The notes beneath the pieces were generated by a model, which saw only the letters and a program-made list of their open reading frames with translations, had not been told where the DNA came from and searched no databases. From assembly GCA_025093555.1 (NCBI GenBank), contig JAIWNF010000039.1, positions 62,001-126,000 on the forward strand: a stretch of 64,000 nucleotides of DNA, in the 5' to 3' direction. Shown one piece after another: positions 1 through 64,000 of the stretch (positions are counted from its first letter, which is position 1; every line of letters starts with the position of its first letter). The position numbers and the translations under genes are program-made. The DNA is from Circinella umbellata (taxonomy: Eukaryota > Mucoromycota > Mucoromycetes > Mucorales > Lichtheimiaceae).

Positions 1-1827
1 TCCAATAGATCTTGACGTCGATGAATTTCTTGAATATTTAATAAAGGTTGTTTCAACCATTGAACTAATAATCGAGAACCTTGAGCTGTTTTACATTTAT
101 TTAATAAACCATAAAGACTCATTGTCTTATTAGAACCTTCTTGCAGACTTGGCATTAGATTAAGAGCGCTTAAAGCAGATGCATCCAGTCGCATATATTG
201 TGATAGATCATGGTTCTTTAATTTATAGTGCTTAAAATTACTTTCATCTTCAAGTAACTATTATTATTATTATTTTCATTAATGTATCCACTGATTAGTA
301 AAAGGAAAGCAAAAGCCCGTAATAGGTATTAAGATTGATAAGAAAAAGAAAGAAGTAACTTACTGAAAGATATTTTAATAAACATGCACAAGACGCCATT
401 GCATTTTTCATTTCATATTCAGCTAAAAAACAAACATTGTCATTAAATCTTTTTTTTCTCTTCAGGTACCAGATATATAAACAAACTAGAATATTTACGT
501 AATGCTGTAATTGATATCTCTCCTTCTAATAATCGGTTTAAATCTTGCTCAATATCTTTTGTATTATAATCGCCTATAAACAAATTTATATTGAACTATT
601 AATATAAAACCTCCTTTTCTCACTATCTTTCTTCCTCCAAATATATACATATATTATGCTATCATACCTCGACGACGTTCTGTCACAACAATTTTACAGC
701 GTTCCAATACACCTTTTAATTTAATCATTTCATAATCTTTACCAGCATCATTTTGAGGGATAATGCATTCTTTTACACCAAGTTGGATAACAAGTGACTA
801 TATATATATCAGTAAGTTCACTCCTATCCCACTATCAATCCCAAAAAAAAGTTCTGTTTAATTAATAATAGCAATAATAGTTACCTCGAAATTTGAGTAT
901 AATTCGTTATCAATAAACTCAGATACACCAATTTCTTTGACATTAGCGTCCGAGAATGAGACACCCACCATCTATTATTATGGATGTATGAATATACTAA
1001 TATATATAGCATTCCCCCATCCCACTCATTTTCTTTTAATTTTATTACCTTTGAGTCAGTACTGTTACCCAACTTGACAGCCATTACAACGGGAGATGTT
1101 GACATATTGGAATTTAAGAACAATAAATCTTCTACTTCTTGAAGATTACCAGGAGAAGCTTTTCGTGATAATTGCCAGCTACCTCGGTTAGATGTCCATA
1201 TTTCAACCTTGAGTTGTTTATTTAATAATGCATCACGTAAAAATGATTCAGTTGCTTGACTGCCGACGTTGGTTGTGGCAAGTCCATCCTCACCTATATA
1301 ACACTATTTTAATATCATTTTTTCTTTATATATTCTGTTACTTATTTTTTTTTATCTTAAAAAATATATTTACCACCCCAATATTTAATAACAGAAGTTG
1401 TTTTATATATTTGGTGAGCTATATAATGAGCATCGTCACCATGAACTGAATAATATCGTTTTTGATTGGCATCACGTTCAAAAAAACGCAATGTTCCTTC
1501 TTCTGCCTATAACAAAAGTAAAAAGAATATGTCAATTGTCCTTTTTTTTTCTTCCTTTTAATTACAAGTATTTTTTGATTTATTGTTTCTTACGTCGCCT
1601 ATTGATCGATAGGATTTGACAAAGCTACGTTGTTCACTGTTATCTATTATAGTAGTAATATGAATGAATGAATGAATGAATGAATGAATGAATGAATGAA
1701 TGAATGAAATCAATAAAAGTTAATTATACTTCATTTCTATTTTTAGTATATAAGCATATATGTTTTTACTATTATTAATATTGTTATTACCAATATCAGG
1801 AATATCTTCTTTATTAGCTGAACTCAT
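1..1827 (-). CDS. MSH2: DNA mismatch repair protein MSH2 (N-terminal half; 3' part off window)
   Basis: MutS-homologue subunit of MutSalpha/MutSbeta, which recognises mispairs and loops in nuclear DNA. Read on the minus strand. Exon 1 (1791-1827) encodes [12 protein letters not shown]; exon 2 (1594-1643) joins in frame to give [17 protein letters not shown]. Later exons give [19 protein letters not shown] (mismatch-binding domain I), [20 protein letters not shown], a connector segment around [10 protein letters not shown] and [24 protein letters not shown], then [19 protein letters not shown] at the left edge, which aligns with the MSH2 lever/core start. Several introns of about 60-150 bp have GT-AG ends. 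The ATPase domain lies beyond base 1, so this is a partial view rather than a broken gene. The ATG at 1827 fits the family N-terminus. The upstream sequence has MCB-like boxes. Assignment rests on remembered MSH2 sequence and is firm. Confidence 0.95.
1661..1708. repeat. (TGAA)12 microsatellite in MSH2 intron 1
   Basis: Twelve uninterrupted copies of the tetranucleotide TGAA lie inside the 147-bp first intron of MSH2 (1644-1790), just downstream of the short first exon. The repeat does not touch the splice ends. Length is likely to vary between strains. Confidence 0.95.
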
Positions 1828-1865
1828 TATTAATGAAAAAAGAAAAACTGTCAAAGCGTAAGGAA

Positions 1866-1950
1866 TCGCGTCCTGAAAAAAAGTAAAAAGTAAAAAGAAC
1901 GCGTTAATTTCTTTATTTTTTTCGGACGCGAAACATGCTTTTTTTTTGCG
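1866..1950 (-). promoter_or_regulatory. Cluster of MCB/E2F-like boxes upstream of MSH2
   Basis: Just upstream of the MSH2 start (1827) are TCGCGT at 1866-1871, a perfect palindromic ACGCGT at 1899-1904, GGACGCGAAA at 1924-1933 and TTTTGCGCCC ending near 1953. ACGCGT is the Mlu I cell-cycle box bound by MBF-type G1/S factors in ascomycetes, and DNA replication and repair genes are typical targets. CG-containing hexamers are otherwise scarce in this AT-rich DNA. Function is inferred from sequence only. Confidence 0.5.
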
Positions 1951-1953
1951 CCC

Positions 1954-3920
1954 TGAAGTATTTCTCTCGCTCCTCGTGATATGCTTGGTTTCTCTGAAAT
2001 TCACTGCGTATTGATGCATTGAGGTTATTCTACACAATATCTTTTGAATTATATTAGTTACCGCAATGCTTACAACAATATCTAAGCTTTTGAGGAAGTG
2101 TATTTGCTAATAAAGACCCTCTAAATATCATTCAAAGGCCAAGTTGAATGCAAAGTGAGGTCCTTACGGTTTGGTTTGGTTGAAGAGGAATGGACCGAGT
2201 TCAAATTGTTTGAAAAAAGATATTACCAAAATATAATATACAACACTTCAAACGTTTCTATATGGGTTCAACAAGTACAATAAAAAAAAGCAAATTACTT
2301 TTTCTAAATGATGTTAATGTGCGGTTCTATTGAATCTGTAAAAGTAATTATCCAAAAAAGAATGGTTACTGTGTATACATTTTGAAATTTCCCTTTTATG
2401 TTTATTACGTATCCTCCTGTTCTTTATCACAATTAGTATTCTTTCTCATCATAATGTTAAAATCTCATGAATTTATTAAATTATAATGCCAATTCTTTTA
2501 TTTTCTTCCTTTAGAACCGAGTAGGTCCCCGTTGGTTCCTGTTATTCGGTTCTCATGAGGAATCCCTTATGCAAAAGGTAACCATCTATCGAGGATTGCC
2601 TGTATATCACGTATATTTACTCAACCAATAGAAGAAAATGAGTGTAAGACGGTGGACTATACTTTCTGTTGCTAAACATCAAGTTGCTTACATGTCAATT
2701 GATCAATGATCATTATATCACGTATTAAAGCTTTATTCAATTCAGTATTATAACGCCCACAGGCCTCCTTGTATAATGGTAGAAGAAAGCAACAAAAAAG
2801 ATTATAAAAGAATATTTCTATTTAATACAACATATATCACGTTTTTTTTATTAAAACAAATCAGACACAAGTATAATAAACCTTCATAATTTTTCCTTTC
2901 TCGTTTAAAAGTTCCAGACATGCATAGTTACCGGACCAAAATTTCGAGCGAAATAAAATTGTAATAAGTATGCATTACAAAACAAAATAGCAAATATTTT
3001 GGATACTTGATTGAGAAAACAAAAAGTATGATATAGGGGTTTTGTGAACAAATAGGGATTCCACTTGATAATTGTTTTCTCACTCGTCATTTGTATTGGA
3101 AAAAAAGAACCTGTTAAGCCTTTTATTCATTTCCTAATAGTTGATTTGTACCTGGATTATATATAGTACAAAGTGTAACACTATCTATATGCTAACAAGC
3201 AAATGGGATCCTATTTCCATAAATGCATTATCATTTATTAGTGATCAAGTTGCACAAAACCACCAACAGTTTTTTTTATTATTTTACCCCACATACGTAT
3301 CATACATTGAGAATAACCTGAGTACAGCGTATATATATATACATATATATATATATAGTGCTTACAATGTTGCTTGGAAGATTGTTTAAAAGTAGAGTGG
3401 GAACAGTCTGATATATCTTCCAATTGTCGGCCTTTTGTCAGAATCAATAATTGGTTTTTATTTTATATACAGTACGTATAGTAGTCTACGTGTGAAAATT
3501 TTAGAAGTATATAACTATATAATAGCAACAATCAATGGGAATGGGGCCACGGTGTAAATTCGTGGTAACCTAGCAATTATTTTCTTACTAATTATTTTCT
3601 TTACTTCTGTATGCATCCTTTAACAAAAGGAATTAAACAGCTTTTTATAATCATATATTTATCTACAAGACAACCTTTGGATGATATAACTTTACAATAA
3701 ATCGAAAACGAATTCCATTCCCCCATATTTCTTTATTTTTGGCCAACTCAGCTAACCAAGGTCATCCATTTTCACATGGTAATTTATAAACAATTGATTT
3801 TGAATTATCTAACAATTTGACTGTATTTAGTTGTTGGCGTGTTGGATCCTATATTTGTTGTTTTTTCTTTTTCTTTTCCCTGGATAATCATATCCATTTT
3901 TTTTTGTATATTTATTTATT
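1954..3920. other. Intergenic region MSH2-SLC1 with two exon-like relics
   Basis: Mostly AT-rich non-coding DNA between divergently transcribed genes. Two pieces look like coding relics on the plus strand. The first, about 2145-2290, reads GQVECKVRSLRFGLVEEEW then FKLFEKRYYQN before a stop. The second, about 2515-2640, follows a TTTAG acceptor-like site and reads NRVGPRWFLLFGSHEESLMQK. I cannot assign either to a family, and neither has a clear start or partner exons. A TATATATACATATATATATATA tract lies near 3332-3356. Confidence 0.35.
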
Positions 3921-5297
3921 ATGCCAGAACAAGGAAGGCTGACAAAAAGTGAGTTATTGAAAAAGAGAACTCGTGCTTAAGTGAACAATAAAAGTCAACA
4001 CTGGACAAAGGAGAATAGTTTTTGGATTATTTATATATATATATATAAAGAATAAAAAAGGAAGTGAGAGTGAGATTCACATTTTGTTACAAGAATCGAA
4101 TCAGCTAATTTTTTTTTTTTTCAATCAAGGTACGGCATTAACACGAGTCCATTGGGCAGCATGGGCCGTTTTCCCGGTCGTGTTATCAGCATTGTTACGA
4201 AAGCGAGGAGGATTTTATTATCGTCAAACAGCTCAATTGGCTGCCATGGCCATTTGTGCATTATATGGTGTTTTTGCTTCATTAACATTACCCATTATTG
4301 GTAAAACACACCTTATTAACTGGTCGGTAGCTCGACTTTATTACCATATGACTGGTTATTTAACGGGACTTACGGCAACCATTGAGGGCAAAGAACATTT
4401 GAACCCCAAACGATCCGCTATTTATGTGGCTAACCATCAAAGTAATATGGATGTTTTGTTTATGGCAAGTGTGTTTCCAAAAGCAACTTCTGTAGTTGCA
4501 AAGAAAGCATTGAAATACTATCCATTCCTTGGTTGGTTTAGTAAGTATTATAAGTAAATAAATAAAAATTCGGATATCTTAAATACATCATTTCTAATAA
4601 AATATAAATATTATCAGTGACATTAAGTAAGGCCATTTTCTTGGATCGTAAGAATCGTGAAAGTGCAGTGAAAGAAGCTAAGCAAGCTGCTCAAGATATT
4701 CATAATAAAAAGGTGAGGAAGCCAAAAAAAAAAAAAACAAGTTAAAGTTGAGCGGAAGAAAAAGATAAAATAACGCCAAAAAAAAAAAACAATTCAAATA
4801 TATGTGTAGACAAGTGTTTGGTTATTCCCTGAAGGAACTCGTGGATTTGCTGATAAGTTAGATTTATTGCCATTCAAGAAAGGAGCATTTTATATGGCTG
4901 TTCAAGCTCGAGTTCCAATTGTTCCCATAGTAATTGCTAACTATAATCATTTATATGATTCAAAAGCCAAACGGTTCAATCCCGGCAATGTCAAGATTAA
5001 AGGTAACACGAGGTGTATTAAACAAGAGAGAAAGAGAGAGAAGGAGGAGGGGTTACAACCTGGGGCTTTGTGTATGTTTTTAAACTCACATCTGCTTGTT
5101 TTTTTTTAGTGTTACCACCTGTAGATACAAATGAGATCGACGAATCTTCTGAATCTATTGATAAACTTGCTATTCAAGTTCGAGAAAAGATGTTGATGAC
5201 ACTTAAAGAAATTTCAATTCCTAATCCGCAATTACTTACTACTCCTCCATCATCACCTTCATTATTGTCAGCTAGTACATCCTCTTCATCTTCATAA
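3921..5297 (+). CDS. SLC1: 1-acyl-sn-glycerol-3-phosphate acyltransferase (LPA acyltransferase, SLC1/PlsC type)
   Basis: Transfers an acyl chain to lysophosphatidic acid to make phosphatidic acid, probably at the ER or lipid droplets. Proposed exons are 3921-3948, 4130-4540, 4618-4712, 4810-5002 and 5110-5297, which join in frame to a 304-residue protein, the usual size for yeast Slc1. The start is the ATG at 3921: its 28-bp exon ends at a perfect GTGAGT donor and joins in phase to the exon encoding TALTRVHWAAW. Visible motifs are the catalytic NHQSNMD (NHx4D; H112, D117), FLGWFMTLSKAIFLDRKNR, FPEGTRG (about 184-190) and LPFKKGAFYMA followed by VPIVPIVIAN. Hydrophobic segments precede the first motif. 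The C-terminus ends in a Ser-rich tail. The first exon is the least certain part; a shorter start at 4246 would remove the membrane segment. Confidence 0.93.
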
Positions 5298-5849
5298 TAA
5301 TAACGAAGAGTAAACAATAATTATTTAATCTTACATTTTTTTCATTTCCGACTCCCATACTAATTTCTCACTGCATTGTTAAATACAGCAGTAAAGTAGT
5401 AAATAATATTACACATGTTAAAGCACGACATCTTCTCAGAGTGATATTATAGTTACACTATTATAAAGAGCTGACTACTTCTATAAAAAAAAACTCTGTT
5501 GTTTGGTGGGTATTATAACATGGTTTGTCCTACCATGAAACTTAACTTTTTTTTTTTTTGCTCCACTCTCTTTCCTTCTATTCGAAACAGTAAAACCAAA
5601 GCGTGATAGTAAACTTGTTTCAATCGTTTTTTTTTTATAATATTAATTGATCTGTCTTTTTTTTGTTTCTTTGCTTCTTACTACTCTTTTCCTTTCTTAT
5701 TTTATTTTTTTTTCTCTTTCTCTCTCTCTCTTTATATATATATATCTCTTATATATAAAAAAAAGAGACGAAAAAATTAACAATAATAATATTATTAAAT
5801 ATCAAATTATTTCGTTTTCGATTTTTTTTTACTTATAACCTGATTGGCA
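5298..5849. other. Intergenic SLC1-YANK kinase, pyrimidine-rich promoter
   Basis: 552 bp without a gene between two tandem plus-strand genes. The second half has T-rich and CTCTCTCTCT tracts followed by TATATATATATCTC about 100-120 bp before the kinase ATG. This is the usual look of a fungal promoter and 5' leader. Nothing else stands out. Confidence 0.5.
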
Positions 5850-7349
5850 ATGGGTGCCGTCTGTTGTAGTTCAAGTATTGATTTTGTTAATGAAGGTACT
5901 TTTATTCATTCCACTTTCTTTATATATATATATATATATATAATACTAAACTGAACCTTTTTTTTTTTTTTTGCTTGAATACATATAGAGGTCCAACTAA
6001 ATCACTTTTACCTTATGCGTGCCATTGGTAAAGGCGCGTTTGGTAAAGTCCGGATCGTCCGACACAAAGAAACTGGGAAACAGTATGCCCTAAAATACAT
6101 TAGCAAAAATCGAGCTATCGAACGTAAATCGATCGGTAACATTATTAGTGAACGACGGTTACTCGAACGTATTGATTTCCCATTAATCGTCAACTTACGT
6201 TATGCATTTCAAGATGATGACACTTTATTCATGGCACTGGATCTCATGTTGGGAGGCGATTTACGATTTTTATTAGAACGTGTTGGGAACTTGAGCGAAC
6301 TACAAACTCGACATTATATTGCACAATTGGGGTTATCATTAAATTATCTTCACAAAAAGAGAAGAATGGCGCATCGTGATGTGAAACCCGATAATATTCT
6401 TTTGGATGAACGTGGTCACGCCCATCTTTCAGATTTTAATGTTGCTTGTCTTTTTTCAGATCAAAAACCTATTCGATTTTCAAAAGCGGGAACAGTATCC
6501 TATATGGCACCTGAATTATTAGGAAAACAAGGTTATACTACTTCAGTTGATTGGTGGAGTCTTGGTATTGTTGCTTATGAATTATTGTTTGGTACACGTC
6601 CTTTTAAAGGAAAATCAAATGATCAACTTGTGCATTCTATATTACATGATCCGTTACAATTTCCTGAAAATGTGTATCAAATTGTATCAGAAGATTGTGT
6701 TAATGTACTTTCAGGGGTAAGTTTTTTTAAAGATCATCCCTTTACTACTTTGTTCCCGTCATGTTTTATAATTCTAAATTGGTCACCTTATAAAAATTTG
6801 AACATAACAATAACTTTCTTTATTACTAGTTACTTGAAAGATCACCAAATCGTCGTTTAGGTGCTGAAAGTTTCACAAACTTTAAAAATCATCGATGGTT
6901 TGCTGGTTTAGATTGGGATGCATTGGAAATGAAAACAGCAGTTCCACCTTTTATTCCCGACGTAAGTAAAAAAATAATAATAAAGAATGTATGTATGCAA
7001 AATATGTTAATTTATAACTATGATCTAGCCCAAGTGTTTGAACTTTGATGCTGTTCATGAAATTGAAGAAATATTATTAGAAGAACCACCATTACGTACA
7101 GCACGACGTAATAGAACAACATTATCTGAACATCAACCTGTAACACATGAAGCACAACAACGTCAAACATTAGAAGAGAAATTTTTATCTTTTGATTATC
7201 AAAAACGTCGAATGGCTGAAGAACGTAAACAGCATCCTTATACTCGTGGTTATATAGTTATTTCATCTTCAACTTCTACAATGGAAGATGAAGATACTAT
7301 TGATGATAATAATTTTCATAGTAGGAATAGTAATAGACCTCAACAATGA
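5850..7349 (+). CDS. Serine/threonine kinase of the STK32/YANK family (AGC group)
   Basis: Protein kinase of about 408 residues from exons 5850-5895, 5989-6716, 6830-6961 and 7029-7349, all in phase. Residues 1-15 are MGAVCCSSSIDFVNE: Gly2 suits N-myristoylation and Cys5/Cys6 palmitoylation, so membrane anchoring is likely. The kinase domain follows: glycine loop GKGAFGKV (29-36), catalytic lysine in YALKYISK (K51), HRDVKPDN (D146), and SDFNVA where DFG is replaced by DFN. DFN is characteristic of STK32/YANK kinases. Then come GTVSYMAPELLG and SVDWWSLGIVAYELLFGTRPF. An AGC-type tail with SPNRRLGAE and WDALEMKTAVPPFIPD follows, then a basic region. Mammalian relatives have poorly known substrates; a plasma-membrane signalling role is inferred. 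The substrate is unknown. Confidence 0.93.
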
Positions 7350-7814
7350 CAGTAAACAAAACAAGCAAACAACATAAAAAGAATACCTTATTTTTATTCC
7401 CTCTTCCTTTTTCTCTCTCATCTTTGTTGTAAAACTTACCCATTATATTTATACATCTTCTTTTCTTTTTTTTTTCGAGTATATACACACAAACTATCAT
7501 ATCATCCATCAACAATCAATCAATATATATGTTACATATTATTCATACACTCACACACTTACACACACACACACAATCTAAAACTATCTTTTCACCTTCA
7601 TATTATTAATTTTTTCATTATTATTCTATTATCATTGTATGTATTATTGCTACATTTTTTTTCTTTAGTTCTATTATTTTTTTTTTGTTACATATGTATC
7701 TTTTTCTGTTTTGTTTTGCCTTTTCTTTATACACTCTTTCCTCTTTTTATATAAATATAAAAATAATTACGAAACGAAATGAAAACAAGTTATGTTATTA
7801 TAAAAAATTTTAAC
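7350..7814. other. Convergent 3' region, pyrimidine-rich with CA repeat
   Basis: 465 bp between the convergent ends of the kinase and the exchanger. It has long T/C tracts and an (AC)n run near 7555-7575. It must contain both 3' UTRs. No coding signal was seen. Confidence 0.5.
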
Positions 7815-10800
7815 TTAATTAAAAACATTACATTCAAGTAATACATTAACTAAGCAACAAGTAGAATAAACAATAATCATCCACCATCCAAGCTCTTTGT
7901 TAATACAATAACCATTCAAATTAACCACAACAAGTGTACTCAGTAGTACAGTGATTAATCCGCTACATGACACTAAAATAGAAGGTGCCACATCCAATTC
8001 ATAAGGATGTCCTGTTTTAAGTGCTTGATAAGCCGATGATATTCCGATACCTAATACCATGTCTATATTTATATATATATAAATATGTATATAATTAATA
8101 ATTAAGGTTAATAGTATTATTATTTTTCTACAAAGAAACAATAGAACAATCATACTAAGTAATGGTCCTGCATAACATGCTGATATAGCCATTGTTGGAA
8201 ATCCCATCTTGGCAATAGCCGTATTAGAGACTAAATCACCAACACTATTACCCTATATAAATTATTAATATTTTTCCCTTAGTTCATAAATTTACATCTC
8301 CCAGATTAACCTTCAGCCACATAATCTATTTTCTTATTAATAAAAAAAAATTATATACCAATGCAAAAATTGTTAAACCCATAATAGCATCACTGATACT
8401 TAAGATAGCACCAATGGCTTGTAATAATCCAACCATGGAATTGGCTAATAAGAAAATCCAGTTTAACGCAATGACAAATCCAGCAAAAGATACCATCCAA
8501 TGCCATTTGGGTGCTTGATCTGTCGTGGTCTTTGAAAGAATAACAAATGATATAATACAACCAATAAAAAATCCTATTAAAATAAATGTTCCAGGAATAA
8601 ACTTATTCACTAAAAAAAAAAAAGTGTTAACTTGTATAAATTTTTCCTTTTTCGATAATGGATTAATATAAAAATACTTACACCACATGACTATAAAAAC
8701 AAATGTTGTTGCTAATACTGCTTGAGTAGCTAATAACCATCGACACCATGGCATAATAGGGCCTTCTTCTTCATCTAAAACTAATCCTCCTCCTCTTTCT
8801 TCATCTTCTTCTTGAAATGATAATTGATCATCTTCTAGAGTTCCAGCATTTAAAGCGGGTACGGATAAATAGCCTTTGGTACTATTATTATTAATGGTAG
8901 ATACACAATCATATAGTGCGTCTTCTGCTACTTCAATATCATCAATTTGAACATCTTCTGCCACAGGCAATGTTAATGTAAATATTAATACAAGTGGTAA
9001 TGCTACCAAAGAGCTAAATCTTGAAAATCGTGTCTTGTCTTGCCATCCTTGTAGTGTTGGAAACATAGTTTGTATAATATCGTCTAAAGTGAGACCATTG
9101 TAACCATCACCAAATGAAAACCATTTCGATCGATGATGCATATCATCATCGTCATCGTCATCGTCATAATCGACGGTTGAGATATTAGGTACTGTGATGG
9201 ATAAAGGTTGATCTTCGTCTTCACGTTGTACATTATTTTGTTCTCTTCCTTCAGCTAATCGAATCTCGGGTATCAAAGCAGGTTGTTTTTGTTGTTGATT
9301 GGCTGAAATATACGTGAAATAATCTTCGGCCATACCTGTACTACTGTGTGTACTATCTGGAGTGGTGGCTGTCGTTGTACCATGATGGCTATTAAAATTG
9401 TTATTGCTGTTCAAGCTGGTATTGTGGGTAGCACTTGTGGGTGTTATACTTTGTCCAAGACGATTACGTGTACTACTTCGTGTACTGTGATGTCTCATTA
9501 AATTACCACTGGGTGGTGGAGGATTCGGTGTGAGTCGATCACCAATAGTAGATGCTCTTGGTCTATTGCCTACTGCTGGTGTTGTCGGTGCTGTTCTATT
9601 ATTAGTTTTACCACTATTATAATAATTATGACTGTTATTATTTAAATTATTGCTGTTATGTGAATCATAACCAACACCTTCTGCACTACCAATGAGTAAT
9701 CCACGTAAAGAACCATGTGACGGTGTACCCCACATTGATTGATGAGGCACAGATGTTTCACGATGACGATGTAAAGTACCACTGGTACTACCTGTTCTTC
9801 GAATCGTTGATATTTGTTCTTGAAATTCAATAGCGTTAAACACTGAAGTACGAATACCAACACGTGGTGACATGGCATGTCGGTAAAGTCGAGTAGAAAT
9901 AGATCCATTGGTACTTGTTGTTCGTGGTACATATAATCTATCAATATGTAAAGATGATCGATGAGAAGAATTAGGTGACACGGGCCGAATGACATGTCCC
10001 ATATGGGATTCGTGGGATGAAAGTGAATTATGGGATGAAAATCCGTGTGGCGGAATAGCCAATCTTGGTGGTTTTCCAAGTCTCACTAATATATATATAA
10101 TATTTGATCCACAAAAATAAAATAGAAAAAAAAACATGTGTTTAATATACAATGCATGGGGCGTGTGAGTGTTTGTGCGCGTTATTGAGTCTATTGTTGT
10201 CTACAAACGTAAACAATAATAATAATAAAAGGTATCACGAGGGTTTCTTTATAGAATAATTTACCTTCCTGTTGTAGCAAGTGAGATGCTTCTGTCAACT
10301 GATCTTCAATATTACTATGAACTGAGACTGGGAATGATTTCGGTTCTAATTTGGCTGGTGTTTCTGAACCTGAAAATCGAAATGCTCCAAAGACGACGAC
10401 ACACACATAAGTTACATAAAAGATGATTAAAGCAACACCATGATACCAATAGATACGACGATGATATACAATCCAGGTTAACATCATGATAGCACCTGTG
10501 AGAAAAGAAGCATCTCGCATAAATGTAATTCGTTTGGATCTAAAAGGTCGTATAATACCCATCGATCCTGAAACCACCGATACAATAAAAAATGCTGCAC
10601 CGATCAATTCACCTACTGCTAAAGAACCTGCTCCACTGTCCATAGCACTAAAAATTATCAATTAAATTTTACTAGCATTAATAATGATCATCTTGTTATT
10701 ATTGTACACCCCCTTCATCTCCTTTATCATGTATCCCTCTTATTCAACTTTCATTTCTTTTGCATCACATAATAAAACTCTTATACAATGTATGCCTTTT

Positions 10801-11969
10801 TTTTTTGGCACATATTAATCATCTTACCTAAATGTACTGAATAAATCAGGACTACCGTTACCAAATGCCAAGATGGTGACACCAGCCTATAGAATATTCT
10901 TAATTTCTGTTTTGTATAACTTTCACACACTATTGGGTTATTTAATGAAAGAAAGAAAAAAAAGAATAATCACTCACCATGCTTTCTGATAATTGAAGTT
11001 TTGATGATATTGTCTGCAGATTAGGGCCTGGGTAACCATGCATCAAAAAGAGGAACAAAAAGACGTAAGTTTATCATATCATTCTAATGAATCATTCTGT
11101 CCCCCTGCTTTTTCTTTTTTATTTATTTATTTTTCCCTGCGCAGATGTAATTCATCCTAAACCTTCTTTTGTCTCTTTTGGTAATGATGATCCTAATGAA
11201 TTTGATGTTCTATAAGAACTTACAAAAAAAATCAGATGCAACAACGCTAACGGCACCAAATAACATCAGCAGACCCAAAATCTATATATATACATTATCA
11301 AAAAAAAAAAAAAAAAAGAAAGTTAAGTATACTGTATATGTATATAAAAAAGGGGCGAGTAAAAGATAAACAACATTATGTATAATATACAGTTACATGC
11401 AAGACCGTGCATGTAATGCTTTTTTTTTGTTGGTCGGGTATAAATTGGAATCAAACAAATATAAAAAGGGGGAGCGGGTTGGGGAGAAGAGGATATTATA
11501 TTTTACCATGATTGTTAATGAAATAGGTTTCCATAATGCTGAACAATAATAAAATGTTAAATAATATCGACTAAACCCTTTACACGCCACTTGAACAAAT
11601 TCGCATTGATTCGGGTGAGCATCAAAATTAGAACACTAAAAAAAAAATCGATAACAAATGATCCGATGATGTATATGGCATAACAAATGATTAAATTATT
11701 ATACAAATAAAATAAAAATTAGAAGAATATAATATGTATATATTTATGATAAATAAAACACAAACACGTAAAAACTTTTATATTTTATAATAATAATAAT
11801 AACATAAAACTTGAATTACCTCTTTATGATGGGATGAAAATGGATTTATAAGACTTGATGTTTCTACTTGTGTGGATGATAACATGGTAGAAATTCTTGC
11901 TAATGATCCAACTACAAGTACACCTATAACAATCTTGATAGCAGCACTTTTATCTGGTTGTACACCCAT
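7815..11969 (-). CDS. Cation/Ca2+ exchanger, NCLX/CCX type (CaCA superfamily)
   Basis: Multi-exon membrane antiporter related to SLC8B1/NCLX and fungal/plant CCX proteins, which exchange Ca2+ or other cations across internal membranes. The start at 11969 gives MGVQPDKSAAIKIVIGVLVV, a signal-anchor-like N-terminus. Next come CEFVQVACKG (the cysteine pair typical before TM1), GLLMLFGAVSVVASDFFC, and NLQTISSKLQLSESM joined to AGVTILAFGNGSPDLFSTF, the alpha-1 repeat. Further helices follow (IYWYHGVALIIFYVTYVCVV). A very long hydrophilic loop rich in Ser, His, Asn and Thr (about 8960-10085) leads to DDIIQTMFPTLQGWQDKTRF. The second helix set ends with MGLTIFAL joined to GNSVGDLVSNTAIAKMG, the alpha-2 repeat. 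Both acidic alpha-repeat residues are present. The long central loop is larger than in human NCLX. The exact organelle cannot be told from sequence. Confidence 0.9.
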
Positions 11970-12669
11970 TATTTACACATTTAAGTTAAAAGATAAAAAA
12001 AAAAGATACTTGTAAATGAGAAAAAAAAAAGAAAGAAAAGAAAAGGAAAAAGAGAAAGGAAAGAAACAAAAGAAAAAAGAAAAGAGGAAAGCAACTTTTG
12101 GACCTTTATTTTCTTCATAAAATAAATTCAGGTCCCCATAAAACTATTTGTTGTAAATGCACAATTTCACTATGACAAAAACATCACAACACTTAGCGTT
12201 CATGTACATATTAAATACAACACGGATTATAGTAAATAATAATAGTATAAATCCATATATAACACCCCCTTGATAATTTCTAATGCACAAAACTGATATA
12301 GTTAAAGTTATACAGTGGCGTTTGGTTAGATGCCGACAAAGAAAATAACAACACATAAATTACAGTTTATCCTCTTTTATATATAATATGCAACAAATGT
12401 TTCTGTTGTTGTTTATAAATGTAAATGTGTATATAATAATAAATAATAACATGTAAGCTCAACCCTATTCAACCCAATCAACCATAATTTATCATGCCAT
12501 CCCACAAATCTTTTTTTGCTTTTTTCACTCTCTCCCTTTCAATGCAATTATAATTCAATCTAATCGTATGTAATAAATGGGTGGAATTTTTTTTTCTCTC
12601 TCTTAAAATCTTTTTTTTATTATATTTTGTAATTGATTAAATCAAACAAAAAAAAAGAAAGAAAAAAAA
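11970..12669. other. Intergenic exchanger-eL6, purine tract
   Basis: 700 bp. Positions about 11990-12095 form an almost pure A/G run, which on the minus strand is a polypyrimidine leader or promoter for the exchanger gene. The remainder contains the eL6 3' UTR and T-rich DNA. No gene was recognised. Confidence 0.5.
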
Positions 12670-13603
12670 TTAGAACTTCATAGCATGAGGGAATTGACCC
12701 TTGCTAAGACCGAAAGGTGCCTTCAAGTAAGCAGTGAACATGGGGTCCTTAGCGGCAGCAGCAATGATATCCTTATCAAGAGCCTTTTGGTCAGCAACCT
12801 TGGTTTCGGGAAGAGCAGCCTTCTTGGCCTAGTGATAATAATAATAATAATTTTTGACACAAATTAATACTTTGGATCGTCTATAAATACATACACACAC
12901 ACATACACACGCATATATATATATATTATAGATAGATAGCTCTTTTCTCTCTCTATCATCCTTTTTTTTTCTTCTTTTTTCTTCACTACACTTTTTTATA
13001 AAAAAATATATATTTATATTTCAATCATTCTTACTTGTTCACCCTCCAAGAATTCCTTCTTGTCAGCCTTGGCAGACTTGCTGAAGTAAGCATCGTTTAA
13101 CTTAGCATCAACCTATTTTTTAAAAAAAAAGAATATTACAATTGAGTCATTTTGAACTTTTTTACTTTTTTTTCCCTTCTTCTTTTTTCCAACACCCCCT
13201 TTTTTTCTCAAGTTATATCTAAAAATAATGAGTTAAACGAAATTTTTTTTGTTACCTTGACCTTGGAGATGTCAAGTTTGGTGGAGGTAGCAATAACGTA
13301 AGCTTGGTTGACACGACGGAGAGGAACACCGTTAACCTTGTAAGGACCAGTGACCAACAAAAGACCACTGTCGAGTTGCTTCAAGAAAACAACACGCTTA
13401 CCACGGAAACGACCAGCCAAAAGGATAAGGACGGTACCGGGGGTAATAGTCTTACGAGCAGCAGCAACCTTAGGGGACTTGCGTGAAACCTTGGGTTGAG
13501 GTACGTCTTCGGCGGGATAGAAACGACCTGCCTTTTCAGCAGGAATTGTGCGTTTACCACCGTTCTTAGCACCCTTGATTTCCTTGACCTTATCAGCAGC
13601 CAT
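12670..13603 (-). CDS. RPL6: 60S ribosomal protein eL6
   Basis: Component of the cytosolic large ribosomal subunit. Exons 13256-13603, 13035-13112 and 12670-12828 join in phase 0 to a 194-residue protein, close to fungal L6. The basic N-terminal part ([20 protein letters not shown]) is followed by the SH3/KOW-like core [20 protein letters not shown], then [20 protein letters not shown] and KLDISKV. The C-terminal exons read [20 protein letters not shown] and, at the end, [17 protein letters not shown], a hallmark eL6 ending. Codon use is more GC-rich than in neighbouring genes (AAG, GCC, ACC), as expected for a highly expressed gene. A CAG just upstream of the ATG could be the acceptor of a 5' UTR intron. 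Confidence 0.96.
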
Positions 13604-15233
13604 TATTGAAATTAACCTGTTTTAAATGTCATCAAATTCCGTAAACGTAATAATAGCGTATATTGATAGTTGTTGTAAAAAAAAATCATGATAGTAGTAG
13701 GAGTAGTGAATATATATAAAGTAAAAAGAATAGAAAATAATGCGGTTAGGTTTTTTTTTGTTTCGATTCGTTGAGATTCTTTTTTGCATGTTGAAATTTC
13801 GAGTTTCGGGTTGTATTATGTGGTAGATGGTGGTGGCATAATTATATAATAAAAATTCCCTTTACATCCATCCATTTCAATCCATCCATTTATATTCTCA
13901 TCCATCCATGTATCCATTCACTCTTTCTTTCTAATTTTATTCATCCCTATCCCCCTCCTCCTTTATCCATCCCATAACGGCAATTACCTCTCAAGGACGT
14001 TACAGAAGAGGAAGACCAACTATTCAAGCTGCTGAAGCACTTTGAAGTGCGTTGTGTTTCAAACACCGACAAATTATGCTATTATATCATTTTAGATAAT
14101 TGCACGTTCCCCCCCCCTCCCCATCCTATGAATTATCCCAACATTAGTTGTCACCCAAATAGTAGGTTTCTATGACAACTATATTTATGAAACTAAATTA
14201 ATTTTTGTTTCATAGCAATAAATTTACTTTCTTTTTGCTTTATATATAAACCACCACTATTCGCTAGCAACACACATTTTCTGATATTAGAAATTAGTCA
14301 AGAATATGAAGTAAGAAAACCTTAGTCACTTTATTTTTTACACATATAAATTAGATCGTTTTAGATAATTGCTCATCCAATGAATAGATTTATGGATTGC
14401 ATAATAAACGGACATATGCTCCTATCTAGTATATACGTAATATAATAATTATGTATATAATCAATTATATAATCACATTATCAATGTTATAATATGTCTA
14501 CGTATGCAAAATAATCTTGCTGTACTTAGTAAATCAACGTGACATTGTAGTATACGACATCATTGTCAAAGAATTACTTTATCTTTAAAAAAAAACCCCC
14601 CATTTATAAAAGAAAGAAAAATAAGGAGTTGTTAAAGATGATATCATTCATTCTTGTAATAATTCGTGTCATTAAAAAAAAAATTGGGTATCATATCAGC
14701 AGATGATAACAATTGGTACTCACTGAATAATTAATTTAAGGTTTGTATTTTTTTTTTATCGAAACAAAGAACTATTAATGCTGGTTGGCGTTTTTAAGCA
14801 GGTGATCTATAATACAATAGATTATAAAAGACTTAAAACCACCCTTCTTTCTCGTGTTTTTTTTACGTCCTTATTTAATTGTTGCTAACAGCACCAACCA
14901 AGTCATTCATTCACCACATAATATAAAACAAAAAATGCATATATTTTATATTAAATCTTCGAACTGTGTCTTTTATTTGTGGAAAATATATAGAAAGAAA
15001 AGAAGAGGATGTGGTCTGGTGATGATGAATGATGTAAAATATATATATTAAAAAAAACAATTGAGTTGAAATGTGTTTCTAACTTAACTCACATATACAT
15101 ATATATATATATATAATATTTACATAATGATAATAAAGCTAATAGTATTGGCTTGAGAAATAAATAAAAGAGGAAGGAAAGAAAAATCGCGGGGTGGGGG
15201 GGAGGTTGTTTTATTATACGTATAGCTTTTTAT
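13604..15233. other. Intergenic region upstream of eL6; CCAT repeats and one coding-like relic
   Basis: 1.6 kb. Positions 13866-13960 are rich in tandem or interspersed CATCCATCCATT units. At about 13996-14110 there is a denser-coding patch that reads KDVTEEEDQLFKLLKHFE (or, in another frame, QGRYRRGRPTIQAAEAL); it has no start and is probably a relic of a repeat. A poly-C tract lies at about 14110-14122. The rest is AT-rich. Confidence 0.35.
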
Positions 15234-15743
15234 TTACATGATTGTACAACAGCATACATATTGATTTTCAACAACTATAGAAGAATGGCGTCGATTATTA
15301 TTTGCTGTCGTCTTTATTGTGCGTTGATGATTTATGGATGAAAGATATTGAGCGGGTGAAAAAATATGAAATGTAGTTGTTGAAGTATCACGAAAACTTT
15401 CATGGGATGTAGAACTTTGTAATAATAAATTTTCACTGTCCATAAGAATCAAACTATCCATCGTTGCACTGGAATTATTGAATACAAGGAATGGGTGACG
15501 ATAAAGACCATAATGCAGGTCACCTACTGTTATGGTACCTGCTGCTGGGTTCGCGACTGCAACCGCATGAGGTCCAAATACATCATTATCATACACTTGA
15601 ACTCGTATCCGACGTTCAAAAGCTTGATCGAGTAAAGTCGTGTGATTGTTTGATAATCGTTTATGAATCATTCCATTGGCTGTATACCAGTAAGGTCCAG
15701 CATCAACAGTAGGATGATGATTATCGCTACTACTATTTGTCAT
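15234..15743 (-). CDS. Unidentified 169-residue protein with C-terminal CCCTIM (CAAX-like)
   Basis: Intronless reading frame with a good ATG at 15743 and no family I recognise. The sequence is globular in its first 85 residues (GPYWYTANGMIHKRL, FERRIRVQVYDNDVFGP, ITVGDLHYGLYRHPFLVF) and Ser/Thr/Asn-rich afterwards. It ends QYVCCCTIM followed by a stop. CTIM fits a CaaX prenylation box (Met at the last place favours farnesyl transferase), and the two cysteines before it resemble the palmitoylation sites of Ras-type tails. A membrane-attached protein is therefore likely. It stands alone, with more than 1.5 kb of non-coding DNA on each side. That it is a real gene is supported by length, composition and the tail. 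Confidence 0.6.
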   Translation of the reverse strand: MTNSSSDNHHPTVDAGPYWYTANGMIHKRLSNNHTTLLDQAFERRIRVQVYDNDVFGPHAVAVANPAAGTITVGDLHYGLYRHPFLVFNNSSATMDSLILMDSENLLLQSSTSHESFRDTSTTTFHIFSPAQYLSSINHQRTIKTTANNNRRHSSIVVENQYVCCCTIM

Positions 15744-17666
15744 GAATTTTGGTTTTTTTTTAGTTTTTCCTTTTTTGTAGATGCTTTTTTTTTTCCTTTG
15801 GCTTTTGTTTTGTGTTATTTTAAATTATGTAATAATAAACCAACTTCTTTTTTTAAATAAAAACTAAAAAAAAAAATAAGAGAAAAGATAGTGTAAAATG
15901 AATTAGAGTAAAGAAGCTCAAGAGGTACTTTTTTGCATGTTTGCATGTATTGTCAAATATGCATGTGTGTCGCCAAAAAAAAAAAGTTCTTGTTGGACTA
16001 CGTATAGAATAAAAGATGTAAATAGTTACTTTTTTTTTCTTGCTTTCGCATTTCACTTGAGTGTTTTATACTTTTATGGTTATTAGATGGTACTATATAC
16101 ATAGGGCTCTTATAAGACATAGTATTAGAGATATACAAATAGATCGACAGGATGGTTATGCAAGGAGTTTATATACATATTTATATACTTTCTAAGAGAA
16201 AGTAGGAGATACGTACATTGTAAGTACATAGTTGAAAGAATGGGGAAAAAGAACAAAAGGAGAAGGAAGGGATTATAAGACAACTGCATACGTATATATA
16301 TAAAAAAGAGAGTTTAAAATCACTTCTCCTTTTTTATTTTTTTGTCAGAATCGTGATTTAATAGATAGTTCTGTACGTAATATACAGTAGCTTTTATTTT
16401 TTTTTGGTTCAATACGTACGTACGTAATATACAACAACTGTTTATTATACGTAGTATGTACTTTTTAGTATCATACAACATGAAATTATTCTTACTTGTA
16501 TTTTGAATACATGTTAGATTTTTATGAGTAGACTATAACGTAGGTGACGATAACAAAAGAAAAAAAAAAGCTGATACGTATAATACCCGGAATTCTCTTT
16601 TTTTCTGCAGAACCACCTACGTATAAACTACTGCATAAACCCTATATTCATTAAATGTATATAAGCAGTTATATGTGGTGATCAATGACTTTGTACATAT
16701 ATGTATTCGCGCGTATTTATGCGTTGTATAATAACGTATATTTATATTTGATACCAGAATCTAAATATTTCTTACTTATCTGTGTATTACACATTCTATA
16801 TTAATATTATTCATCTTAACAGTAATATCTGAACGTCAGCCGCAGCTAAATTATATCTATAGAGATTTAACCAGCATTTATATAATATAGAAATCTTCAA
16901 GAAGCTTTTACAATTTTTGACGGACAACATTTGATCTTATTACTGTTTAAATCATTTTTTTTCTCTTCTCCCTTTTCTTTATGTCCTCCTTTACCTATGT
17001 ATAAACAGTGATATACTCCTTTCATACTTGCAATGACCTTTTAAAAGCGCATATATGATACTCCTTTTTTTTTTTTTTTTTGGCATCCTCCTTATGTTAC
17101 CTATCCTTTTTTTTCTATTGAGTGGCCCTGGAATCTTTGTTTCTAAGACTTTTAACACAATTTTTCTTTTGTTGTATATCATGTATAGCTTATACCTTTA
17201 ACCATATTTAAACATTGAAAGATTAACACGTGGAATTTTGTTTTTTTTTTTACCCCTGAATCAATGATTTAAAATTTTGACAGGTATACTCCTGATTCTT
17301 ATGGTTATTTTTTTAGTCCAGATTCATTCTATTCATCTTTTTGATATTAGAATTTTAAAAATAAACTTTTCTTTACTCTTTTTTTTTTTTGGGAGGAAGA
17401 GGAAACTATAAATTACTTTACAAAAGAAAAAAAGGGCGGGGGGGAGGGGAAACCAAAATTTGGGGGAAGGGTTGTTGATGTTGTTTGTTATTATACATGT
17501 ATAAGAAAAGAAAAGAAGAAAATGGAATGCAAATAATGAAAAAAAAATGAATAATAAAGAGTAAATAATATTTGGTAAGAAAGGAAAGAAAACAAACATA
17601 AAAAGCAGAAGAAGAAGAAGAAGGAAGGAAGGGGGGGAGGGGAGGGAATGAATTATATAAATCTAA
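15744..17666. other. Gene-free 1.9-kb intergenic region
   Basis: Very AT-rich. It contains repeated TACGTA motifs (about 16400-16460), T-tracts, and a purine/G-rich stretch at 17425-17645 that forms the 3' flank of the PS decarboxylase gene. No coding or RNA gene was recognised. Confidence 0.5.
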
Positions 17667-19537
17667 TTATGCCGCTGATGAAGCAATCGGGGTTTCTTCA
17701 ACAATGGCTACTTCTTCCAAAACAGCTGATTCTACAATTTCACCTAATGGTTGACCCATTTTTACTGTTTGACCTGCAGATACATTAAATTGGAAGGATG
17801 CAGGTGCTTCAAATACAAGAACCACAGTCGATCCAAGGAAGAAACCACCCATTTCATCACCCCCTTGTAATGCTTTACCACCTAATAATTTACTTGCTGA
17901 TTTATAAGAAACTTCAGTATATGTTCCTAAAGGAAGATCTTCTTTACGATTGGTTTTAAGTGCCTATATACATCATTGTTAGTTATCTTGATTAAAAAAT
18001 GATAACTCCTTATTAATATAATATGAATTACCTCATCAAATTTAATATGAATGGAACCAACATTGGTTGCACCGACGGGTGTCATGGAGAAAAAGCCATG
18101 TTTCCATTTACCAAGTAACACAACACGTTCATTTAAAACAAACAAATTTTGAAGTAATTTAACAAAATAAGGTGAAACAGAAAATAATTCGCCTGCAAAA
18201 TGTCTTCTTTTTTGAACAACCCAATTCGTAGGTGAATGGAATCGATGATAATCACCAGGAGCTAAATAAATCACACAAAAGAATAATGCGTTGCCTGGTT
18301 TGACATGATGTTCACCCACCGATGTACCTGGTTTCACATTGGATAATTGAAGTAATTCGGTTGTTGTTGACGTTTTTTTATCTTTATCATCGCGTGCTAA
18401 ACCATCTGGACCCACGGAACTTTCTACCTTAACACCGTGACCTTCTTGACCACCAATCATATCATCCAATGAATATTGAATACCATTGACATTAGCAAAG
18501 GCTTCTTCATCTACCATTTCACCTTCCACCATATGTGCCTCCGTGGGTGGAACAGTCGATGTATCATCCAAACCCAATAAAGCATCCAATGAATAGGTTA
18601 CACCTTTAATTTGTTCAATTTCACGTTCATTGACAATACCAAAATGTAATACTTTACCATCGGAGGGTGATACCTAAAAAGACGCGTAAGTTTTTAAAAT
18701 AAAAAATAAAAAATTAAGTAATCTCTTTTTAAACTTAATTAGGGATCAAAAAAAAAAAAGAGGGGGGGGAAAGGGGGGGGGGAAGAATGAGTATTATTAT
18801 TATTATTATTATTACTTACCAAAGGTGCATTAGCAATAGGTCGAACACCCTCTTTTAATTCACGATAAAAAAATTCTGCCAAATTCTTATAAGCATATAA
18901 ATCAGGATTTTTCATTTCTTCCAAATTACAACCAAATAACCAACTGTAAAGTTTGAAACCAGTAGGTCTCAAAGGAGTAGGAATGGTTAAAGAGTTAAAA
19001 GCACCCCAAAGACGTGATATACTACGTAAAGGTAAAGCAGCAGCCACATGAACTTGCCAAGGACCTGAGGCAACATATTTGGGTTTAGGTCTTTCTTCAA
19101 GTTGACGTTCTCGAACGTGACGATATTGAATATAACCAATTACTGCTAAACCTAAACCCACTGGCATGGGAGACCATTTTGTTTCTGTACTATTCCATGC
19201 GTGTCGTAATCGTTCTAAATTTTTTATAAACATCAATTACTTATTGAAAAAAAAAGGGATGAAAAGAAAAGAAAAGAAAAAAAAAAAAAGAGAAAAGAGG
19301 AAGAGGTCTTTTTGGGGTATATATATATTATATATTATAATTATCACACGTTTAAAAAAAAACTCTATGTTTTTTTTTAAAACAGAGACTGGGGCGAACC
19401 TTACCATAAAGTGGCTTTTGTTTCTTTTCAGCATGAACAAGACGTTTTTGGTAATGAACAAAGAGTTGTTTTCCTTGATAATGTTGACTCTTTAATACAT
19501 GGGGTTTTATTTGTTTTGAAAGTAAAGAAGTCAACAT
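17667..19537 (-). CDS. PSD1: Phosphatidylserine decarboxylase proenzyme (mitochondrial, PSD1 type)
   Basis: Converts phosphatidylserine to phosphatidylethanolamine. Exons 19405-19537, 18820-19214, 18032-18673 and 17667-17963 join in phase to 488 residues. The N-terminus (MLTSLLSKQIKPHVLKSQHY) is basic and Ser/Thr-containing, as in a mitochondrial presequence, followed by a membrane segment at PVGLGLAVIGYIQY. The core shows SRLWGAFNSLTIP, VSPSDGKVLHFG, GVTYSLDALLG, GDYHRFHSPTNW and FVLNERVVLLGKW. It ends with FFLGSTVVLVFEAP: LGST at about 433-436 is the self-cleavage site that makes the pyruvoyl prosthetic group at the Ser. An Asp/Thr/Glu-rich insert of about 90 residues lies between the SLDALLG and DYHRFHSP motifs. 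It is divergent from the Red1-like gene, with 614 bp between starts. Confidence 0.95.
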
Positions 19538-20151
19538 GGTTTGTAATTTTCTTTTTTTTTTTTTAATAAAAAAAAATGAGTAAAGAAAAAGAAGGGGTTG
19601 ACAACAAAAAAAAAAAAAAAAGAATTTCTTATTTCTTACTTATCAAAAGAGCGCTTCTCAGTTTCTTTTATCTGACCAGTATTATTTCAGTTCAGGCAAT
19701 GGATCCAACCAAACTCATAATTAATTAGTTTCACACTTTTTTGATATCATAATTGTTTCTCAAAGTTCTCTTTGTCCCGTGTGTGTCCGTGTGTGTGCGT
19801 GATTGTGATGCTGTGTCCATAGAATAATTTTCATATTTAAAAAAATATCAAAAGCAAAATGATGGATCATTTTTCTTTTTGCATTAAATATGAACATTAT
19901 GCATTAATATACACGAGAAAAAAAGACTATTTCCTCAGGAACGTGTTTTAAATAGCAGGGGTATTTAACCATTTAGTTAAAAAAAAAAAAAGAAATAGCG
20001 GACTTGGACTTTTTTTTTTTTTTGCCTTAAAATCCTTTTTTTCTTCCACAAATACATAACTCTTTTTCTCTTTCACAACTATACTTCTTTTTCTTCCCGC
20101 TCTTCCTTCCGCTTCCCCCCCCCCCCAAAAAAAAAAAAAGAAAACTCAATA
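19538..20151. promoter_or_regulatory. Shared divergent promoter region PSD / Red1-like gene
   Basis: 614 bp between two divergent start codons. It contains several A or T homopolymers longer than 10, a GTGTGTCCGTGTGTGTGCGTG tract at about 19777-19800, and a poly-C run (about 20114-20127) directly before an A-run leading to the ATG at 20152. No specific factor site could be supported. Confidence 0.4.
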
Positions 20152-22300
20152 ATGGCTTCACCTCAATCATCTGTTGACATGGACATTTCGGATGGTTCTG
20201 ATCTTGACCAAGCTTCTCATTCAAGTGATATGGAAGTTTCAAATAATAGCGATGACGAAATCTCTTATAATACTTCCAATAATAATAACGTTCTCAATAA
20301 TAATGTTTCCCATGCAGAACCAATGAGAATACAACCATCCAACCATTATTATTATAAGCCTCCTTCTTCCTATCCTCGAGTATATGAAGTAACGGTAATT
20401 ATTATTCTCATCATTTAAAAAAATGAATTTATAATGATGAAATTTCTTTATTAATGAATTAATGGGATTTAGAATCAAAACACGGCTTCATTGTATACAC
20501 AAGATGTTCCACCCAATAATATGGAAAACTATTATACTACCCAAGCACCTGTAGTGACAGAAGGGTATAATTATTTTAATTATCAACAACCTATTAATGT
20601 ATCATCATCTACCATTCATCATCATGACCAACAAGCAATGTATTATAATTCTGTAAATCAAACGAGTTTACCTATGGATTCAACCAATCAATCCAATGTT
20701 CTTGAAGCGTTTGCTGCGGTGGCTATCGAAGATCAAGACAAAAAACAAGAAGATCAAGTGATGAATGATGATGATACTGATTCATTATCAAGTTATGTGA
20801 CTGCACCCTTATATACTGTGAATGAATCAGAAGAAGAAGGTTTAATTGGTGATGAAGATGAGGATGATATGGAAACTCTGGGATGGTATAAACATATAGT
20901 CCACAAATTGGATACAGAAATTGATAAGACAAAAAAATCAAAACGGGCATTGGAAGAAGAAGTATTACGTCTACAAATTAAATTGTCTGTAGAAAAAAAT
21001 AAAATCAATTCTATTATGAAGAAAAAGGAGGACAAGATGAAGATAAAGAAGAAGAATATGGACAAAGGCAAGAAAAAGATGAAATCTGTTGATGCAACAT
21101 CCATTGTACCTGAAGAACAATCAGTAACAAAAAGTGTTTCATCAGCACCATCTGAAGTTACATCTTTTTCTTATCAATCAACACCATCTAGTATGGTTCC
21201 TACTTCTACTCCAATAACATCCAAATTATCATCATCTACATTACAAAAGCCGGTTGAAACAACAAAGACTATAGTTTCAAAACCAGTATCTTCTTTGACA
21301 ATGTCACAACCGTCATTACCATTACCTTCTGCATCAGGAACTGTCAAAACCAACAAACCTATAAAAGCAAAAGATACATCTTCTTCTTCTTCTTCCGCAA
21401 CTACTCCAGTATCCAATCCCACGATACAAAAATCGACTGTCTCAACACCTCCGTTAAAAGCATCAACATCAACAATGGCTCCAAAAGTATCCACTGTTAT
21501 CACATCATCCAAACCTCCTTCAAGTCCAAAATCTATGAACAAGTCAAATACGTTGACCAACCTCAAAAAGACATCATCCAATAGTACACCACCTACACGA
21601 GTGAATGCAGTAAGGAAAAACAGAACAAAAAAGCGAAAAAAAAACCAATTCTTTTCTTCCTGATCGACCAATGAATTATTTTTTCTCTATTGTATATCTT
21701 TTTGGGTTTTTTTTATATCATGTATGTATATAATGTGTATATATATATATATGTTTTTGTCTCTCTCTCTCTCTCCCCTCTCTCTTTTATTTTGATTAGA
21801 TTACACAAAGAAAACCAAGTTCAATTCATCCTGCACCAAAAAATGGTATACAACATCATAGCAAGGTTAGAGCAAAAAAAAAAAAAACTTTTTAATTATT
21901 ATTATAATTTTACAAACATTCCAGATAGACAAAGGAAGTGAAAATTTTATTTAATATGTATATATATCTTTATATATATACACACACATATACAAAACAC
22001 ATAACACAATTTATAACTTTGTGCTAGGGTGCATTCAAGCCATACGAATCTCCATTACGGCGATTTGGTTTCTCTCCTATGGATACAAAAGAAAACGGAA
22101 TTAAAAACAATGATAAGAATATGATGAGTAGTGGTATTATTATTAGTAGTAACGGCGTTAGTAATAATAAGAGTGATAATAATAATGTAGATAATGGTAA
22201 TTCAGGTGATATGAATCGAGCATTATGCAGATACGAAACAGTGGGTGGAACATGTAACGACGATACATGTCAAGCACTCCATTTCCGTGACTTTCAATGA
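20152..22300 (+). CDS. Red1/ZFC3H1-like zinc-finger protein (nuclear RNA surveillance scaffold)
   Basis: Exons 20152-20394, 20473-21609, 21800-21865 and 22028-22300 join in phase 0 to 572 residues. The N-terminus is acidic, Ser/Asn-rich and low complexity. A coiled coil follows (KHIVHKLDTEIDKTKKSKRA onward, about 220-290 residues in), then a long Ser/Thr/Pro/Lys region. The last exon carries FKPYESPLRRFGFSP and, near the end, LCRYETVGGTCNDDTCQALH. The latter matches the C-x8-C-x4-C-x3-H putative zinc-finger domain of S. pombe Red1 and human ZFC3H1, proteins that link Mtr4-like helicase to the nuclear exosome. The FKPYxSPL box before the finger is also conserved in that family. The protein is shorter than Red1 (712 aa). 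Function in exosome targeting is inferred from these two motifs. Confidence 0.75.
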
Positions 22301-22842
22301 TAAAAATAATCTTGACATAAAAAAAAATTATTTCTACATACCAAAATTGCATAGCAACAGCAAGAAGACACCCTATTAAAAATGCCGGGGAGGGAGGGGG
22401 GCAACAACAACACAATGAAAGTAATAATCGATAATGATATTAAAATAGCAATAATATAAGAAAAAAAATAATAATAATAGTAATAAAAACAATGTATACT
22501 TTTCACACATATTAAATAGTTTAAATTTGTTGTGTTAATATATCTATAATCTGGGTCTATAAGGTGTAGGGAAGTATAAAAAAACACACTTCTTCTGTAT
22601 ATCCTTCTAGTTGTAACTTGGTAACTCTTTTATATCTATTTCTTTAATGATAAAAGTGTTCGTTTTATGGCTATTGAATTGTTCCTTAAAAATGCTGATC
22701 AATGCCTTTTTTTTTCTGTCTAATATATGTCTAATATATTAGGGTTCCGATATCCCTCCAGAGATGTGACTTATAGGCTCAGGAAAAGTCGAGTTTTTTT
22801 TTTCAAACTCTTTTATCCCCCCCCCCCATTTAGAGCCATATC
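22301..22842. other. Intergenic Red1-like to ankyrin gene
   Basis: 542 bp of AT-rich DNA holding the 3' UTR of the upstream gene and the promoter of the next. A poly-C tract (about 22817-22827) lies 16 bp before the ankyrin ATG. Nothing else was seen. Confidence 0.45.
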
Positions 22843-23725
22843 ATGAAAGGAGAACAAACCAAAGATAATCTTTGGATCGCTGCTGGTAATTTAATATCAT
22901 TGTTTTTTTTTTACATTAGAATTCAAGTAAACTAACACAATTATAAACTGTTTCTTTAAAAACGATCTAGGCGATGGACAACTCGATCGTGTCAAGGTAT
23001 ATATATTTATTCTTGTTTTTTTTAAAAGAAAAAATAATATCCAAAACTCTCTTGCATAAAAAAACTCATTCTAATATTTTATTTTATTTTAGGAATTGAT
23101 TGAAAGTGGTATTGATGTCAATAGTCACGATGAATATGGATATACTGCATTGTAAGTCAATGAAAAGAGAAAAGAAGAAAGAGAGTAATATTTTAACATT
23201 ATAAATTTTAGGCATGCTGCGGTATCATATAATCAAAAAGAAATCCTTGACTATTTATTGGAAAAAGGGGGTAACATTAATATTGAAGATTTTGAAAAGG
23301 ATACACCTCTTTATGTTGCAGAAACGTTAGATATGGCACGTTTTTTAATTGATAAAGGGGCAAAGGCAAGCCATAAAAATGCAGAAGGTTTAAGTCCTGC
23401 ACAAAATGCACATGAAGAAGGATGGGATGAAGTAGCTACTCTGTTGGCTGACATCACAAAAGAAGAATTACCTTCATTAAATGATCAAATTGAACAAGTG
23501 CTTGGATCAAGTGGTAATGGACCTAATAATTTAACAGTTACTGCTAGTACAATGACAGAAGAAGAGGATGGTGAAGAAGATGATCAAGTAACACAACATT
23601 ATATTGAAGATATGGTGCGTAGGATACAAGAACAGGGAGGTGTACAAAATGAAGAAGAATTACGTGAAGCTGTTACAAAAATGGTGTTAGAACAACTTCA
23701 AGAATCTTTTGATCTTAACAAATAA
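22843..23725 (+). CDS. Small ankyrin-repeat protein
   Basis: Four exons (22843-22885, 22971-22996, 23093-23151 and 23212-23725) join in phase to 213 residues. Visible ankyrin features are LWIAAGDGQLDRVKELIESG, IDVNSHDEYGYTALHAAVSY (the TALHAA core) and KEILDYLLEKGGNINIEDFE, then TPLYVAETLDMARFLIDKGA and GLSPAQNAHEEGWDEVATLL: about four repeats. An acidic linker (TEEEDGEEDD) and a helical C-terminus (YIEDMVRRIQEQGG) follow. The size and layout resemble small ankyrin proteins of yeasts (YGL242C/YCR051W type). Such proteins act as protein-binding modules; the partner is unknown. Confidence 0.85.
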
Positions 23726-24034
23726 TACATGTCATTCATCAATGTATAAAGCTCTTTTTTCTTTTTTCCCTACTTCTTTTTGCCTAGTTGTAAATATAAT
23801 AATCCCTCTTCTTCTTTGTATTACCCTCTTTTCCTCCTTCCCAAAATAAAAAAATAAATAAAATAATGTATTGTTTTTTTTTTGTATCAAAATGTCTACA
23901 AAAAAAAAGATGATACATTTTTAATTATATATAAAATGGGTTGGTCCTTTCATATATATATATATATGTGCAAATTAGAAAAATATCTAAGGAAAGGGTT
24001 GAGAGGTGTGTGTGGAAAGAAAGAAAGAAAAGAT
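23726..24034. other. Convergent 3' region, ankyrin/ACP
   Basis: 309 bp with TTTTTT and ATATATATAT tracts, holding the 3' UTRs of two converging genes. Nothing else was seen. Confidence 0.45.
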
Positions 24035-24557
24035 TTATTGTGCGTCATCACGCTTAGAGATATAATCAACAGCTTGTTGGATAGACTTGATCTCGTCAGC
24101 ATCCTTATCTTGAATTTCAACACCAAATTCTTCTTCAATGGCCATGACAACTTCAACAGTATCAAGACTGTCTAAACCAAGATCATTAATAAAGTTGGAA
24201 GTAGCATTAACCTATATAAATATATATACATTTCATAATTTAAATAATCAATAATCAAAAAAATAATATTAATATTTAATCCTTCCTTTTCAAACCATTT
24301 TATAATTAAATTATTGGTGTTGTTTATAGATATATATATATATATATATAATAGTATTGTTTTATTACCTTGGAGCTATCGACCTTATCGAATCCCTTTA
24401 CAATATCGAGAACACGAGTTTCAACATTTTCACGCGTAAGACCAGTGGTATACAAACGTGCAAAAACAGCTGGGACAGCACGAACAGCAGTTTGTTGACG
24501 AACGGAATAAGTAGCAGCACGCGAGGCAGCGTTGAACAAAGCAGTAGGACGAAGCAT
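24035..24557 (-). CDS. ACP1: Mitochondrial acyl carrier protein (NDUFAB1/ACP1 type)
   Basis: Carries acyl chains on a phosphopantetheine arm for mitochondrial type II fatty-acid and lipoate synthesis. In many fungi it is also a subunit of respiratory complex I, and it binds LYR proteins in iron-sulphur assembly. Exons 24369-24557 and 24035-24211 give 121 residues. The first 35 or so ([20 protein letters not shown]) form a typical matrix-targeting peptide, basic and free of acidic residues. The ACP core starts at [20 protein letters not shown]. The second exon carries [20 protein letters not shown] with Ser78 of the DSL motif as attachment site, then [20 protein letters not shown]. It converges with the ankyrin gene 309 bp away. 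Confidence 0.96.
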
Positions 24558-25287
24558 GACGAAAATGTAGGGTGAAAAAAAAAGGGTTTTTTTTTATTAA
24601 GCAGTGTGTGGAAAAAGCTGAAAACTTCACAGGACAGGGTATATTCAAAAAAAAAAACGCTAAGTCACAACAACACTTTTTTTTTGTGGCGGTGATTGAT
24701 TGTGTGGGGGGGCAGAGAGGAGATTTTTAATAGTATGTCTTTTTAATATGCCTGTATCGTTATGCAGCTTCAGGACACTACTAAATACCTTTCATGCTTT
24801 TTACACCGAGACACCCTTATCATCAACGTGTTTATGTAACTTATTAAAAAATAATTCATTCAAGTAAAAATAAATAAAATACATCAACGTAATTTACTCT
24901 CTTTTTTTTCTAAAACGAATTACCCTCAGCAGTTAAATAATCAACACCTTTATTATACAAACGAAAAAATAAAAATGTTTGCAATTATATTATAAAGGTG
25001 TAATCTTTCTTCTCCATCTACAACATTACAACTTTTCTTCGTCGGCAATCTTTCCGATGTCCATCTTCATACAAATAAAAAAAAAATAAAGCCAGTACTT
25101 GTTTGAACAATGTTATTATAAAAACACTAGTAAAACAAATAATTGTAAATAGAAATTCAATGGTTTATAGTTCATCTTCAAAAAAGAAACACACATGTTT
25201 GTGGTAATTCGGGTATGGCTAATGCAATACAATACAATACAATATTTATTTTTATTTTTATTTTCATTATTTGATTTTAAAAAAAAA

Positions 25288-25332
25288 ATACCCGAAGGCA
25301 GAATACCCGAAGGCAGAATACCCGAAGGGTTG
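25288..25332. repeat. Tandem repeat of AATACCCGAAGGCAG (about 2.7 copies)
   Basis: The 15-bp unit AATACCCGAAGGCAG is present twice in full, followed by AATACCCGAAGG. About 75 bp upstream (25209-25217) is TTCGGGTAT, the reverse complement of the unit core ATACCCGAA, so the region can also form an inverted pair. The unit is much richer in G/C than its surroundings. Confidence 0.85.
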
Positions 25333-25412
25333 AAGAAATAAAAAATACCTTTTTATATTAATTTTCGGTGTTGGTTTGAATAAATAAACTCCAAATATAA
25401 GCCTCTTGTGGC

Positions 25413-25640
25413 ATGGTTTGCAATTCGTGCAATAAATCCAAAAAACAAGTCTGTATCAAAAGCAATTAAGCTAAGAATAAATCACTGCATCACACTCCAG
25501 GTTTGAAGTCACAGTGGACAGTGGTAAAAGAGCTGAAAAGGATTTGTAGTTTCATGAAGTTATCTTTCATGAACAAAAAAAAAAGATCAACAATAGAAAT
25601 GCTACAACTGACTTTAAAAGTAAAATTAAGGAACAACCCC
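25413..25640 (+). repeat. Dispersed repeat fragment (CxxC family plus shared segment)
   Basis: 25413-25470 is about 85% identical by eye to the reverse complement of about 62775-62825 and encodes MVCNSCNKSKKQVCIKSN before a stop. 25503-25640 matches 63200-63335 in the same orientation: both contain AAAAGAGCTGAAAA, TTTGTAGTTTCATGAAGTTA and AAATGCTACAACTGACTTT. The two segments are neighbours here but lie about 400 bp apart and in opposite relative orientation at 62.8-63.3 kb. It is a truncated, non-functional copy. Confidence 0.75.
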
Positions 25641-26188
25641 CTTGTTATGCTTGGTTGTCTGTCTTTTCTTATAACTCATCTTGCCTGAATCAAATAACTA
25701 TCTTCGTTATGTAGAAGTATAAATATTTAACAAGTACCGATAACTATTTTCTGTATATATTAATATTCCATTTAGAGATGATGAGCATCACAATAAAAAG
25801 AAGCGGGAATGAAAATATCTGTTTTGTGAATTTATTTATTTATAAGTACGCTTGATTATAACGGAATAATAACCATTTATTGTAAAATATTATACATAAT
25901 ATGATAAGAATCTCATAAGATATAGTTCATCATGAATAATAAGAGATAATTAAATGCTGACTTGCTGTCAATAAGTTTTGAGACAGGCGGAGGATGCTTC
26001 CAAATCATTTTCTCTTTCCTTGCCCCTGAATTTCATTTAGTATACCATGTTTATATAATTCATTGCTTTAATATTTTCTATCATACATTATCAACACTGC
26101 TATCAAACCATTTATTAAGGTATAATACATATAGAACTTATTCATGTTATGTATTCTATAATAAAAAGATACTTTTATAAAATTGTTA

Positions 26189-28267
26189 TTATTGAGGTTT
26201 ACCCTTTTTAAATTCTTTCCATGCTTGTTCATATAGATTTGAATTTAAATACATTGTTGCTGCTGTTTTTGCAAGTACTCTAGCAGATCGTAGTGTAGCA
26301 ACATGAGCACTTTGAGTCCCTGCCGCTTTTTCAAATAATGGTGTATGGTTGGGTCCTTCCGCATCAATCTTGAAAACAGGGTGAATAGATGGTAATGTAT
26401 ACGAAACGTTTCCAAAATCGCTTGATGCATTGTTTATTGCGCTTACTTGATCAGGAGGTAATAATTCCACTCCTTCTTCTTCCATATAACGTTTATAACA
26501 GTTACCAAGTGTATAGTTAGTGAACAGATCTATTTTGAAACAAAGAATGTGAGAAGCATAACACTAATATTGACTGCCTTTTGCGATACCATTATGAGAA
26601 TTGTATGTATATAAAAAAGATCACGTGAAAAATAAAGTTATTATTACGAACCCTCTGTTGGTCCCTGTGGTTGCCATTTAATTTTTACTTGACATCCAGT
26701 TGCAACAGCAGCTGCTTCAAAACATTTATCAAATTTAGATTTAAGTTCGGCAAGCTGCGTACGAGTTACAGCCCGTGCAAGGAAATGTGCAGATGCGTAA
26801 TCAGGAGTTACATTTGGCTATGTGTGATTTAACATATTAGTTAGCTTACTTGTAGACGAGATAGTTCAAATAGTAGATCAGAGAAAAAATATGAATGTAT
26901 AGCTATTGTTACCGAACTGCCGCCATGTTTAATAATGCCATGTATTCTAATAATAATAGTTTTATAAAAATGATTAAAAATAACTTCATTTCAAACACCT
27001 GATTCAATGGTTCTCTATTAAAAAAAATAAACGCTGCTTGGTAAATCCACTTCTTACGATATACCTGTTTGTTGTTAGCGTTTGTTGTCGAAGCATTGCG
27101 GCATTATTCCATCCTTGCATCTATATATTTTGTAGTATATTAGAACATATAAAGTTACCCGATACTAGTACATTCATCTATTACGTACTAGGGCATCTAG
27201 GGCATTAATTCCGTCCCACGGTGAAGCACCGGCGTGGGAAGCACGTCCAAAAAATTCTATCTGCGCGGAATCGATTGCAAGTGCAGGTCCTACAATTGAA
27301 TCTACTTGCGCAGGATGTCTACTCAATTGATATACTGTTTATTAATATATATATATATATATATGGAATTTTTAGTGAATGTAATAATAATACTTTACAT
27401 CATTAGTACAAAATCAGCACGTTTTTGAAAATCGTTATGCTGCAATAGTCTGACTTTTCCATTACCACCCTCTTCCGCAGGAGTACCTACAGTATTATGT
27501 AGTGTAAATCAAATTTTAAGTTATCGCTACGTAGAGATTATTTTACGGACGACTTGTTTTATTATGCAAATGTAGGTTATATATAAGTTATCACTTACCA
27601 AAAAGGCTGACAGATCCATCCAAAAGATTTTGTTCCAAAAGTGCTTTTACTGCTATTGCACAAGCAACACCGCTGTAAACAAAGTTAATGCATAAATAAG
27701 TATTTGAGAAGCGATCATACGAGCTTTATGGAGAGATAAAAAAAAAAGTATAAAGCTTTACGAAATTGCGATCAAATTGTGTCCACAAGTGTGTCCGACA
27801 CTAATGTATTATAATATTCAAGTCTATCAATAAGTTTATTTATTCATATCCATACCATTTTTTTTTTCAATCTGACCAATCTGCTTTATTTTATTTTATG
27901 TTACCCAGGTAAAGCATCATATTCCGAACAGAATGCAACACGCCTTCCAGGTCGTCCGTTTGTGAATTCTGCTATAAAACTTGTAGGCATACCTGCTGCA
28001 CCACGTGTTACCTTAAATCCCTTTTCTTCCAAAAAATTGGATAATAAAGCGGAAGCCTTATATTCTTTATAACCTAATTCTGGATTATCATGTATCTAGC
28101 CCAAGTAATACAAAAAAAAATAGTATAATTCAGTAATGACCAACTAACAACACGCCCTTTTTCTTCTTTACTATGATAAAAAGGTTTACCTTGAGACTCA
28201 ATGAACGAAGTTCGTCATCGAGATTGTTGATGGAATTGTTAATGACACTTGCTACCTCACTGTTCAT
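26189..28267 (-). CDS. M20-family amidohydrolase (PM20D2/AbgB-like dipeptidase)
   Basis: Multi-exon zinc peptidase or amidohydrolase. The start at 28267 gives MNSEVASVINNSINNLDDEL. Successive exons read IHDNPELGYKEYKA, then FCSEYDALPG, then VGHTCGHNLIAI (zinc-binding GHTCGHN), GVACAIAVKALLEQNLLDGS, GTPAEEGGNGKVRLL (the catalytic and metal-binding PAEEGG), QIEFFGRASHAGASPWDG with INALDALV (dimerisation lid), IHGIIKHGG, and the last exon SSDFGNVSYTLPSIHP plus GPNHTPLFEKAAG, with the final histidine ligand. About nine short exons are needed. Human PM20D2 cleaves beta-alanyl-lysine type dipeptides, and bacterial AbgB cleaves p-aminobenzoyl-glutamate; which substrate applies here is unknown. One junction (near 26648) appears to need a weak donor, GTTCGT. 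Motifs are complete, so the enzyme is probably active. Confidence 0.88.
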
Positions 28268-31200
28268 TTTGAAAAAGAAAAAAAAACTGCAAGTGTGGGG
28301 AAAAAAAAAGATAACACAGGCTAATTTTTTTTTTACGGAAATCATATCTTCAAAATTGCCAAAAAAAAAAAAAAACTGCATGTTGGAACTGACTAGCCCC
28401 TCTGCATTCTTTTTTGGACCAGGAATCTATCTTCTCTTGTGACATTATCTGCAGACGACGCTGCTTGTTTGATATATATCCTCGAATCCACTTTGGAGAA
28501 TTAGTTGTTAGCACTTCAACAATTCAAGACCTTGGTATGGAACCTGTTACCATTATAGTCGCCATTTCTACAAAAAAAAAAAAAGATCAATATGGAAACC
28601 TTGAAGATTTCAACACCTCCCACAAGCTATACACCTAAACACCAAGATAATGATTGCAACAGTGGAAAACCACTTGGTAGTTCGATAGCACTGTCACGAT
28701 CACCAGCTCTTGATATTCTAACTACAATTATATCTTTCACATTCATTCATGGAGTCATATTTCTGATGGCGCTGTTACATTGGATGTCCAAGAACGGCTT
28801 AAAAAACAAACGAGAAAAAAAAAGATAAGGTGCTTAATATCTCAATGTGCCCAAAATAGATTATAGTTTAAAAAATTGTGGTTATGGTGGCTATCTCTAC
28901 TTTCACTAGCCTATAGATTTCTATTACTAACATCCATTGCTTGATACAAAATATCCTTCATGGATATTCATGGTATCCTTTATTTAATTTACTATATTGA
29001 AGAGAGTAACAAAAGTAACTTTAGTATTCTTTACAGAAAAGCAAGAAAACGATACTACTGACAATCATCATTCAACCTTTCTTCATTACTATGGATAATT
29101 ATCTGAAATTTTTGTAAGGTGCGGTATCATTATAAAGATATACCCTACTGCGAGTTTGTTGATTGTAGGATACTAAAGATAAACCATATATCATGTTGGA
29201 ACACGACTAGCTATAGAACTATTAGAGTCGGTATTCCAGATAGAAATTTCGAATATGAATCATATTACTAGCTACTCGTAGGCGTTAATTAGCCACTGAT
29301 ATTTCAAAGCATATAAAAAAGGGATTTCCTTACATTCAGGAAACTATTTTGTTTTATTATCATATCTTAAAATCTCTTTATATTTTCTATCGTTTTTAAT
29401 TTACGTACTATGTTTTCTTACCATCTGACCTAATGAACTCGACTGTAAGCTATACAACTATCGAATATGCGCTATTATTACGAAATTTCAAATCGACTTT
29501 TAAATTGTTTAAGCCTTTTAAAAAGCTACGTATTCATTATAATATTCGTCTTAAGATAAATTATATATATATTCTACGTACACTTAACTTAGTACGTATT
29601 CATGTTTAGAGTTTATTTGATTCATCTCACACTGTTTCAGTCTGAAAGTACGTGTGTGGTTGGATTAAATGGCTACAGTAATACTATGATAGTTATATAT
29701 TATATTAATACATAGGTGCACAGTTGATATATAAATAGAATGCTTTGCCTTTTCTATAACAATATACTATCAGCCAAGCGTCCCAATTTACGCCATGTCA
29801 TCCTTTTTTTTAGTAACAGCTATTATTTATGCTAATCTACAGCTGCTTCTTTTTGTATACATGTAGAGTATTTTTACTACTGTAGGTTATAATTACTACT
29901 ATTACTCAATATATTTCTATGCTATATTATTAGCGAAACTAATTTGCTTTTTCATTATGAGCTAAAGAAACTCAAAGCCTATGTTCCAAAACTGCATAAC
30001 ACATTGTGTTTGTTGTTGTGGACTAATAATGAAATACGTATAACCCAAATGAATGCAATAGTGCAACGTAAGTCTAGATAAACTTTGATTGAATTCTTAT
30101 GATTTACATAGATAGCCAAAAAAAAATTATACTTTAACGAATCATAGATCCTGTTCGCATTTCCTTCATGTGCTTTTTTTCATATTCCAAAAGCAATGTT
30201 CTAAGTTTGAAATAAATCTTAATGTACATTATTACCCAGGAAACGATAGTTTTAGTCACTCAGAATAGTTAATTGTGGGGCAAGCAGTATAGTGGATTAC
30301 ATACTACTGTTTTAGTCCGAATAAGATACTTATACTACATTGGAACAATGAATCTTAAGAAGGACGGAACGTAGAGAACATACTAGAGACCTCCACGCTG
30401 GATAAACAGCATTGGTGATTATTTATTTATGTGATACAGTATATATTTTATTATTTTAGTTTTTTTTCCAATATGTACGACTATTAGTCATAAAATACAT
30501 TCCCCTAAAACAACGACATACATCGATGATATTCCCATGATCTTCTTTATTATCAATATCTTCAAGTTTACTAGACTATTGTCAATTCATAGTTAAAATA
30601 AGTTTTCAAGACGGCAACGGATTAAGACGCCGGGTGCTATATGTGTTCCATGTTGTTGAAAAAGGCTGATAAGTCTTCATTCAGGAGAAGGGAGGGTGTG
30701 GGAGGGTTTATTTTCTTATTCCTTGCTTAAAGGGATGATTTGAAATATTTTTCTAATACAAGTAACACGTTACACATATTTCCCCACATAAAATACAAGT
30801 TGCGTGGTAAAAAAAAAAAAAGAAAGAACAAAACAAAGTTCTTATTATATACTGTGATTGGTATATGAAAATGAGTATTATGAGGTCATTTTGGATTGGC
30901 TCTTTTTTTTTCAACGAAAGAGATACCCAGACTATCTAAGGATATGCACGCAGGAACTTTTGATTTCGCAGATTCCTATTATGACCTTCACCGAATCATA
31001 TGTATGTTTATCATGTGCTTTGCATATTAATATGAATTGCTGTTGCTTAACACATAAATTGAAAAAGATAATGATATATATTATGTATACTTTTCTTTTT
31101 TTTTAGTTGTTTATTATATAGATGCTCATATATAAATCGATGGTCATTATAATAATGTTAGATTAGTGGTATTTTAGTTTATTTCAAAAAGAAATGAAGA

Positions 31201-31436
31201 GCTTTGGGAAACTAAAATTGCCAAAAGACTAACAGGATTTCCCACGGGTATCAAAAAACATAATATTGGGAAACACTTTATACTATAATTGTATTATAAA
31301 ATGTCTTCCCCTCCCCCCCATTTCTCCCTTTTTCTATAATAAAGCAAACGACATAAATCCTCATCCCCCTCTCTCCTTGATTATTCAATACCTCTTTTTT
31401 TCCTTTTTTCTTAAAAAAAAAAGAAAATATAATAAT
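28268..31436. other. Gene-poor 3.2-kb region
   Basis: AT-rich DNA between divergent genes. The part nearest the peptidase (28400-28830) has a denser codon-like composition on the plus strand, with fragments LVVSTSTIQDLGMEPVTIIV and ALDILTTIISFTFIHGVIFL in different frames. I could not assemble a gene from them and treat them as possible relics. From 29000 to 30850 nothing recognisable was seen. Near 31266-31436 is the CT-rich leader of the acyl-CoA synthetase. Confidence 0.4.
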
Positions 31437-33424
31437 ATGACAACAACAGCAACAGAAGATATTTCATCCTTGGTGGATGTACCTTTATGGACTGAAGCAG
31501 CTAAGAATATTACGTGGTCAGTTCCACCACGCGCTGTATTGGAAAAGAAAAATGATGGCTCTCCAAATCCATATGTCTGGTAAATATTGACTTTATGTTA
31601 TATAAAAAGCAAGAGAATAAAAAAGCTAATAATAACTACTATTTAGGTTTCCTGGTGGCAAGTTGAATACTTGTTATAATTGTGTTGATCGCAATGACCC
31701 AGACGCAACCGCGTTAATTTACGATTCTGCTGTTACTAATGTCAAACGAAAGTACACGTATGGGGAGATTCGTGAGCAAGTTGTTCTTTTGGCTGGTGTT
31801 TTAACTGATTATGGTGTAAAAAAGGGAGATACGGTTGTAGTTTATATGCCGATGGTACCTGAAGCGGTGTTTGTTTTATTAGCTTGTGCTCGCATTGGTG
31901 CCGTTCACAGCGTAGTTTTTGGTAAAGTATATAAAACTCAAAATGACTGTGTTTATTATTGCTATTACTATTATTATCATTATTATTGATAAATACTGAT
32001 GTAATACGTATTTTACATTCAATAGGTGGATTTGCTCCTAAGGAACTTGCAAAAAGAATTGATGATGCCCAACCCAAAGTGTTGGTTACTGCCAGCTGTG
32101 GTATTGAACCAAAGAGAGTAATTCCTTATAAGCGTAAGTGTTATATTCACTTTATAATTAATACTATTTTTTCTGTTGTGGAAAACAATATCAATAAAAA
32201 AATGCTTACATCGGATATATGTATATCTAATAGCACTTGTGGATGCTGCATGTGATATTGCTACACATAAGGTACCTGTGAAGATTGTACTTCAACGTAC
32301 AGGTCAAGCTCTAGCAGAACTCAATCCTGTCAAGGGAGATAGGGATTATTATAATGAAATGGAACGTGCTAAACGTGATGGACTTGGATTTGAACAATGT
32401 GTGGATGTGGATAGTGAAGATCCACTTTATAGGTAAATATCTTTTATTTATTGTCTGAAGGTGGATGGGAAACATAAAAATAACATTCTATATATCCGTG
32501 TATATAAAATTATACAACAACTTTGAATGAAATTATAGTAGTTAACAGTTAAATGCTATTTATGCTTAGTTTATATACGTCAGGTACAACAGGAGTTCCT
32601 AAAGGAGTAGTGAGATCTAATGGTGGTCATGCTGTTGTACTTCGATGGTCCATGGATCATATTTATAATGTAAAGAAAGGTCAAACTATATTTACTGCAA
32701 GTGATATTGGATGGGCTGTTAGTCATAGGTAAATACAGATCTATAGATACTAGTGAAAATAGTTGGATTTTTTGGGCTAACAATCAAGTTATTAAATTAC
32801 GTCTTGTATATTTGAATAGTTATATAGTATATGGACCCATGTTAGCTGGTGTGACAACCATCATGTATGAGGGTAAACCAGTGGGCACGCCCGACGCAGG
32901 TGCATTTTGGCGTATTATTTCAGAGTATAATGTCAAAACCATGTTCAGTGCTCCCACAGCTATTCGAGCCATTCGACGTGAAGATCCCAATGGTGAAATT
33001 GCCAAAAAATACGATTTGAGTAGCTTGAATGTTTTATTTGTAGCTGGTGAACGTAGTGACCCAGAAACTTTACGCTACTGTCAACAAGTATTAAATAAAT
33101 CCTTGGTCATTGATCATTATTGGACGACGGAACTCGGCTCACCTGTAACAGCAACATGTGCAGGCTCTTCAGATTTAGCTGTTAAATGGGGTTCTGCGGG
33201 TAAAGTGGTACCTGGATCTACTATGCGTGTGCTGACAGAAGATACTCATGAAGAAACAGCAGTTCCAAATACATTTGGTAATATTGTTCTCAAATTACCG
33301 TTACCACCTGCTGCTTTCCCTTCCTTGTGGAAAAATGATGAAGGATATAAAAATAGTTACTTTACCAAGTTCCCTGGTTATTTTGATACAGGTGACGCTG
33401 GTATTATTGATGAAGAAGGGTAAG

Positions 33425-33459
<35 letters not shown>

Positions 33460-34073
33460 GATGGAAAGAGAAGTGATAAAGGATTGGAAGATTGTTGGAT
33501 GAAGCTGACACTAAATATCCACACAATCACAAAATAGATTTGTTCATATCATGGCAAGAACTGATGATATTATTAATGTTGCTGGTAAGTTACATAATAG
33601 CAATAGATTTATCAATGACATATCATCTTACAAAAAGAAACATATTATCAAATGTCATTTTAGGTCATCGTTTATCCACCGGATCGATCGAACAAATTAT
33701 TAATGCTAATCCTTTGGTTGCTGAATGTTGTGTTGTCCCATTACCGAATAAAATGAAGGGACATCTTCCTCTTGGTATTGTGGTTCTCAAGAATAATGAT
33801 GGTATTGACTTGGCCAAGTTATTACGAGAACTCGTTGCTTCTACAAGAAGTGATCTTGGTGCCATTGCCTGTTTTGAACGAGCTGTTTTTGTCGAGCGGT
33901 TACCAAAAACTCGAAGTGGTAAAGTGTTGAGACGATGTATTCGTGACATGGTGGATGGTAAGCCTATGAAGGTACCTGCTACAATCGAAGATGAAACTGT
34001 ACTTCCAGAAATTGAACACGTTTTACGTATTGAAGGATTATTACCCGAACCTCTTCGCGAATCTAAGATTTAA
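31437..34073 (+). CDS. Acyl-CoA synthetase, ACSS3/PrpE-like (propionyl- or acetyl-CoA ligase)
   Basis: Activates a short-chain acid to its CoA ester through an acyl-adenylate. Eight exons (31437-31579, 31647-31921, 32026-32133, 32234-32432, 32570-32728, 32820-33419, 33538-33584 and 33664-34073) join in phase to 646 residues, the family size. Motifs in order: KYTYGEIREQVVLLAGVL, VYMPMVPEAVFVLLACARIG, GAVHSVVFGGFAPKELAKRI, YTSGTTGVPKGVVRS (AMP-binding loop), IGWAVSHSYIVYGPMLAG, LFVAGERSDPET, YWTTELGSPVTA, KFPGYFDTGD, MARTDDIINVAGHRLSTG (hinge and C-domain), and LPKTRSGKVLRR with the catalytic lysine. The GERSDPET and TELGSP forms fit the ACSS3/PrpE branch better than canonical AcsA; substrate preference is inferred. 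A long (AT)n lies in the intron at 33430-33456. Confidence 0.95.
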
Positions 34074-34337
34074 AAAAGTAATGATATAGTATATATATCC
34101 AAATTAAGTAGAATAACTTTCATATTATATGACATGTACGTGATACCTTGTCCAAAAGAAAAATTAGTCTTGGAGATCTCATTCGCTTGGTTTTCTCTCA
34201 TTTTATTAAATATAACCTGAATTATGCAAACTTTTATTTATTACGTATTTTATTTATATTGCACATTTTTCACTTGTTTATGTTTTATTTACATTTTGCT
34301 TCTCTTTTGATATAGTCAATATACAGAAAGAAAAAAA

Positions 34338-35487
34338 TCATTCATCATCTTCAGACCGTTTATTATTTTTATTTATAAATGAAGAAAGTGCTGACTTGAA
34401 TAATCCAGATTCAACTTGATAAATATCCATATGTGTCGATCGAGGAAACTTGACCATTGTACATTGGGTACTACTTGTCGCCGCATCATACAGTTCATCC
34501 ATGTGTTCTACTGGTACAATTTCATCCTTTTCCGAACTAAGAAATAGAATGGGTATTTTGATCTTGTTGATTAATGTCAAACTCGGCCAATGATTCCATA
34601 AAAAGTATTTTGCAATCAAAGGATATGGGGTATAGCGTGGATAAAGCGTTTTGACCATATCCAAAATGCTTGTATACGTATTCTCAATAATTAGTCCATG
34701 TATTCTTTTTTGATATTGTTCTTTGCTTTTTGCTAATAGTCCAATGGCTACAGCACCACCCAAACTATGACCGTAGATATAAATAGGCCTCTTTCTTTTT
34801 AACTTGTTATTATTATTATTATTATTATTATCATAGGTTGAATAAACATGATTTAAAATAGATTGTGCATCCTTTTCTAATCCACGTTCTGACGCCCGAC
34901 CTGAACTACTTCCAAATCCTCGAAGACAGACACCTACAATTGTCGCGTCAGGTACGGCTTTTAGCATTGTGTTGAATAAGTTGAATCGATGAATCATATT
35001 GCCTGCGTTGCCTTGAAAGTAAATAATAATGGGGCTCTTTGGCTGTTGTTGGTTTTTATTAAGAGCCTTTTCGTCAGTATGATGTTTACGTTCGACTACA
35101 AATCCTTTAAGTTGTTTTCGATCTGTTGTTTGTACAGTTTGTTCGGTTATATTTAAGTTACCAACGATCTTATCCGTCGTCAATTGTTCGTGTCGTGATC
35201 CCGGTGGTAAATATCCCATATAAATAAGCTTATTTTGAAATAATACTAGCATAACACACTATATAATCCCAAAGAAATACATAATAAGAATGTTCGCAAT
35301 TAATGCTTATTATTAAGGGTCGAGTTCATTTCATGAATCAAAAAGGTTGTTTCAAAAAAAATAATAATAACAATAATAATGCTTGTAATGAATAGTAAAA
35401 TACCTTGTATAAATAAAGACCAGCAGGAACACCAGTAACAATCAAGAATGTCGTTGCCCATGACGACAATGATCGTCGTTTATTCAT
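34338..35487 (-). CDS. Alpha/beta hydrolase, ABHD13/Bem46 type
   Basis: Membrane-anchored serine hydrolase. Exons 35404-35487 and 34338-35258 give 334 residues from the ATG at 35487. An in-frame ATG at 35562 would add 25 residues. The N-terminal hydrophobic helix is SSWATTFLIVTGVPAGLYLY, continued by VMLVLFQNKLIYMGYLPPGS. The hydrolase core shows IIIYFQGNAGNM (oxyanion loop), GVCLRGFGSSSGRASERGLE, YIYGHSLGGAVAIGLLA (nucleophile near residue 193), FLSSEKDEIVP (acid near 273) and FPRSTHMDIYQ (His near 304). A poly-Asn run of eight (ATT repeats in DNA) sits in a loop. Bem46 homologues affect fungal polarity and ascospore germination; their substrate is unknown. The gene is convergent with the acyl-CoA synthetase, and its start is only 204 bp from the end of the triphosphatase gene. 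Confidence 0.92.
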
Positions 35488-35691
35488 GCATGTATATTTA
35501 GGTTTAATTATTCTTTGTCTAATATTATTATGCAAAGATTTGGTTACGCCTGTTATGAACATATTCGTGTATGTTATATGTATAAAAGAAAAGAAACCAA
35601 GGAATTATCAAGCACAGCGGTGTTTTTTTTATATCTGTGATTTTGTTTATTTTAATGCAAATCTCTAATTAATCCATGAAGACTTTATTAT

Positions 35692-37498
35692 TTATTTATT
35701 ATTTACAACGTTTGGCATCTTCAATGCATTTCGACAGAGCATTCGTACGTTGTTTACAAATGATTCCACTAATTCGTTATAATTAGATGATTCTCTTCTT
35801 TCTAATTTACTCTTTTCTTTGGCAAATAACAACGGATCCATGATTTCCAGTTCTAATTCATGTCGTACATCATTTTCATCTCTCTATATATACATATACA
35901 TAGATTGTTATATTATAAAATTGTTCATTAGTTACTAGTACAGGTGTACTTCTTAATATATCTCTTTCTAGACAAATCTCAGTTAGTTTGATTGCTTACA
36001 TCACCACCTTTAACTTGAGTCAGATCGAATTGTATACCGGCATGCTTATATGAAATACGATCCTTATGACGAACAAAGCTTGGATATACATTAGGTTTCG
36101 TTCCTATTTCATACTTCTAATTAGAACATCTATCATATTTAATCTAAAGAGAAAAGAAAGTCAAAAAAAATACACAACATACGAGGAATTTCAACGTTGA
36201 TGGATATCCTATAATCAAGTGGTTGCTTAGGAACATGGATATCGATATTTGTTATACGTTGTTTTTCAATTATTCCATTAGGTACAATCTAAATATAATA
36301 AATCAACAAAGTGTGATGAGCAACCTCATAAATCCACTAAAAAAACTTTGTTTTTTTTTTATAAATTTTACCTGTCCAGTTTTTTGATCCGTTGTTACTC
36401 GCCATTTATCTCTTCTACCCACAGGATAAAATGTATCTGTTTCTTTTGTATGTGCATATTGAATCCGTTCACGCTAAAATTAATTTTGATAGTGTTAATA
36501 ATATTTTTTCTTGGTAAAAATTGAACAACTCTATCATCTATAATATGTAATAGGTTATTCTATACCTTATAATTAGGTGATCTTGTTTTCGTTACCAAAG
36601 CATTTAACATTTGATTGAAATGATGATGTTGTTTCAATGGCATATTTGCTTCAAATCGTAATCTGCCTCCAAAACCCACTAACACTGCACTGTTTGTTAT
36701 TTTCAATTGTCCTTTTTTTTATAGTTTAAATAAAATTATGCAAAAAAAAAAGTAACATTCCTGTCTCCGTTACAGCACCCATATTTAACCGTTGTCCTGT
36801 ATCTTTATCAATGAATGTACCCAATTTCGCTTCAATCTATTATAAAATACGAATTTAATATCACTTTATCTAGATATATAAAATATACTCTATTCAATAT
36901 ATATATAAATAGAGAGAGAGAGAGAGGGAGAGAGAAATAAACTAACCTCCACATGTTGTGTTCGACAATGTTGACCGATAATATCAGCTATATAGAGGGC
37001 GATATCATCTACTGGTCTTGTACTAAATATTGTAGGTTCTTTCACTGATACTAATTGATGTTGATGATGTTCTCTTGGTGTTTCTGTAGGGGTAGATACA
37101 GGTTTTCTTACATTTGGAGTCGACGCTTCCTGCTGTTCTGTAGAAGTGATAGGAACTTGTTTAGCAGCAGTTTTCAACAAATCACGATCGACTAATTTAT
37201 TATCAGCGTTATTTTCATTCGTTGGAATAGGTGATTCTTTTTGATCATTATTTATGGTCGTTGTTGAAATCGATTCTTGATCTACTTTTGTATTTTCTAC
37301 AGTAGTTGTTGTTGCTGTTGCTGAAGTAGTAGTCGTAATAGTAGAATCGAGATCATGAATTGAAAGTGATTGATGTCGTTTCGATAAACCACCTACTTGA
37401 TCAATTAATTCTTCACTGCTACCAGGTACTTGTCGAGCATCTTTATCGTTATCTTTAATATCGATTTCATCAATACTTCGTTTATTCGAAGTAGACAT
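35692..37498 (-). CDS. CET1: mRNA 5'-triphosphatase, Cet1/Ctl1 family (capping enzyme beta subunit)
   Basis: Removes the terminal phosphate of nascent mRNA as the first capping step. This is the fungal metal-dependent tunnel type, unrelated to the animal enzyme. The start at 37498 gives MSTSNKRSIDEIDI, followed by a 130-residue Ser/Thr/Asn/Gln-rich disordered region. The catalytic domain begins at TRPVDDIALYIADIIGQHCR. The junction TQHVE/IEAKLG gives the VEIEAKLG strand with the ExE metal-binding pair. Then come VLVGFGGRLRFEANMPLKQH, SPNYK, RERIQYAHTKETDTFYPVGR, KWRVTTDQKTGQ, QPLDYRISINVEIP, HKDRISYKHAGIQFDLTQV and HELELEI with the second ExE pair. All key acidic strands are present. Six or more introns are required; the donor after NMGAVTETG is weak. 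The N-terminal tail probably carries the guanylyltransferase-binding segment, but I could not identify it. Confidence 0.9.
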
Positions 37499-40400
37499 GT
37501 GGAAAAATAAGGGAAACAAAAAATGCAAAAACTGGGAAAAAAAAAAGTTAGGTGTTGAGTTTCATGAACCATTTTTAGCGGACTTGAGTGGCAAAAGAAA
37601 AAACAACAGATTAATGTTGAATTAATTCTAAATTTCTTTCGTCTATCGTTTTATAAAAATTAGGTAATACGGATCTTTGTTGTACTTGATAGGGTTGATA
37701 ATATAGTCAATAATATATACATTCAATAACAAGTTATCACCAGCTATATTATAGGTATATATCTAATGTTCCAGTTTTTGACGTGATTGCATAAAAATCC
37801 AGAGGATCACACAGTTCTGTCTGCGAGAGTCATGCTGGGCCCCTCCTTTTTACATAAAGCACTCAAAATACAATACCCTAATTGATAACATTGTATTAGA
37901 TGAATTACTTTAAAGTATATTTCTCATGACATATTATTACTTTACAAAAAGTTATTATAAAAGTTATTAATATTAATTATAAATAAGGTTACATTTATCA
38001 GTGGTAAAGAGAGAGCTACAAGACATTAAGACACTCTCAGAAGATATAGAAAAATCGATCCCGCCTATTAAACTTCTTGCTGGGATGAGAATCAGTGGTT
38101 TAGATAGCTCATCTATCTTTATCGAACTCTTTAAAATAAAAGTACGTAGACTTTATTCTGCGAACTAGATTTTAAAAAAAACGTTGTCCATAGTACACAC
38201 TTAATTAATTTGATATATACTTATTATATAGCGATTAGTTTTACTTGTGACAAAAGAATAGACTACATAAGATAAAAGCTCTCAACTTTTACTTTAACAA
38301 AAAAAAAATCCAACCTTTTTCTATACCAGTGTACAAACGTTACGAGTCTTCCAATTACCCAATAAAGGCCAACAACTGTACTAATTCTATTATTTCTCCT
38401 TACCGGTTAAATACGTACTATTAATTTCAAATGTTTTTTGAACTTGTGTTCATATCCTTATTACCTGGATTATTGTTATCAATTGGAAGCCGATGTGATA
38501 CATCCGACCATTAAATCTTAATACTATTATTGAATCATCTTCATCGTTGACCGATATAAAAACTAAAGAGCTATCTTTTTTCCATCATCTGACATTCTGT
38601 GGCTATAACAAAGAGAGCCTCATGCTAGGAATATCACACCACTTTCAGAGTGTTCTCAAGAGACACTGTCCTTAATTAAAATTCGGCAAGGATACAAAAT
38701 TAATACCAGGAACACGCTTTAGTATGTTTTGAATTGAGTAGCTTCATCACATCTTCAAGAATTAACTTATTCAACTACGTACCGATATAAAACAATATGT
38801 AGTCCCAATATTTTCTTTTCTTGAGCAAATATCATCGATGATGATGATTCATTATTACAAGAACTCGATTTACGTATAAATGACCATTTAATATTCATCA
38901 GGTTATTATTTTCCAGTCGCATACGATCATTGAAGCATTTCTCATTATCGCTACGTATTTACGTATTCACATATCTCTTATGAGCACAATTCAAATAACG
39001 ATTCACAGTTGGATGACTATTGTTGTCTTAAAAATGTGCAAAAGTATTTACAACACATTGAATTGGCGGGTGATACAGAATGACGGGTTGTTATCTTGGT
39101 ACTTTTATATTATTAACAATGTTAAAAATATCTGGCTCTCAAGCAACTAGTTTTTTTGTGTATTTGTTGATAAGAAAGCAATATAGCAACAACAGCTAAA
39201 AGTCCGGGTTGTCAAAGGCGAAAAAATCATTCTCATACGTAACAATATTATATATCTCAAAATCCTGAAATTGAATGTGTTTTGGTGGAGTGAGTGCATT
39301 TTGATGTTCAATATGCGAAAAACAAATTCTTGAGTTCATGTCACTGTTATCTCTAGATAATTTCACACCCCTTTTTCTGCTGACCAGCAGGTTTTTCAGG
39401 ACCGAGCTTTGTTTTTTCTCTGAACTGATAAGAGCAATAAGTTGAGATCAGCGCGTGGTCACTTAATTTTGTCTTAATAAATATATAAATTTCAACGGTA
39501 TCTCTAGATAATATATACTCTTCGCCGCATTCATATGTATAAAAATAAACCAAGAAATTAATTTCTATTATTATTTCACATACTCTTTATATCTATTCAA
39601 TCACTCAATAACAAAGATTTTTTTTTGAGTTATAATTACTCTATTGCTGCCAAGACAACAACAACAAAAAATAAATTTATGTGCAAGTTAGTAGCACCTG
39701 TGAATTACAGCATGACATATTGTGTTGGGAGGTGCATCGTACTTGTCTTTTAATACGTACTTCATTCTTGAAACAAAAAATTAACTTAAAATAATGAGAT
39801 ATGTGTTCTTTTACAGGCACGCTTTGGGCATAACAAAAAACTAGATACATATATAATCTCTATATTGAAAAGCAAAACTATTACTGTACAGGATGGGAGG
39901 GGTGGTTTTTCACTATTGGATTTTATTATTATTCTTGATGTCGGGTGTAACTTCGAAAGTTTTGGGTTGAAAGAATTATGCATAAAGTGGTTGAGATGTC
40001 GAGTTTTTATTGGCTTACGTACGGCATTGTTTCATTCAATCGGGCCTGAGTTTTTTTTTAATTCCCATTTGTCCAACTTCCTATTTTTTGCTCAACTCTT
40101 TATTATCGATAAAGCTTAACATTCGTTAGTGTGTTATGTTTATTTATCAATCTTGATTTAATTCTGTAAGTATGCTATTACGTACTCGTAACTGTTAAGA
40201 CAAATTAACTAGTAACTAACTCAATTATCCTTATATTTATATATGATAGTGGTTGGTTGGTATTAGGAGCAACGACTTTGATAAGATTCGCAATTAGCTA
40301 CAGCTGTAATTGATGTTTGGCTTTTTCTTTCTTTATGAAAAAAAAATGCTAGACAAAAAAAAGGATATCTTTGACTTCGTGGCTATTGGGTTGATTCTTG

Positions 40401-42738
40401 ATAAAGAACTCTTCTTGCCAGTGTAGATGCATAGAACTGGGCTGGTTGAATTGCTGATTCATTATAATGCTTTACTTTGCTTGTTGCGTTTTTTGTCTCG
40501 TTGTGTTATATATCTACTCTGGTCTGTAATTTCCAATGAATAATATGTCCTTTTATATTCGAGATTGATATTTGAGTTGCATGTTTCCTTGTGTAATTGC
40601 GATTACGATGATGATTTATTTTATCTGCGATATTTTTGTTTTAAACGAGTCTTTTACTTTCTAAAGATGATAAAACAACTGTATATATAAGTGAACGAGC
40701 AAGATGCTTTTCCTAAACTTACTTTTTCTTGAAGTATGTTTTTGAGAGTCATTGAAGTATTTGTATTGACATTCAAAGGTAGACCATTTACCCTTGTTCT
40801 TGTACTCCATCTTTCTTTGTGTTTTTCGTAACTTTTTTTTTTCCGTCTTTTGGCGAGTACGATTTTTTAATATATGGTACATATCTCAAATTAAATAATT
40901 CATAAAGAGTTGGTTGGTGCTTTATATTTGGGGGATTTTTTTACCGCCCCCATCTTTTTTATGGGAAGAATTGTAATTATAAATTAAATTAGGTATTTTG
41001 TCACTATTGTTTTCGTTACCATTATTTAACCTGTTAAAAGTGAAAAAGAAATGGTGGTGAAATGAATGATAAAATTGGTCTTAAATATATATTCGGATAA
41101 TAAATTAAAAGAAGTTAATACGACGTAACTGTATCATGGCTCTTCAATTTAATCAAATAGATTTATAAATATATTCCATTCGATCTAAAATACATACACA
41201 GAAATTTACCCATACGTATTTTGAATTTTTTAGAACATGATGGAGTGCATTCAGAACGTGAATCAAACATTTCGATAAATCTTACGTACCTATATTTGTT
41301 ATTCTGATGTTGTTTCCCTTGGATACGATATCATTTATACAACAATAATAGGTAATAATAATTATAACTATAATGCTTTTGTGTTTGATGTTGAGAAATC
41401 CTTTTTATTCATGGTAAAAATTACCATCTTCTGTCCTCGAGCTATAATTATAAGAAAGCTTGGTATAATTTGTTCTCTTATATAATGACTCTTGCAGCTG
41501 TGTTATACACAAAAAAGTGTAACTAGGTATCTTTTGCAACATTTAACTGATGGTACTAATATGTTGGAAGAAGAAAGTCCAAAGAGAGCTGTTGAAAAAA
41601 GGTTTTTATTTTATTTTAGCTCAAAGTGAAGATGAACTAATTGATACAACAGACATCAATCCCATAAGCTTTTAAAATCAACCTGAAGGTTAAAGGCTTA
41701 TTCTTATACCATCTCTTATACAATATTTTGAGTAGCAAAACCATTTAACTATTGTATCCAAACACAACATGAATATTTATATATATAAATGAAGAGTCAC
41801 TTTTAACATTAAAATGATACAATACTAAAATAGGGTTGAGTTTTGATAAATGGAAAAACGGGAATGACTTGATTCGGTTCTTCTTGGCAATTCTTTTTCT
41901 TTTTTTAGTCATGTAAAAAAACCCCCCCTCGCATATGATACGTAAATGCTAAAAACAGAAGGTAAATTTAGCCAAGAACAAATAAAATTTTTGATTAGAC
42001 TAGATTTATGGATCGCATAAAAAGTAAATGGGTTTTTTAATGTCATGCAAAGGTTGCATTAATTGTATTATCATTGGTTGCCATAACGACAAAAATTACA
42101 GTTACGTAGTAATAAAATATCGATTTAGAATGACAGTAATTGATAGCATTTGGTTTCATAATAAAAGAGAGAGGACAGGTTACAAGTACCCGACCTACTT
42201 TCCTCATTTAGGAGGTCTGTGCTTGTGTAAATAACACAACAGTTTACTTTTTATCAATCCACACAAAATAATATAAAATTGAGAGCTGTCAATACACACA
42301 CTCATATATGTAACAAAAAAAAAACAAAAACATTAATAAAGTATGTATATGTATAAAAACAAACTTGGCAACATATTAGCATACATAAAGATATATATAA
42401 AAAGGTTTAGTATATGAATGTGTCACAATTATACGCCAAAGATTTTTTTTTCTTTCTTTTTTTTTTTTTGTTTTTGTTTGCAGGATTTGGAGTTTTAAAG
42501 ATAAAAAAAAAAGAGGAATTTGATTGAGAATATAGTAAAAAAAAATGATAAGAAAGAAAAGATGTTTGAAAGAGTAGAACGAAAAAAAAAGGGGGAAAGG
42601 GAATTAGGTTTGTGGCACACACAAAAAGAAGAGAAAAAAAAAGAAAAGAGGTAAGTTTGTTACAGCGTGGGTTTATCAAATAAAAACTATTTCCTTTTTT
42701 TTTTTAGTTTTTTATATTTTTTATTTTTTTCATCCCAT
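37499..42738. other. 5.2-kb gene-poor region with decayed coding fragments
   Basis: The largest gap without a recognised gene. On the plus strand, about 38003-38165 reads RELQDIKTLSEDIEKSIPPI and then KLLAGMRISGLDSSSIFIEL continuing to a stop; it is coding-like but has no start. Weaker patches occur at about 38610-38700 and 38860-39000. A 14-bp direct repeat (39348-39361 and 39499-39512) flanks 137 bp. The remainder is AT-rich with TACGTA motifs. I infer an old repeat-rich or pseudogene-bearing segment. Confidence 0.4.
39348..39512. repeat. 14-bp direct repeats flanking a 137-bp segment
   Basis: TATCTCTAGATAAT occurs at 39348-39361 and again at 39499-39512. The intervening 137 bp are slightly richer in G/C than the neighbourhood and encode no clear protein. 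It could be a small insertion with target duplication or a chance repeat around the palindromic TCTAGA. Confidence 0.5.
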
Positions 42739-44002
<1,264 letters not shown>

Positions 44003-44295
44003 TCTGCTTTTATAGAAAGATGAAGTTAAAAAATTAAAAAAAAGAGTTCAATTTCGGAAAGAGAAAGGAAAAAAAAAGTAGGAGTAAAAAAGAAGTAATA
44101 ATAAAATGAATGGAAAAAAAAAAAGTGTTTACCTGATCTGTTAGTCAAACAAACTAAGCTGCGCAAATGATATTATAAAAAAAAAGGGTAAAAAAATGAG
44201 TAAGAAGAAAACAACTGGTTGCGTAAAAAATAAAAATAAAAAAAAAATAGGTCAGCAACCGAACACACGCACGCACACACGCACACACACACACA

Positions 44296-44326
<31 letters not shown>

Positions 44327-45134
44327 ATGGTTCTCCCGTCTCCTTGCTTTACTTCCAACACCTTCGACCCCCCCCCCTCATACAAACACACTCCTAGCTC
44401 ACTGCCAAAAACACACCCAAACACCCCATTATCACTCTTTAGGAATTAACTAGTAAAAAATAAAAAAGAACCAGTTTGCTCTAATTTACACTTTCACCTT
44501 TTGCCATTTCTCAACTACCAATAGCCCTCTTTTTCAACTAGTAATTTTCACGTCTCTCTTTCCCAACAGACAACTCCATCTCTTCTTTTTCTCAATCTTT
44601 TCTTCCTCTTTCTTACAAATTTCCCCATATATACTTTTTATAAATCAAAAATAAATAAAAATAAGTTACCTTTTTAGTAATATGTGTGTGTGTGTGTGTG
44701 TCGAAATATTATATATATATATATATAAAAGGGAGAACCTTTAAAGCAAGGGGAAGTCTAAAAAAGTACGCTTTTTTGGGAGTGTAACTATATCTGTGGG
44801 TCAGCAAAAATTATATTTTGAAGTGCGGAATCAAGTTTTTCTTCACAATTTAAATATGCATACACTTACACTCCACAAAGTATTTCAACTTCAATACAGT
44901 TGCTTTGATTCCTTGATTACCTAACAAAATAGCTCATAGTAAAAAAAATACTATTACGTAGATCCTTTTATACATTTTAATCATATTCCATTTCCCCTCT
45001 TTTATACTATCTTTCCTTTTTTTTTTTTTTGTTTTCGTTCTCGTAGTCGTAGAATCATATTTTTAGGCCTGTCTTATTGACACAAACTTCAGACCACGTC
45101 AATCTTTTTTGAAGTTTGTTGATTGCCTTGTGTT
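44003..45134. other. Rho1 promoter / Fanzor 3' flank, microsatellites
   Basis: 1.1 kb. It contains (AC)n near 44265-44296, (AT)n at 44300-44326, a poly-C run near 44370, (GT)n at 44682-44701 and a second AT run near 44710-44728. If the Fanzor relic kept its guide RNA, that RNA would overlap or follow the 3' end of its gene near 45135 on the minus strand; no such structure could be shown by eye. Confidence 0.4.
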
Positions 45135-48100
45135 TCATTGAGAATTAATACGACGAGACTTGCGGATCACTGTTTGGGGTCTTTGTCCATGTTCAAAGAT
45201 GGAAGCGGCTATAGATGCTTGCACATTTCCTGCACTTCCATCACGATGAAATTTCTTGTGGCAATTTTCGCAAACAAGGACACGAATGACTTTTTCTTTG
45301 CCTTGATTGTCCAATTTATCTTTATTGACTTGTCGACGAGGAGCAGGGGCGCTAGTGTAAATACTCCACATACATTATTTCACCTTCCATAAAACAATGA
45401 CTGTATAGTTTACTACTACAATATTCGTCAATACGTGACAAGTCGATATGATCAGGCTCTTGCCGTGCCTTGGCGTGGTCATGAAGTTTATCGGCAAATT
45501 GTCGAGCAAGTCCTGGCTTGGCGCCCTTTCGATTACCTGTATCCATTCCATCCAACCCCATACCAATCAAGAATTTGTTCTTTCTTGTAGACAGTTCTGA
45601 AAGGGCACCTTCTTCAATTGCACGTTGACGAGACGCGTCTGCCATAGTAATGATCCGTTCACATGCCTTATCAATTTCTGAGCGCATTGACATTTTTGTA
45701 TCCCAGGAACGATGAAGTTCTGCTTTGCTTGAGTGCACATCATGCAATCTAAAGCCCCGGTCTTCGGCTTGCTAGGTACGGACATTGGATGTTTTGCTGC
45801 CACCATTTTTTGCTAAATCACATTGAATGTTGTGGATTGAAGTCTGTTCGTTTCGATTTTCTAACCACTTTCTATTGATAAGTTCACGACCATAGAGTTC
45901 ATCTCGTCTAATGGTATGTTGTACACCAGGCTGATGTTCTGTATCGGTAGGAAGATAAAAGGCACCGGCAGTCCATGTTTCACCCAGATCAATTCCAAAA
46001 ACACATTCGTATTCGTCGAGAATATTTGTATCATGTTTCCCAAGCTCTTCGCATTTTCTGAATGCAAATTTACGGATTTCGGGAAGGTATTTGAATTGAC
46101 GTTGCTGTTGTTTTCGACGTGGGTGGGCCCAATCAGTTATGACAGCTTGTTAACAGACACCACTTGTTCGAAGCATGCGTATTGTGTATCGTGGGATTTG
46201 GCGTTCATTTTCAAGCATCTTGCGCAAGTCAGTGGCATGTTTGGATCGTTTGGTATTGACAAGATTTGGCAAGTCAATTACAGCACTTTTTCCCAAATCA
46301 TTAATATATGATAATGCCTCTTTAGTACTATGTACAGATCGGGCGACATCTTGCTTGAGCGTTTCGAGAGCATTATTTTCAAGAGCATCAAATATTAATG
46401 TTTGTTCTATAATTAACATAAAAAAGAGATTGATTGAAAAAAAAAGTTAGATAGAGTACTATTAATCACAAATATATCTCACTTTTTGAAACTGACGTTT
46501 TTTTGTGCTGTTAATTGTCAAAATATCTTGATGTGTTTCTGCTCGCTGAAGTTTATGATGTATATAATCCTTGGTAGATTTGATAAAGTCGCCCATATGA
46601 GTAAGTATATTTCTGGTATATGAGCCATATAATGGAATAAATACGTTCTTGCTTAGTGCCGTTGGACAAATAGAAAAGGAAAACGTTTCTGGATAATGTT
46701 CAAGAATCCGAGCCAATATAGATGATAAAATATAAGCATGCTCAGTGGATCCAGCTTCGTCTTGACTATCATTATCATCTTGGGCTTGATTTGACGCTTC
46801 ATCAGAATTAGCATCACGTTGTCGTCGTGAACCAGTCGTTGGTTGATTAACCCGTTCCATACCAAAACAGTCAAATAAGTCAACTGGCGCTTGGTTAGAA
46901 TATATATCAACCTGAGATGCTCGAGCTCCAATGGGTCTTCCAACAAATCGCTGCCACTTATTTTTTTTTTCTTGTTTGATAAATGCCACGACATCTGTTT
47001 GAACTTTTCTTGTTGCTTTTTGAAGAGCAGCGCTAGCCTCTTTACATTTTTTGCCATTTATCATGGATGAATGTCGAGCATCGACTTCAAGAGGAATTTC
47101 CCAAATTTGTGCTGTTAAATATTCAGAGAAAACCTTCTTCAGTTGTCCAACCACGAGGGACTGTTGCTTTGCGTTCCAAATGCTGATCAACTAATACCAT
47201 GGTTGCCTTCTTGCCCCTTCGACGAATACGTGCCCATGTTGATTTAATCCAGTTTTGAACACTGTTGTTGATAACTTCACCTTTGTCTTTTAGAATCTTC
47301 TCGACTTGATGATCAGTACGATCCAATGCTTCTTTTTGCCATCGACGGAGAACATAACGTCGAAATTTGTCATCACGTGACCAATCAAGTGCAGCTTGTA
47401 CTTGTTCCTTGAGTCTGACGGAAATATATCTGGAGAAGTTATCAACAAAGTGTGAAACGATTGTTTGTCGGAAGTGAATATCGATGACTTCTGCATTATC
47501 ATCCAAAACTCCTATACGAAGCCTTGATGGTAACCATGGGATATTCTGGTCATTATATCCTGCAAACCATAATTGTCGTTCATATAAAATAATTCTTCGG
47601 AGCTCTGTATTTTCACGCATAATATATGATAGACCTTTTATTGTTTTTTCGTCACCAGGATAAGCAACCAATGCTAGAGGATTAGTTGGAAGATTCTGAA
47701 TGTTATACTGGCCAAATGTTACTCTATCATAGTGAACAGTGCTGTTATCCTTGTCATAACAATGGGATCGATAATCGGCTGCACAATAAATAATTCATTT
47801 ACAGGTTTTGACCGAAGATGTTGAGAAAAATGACCTATAAACTTCTGCTTTTGAAGATTCATTAAGTTCTATTAAAGCATATCTGACAATCATATTACCT
47901 ATCAGCATTGCGATTTGCCGTACAAGGCTAAGCTGAGAAACTTCATGATAAATAACGCATGTCAACAAATTTCCCTGGTGAAGAGCAGCTGAACTAACTA
48001 TCTGACTTTTAGGATTCTTTACTTCTGACACTGCTATTGTAGAAGCTTCATGTGCATCTGTTATAGTTGATGAGGATGAAGATGGCTGTCCAACTAATTG

Positions 48101-48690
48101 ACTTTGTTGAGAAGGACGATTAAGTGGTACATAACGTTGACATGTTTTTGCTATTACTGATGAATTTAATTCACATGTCCATGTTTTCATCGCTCGAGAT
48201 ATTTGTACAACCTTTGTTTCTTCAGTAGCTCCTGGTTTACGGTAATAAATCGTCTTGGCATGCCCAGTATATAACGCAGCTGTGTTTCTGGCTGTTGATA
48301 ATCTTTCTTCATCATCTTCATCATCATCATTATTATTACTTTTATTTTTATTATCTTGAGTATTGATAGCCTTTCCTGTACCCTTTTGTTTTGTCTTTTG
48401 TCTTTGTCAGAGGGGCTTGTTCGTTGTTGTTGTCTTTTACTCAAGTTACCTTTATATCCAGGTACAGTTGCATCCATTGAAATCCTTTGAACATCACGAA
48501 TAAATAAATATCGACCTGTTTTTTTCCATTACTTGATATATCCGTGAGTGCAGATTCATGGAGACTACCGGAAGTAAGAGCGGAAGAACAATACGGCTGC
48601 GCTTCAGGACCTTGATCCGAGCTGCTAGCTACACTACTACTCGATTCAACAGCAGTACTACCAAATCGGTGCCGACAACCTCCTGACAAG
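45135..48690 (-). pseudogene. Fanzor-type RNA-guided nuclease (eukaryotic TnpB / OMEGA), degraded
   Basis: Read on the minus strand. From the 5' side: GRYLFIRDVQRISMDATVPG, YYRKPGATEETKVV, MKTWTCELNSSVI, CAADYRSHCYDKDNSTVHYD, LWFAGYNDQNIPWLPSRLRI, VQNWIKSTWARIRRRGKK, then STKEALSYINDLGKSAVIDL. The RuvC-I strand is CVFGIDLGETWTAGAF (about 45980-46030). Later come KFLIGMGLDGMDTGNRKGAK, IDEYCSSKLYSHCF (zinc-finger start) and RVLVCENCHKKFHRDG followed by SAGNVQASI (second CxxC and RuvC-III Asp). These are the diagnostic TnpB/Fanzor C-terminal motifs. The frame is broken by TAA at 46150-46152, TAG at 45772-45774, TGA at 47795-47797 and by frame changes near 45350, 47170, 48400 and 48500. The first zinc-finger cysteine is Tyr. 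One or two breaks may be introns, but not all. Probably inactive. Confidence 0.8.
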
Positions 48691-50406
48691 TCAGAGGGGA
48701 ATCAACACAGACCGAGCTCGAACGCTCTTCAAAAGAACGGAGCTGCCAATGAGCAGATTCAGATGCATTAGGTGATCCTTTTTGTTTTTGTTTTTGTTTG
48801 TGCGCTTCTTTTTGTCTTTGTATTTTTGAATGATGATGATGGTTGTGATGATGTTCTCCTTGTTGTTGTTGGTGCCGGTGCCGATCCTGGTGATGTTGTA
48901 ATTGTAATTGTAATTGTAATTGTAATTGTAATTGTAATTGTTGTTGGTCTTGTTGCTGTTGTTCTGTATCTCTTTGTTTAGAATAAGAAGTAGTTCGAAA
49001 TGTATCAAATACAGTAACAAAATACTCTTTTAATTTGAAAGCTGTAGACGATGATGATGGTGTTTAGCCATTATCTTGTTGAGGAGGACCAGTAGTAAAA
49101 ACGCAATTAGTATAAAGAGCACATTGGATATCAAAATTCGTCTTGTCGCTAACACGGTTATAGATTGATAACGAAGAGGTGAGCATTTCATCTGGATGGG
49201 TTCCAAGTCCGTCTTTTCCTTCTGATTCCACTAAATTAAGCATTTTAATTCGTAACTTGGCGAAAGAAATAACATGAATATTTTTAGCATAGTCGTTACC
49301 AGATGCCGATGCAATAACTATGAGGCGCTTTTCAGCCATATCAAAAATACTATCGTCTTGGTACTTGAAATTAAGCTTCTGAAGAACGTCACGTTTGGTA
49401 CATAATTTGGTTGTTGGTTTGATAGAGCAAGACTAGGAGTATCCCATTTAATTTCCATAATTCGCATGACATCCAAACATCCTTTGTAAACTAATAAGTC
49501 ACTATCGGAAGAGATAATAGCTGTTTAATTTTGTGGCAATGGCAACATCGAAGCCAGCTTGATAATCATGCCATCTGATTCATAAGGTGCTTGGTAATAA
49601 TAAACAGCGGGTAGAAAATCTGCTAGTAGATCAAATCTTTGATAAGTTTTCTTTAGAATTTAAAAAAAGGGTCATAAAATATGGGTCCACTACTAAAAAC
49701 GTATATACTTTTTTGACTTATTTTTTTTTCTTTCTTTTGTATATCGTGCACTTGTTTCTTTTATTTTATTTGTTTTTCTATTAGGTACGCTAATAATATA
49801 AGATTAGACCTACTTCAATAATAGCAGTCTTTATATCCGATGTAAAACGTACAGCACTTTTTGCTGCTGCTATGAAATCTTTGTTTTTGATACCACGCGA
49901 CTTGTATAGTTCCTTTGCCTCCTTGAATTTACTTGTTACGTATTGGTCGCGCTGATCATATGTTTCGGATTTTATCGGCAGGCTTTCCCCATCAAGAACC
50001 AATATAATAGAAACGTGGCATAGGATGACCGGTAACGGGGTTAAAATAGAGATTGAGGCAGCATCTAATGATATCCGCGACGATTCCAGCAGCGACTTTT
50101 TGTGTATTATCATTTATAACATCTTGGGTAGCTGTGGAAAAAGGTAAAAAAATAAATTCATGTATATGAAAATTAATATTTATTTAAGATACACAAATAA
50201 AATGTGTTATGACCTTATTACCATTTTCAAATTGAGGCTTTAAAAGATCTACAGCCCGCTTGCGTAAACCCAAAAAAAAAAAAAAGATTGACATAAATTA
50301 ATAAATACGTGGTTTACATTATTTGAATCCAAATGCTGCTTTGAATTATCATTAGAATGAAACACATTTTTTGATTGAAGTGTATTATGAATGTTCTTGA
50401 CAGCCA
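48691..50406 (-). pseudogene. XPG/FEN1-family nuclease plus Q/H-rich linker, degraded, in line with Fanzor
   Basis: Minus strand, immediately upstream of the Fanzor relic. It starts MAVKNIHNTLQ at 50406. A canonical intron (GTAATAAGG to TTTCCACAG, about 50225-50133) precedes TQDVINDNTQKVAAGIVADI, YFNPVTGHP and, after a frame change, LVLDGESLPIKSETYDQRDQ. This is an XPG-N-like pattern with its acidic Asp. Next is an XPG-I-like pattern in two frames: YYYQAPYESDG with FDVAIATKL, then AIISSDSDLLVYKGCLDVMR. The FEN1-type Asp/helix-hairpin-helix region follows as RLIVIASASGNDYAKNIHVI. After a TAA (49064-49066) the same frame runs through TFRTTSYSKQRDTEQQQQ, a (QL)n/HHQ/KQKQ linker, and toward the Fanzor part. 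Family call is from spacing of acidic motifs; function is lost or doubtful. Confidence 0.65.
48897..48940. repeat. (TAATTG)n coding microsatellite (Gln-Leu repeat in linker)
   Basis: About seven copies of a hexamer that, read on the minus strand, encodes alternating Gln-Leu inside the linker between the XPG-like and Fanzor-like parts. It keeps the reading frame, as expected for hexamer change. Confidence 0.85.
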
Positions 50407-50705
50407 TAAAATATATTTATAATTAAAAAAAAATCTATATAAAATATGAATGAATTATTAATTTTCTTTATAAAATACATTTATTATGTTTAAAAAAAAA
50501 TTAGTTTAATAACAATACCTAAAAAAATGAATAGAAATGAATAGAGAATAATAAAAAAATATAAAATTTGTAAGTTTAAGTTAGTATACTATATGAGTAT
50601 TATGTATGTAGTTAATAAAAACGAGGAGTAATATGTAAATGTTGTAGAATTTCTTTTGAATTATTGTTTTGTGTGTGAGAGAGAGTGAGTGAGAGAGAGT
50701 GCGAG

Positions 50706-50826
<121 letters not shown>

Positions 50827-51099
50827 AGTCTGAGAGAAATAGAGTGTTAATGACAAAGTCATTGATAAAAAAAATTCAAAGGAGATAAAGCAAAAGGAAT
50901 TCCCAACAGCGGGTGTATACAATTCTATTTATACCCCACGTTTTGCTTTGTGATAGGGAAAGGCTGTTGTTATCATTATGTCAGTGTACTTTTTAACAAT
51001 GAACCAATCGGAACGCATACATTGGATAAATAAAAAAGGGGGTGTTTCTTTTTTCTATTGAATGAAATAATGATTACTCTATTCTTTATACGTACTTCA

Positions 51100-51100
51100 C

Positions 51101-51146
<46 letters not shown>
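51100..51146. repeat. (ATT)n trinucleotide repeat
   Basis: About 14-15 uninterrupted ATT units in non-coding DNA between the nuclease relic and PEX3. Confidence 0.95.
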
Positions 51147-51894
51147 ATGATGGTATCATTTGAATGGCGAAAGCTTGATCTTTCTTTTGATATAATTTTT
51201 ATTTTATTCTTTGTTCAATAATTTAATGCTTGTAGTATTCAATTTCAAAATAAAAAGTGATAGAAGATTATTTGACATGACGTTATATCAAGATGTTGTT
51301 ATAATTGGTTTTTGTTGCTTACAGCATTAAGCAGTAAAGAGAGCACATTCTTTATATTGATGAACGCATGATTTCCGATTGTTACACAGAACATTACTTG
51401 AGCATAATGAATATAGAGCAGATGTAAAAGACCATGGCATCTTTTTTTTTCTGCTTCCCGCTCCTTGATTGATGATGCATAATAACAATATTTGGGGGAA
51501 AAGTGAACCATTTTTTTTGTTGAGTAAGGAACATTGACATCATTACATTAGTTTCCGCGTCTTTGATAGAAACAAAGGTAATGGTTTATGCATAAGCACA
51601 CGTATATTGATTAATATCGATTGATGTAGTACAAAGAGAATGTCATCAGAAAGTGAAAAAAAATATACTCTCTTATGATTATAAGGATAAGAAATTACTA
51701 TAGTAATAATGAAAAAGTAAGTAAGTAGGTATGGGTAGACATGGATTTCTTAGAGGAAGAAAAATAATGAACATATTTTGACAATATTTGCCTGTCATTG
51801 TGAAGATTATACTATACTATACGTGGAAAACAACAATTGATAAGCACCCGTGGTCACACTCTTTATTGACAATACATAAAAAAATAAATTAATC

Positions 51895-52200
51895 AGGTCC
51901 CAGCGAAGATCCATAATAACCCAAAGAGGGTTATTCCCTTCAGGCTCACAATAAAAGATGGTGCCCTATGTGCGAGTCCAAACTGACCAGCGAACTGGAC
52001 AGGTGGTACCGAAGTACTTTGTCTGCAAATTATAATTAACAACTTCAGCCAATGGTAATAGCCCATTAACTTTCACATCCGCACTTTAACGACTGGTTGT
52101 GATTGCTCCAAAAACCCTGAGGCACCAACTAAAGGGCACGCTTTTGGCGAGTCGGTGTTTCGTGATCTGAACAAAGGGCCGTCTCGAAAATAATGCTATT
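51895..52200. other. G/C-richer unassigned block
   Basis: Within very AT-rich surroundings this 300-bp block has balanced composition and internal complementary pieces, such as AATAACCC followed by GGGTTATT at about 51914-51933. On the minus strand fragments read TKYFGTTCPVRWSVWT and GTIFYCEPEGNNPLWVIMDL with a stop between. It may be a coding relic, a repeat or a structured RNA gene. I could not match it to a known RNA or protein. Confidence 0.35.
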
Positions 52201-52683
52201 CAACCTATTAACCCTTCATATCAAAATAGCTTATTTAATTAGACTATATTCGAACAATAAATAATAAGTAGATTCAGTTATTATAATAAACTGTATCATG
52301 TTACTTTCTATTCAAATGTATTATTTTGACTATATAATAATTTATTGTTTGATTTTCCTCGGGTACAACTTTATGCATCACCTATTTTATTACGCATATA
52401 GTATTTTTTTTTGAGGAGAGGAGAATGAAACAATAATATAACTTGTCCTCTTCGCATTAAAGTCAAATCGATTTGTCTTGTTCTTATTCTTGCTATTCAC
52501 ATCAAATAACTCTTAACTCTCATATTAACATCATTATTGTCATTACAGCAACAAGAACTCATTTTTTGATATAAAGTAATTTATACACACATCTATTTAG
52601 TAATTATAATTAATAATAATAAGAAAGGAAGGAAGGAAGACAGGAAGGAAGAGGGAGAGAGGGAGAGAGAGAGAGTTATTATA

Positions 52684-54656
52684 TTAATTTTGAGAGATTT
52701 CTTCACCATATTGAGTATAAATCATAGCAGAAAAAGCTTGAAGTTCTTTAATATATGCAAATGCCTAAAAATGAAATAAAAAAGTGGTATATTTCAATCA
52801 AAAGTCTTCTTTTTTTTAATCTATAATCTATAGTACTTACATTCAAATATTCGTTACCAGCAATAACTAAATGAGCTTGTCTACTAATAGCTGGAAGTAA
52901 ATTGGCTAATGTCACTTTTTTAACTTTATTTACTGGTTCATCATCATTTACTTCTTGAATCTTTGCCATTGAGAAATCCATTGTAGCAGTTGCTGGTAAT
53001 AAAGCTTTACCAAATGCTTGATGATCGAAGATAGCAAATACTTCATCTAAACATGATTGAAGAACAGCAAAGAAATCGGGACTATAATAAACATAATTTT
53101 AGTTTTATATTTCTTTACGTTACCCTTTTATATTATTACCTGTCAATATAATCTTTTGTTTCATCAAGTAATCGTTTAAGAGTAATATTATTATTATTGT
53201 TTTCATTATCATTCGTCTTTAGATAATCTGCATCAAAACCAGTTTGAAGCAAGAATTCTTGAACTTCTGCATCAGTTTCAGGAAGCATCCATGTTCGGAA
53301 ACTAAAAACGTTATTTATTGTTGTTTAGAAAAGCCAATTTCATGCACTTCCCAACCCAAGAACCCATTTTCTTTTACCTAATTGGAGTAGTTCCATCCCT
53401 TTCATATTCAATTCTTTGTCTTAATTTAGTTACAATTTCTTCAGCGTCTTCATATTTGAAAATTCGCTTGAGAGAAACACTAGATTTTTTTAAAATCATT
53501 TCAAATGAGTATTGTTATAAGTTTAATCTCCATCCCTCGTTCTACTAAAAAATAAAAACAGAGTTCACCTTCCAACAACTTCATCTACTGCTTCTTTTAC
53601 GCGTTCAGCACATTTTCTCCATCCACGATGAAGTAACCACCAACTTGCACTAAGGAACATACGTTCAGTTTGTGGATCCAAAAATCCACCTTCTGGTTCT
53701 TCATCAGCATGTTGTAAACGAATGGTAGGTTCACTACGATTCAATACAGAAACAGACCATACATAAGTAAAACGACCCAATAAGTTCAATTGAATATGTG
53801 TCAATAATGTCAAAAGTGTAACAGAATAAATAGAAGTATAAGTTCTTGTGAAACCTAATTAAAATGTGTCAATAATAAAAATTCTTTTTGTTCTTCAATT
53901 CCTCCCTTTCTCCCCCAAAAAAAAAGAATACATACTTGAAGCCTTAATTTCTTCCCATAATAAATATTTTGCTTTTTTATCCAAGATACCTTCCAATATC
54001 TTGGATTGGGTATCCTCATTATCAGCTAATGTTGCAGTAGATGCACCAAGACTACCAACACTATTTTCTAGTTCAGGCTTTTCTTCAGTCAATGGACCAT
54101 TCGTTTGTACTTTTGTATTATTATCCTCATCATTTTCATCATTTTCATTTCTTTGTTCTCCTTCTACTTCTTCAGCTTTAGTCTTAGCTTCAGCAGCTTC
54201 AGCTTCTTCTTTTTCCCTTTGTTGCTGTTCTAATTGTCTTTTTAATTGTTCTTCTTTCTTTTCAAGTTTACGAGATTCCTGTAATTTTGCCCAAGCTGCT
54301 TCAATATTCATCTCAACCAAGATTTGATCACTCAATGTGGGTAAAAGTGATAAAACAGTGAATACACAATCATTTTGGTTTTGTTGAAATCGTCGTTTAA
54401 GACTATAAATATGTGGGAATCGATGAGTGTTATTCTTTTCCAATGGGTAGTTAAGTTTATTGCATAATAATAATAATGAAACTTGCTATTACTTTTCTTT
54501 TGCTACTCTTTCAGTCATTGCTTTTTCTTGAAGATCGCGAAGTTTACCAGTTGCATAACGACCTAGTAAATAACTACCACCACCAATAGCAGCTGTGATG
54601 AAAAGACCTTTACGATGTCGTTTTGTGTAATCTTTTACTGATTGAAAAAAAGGCAT
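52684..54656 (-). CDS. PEX3: Peroxisomal biogenesis factor 3 (PEX3)
   Basis: Peroxisomal membrane anchor for Pex19 that inserts membrane proteins. The start at 54656 gives MPFFQSVKDYTKRHRKGLFI followed by the single membrane segment TAAIGGGSYLLGRYATGKLR, the typical Pex3 N-terminus, and DLQEKAMTERVAKEK. The next exon reads RRFQQNQNDCVFTVLSLLPT and LSDQILVEMNIEAAWAKLQE (Pex19-binding region in the family), then a charged coiled coil of KKEEQLKRQLEQQQREK type. A species-specific acidic, Asn-rich insert follows, then AKYLLWEEIKASS, SVTLLTLLTHIQLNLLGRFT, ERMFLSASWWLLHRGWRKCA, FRTWMLPETDAEVQEFLLQT and the ending IYTQYGEEISQN. About seven exons. Identification is firm from the N-terminus and the LTLLTHIQLNLLGR block. 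Confidence 0.93.
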
Positions 54657-55242
54657 TCTTCTTTGGTTTCTTTTTAAAAGTACTTGTATTAATTATATAA
54701 TATGAAAGAAAAGAAGAAATATAATCATATATGTTCTCTCGTCCCCCCCACAGTTTGCGGGGACTGAGCCTATAATTTCTCAACTTTTTTTTTTATTTTC
54801 ATATGACATAATGTAAATTCATTATCAAATTGGAAATAGGGTCACGATCTGAATTCGCCTTATATATATATATCTTTCTTACCTGTCATTTTTTTTTACC
54901 TAGTTAATATTATCCTTCATATATATCATCATTCATTTAAAAAGAAACATGAATATTGTTTGGTGACCGTATACATATGTAACAATTGAATATAATGCAT
55001 AAATTTCCACCATATTTGGCAATGATAAAAAAAATAAGTAAAAAGAAACATACGTGCGCCTTAATGATTTTTTTTTCTTTAAAAAAAAAAGAGTGTCTCT
55101 CGGATATCGGATATATATCAAACATTGTTGATTTGTAATTAATAGTATGATGAACTCCGTTCATTACCGAAAAAAAAAAATTGCAGATGATGGAACTCTG
55201 TTGTTGTCAATGACAACCTTCTTGTTACTAGGTTTTAAATTA
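54657..55242. other. PEX3 promoter region up to the inverted-repeat element
   Basis: 586 bp, AT-rich, with a CCCCCC tract near 54744-54750 and T-runs. It contains the PEX3 5' leader on the minus strand. No other gene was seen. Confidence 0.45.
55235..55242. repeat. Target-site duplication, left copy (TTAAATTA)
   Basis: The same octamer borders the right end at 56652-56659. Both copies abut the terminal G of the inverted repeats. Confidence 0.8.
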
Positions 55243-56651
55243 GGGAATGACTACGGGCGCGCCAAAAATTGATAGTCAGACGAGGGGCGCGCCAATTCTG
55301 AGCCGGCACTTTAGTAACATGGCGCGCCCTTCGTCTGTTTTACTTTGCTTCCTCTTGTTCAAGTTTGCTATATGAAACATATCTTATTCAAACTGAATTT
55401 TCTCTACTTTAAATAAAAGAATTACGAATAAAAATATGACAGTCCGGTTGAATCATCATCATTCTTCAGTTGAATACTTTTTGATAATAAAAATATCAAG
55501 CCATTTGAAAAACTATCAAAGATATACATATTAATTTCTTTTTAATCTATTATATCCAATGGGTCAAATTAAATTAAGAATTAATTCATATAAAGTAAAA
55601 AATCATATTCAATTTTTATTTTTACCTTCAAAGGTTTTAGTAATAACATATTGAAATATTTATGCAATGGAAATATTGTACAAATATTAATAATAGAAGG
55701 TGTTGTACATATTAATATAAGCTTGCTATTATGGGATCCATGGACCAGCAGGATTCTTTAACATAGGTTCATTACAAAAAACAATAACATTTGAAGACTA
55801 TGCCGCTATCTTTCATACAAAGTGTTCTTGTTCTTGACTCATTCAACAAGACTACACCAATATTTCATATGAGGATGCAATAGAATTCTTGTTTAAGAAT
55901 CAAAATCTTGACTCTAGAGTTTACGATCAGCCACAAGACGAAAATTATACCTTTAAAAGAGATTTCTAGAAGCTATTGTTATTCATATTTAATATGATTG
56001 ATTTGATTTTTTTTTATCGCTTTGTATTATTATGTATATTTATGTCATCTTTTTTTTTCGTTATACTACGTATGACCCAATTTCTTTCTTCTTCCCTATT
56101 TATATGGTACTCTCTTATTTGGTAATTTATATTATACAGATTATTCCTTTATCCTACGTAATAAATGTTGATACGTGATCTTTTTTTAAGCTGTTCCTAT
56201 AGCCCACCCATTCTTCTATATTATAATTCATATGTCCTTTTCTTATAATTTCGTTTATTTATAGCACAAGCATTATATAGTACGTATTATAGTTATATGC
56301 CTACAATTGGTGCCATTTTTGATCTATGTCATACTGCTTCGCTCCTTTGCTATTGGCTTCTTTGTATAGTTACAGAAGTATACGTATTGCATTCTTTTAT
56401 AACTTTTTGCTTCAGTGATTTTTGAGTATATTTTATGGCGTAGAAATAGAAAGAAACTCTATGTTTAATTGGCACAATACGTTAAATATATTGTTAATAA
56501 ATATTGTAGAGACTGTGAATATTTTGAATAAGTGAAGAAAAAGGGTAGATGAAGGGTAGACGAAGGGCGCGCCATGTTACTAAGATGCCTGTTCAAAATT
56601 GGCGCGCCCCTCGTCTGACTATCAACTTTTGGCGCGCCCGTAGTCATCCCC
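55243..56651. mobile_element. 1.4-kb non-autonomous DNA transposon with about 95-bp GGCGCGCC-rich inverted repeats
   Basis: The left end (from 55243) reads GGGAATGACTACGGGCGCGC and continues through TTGATAGTCAGACGAGG, GGCGCGCCAATT, TTAGTAACATGGCGCGCC and CTTCGTCT to about 55339. The right end (about 56556-56651), read as reverse complement, begins GGGGATGACTACGGGCGCGC and repeats the same blocks with few differences. TTAAATTA sits directly outside both ends (55235-55242 and 56652-56659), a perfect 8-bp target duplication. Each inverted repeat holds three GGCGCGCC palindromes, striking in AT-rich DNA. Long repeats with an 8-bp duplication suggest a Mutator-like or other DNA transposon; the superfamily is uncertain. 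The interior lacks a transposase but has a coding-like relic. Confidence 0.88.
55735..55970 (+). pseudogene. Coding-like relic inside the inverted-repeat element
   Basis: One frame reads HGPAGFFNIGSLQKTITFED, then YAAIFHTKCSCS, a stop, and in the same frame LIQQDYTNISYEDAIEFLFK and NQNLDSRVYDQPQDENYTFK before a second stop. Amino-acid composition is protein-like and the first stop is the only interruption. It could be a remnant of the element's own protein or a captured host exon. I do not recognise the family. Confidence 0.4.
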
Positions 56652-58638
56652 TTAAATTAAACTATAAAATATTAACTTTTACTTTTAACAAGTTTAAAAA
56701 ATTCGGTCACAAAAAAAAAAGCATACTTATCTTATCTTTGGTAACAAAATCAAAAAATAGAATTTGCTTTTACAAATTAGTTAGCAGCTGCCCTCTTCTT
56801 TGAATTAATACGTATTATAAAATGAGGAGCGTCGTGAGAGATCCAATGTTTAATACTTTGAAGGATTCCATGTCTATTTATATATAAAATTAAACAATGA
56901 AAGAAAAATAAAAGAGTAATAGCTGCCAAGTTGAAAAGATCAGTACGCCCAAAAATTAAAGAGAGTGTAAGATAGAAATCTGACGCAGTCCCAGATAATA
57001 AATGCATATAGAACGCAATATTTATGTATAGATAGGATGGGACGAGTCTCTTTTTTCGTTCGAATATATATTATGGGGTGGTATTTCAGCGGAGCGAACA
57101 AAAAAAAAGGGTGAATTTTTAAACCATACATATTACATTTCGTTGGAGTTGTGTCCTAGAATACACAATTAGTACGTAAGACTCTAAAAAAAATTCTTTA
57201 ATTGATCGCTTTATCTATTTTTATTTTTTATTTCTTTGGAAAAATCAATTGGTATGCTTTAGATTATAACATACTTTTTCTTTATTCGTTAAATTTCTTA
57301 TTACAACGACCATCATGTACTTAATTTCTTTTTCTTTTTTTCATAGAAAACAAGAGAATAAATTAATTACATGAATACGGTGAGAACTTGTTATTTTATT
57401 TAATGTCTCCTGTTAAACACAGCGCCAAGTTTGGCGTATTTGTTTGAGACAGCTCATACATGTATGTAAAGAAAAAAAAATAAAAATCCTGATGGGATGG
57501 CAAGGGAAAAAGACAAAGAGGTTAGCGGAGAGGGATTGGATAAGTTCAGAAAAAAAAAATCGGCGTTAAACGTTTGCTATTGGCAGGTGCATTCTTATGT
57601 GGGAGAAATCAACTGCATGAATATGTCATGCATTCTTATGTAGTACTGATAGTTTAGACCTTTACTGACTTTAATATTTATAAAATACACATGCATAATA
57701 TAAATGTATATAAGAGTACTATACGCCAATGACATTTATTTGCGCAGGCTATCTCGAATGAAAAATATATACATAGCGCGCCCTAACCGTTGATATTATT
57801 TTCTTAATATGGTTATAGTATAAGAAGTTTATTAACTACCTTCGATTCGTTTCTTTTTTCTTACATTATTTCTTTTATTATTACGTATTATGATTCCCAA
57901 AGTCGTGGGGGGATGAAGTTTACTTTGTTTATGTATACGTACTACTGATAAACATTTATTATATTTCTGTATAATATTTTTGTTTGTTATGACGATCATT
58001 TTACATCGGTAACTTTCCTTAATAAATAAAATAAAATACATAACGTACATAAAAAATAATGTAAGTAATAAACGAAGATGTAGAAGGGGGAGAAGGGGGG
58101 AAACTAACATGGCGAGTTATTTAGGAAATTGACTCTCTAACTTACTCATTTTGAAAAAAAAATTACTGTACAACCGATTTTTTTTAAATAAATGACATAT
58201 AACATATATGTTAATAGTAAGATATTCTAAAAAGTCTACTAGTCAACTTTACATGGAATATAGATAGATAGCGTGTGTATGGACGTATGTAGATGTGCAT
58301 GACACATTTTGTTGATCGATATGGATCTACTAGTAAATATATCTGTGTTAAATTGGTTTGAGCAAGGTCGTACTTCAAATTTTCTTTTCCTAATTCCACC
58401 CTTTTCCCTATGATCGGGGAAACGGTGAAGGAAAGCAACAGATCTTTTATCCATATATATACTAATATGTTCTAAAAGCAGTTGTTATTCTATGTTTTAT
58501 CATATGTATGAGAAAAAAAACTCCTTTAAATAATATATTATGGCTATATATAACAGCTATAACAATAGAAAAGTAAATAAAATAAAAGAATAAACTAACC
58601 AACTACAGCGTCACCCTTCTTCTTTATATATATGAATC
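56652..58638. other. Gene-free 2.0-kb region upstream of the laccase
   Basis: AT-rich. A lone AGCGCGCCCTAAC at about 57775-57787 resembles the core of the nearby element's ends and may be a trace of another copy. A 10-bp string, TGCATTCTTA, is repeated at about 57589 and 57628. The last 100 bp before 58639 contain a TATATATATA run, the probable core promoter of the oxidase gene. Confidence 0.4.
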
Positions 58639-58688
58639 ATGTGGACCTTCCATTATTTTTTATTACTTTATATATTAACAGCTACTAG
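58632..58688 (+). promoter_or_regulatory. Short upstream ORF overlapping the laccase start
   Basis: An ATG at 58632, seven bases before the laccase ATG and out of frame, opens an 18-codon frame (MNHVDLPLFFITLYINSY, then TAG) that overlaps the signal-peptide region of the main gene. If it lies in the mRNA leader it would be read first by scanning ribosomes and could lower translation of the main frame. Confidence 0.4.
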
Positions 58689-60548
58689 CGTTTTTGCAAG
58701 AATTCGCAAAATTGAACTTAACCTTTCCATTGGTAATTTAAACCCTGATTGTTTTACTCAAGGCTATGATGTTTTAATGGTAAATGGACAACATCCTGGA
58801 CCCGCTATTCGTGTTACCAAAGATGATGAAGTACACATTACGGTTCGTAATCATGTTATCGATGAATCTCATGCTTCTAGTGTTCATTACCATGGTATTT
58901 TACAAATTGGTACCCCAGAAGCTGATGGTATGCCGAATGTTACTCAATCCCCCATTCCACCCGGTGGTGTATTTCATTCAAATTTCCGTGTCACTGGTCA
59001 AACTGGAACTTTCTTTTATCATGCTCATTCAGCACTTCAGGATCAGTCTGTTCATGGTCCTTTTATTATATACGAATCCGATAATGACTGGCCTGCTACG
59101 CAAGATAATAAGAAAAATAATAAGAATGGCATCGCTGTTGATAACAAAAAAATTCACGCAGGTGCATACGAATATGATGACGAACGAGTTATCTTTATTT
59201 CTGAATGGCGGCATCAAGATGAACAAGCAGAACTTGACTATATTATGGGATCCCATTTTACTGGTGTGAAAGACCCTCACAGTCATTTAATCAATGGTCG
59301 TACAATTTATGATCGGGCATCATTAGCACAACGACAATCGGATCATAAGTGTGAAGGTTATTCTGTTATTGATGTGGAACCTGGTAAGGTGTACCGATTA
59401 CGTGTTATTGGTGCATCTACATTCAGTGTCCTGGGATTTTCAATTGCTCGACACACATTTACTATTATTGAAGTAGATGGAGAATTGATTCAGCCTTACA
59501 AAACTGATTTTTTACAAGTGGGACCTGGACAACGATTTTCTATACTCTTAAAAGCGGATCAAGATCCCAATGAAAGTTATTATATCAATACACAAGCTTA
59601 TTTTACTTTAAAAAACAAAAGTAATGCTTTGGCGATCGTACGATACAGTACAAAGCATAGCAAAAAATCCGGTTCATTTCAATCCCATGCATGGAAAGCC
59701 AGTATTCCAGACATGCCACCATTGCCTTCACCTAATGCTCCACAAAAGCAAGGATGGCTATTTCCACAATTTCAACCCATGACACCTGTAAATCATGATT
59801 TCAAATCTTCGCCTGATCGTACAGTCGTATTAATGCCTCAGGAAGAAATAATGCCAGATGGCACAAAACGATGGCTTATTAATAAGCGTCCAATGGCTCA
59901 TTGGAGTCCTCCACTTTTAGAACAACTTAAAACCATGCATCATAATCAGCGTACGAAACTCAATGAAACGGCGATTCACTTAAACAAGAAAGGACACCAT
60001 GACGGCTATGACGAGGGTCATCAAACTTTTCCATTAAAGATTGGAGAGGTGGTAGACTTTGTTATTCATGCAACAGTATTGCAAGATACGCATATATGCG
60101 CTTCTCATCCATGGCATACACATGGTATGGTACATTACCCTATTGCAAATGGTCCGGGTCAATATCATCACGCACAAGATAAAAATCTTAGAACATATCC
60201 CACACCAATTACAAGAGATACTTCTATAGTTTATGGTGTACAACCTAAAGAAGGTACTGCTGCTCAAGCTGGAACTCCTTGTGGTTGGTTAAAAATTCGA
60301 TTGCTTGTGGTAAGCAATTATATAAGCCTCTGGTTTATATATTTAAAAAGAAACAGGATCTATTAATGCAAAAGACATATATTTAAATAATAAATAAATG
60401 GTTACTAATTTTACATTGGAATACCTAAAAAATATTTTTATAGGCGAATCCAGGTGTATGGGGATTCCACTGTCATATAACTGCTCATATGTTACAAGGA
60501 ATGATGACTGTTCTTGAAGTTAGTCCAGAACAAATACCTAATCTCTAA
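58639..60548 (+). CDS. Laccase-like multicopper oxidase, secreted
   Basis: Oxidises phenols, metals or ascorbate-like substrates with O2 reduced to water at a trinuclear copper site. Exons 58639-60309 and 60444-60548 give 591 residues. The N-terminus MWTFHYFLLLYILTATSVFA is a clear signal peptide. The four copper-ligand motifs are present: HYHGILQ (His in place of the usual HWHG form), FFYHAHSALQ (YHAHS), HPWHTHGMVHY (HPxHxHG) and, in the second exon, FHCHITAHMLQGM (HCHxxxHxxxM). SPIPPGGVFHSNFRVTG and GPFIIYES between the first pairs are typical cupredoxin segments. Met as axial type-1 ligand suggests a low-to-moderate redox potential. Full length and intact, it is flanked by long non-coding DNA on both sides. 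Ferroxidase against laccase activity cannot be told; no Fet3-type membrane anchor is seen. Confidence 0.93.
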
Positions 60549-61705
60549 TATCATAATAATTATACCTATATTAACTAGTACGCAACAACAATAATGTATA
60601 CTTACTAATCGTTGTAGTATGATATCTACAGGGTCATTTATCATTTTCCCTCTATGTGTTATACTTAATTCCAATCTTTTTTTTTATTTTTTTCTACCTT
60701 GTACCTTTTACTTATTTATCATTCTTTCTTAATTACGTTTTCTTAAACAATATATACATGCTCATAAAGTGTTTTATTGATATTAAAAACAATACACAGT
60801 TGAACTTATTATTATTTATATTATGTACGTATGTGATCAAAAATACCTCAATTTTGTCAAATGTTGTTTTCTAATTTATTATTTATTTATGATTATGTGC
60901 CCGTAGGGTGTAGCATTAATTGGTATCATTATTTAGTAACGAGCTTCTTTATTTTTGGTGAGATATAGTTCCCATACGTATAAGTATATATAATGATAAA
61001 ATGTTATAAATGTAACCTTAATTCTTTTGCTTCACTTATTCGCCTTTTCTTACCAAATTATAAAAATCACCCAAATATTCACTATGGAGAACTTATCGAC
61101 TGCTAATCTACGACCAGAAATGGGGAATCTATTTTTGCAGGAGATCTCTATTTTTGAAAATTTTGGGAAGTTGCAGTTCCAAAGTTTGTAGAGATATCCC
61201 GTTCCATGTCGTAGATTTACCATACTTTTAAGTCCATGCGTTCCATCCCCTGTCCTTACGTATTATTTTCCTTATCATCATATTTTATTTATTACGTAAT
61301 GAAATGACAAATTAATTGTATACTGTACATAGACGTCAAAAAGCCAAAGCACACACTAATATCAGCGCAATGACCTGAATCGTCAAAAAGCAAGCGACGC
61401 AATAGCATTTGATTGATAGAAAATGATATATACTACTAGTTTTTGATTATTCTTTTTCAAAACATTGTATAAACACACTCTCAAAATATAAATGTGTGGG
61501 CTGGTATGAGAATAAATAGGTTGGATAAAAGAAAAAAGAGTATTTCTTGTACGTAATTAACAAGGTTTTTTTTAAGACTTATGTAAAAAGATAGATGTAA
61601 CTGATATCCCACATTGAAGGAATAAACAAATAACAGTGATAAGAAACCCCATATATTAAATAATAATAAGAAAAAAAATATTCACGTACAACCCCTTATT
61701 TAACC
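60549..61705. other. Laccase 3' region and AT-rich spacer with an imperfect inverted repeat
   Basis: 1.2 kb without a gene. An imperfect palindrome lies at 61105-61217. Nothing else was recognised. Confidence 0.45.
61105..61217. repeat. Imperfect inverted repeat / hairpin
   Basis: AATCTACGAC at 61105-61114 is complementary to GTCGTAGATT at 61208-61217. The pairing continues imperfectly inward (GGGGAATCT against AGATATCCC), with a loop of about 60 bp. It could be a small folded element or a transcript hairpin. Confidence 0.5.
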
Positions 61706-62935
61706 AGTAAAAGCTGGATATTTTATTAATTTTCGGAATCTCTCAAAGCTTTTCCCCAAATACTTTCTAGCTTTCTTGAGTTTTTTAATCTCTCCATCGG
61801 CTTCCTCAATAGCACGTTTTGTATTGCGCTTCCATATGCTAGTCGTAGAAACATTGCTAGTGACTAATAGGGTTAGCATTAATCAGGGGTAATGTTTTGC
61901 ACCCCCGATTTTTGCACACACCTTTTGGTCAAAATCCCACCTGTGGAAACAGTGGACAATCACTGTAATAGTTTCACCATTACTACTTGAAGATGTAGCT
62001 TGAGAGCCACATTGCAATTTTTGTATTGAGTACATTACATCAGTTCCATCGGATTGCTGTGTGGGATGGATATAAAAATAAATATTGTTAATATCCAGCC
62101 CATTCTCCACAGAGGTATTATAAAAAAAACCGAGGCGCTTTCAGTAATTGAAAAGTAGAGATAGGAGAAAAATAAGTAATCTTTTTTTTACGAAACTAAA
62201 CAGTAAACAAATAAAACTATGACCAGGATACATACTCGCAACTTGGATCCTTCTGGACCTCCGCCAGTAAGTTTATTTTTACAGGGATTAAAAGCTCCTG
62301 TATTTGAATGCTGGTCTTGTTGAAAGCAGAATTGGCCTTAATACACACTTGTCGTTTGGGTTTATTGCATGAACTGCAAACCATGTTAAAAAAGAAAAAA
62401 AAACAAAAGACAGGCGCGATTTTTGACAGTGGTAACCACTATTTTCTGCAACACGATTCCCTTGCCTCTTGGTACTTGTGCCTTTTAGTATTTCTGGCTT
62501 TGGTTATCTTTTATCCAGCCCATTTTTTATATGTGTGTTGTAAAACACCGAAGCGCTCTCATCTGTTGCAAAATGAAGATATGTGGCACTAGGAAGAAAA
62601 CTAAGTAAATACTTTTTTACGAAACTAAAGATTCTTCTTTTTGTAAACAAATAAAACTATGACCAGGATACATACTCGCAACTTAGATCCTTTTGGACCT
62701 CCACCAATAAGTTTATTTTTAAAGGGCTAAATAGCTCCTTTATTTGATTGTTTATCTTATTAAAAGCAGAATTGCTTTTAATAGAGGCTTGTTTATTGGG
62801 TTTATTGCACGAAATGCAAACCATGTTAAACAGAAAAAAAAAACGAAAGGCAGGCGCGATTTGTGACAGTGGTAACAATATTTTGTTGAAACACCTCAAA
62901 CATACTTGTTTTTTGGGTTGCGCGCGCAGCACACC
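61706..62935 (-). pseudogene. Unidentified gene or repeat relic with duplicated CxxC exon
   Basis: Minus-strand coding-like pieces. Two diverged tandem units of about 420 bp (62094-62512 and 62513-62935) each encode MVC(S/I)SCNKP(K/N)(R/K)Q followed by IKANSAFNK or IKSNSAFNK-type sequence, a short CxxC zinc-binding candidate. Downstream at 61883-62110 is SDGTDVMYSIQKLQCGSQAT and ITVIVHCFHRWDFDQKVC, then after a TGA the same frame gives TSIWKRNTKRAIEEADGEIK and KLKKARKYLGKSF, a basic helical C-terminus. I do not recognise the family. A further fragment at 25.4 kb shows that it is a dispersed repeat. No complete frame exists here. Confidence 0.5.
62094..62935. repeat. Diverged tandem duplication, two units of about 420 bp
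   Basis: Units start at ATCCAGCCCAT-type sequence near 62094 and 62513. They share ordered blocks: CGAAACTAAA, AACAAATAAAACTATGACCA, GGATACATACTCGCAACTT, GGGTTTATTGCA(T/C)GAA, ATGCAAACCATGTTAAA, and AGGCGCGATTTNTGACAGTG. Divergence is perhaps 15-20% with small indels, so the duplication is old. Confidence 0.9.
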
Positions 62936-64000
62936 GTTTGACAAATTAATGTTTTATAAAGAACTTGACAATCCTTCCGCTTGATTTTTCGTCATATGGA
63001 GCATTCCACTTGCAATCGTCAATAATTGGCATTGACTTCAAGAAGCTTCAGCTTCACATCAAGTTAATATAATTAAAGTTATCGTTTTTTGATCCTATTA
63101 ACAACAACTATAAAAGTTTAGAAACTTCTAAAAATGTGAAAGATTGTCAAAGTGAAAAATTCTTATATTACCTTGATCATTTTACCACGCTCCCAAGGTT
63201 GAAGTCACAGTTGTAAAAGAGCTGAAAATTATTTGTAGTTTCATGAAGTTATCTTTTATTAACAAAACAATCCTATAAAGAAGAAAGGAAAAAGAAGAAA
63301 CAATATAAATGCTACAACTGACTTTGAAAGTAGGGGTAAGTTAAGAGAGACCAAAAAAAAGATAAATTATATAGCACTCAATACTAATGCTCTATCAAAC
63401 TGTTCCATTTTTCATCTGTAAGCTTACAGTAATGTACTGTTATTTTTGCCATTCATTAAAAGAGAAAAAATCAAGAGTTTTAAGCTTGCTACTATTAATT
63501 GGAGGGTCGATCCTGCAAATGATTTTAAGTACATAGTCTTTGTTTCGGAAAAATGTGCAATCAGTTTTGAGTTATAAAATTATTAGGTAATATAACGTAT
63601 CTGTCTGAGTGAGTCTGTTGATAAAGTGTACGTAGTGTTTATCAAAACATACTCAAAGGATAAATCAATAAAGTTAGTAAAGCTTATCAGAATATATTTC
63701 TAAAGGACACTCACGTCATTTTATTATGTTCAAATAAGGATCTGATACGTACATATTGATAATAAATTATCAGCTATTACAAGTGAAGTGCATCATATCT
63801 TGCGTATAGTTGTCATACAACTCAATTCATGCAGCACTACTTTTTCTTAATTATATTTGGATATATGGATACGTGTACTGTACCATTATGATACGTAGTG
63901 AAATTCTAGATTTCTCATGAAACCAAGATATAAAAAATTATTTTTTATATGATAAATACATTACTACGATAACACGATTCAATTTTTATAATTGAATACA
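62936..64000. other. Right-end region with a dispersed-repeat segment
   Basis: Contains the plus-strand segment at about 63200-63335 shared with 25503-25640. The rest, to the window edge, is AT-rich with no gene recognised. Confidence 0.5.

Follow-up and report, generated by a model that had tools for sequence, protein, structure and literature searches.

A putative fusion of an XPG/EXO1-like nuclease and a Fanzor in a mobile element of Circinella umbellata

An XPG/FEN1-like nuclease and a Fanzor lie in one line on the minus strand of a Circinella umbellata contig. Do they form a single protein, or are they separate genes? The locus was analysed within a 64-kb stretch of DNA (hereafter the window), for which a preliminary description had proposed either a single fused or a two-gene element. 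Our analysis points to a fusion, of which the window holds a dead copy.

The window copy and its mobile element

The XPG-N-like, XPG-I-like and SGNDY motifs announced for the minus strand were found again in three exons. Exon 1 (50196..50407, first base 50407) is XPG-N-like and begins MAVKNI, exon 2 (49814..50129) carries VLDGES, and exon 3 (49028..49659) holds the core with APYESD, SSDSDLL and SGNDY, and is broken by a frameshift and two stops. The Q/H/S-rich linker (48543..49027) and the Fanzor signatures described behind it were likewise recovered on this strand. The N-terminal half of the Fanzor (46498..48529) is broken, and its C-terminal exon (45138..46404), whose boundary matches that of the Circinella minor protein P0001, contains the RuvC-I Asp (45990, in GIDLGE), the relocated RuvC-II Glu (45426), the zinc finger and the RuvC-III Asp (45242, in FHRDG). 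The expected catalytic Asp of exon 1 (in VFIDL) is replaced by Asn, and the first Cys of the zinc finger by Tyr. The coding part carries 6 nonsense codons, and 8 of its 16 indel runs are not multiples of three. Comparison with the copy on contig C131 revealed that the stop at 49064-49066 is a nonsense change and not a gene end. Beyond it the frame stays open, as had been claimed, as far as 48629; an open linker frame alone is weak evidence, because CAA-type repeats remain open in more than one frame. We conclude that the window locus is a dead copy of an intron-split gene.

The whole element spans 44776..52137 on the minus strand (7,362 bp). Its ends were set by alignment with the copies on C131, C170 and C146, outside which the flanks are unrelated. 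An 8-bp target-site duplication (TSD), ACGCTTTT, stands as a direct repeat at the right (44768..44775) and left (52138..52145) ends; these are its only two occurrences on the plus strand of the 64 kb, and its reverse complement is absent. Exact end repeats of at least 8 bp were found in 5 of the 9 copies examined (8 bp in four, 10 bp in the remaining one), and a sixth copy matched by eye at 7 of 8 bp; among mismatched end pairs, used as a control, 1 in 72 reached 8 bp. The window locus almost certainly belongs to a mobile element.

The left terminal region (52024..52137, minus strand) is common to copies with and without XPG-Fanzor coding. The right terminal region (44776..44900, minus strand) contains a stem-loop, the 3′ arm of which forms the end of the element, and is a possible omega-RNA end. 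Folded singly, 5 of 5 copies gave z values of -2.2 to -3.4; since the RNAalifold consensus of 14 right ends predicted no pairs, the stem-loop is only suggested, by the single-sequence folds. Its 5′ arm is missing, wholly or partly, in 3 of the 14 rows.

A TSD of 8 bp is a trait of hAT, P and Merlin-type superfamilies. The element has a duplication of this length, but no clear terminal inverted repeats (TIRs) were found between its ends GGCCTTTAG... and ...TTACACTCCC; by eye, a subterminal AAGTGCGGA is common to both ends in inverted orientation. Membership of MuDR, described with a 9-bp TSD and a MuDR TIR (PMC3627910), is ruled out by the TSD lengths above and by the absence of a long TIR. None of the ORFs listed for C131, C144, C170, C146, C199 and a second C146 site was recognisable as a known transposase, and no autonomous partner with the same ends was recognised among the two-ended copies with ORFs listed. 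A short divergent ORF is present and is a candidate second gene. C170 and C146 have a deletion junction in common, yet their flanks differ. Mobility can act in trans, since a form lacking both the XPG part and half of the linker-Fanzor stretch was found at two sites that differ in their flanks. On C46, a left-end fragment lies near a tyrosine-recombinase ORF; nothing connects the two.

The two nuclease halves

In the copy L010, the acidic residues expected of an XPG nuclease are present in the N- and I-regions (VFIDL, VLDG, APYEAD, SSDSD and GNDY), and we take these to be the catalytic positions. The best profile match of the XPG part was Exonuclease 1 (E = 1.5e-6, over partial length and with a small profile that includes the paralogue C145), to which the I-region also aligned in a profile comparison. 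Pfam XPG_I gave E = 0.0013, with 19.5 bits against a curated cut-off of 24.9. The XPG-like part did not, then, fail to match every such profile, an outcome that would have spoken against the preliminary description. No PDB chain matched this half with a single-sequence query. With XPG/FEN1/EXO1 nucleases, among which Exonuclease 1 is closest, the Circinella half shares DGxxLPxK, APYEAD, SSDSDLL, GNDY and an N-terminal MGVKNI/VFIDL with the expected acids; it differs from them in its divergence, seen in the Pfam score, in being borne by an element and in its putative fusion to a second nuclease.

The Fanzor half of L010 has D816, E1011 and D1072 of the RuvC domain and a C4 zinc finger in place. 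The published Fanzor motif, D-X(125,275)-[TS][TS]xx-C4 zinc finger-X(5,50)-RD, was found from residue 816 to 1072; when the C-terminal 443 aa were shuffled 20000 times, it never appeared. The RuvC-II Glu that helps to define Fanzors (PMC10711439), relocated so as to stand six residues ahead of the zinc finger, is present as E-YCSSKL-CCHC (E1011), a motif that 2 of 20000 shuffles matched. The RuvC-I sequence reads DLG and not DPG; since the same source gives DPG as "near exclusively" found in Fanzors, it is a typical rather than an absolute trait. The published bacterial search pattern was unmatched, the gap between the CxxC pairs exceeding its 12-18. Pfam PF07282 gave E values of 4.8e-4, 2.4e-4 and 1.6e-4 in three copies (20.7-22.2 bits against a curated cut-off of 26.3). 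Sequence searches matched no Fanzor structure, and two further candidate Fanzors from the C. umbellata genome gave no significant result when compared with this half. In C. minor the RuvC-I Asp is replaced by Asn, and the AlphaFold2 model of its Fanzor part had a pLDDT of 34. With one protein as query, no Fanzor relative on viral contigs was confirmed.

The dN/dS of the Fanzor C-terminal exon was 0.34-0.62 in 16 of 21 pairs, which suggests past constraint; 4 of the pairs stood at 0.88-0.98. Since the Fanzor frames of two copies with the XPG part deleted compare at 0.35-0.39, the Fanzor may work without it. The Fanzor-like half is probably an RNA-guided DNA cutter.

The join and its possible readings

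P0006 (C. minor INT45_002745, 339 aa) and P0005 (282 aa, from an ENA contig) run stop-free from the C-terminal part of the XPG half through the linker into the N-terminal part of the Fanzor. Both are partial: in each the XPG core is incomplete and the RuvC part missing. The relatives asked for in the preliminary description, in which a single frame carries the two domains, were thus obtained for the join. INT45_002743, a Fanzor, has a near locus number (INT45_002744 was not seen), and the longest contig is 133,838 bases in both records. Among 7,987 candidates scored, neither a full-length protein in a single record nor a homologue of about 609 aa or longer was found, and none of the copies examined was fully intact. 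In L012 the XPG frame leads into the Fanzor frame with a net shift of zero and several stops between, and the fuller copy on C131 (8.24 kb) has long open frames in both halves, with the acidic residues expected of XPG and of RuvC. The same order and orientation recur at C131 (with unrelated flanks), C144 and C79 (left end not seen), at the first two inside repeat-bounded elements; the halves share one element, and the objection that they might always occupy separate loci falls away. Because P0005 and P0006 cross the join in one uninterrupted frame, a fusion is the best reading, and the two halves very probably belong to one protein.

We propose that the main intron-split gene encoded one protein, in which the Q/H/S-rich linker joined an N-terminal XPG/EXO1-like 5′ nuclease to a Fanzor-type RNA-guided nuclease at the C-terminus. 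An omega-RNA from the right end of the element would guide the Fanzor half to cut the site where it is empty or allelic, the EXO1-like half fused to it would resect or trim the cut ends, and repair would be directed to homologous recombination, by which the element may be restored or copied. Transposition proper would be supplied in trans by a separate transposase. Taken entire (dead mobile-element copy, fused XPG-Fanzor protein, cutting followed by resection), we give this explanation an even chance; the cut-then-resect mechanism is put forward tentatively, at rather less than even odds.

It is unlikely that the fusion is a passenger, a host XPG-like gene captured by chance and without a role. 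An XPG-like gene that stands alone and has an Asn-rich tail lies on C145, no XPG part was found at 6 of the 9 Fanzor loci, and its dN/dS in one pair was 0.91 (0.55-1.79), near 1, so that constraint is not indicated; against this, L010 retains the expected catalytic acids and a second species, C. minor, keeps the join. Somewhat less likely, the XPG half serves transposition, by trimming flaps or ends when the element inserts or excises, while the Fanzor half is only carried along or keeps copy number down. Right ends that are imprecise, and a 5′-truncated C170 copy with a perfect 8-bp repeat, resemble end processing, but constraint was seen in the Fanzor and not in the XPG part. All that follows from the movement of XPG-less forms is that a role of XPG, if there is one, can be supplied in trans.

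Two separate or overlapping genes, yielding two independently acting proteins via one transcript or frameshifting, are improbable. In L010 the halves are one frame apart, at an A-run, an ATG begins the Fanzor frame, and the XPG-less deletion copies retained Fanzor frames at the low dN/dS given above. However, the two long frames of L010 overlap by 50 nt with no intergenic gap, and no TATAAA[AT] box lies close to the join in the window, C131 or C79 (a weak test); P0005 and P0006 moreover cross the join without a stop. That two unrelated genes adjoin by chance is refuted by C131, C144 and C79, which keep both the order and the orientation, and by the join in C. minor, and nothing was found in its favour.

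Known systems and significance

Academ DNA transposons also carry an XPG-type nuclease, and differ from the Circinella element in a short TSD of 3-4 bp and a transposase of their own; they are not known to carry a Fanzor. The Mucoromycota Fanzor1 elements ROr-4, PBl-3, MCi-4, MCi-2 and MCi-5 (Bao and Jurka 2013, PMC3627910) likewise carry a Fanzor within a transposon-like element, in which often no transposase is recognised, and have the C-terminal D-...-[TS][TS]xx-C4 zinc finger-RD motif in common with ours. Their TSDs are of 9, 11-12 or 6 bp, in contrast to 8 bp here, and the putatively fused XPG half sets the Circinella element apart from them as described there; the term XPG does not occur in the main text of that paper. 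No Fanzor-XPG pairing appeared in the titles and abstract openings of the literature searched, an incomplete coverage that does not establish its absence from print.

Engineered Cas9-exonuclease fusions aimed at homologous recombination (PMC9450370, PMC11107001) similarly join a programmable cutter to an exonuclease; theirs are man-made, whereas the Circinella gene is natural and its activity putative. By analogy, the protein might be a natural "cut-and-resect" homing enzyme that drives guided breaks into element-copying recombination, a reading that we consider rather doubtful. If it is true, nature does what engineers did with these fusions.

The biological roles of Fanzors have been described as unknown (PMC10432273). 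Its fusion to a repair-type nuclease would give a direct hint of what a Fanzor does, namely control over break repair, and the idea that an empty site is cut and the element restored by recombination becomes testable in a eukaryote. Editors designed to favour homology-directed repair would also have a natural template in the fusion. Even if it is a passenger, it still records that a Fanzor element captured an EXO1-like gene.

Layout and continuity of the XPG-Fanzor gene

The preliminary description had placed an XPG-like nuclease, a Q/H/S-rich linker and a Fanzor in this order on the minus strand, and this order is present in the window: the XPG-like exons run from 50407 to 49028, the linker from 49027 to 48543, and the Fanzor-type protein from 48529 to 45135, all on the minus strand. 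When registered on the copy of contig C131, the window copy has 6 nonsense codons; its coding sequence also contains 16 runs of indels, 8 of them with a length not divisible by three. In addition, the first XPG Asp is replaced by Asn, and the first zinc-finger Cys by Tyr. A TATAAATA box lies ~530 bp ahead of the XPG start in the window; the box scan also revealed it in the C113 copy, and the identical scan did not detect it in C131. A long CA repeat (window about 50708-50824) lies downstream of the TATA-like box and ahead of XPG exon 1.

In the C131 copy (stretch L010) no stop interrupts the XPG frame in the linker, and its last 50 nt are shared with the Fanzor frame, which is shifted by one. 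The shift falls at an A run of variable length among the copies, and the two frames of the window copy are likewise off by one. In the C79 copy (stretch L012), XPG, linker and Fanzor are all in one frame, with several stops; the join is in frame only here among the three copies compared within the assembly. The possible fusion raised in the preliminary description was borne out by both proteins recovered in the XPG search. P0005, an ENA protein of 282 aa from a contig of 2,560 bases, and P0006, Circinella minor INT45_002745 (339 aa), each have a single open frame that crosses from the C-terminal part of XPG over the linker to the Fanzor part (...GRYLFIRDVQRIPMDAT...). This read-through decides the question of one gene or two, with high probability, for a single gene. 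C. minor INT45_002743 (431 aa) corresponds to the Fanzor C-terminal part, and its exon junction is the one predicted beforehand from the C131 copy; the longest contigs of INT45_002743 and INT45_002745 are equally long. A search started from the spliced Fanzor half scored 7,987 candidates and gave no relative of ~609 aa or longer, hence the annotated records seen are fragments.

Identity of the two halves

The XPG part of the C131 copy contains the motifs MGVKNI, VFIDL, VLDGE, APYEAD, SSDSDLL and GNDY. Pfam XPG_I matched the element's XPG with E=0.0013, below the Pfam cut-off, and the XPG sequence alone matched no PDB chain at E≤1. A profile built from five rows, among them pieces of the window copy and the related standalone gene of C145, matched Exonuclease 1 over the DG-to-SDSD stretch (E=1.5e-6); the next family member was GEN1 at E 0.24, with unrelated dynein chains from 0.051. 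The N-terminal half is very probably an XPG-type nuclease. The standalone XPG-like gene (L075, C145:1086500-1088000) is split by introns, has an Asn-rich tail and is 27% identical to the element XPG; it possibly represents the source family of the captured nuclease.

The Fanzor half of the C131 copy has D816, a relocated E1011, a C4 zinc finger and D1072 arranged in agreement with the Bao-Jurka motif, which was matched by 0 of 20000 shuffles. The relocated-Glu motif was found when the zinc-finger gap was widened (2 of 20000 shuffles matching), and the strict 12-18 gap gave no match in L010. RuvC-I reads DLG instead of DPG. PF07282 matched three copies with E values of 1.6e-4 to 4.8e-4, below the cut-off. 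In a sequence search no Fanzor or TnpB chain of the PDB was matched, and no significant similarity to the candidate Fanzor pieces of C134 and C200 emerged. AlphaFold2, run from six closely related rows, reached a pLDDT of 34. The C-terminal half is very probably a Fanzor. Other candidate Fanzor loci are L025 (C200:171142) and L026 (C156:668025), above the PF07282 cut-off, and L027 (C134:1002832), just below it.

Ends, copies and short ORFs of the family

The fullest copy (C131:217039-225278) spans 8.24 kb. Alignments of the copies break off at shared ends, GGCCTTTAGTTGGTGCC... on the left and ...CAGATATAGTTACACTCCC on the right, with a few bases variable, and the flanks outside them are unrelated. 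An exact direct repeat of at least 8 bp surrounds five of the nine copies examined (window, C131, C170, C199 and a second C146 site, where it is 10 bp). At the first C146 site the exact repeat is 6 bp long (7/8 bp by eye), and C24, C159 and C163, whose ends are degraded or uncertain, have repeats of 4, 7 and 6 bp. In a control set of 72 mismatched end pairs, a repeat of 8 bp occurred once and one of 7 bp twice, and the window's 8-mer has no third occurrence on either strand of the window. Scans for the end motifs, allowing up to three mismatches, detected the right-end motif 10 times and the left-end motif 12 times; reversed patterns gave 0. The family is transposon-like, with 8-bp target-site duplications and no clear terminal inverted repeat. 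Stem-loops at the right end (z -2.2 to -3.4 in 5/5 single-sequence folds) could be an omega-RNA end; the alignment fold of 14 right ends predicted no base pair.

The search of the 50.8-Mb assembly, in which the window is C144:62001-126000, for related copies gave locus counts that are lower bounds. Fanzor sequence of the family is present at at least nine loci (C131, C170, C144, C146, C113, C130, C79, C135 and C128), and XPG sequence at at least five (C131, C144, C79, C112 and C151). Three of the five XPG loci listed are followed by a Fanzor in the same orientation, and XPG was not found at the remaining six Fanzor loci among the matches listed. C112 is a remnant holding XPG and linker. The C151 copy ends abruptly in XPG exon 2, adjoining a reverse transcriptase-like frame (by eye), and element sequence is absent from the next 8 kb. 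The deletion junction is the same in C170 and C146; as the flanks of the two sites differ, at least one movement of the XPG-less form took place, in trans. Other deletions join the left part of the element to the Fanzor end at C113, where the left sequence is partly inverted, and at C135. The left-part matches of C130 are inverted, and thus this copy is rearranged; at C128 a left-part ORF match lies ~1 kb from the Fanzor match. At least seven more loci (C199, the second C146 site, C24, C159, C163, C178 and C149) retain sequence of the left part and of the right end but lack XPG and Fanzor coding. A ~114-bp block of the left end (window 51892-52005) recurs on its own at C148, C139, C178, C194 and C150, and is probably an independent small repeat nested within the element. 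Next to or inside the C79 copy lies an open frame (L012:7590-8126, minus) that belongs to a different, unclassified element and has no Pfam match.

Among the ORFs listed for six two-ended copies there was no recognisable transposase; several one-ended copies were seen for ~1.5 kb only. The left part of C131, which is absent from the window copy, carries a frame (MTRR...MINMQNS..IIMAGS) on the strand opposite to XPG-Fanzor. It is open for 143 aa in C131 (L028:9415-9843, minus), 190 aa in C199 (L059:1692-2261, minus) and 142 aa in C165 (L072:316-741), where stretch 86-142 is part of a common repeat. Its N-terminal part recurs beside C135, C128, C178 and the second C146 site, and also at C137 and C158; Pfam matches were limited to low-complexity ones. 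This ORF may mark the beginning of a second gene, which perhaps encodes the missing mobility function, or may be due to chance. A second small recurring frame (...IGNHAFINIKNVL..., 82-148 aa) is found at window 51302-51547 (minus), L010:253-552 and L059:2605-3048, and its C199 version has no Pfam match. At C46, a 385-aa ORF with a phage-integrase/tyrosine-recombinase domain (E=4.2e-6; L071:1938-3092, minus) adjoins a left-end fragment of the element.

Selection, novelty and proposed working

Codon comparisons indicate that the Fanzor was under selection in the past. In its C-terminal exon, dN/dS was 0.34-0.62 in 16 of 21 copy pairs, 0.71 in one further pair, and 0.88-0.98 in the other four, every pair consisting of decayed copies. 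The N-terminal part gave 0.35-0.63 in 10 pairs excluding C130, and five short comparisons with C130 gave 0.69-2.61. For the XPG-less pair C170/C146, Fanzor values were 0.35 (0.21-0.61) and 0.39 (0.23-0.71), which gene conversion may blur, because C170 is nearer to C131 than to C146 in Fanzor. The linker gave 0.75-0.94 (three pairs), and the XPG 0.91 (0.55-1.79) in one pair only.

In the literature searched, mostly titles and abstracts, Fanzor is already described in mucoralean transposons (PMC3627910), and engineered Cas9-exonuclease fusions are described as built to increase homologous recombination (PMC9450370, PMC11107001); no Fanzor fused to an XPG/EXO1-like nuclease was found there.

We propose that the element would be moved by a transposase acting in trans, and that the protein it encodes would combine DNA cutting with end processing in one molecule. 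EXO1 acts in resection. The Fanzor half would perform guided cleavage of empty or allelic sites, the EXO1-like half would resect the cut ends 5′, and the recombination that follows would restore or copy the element.
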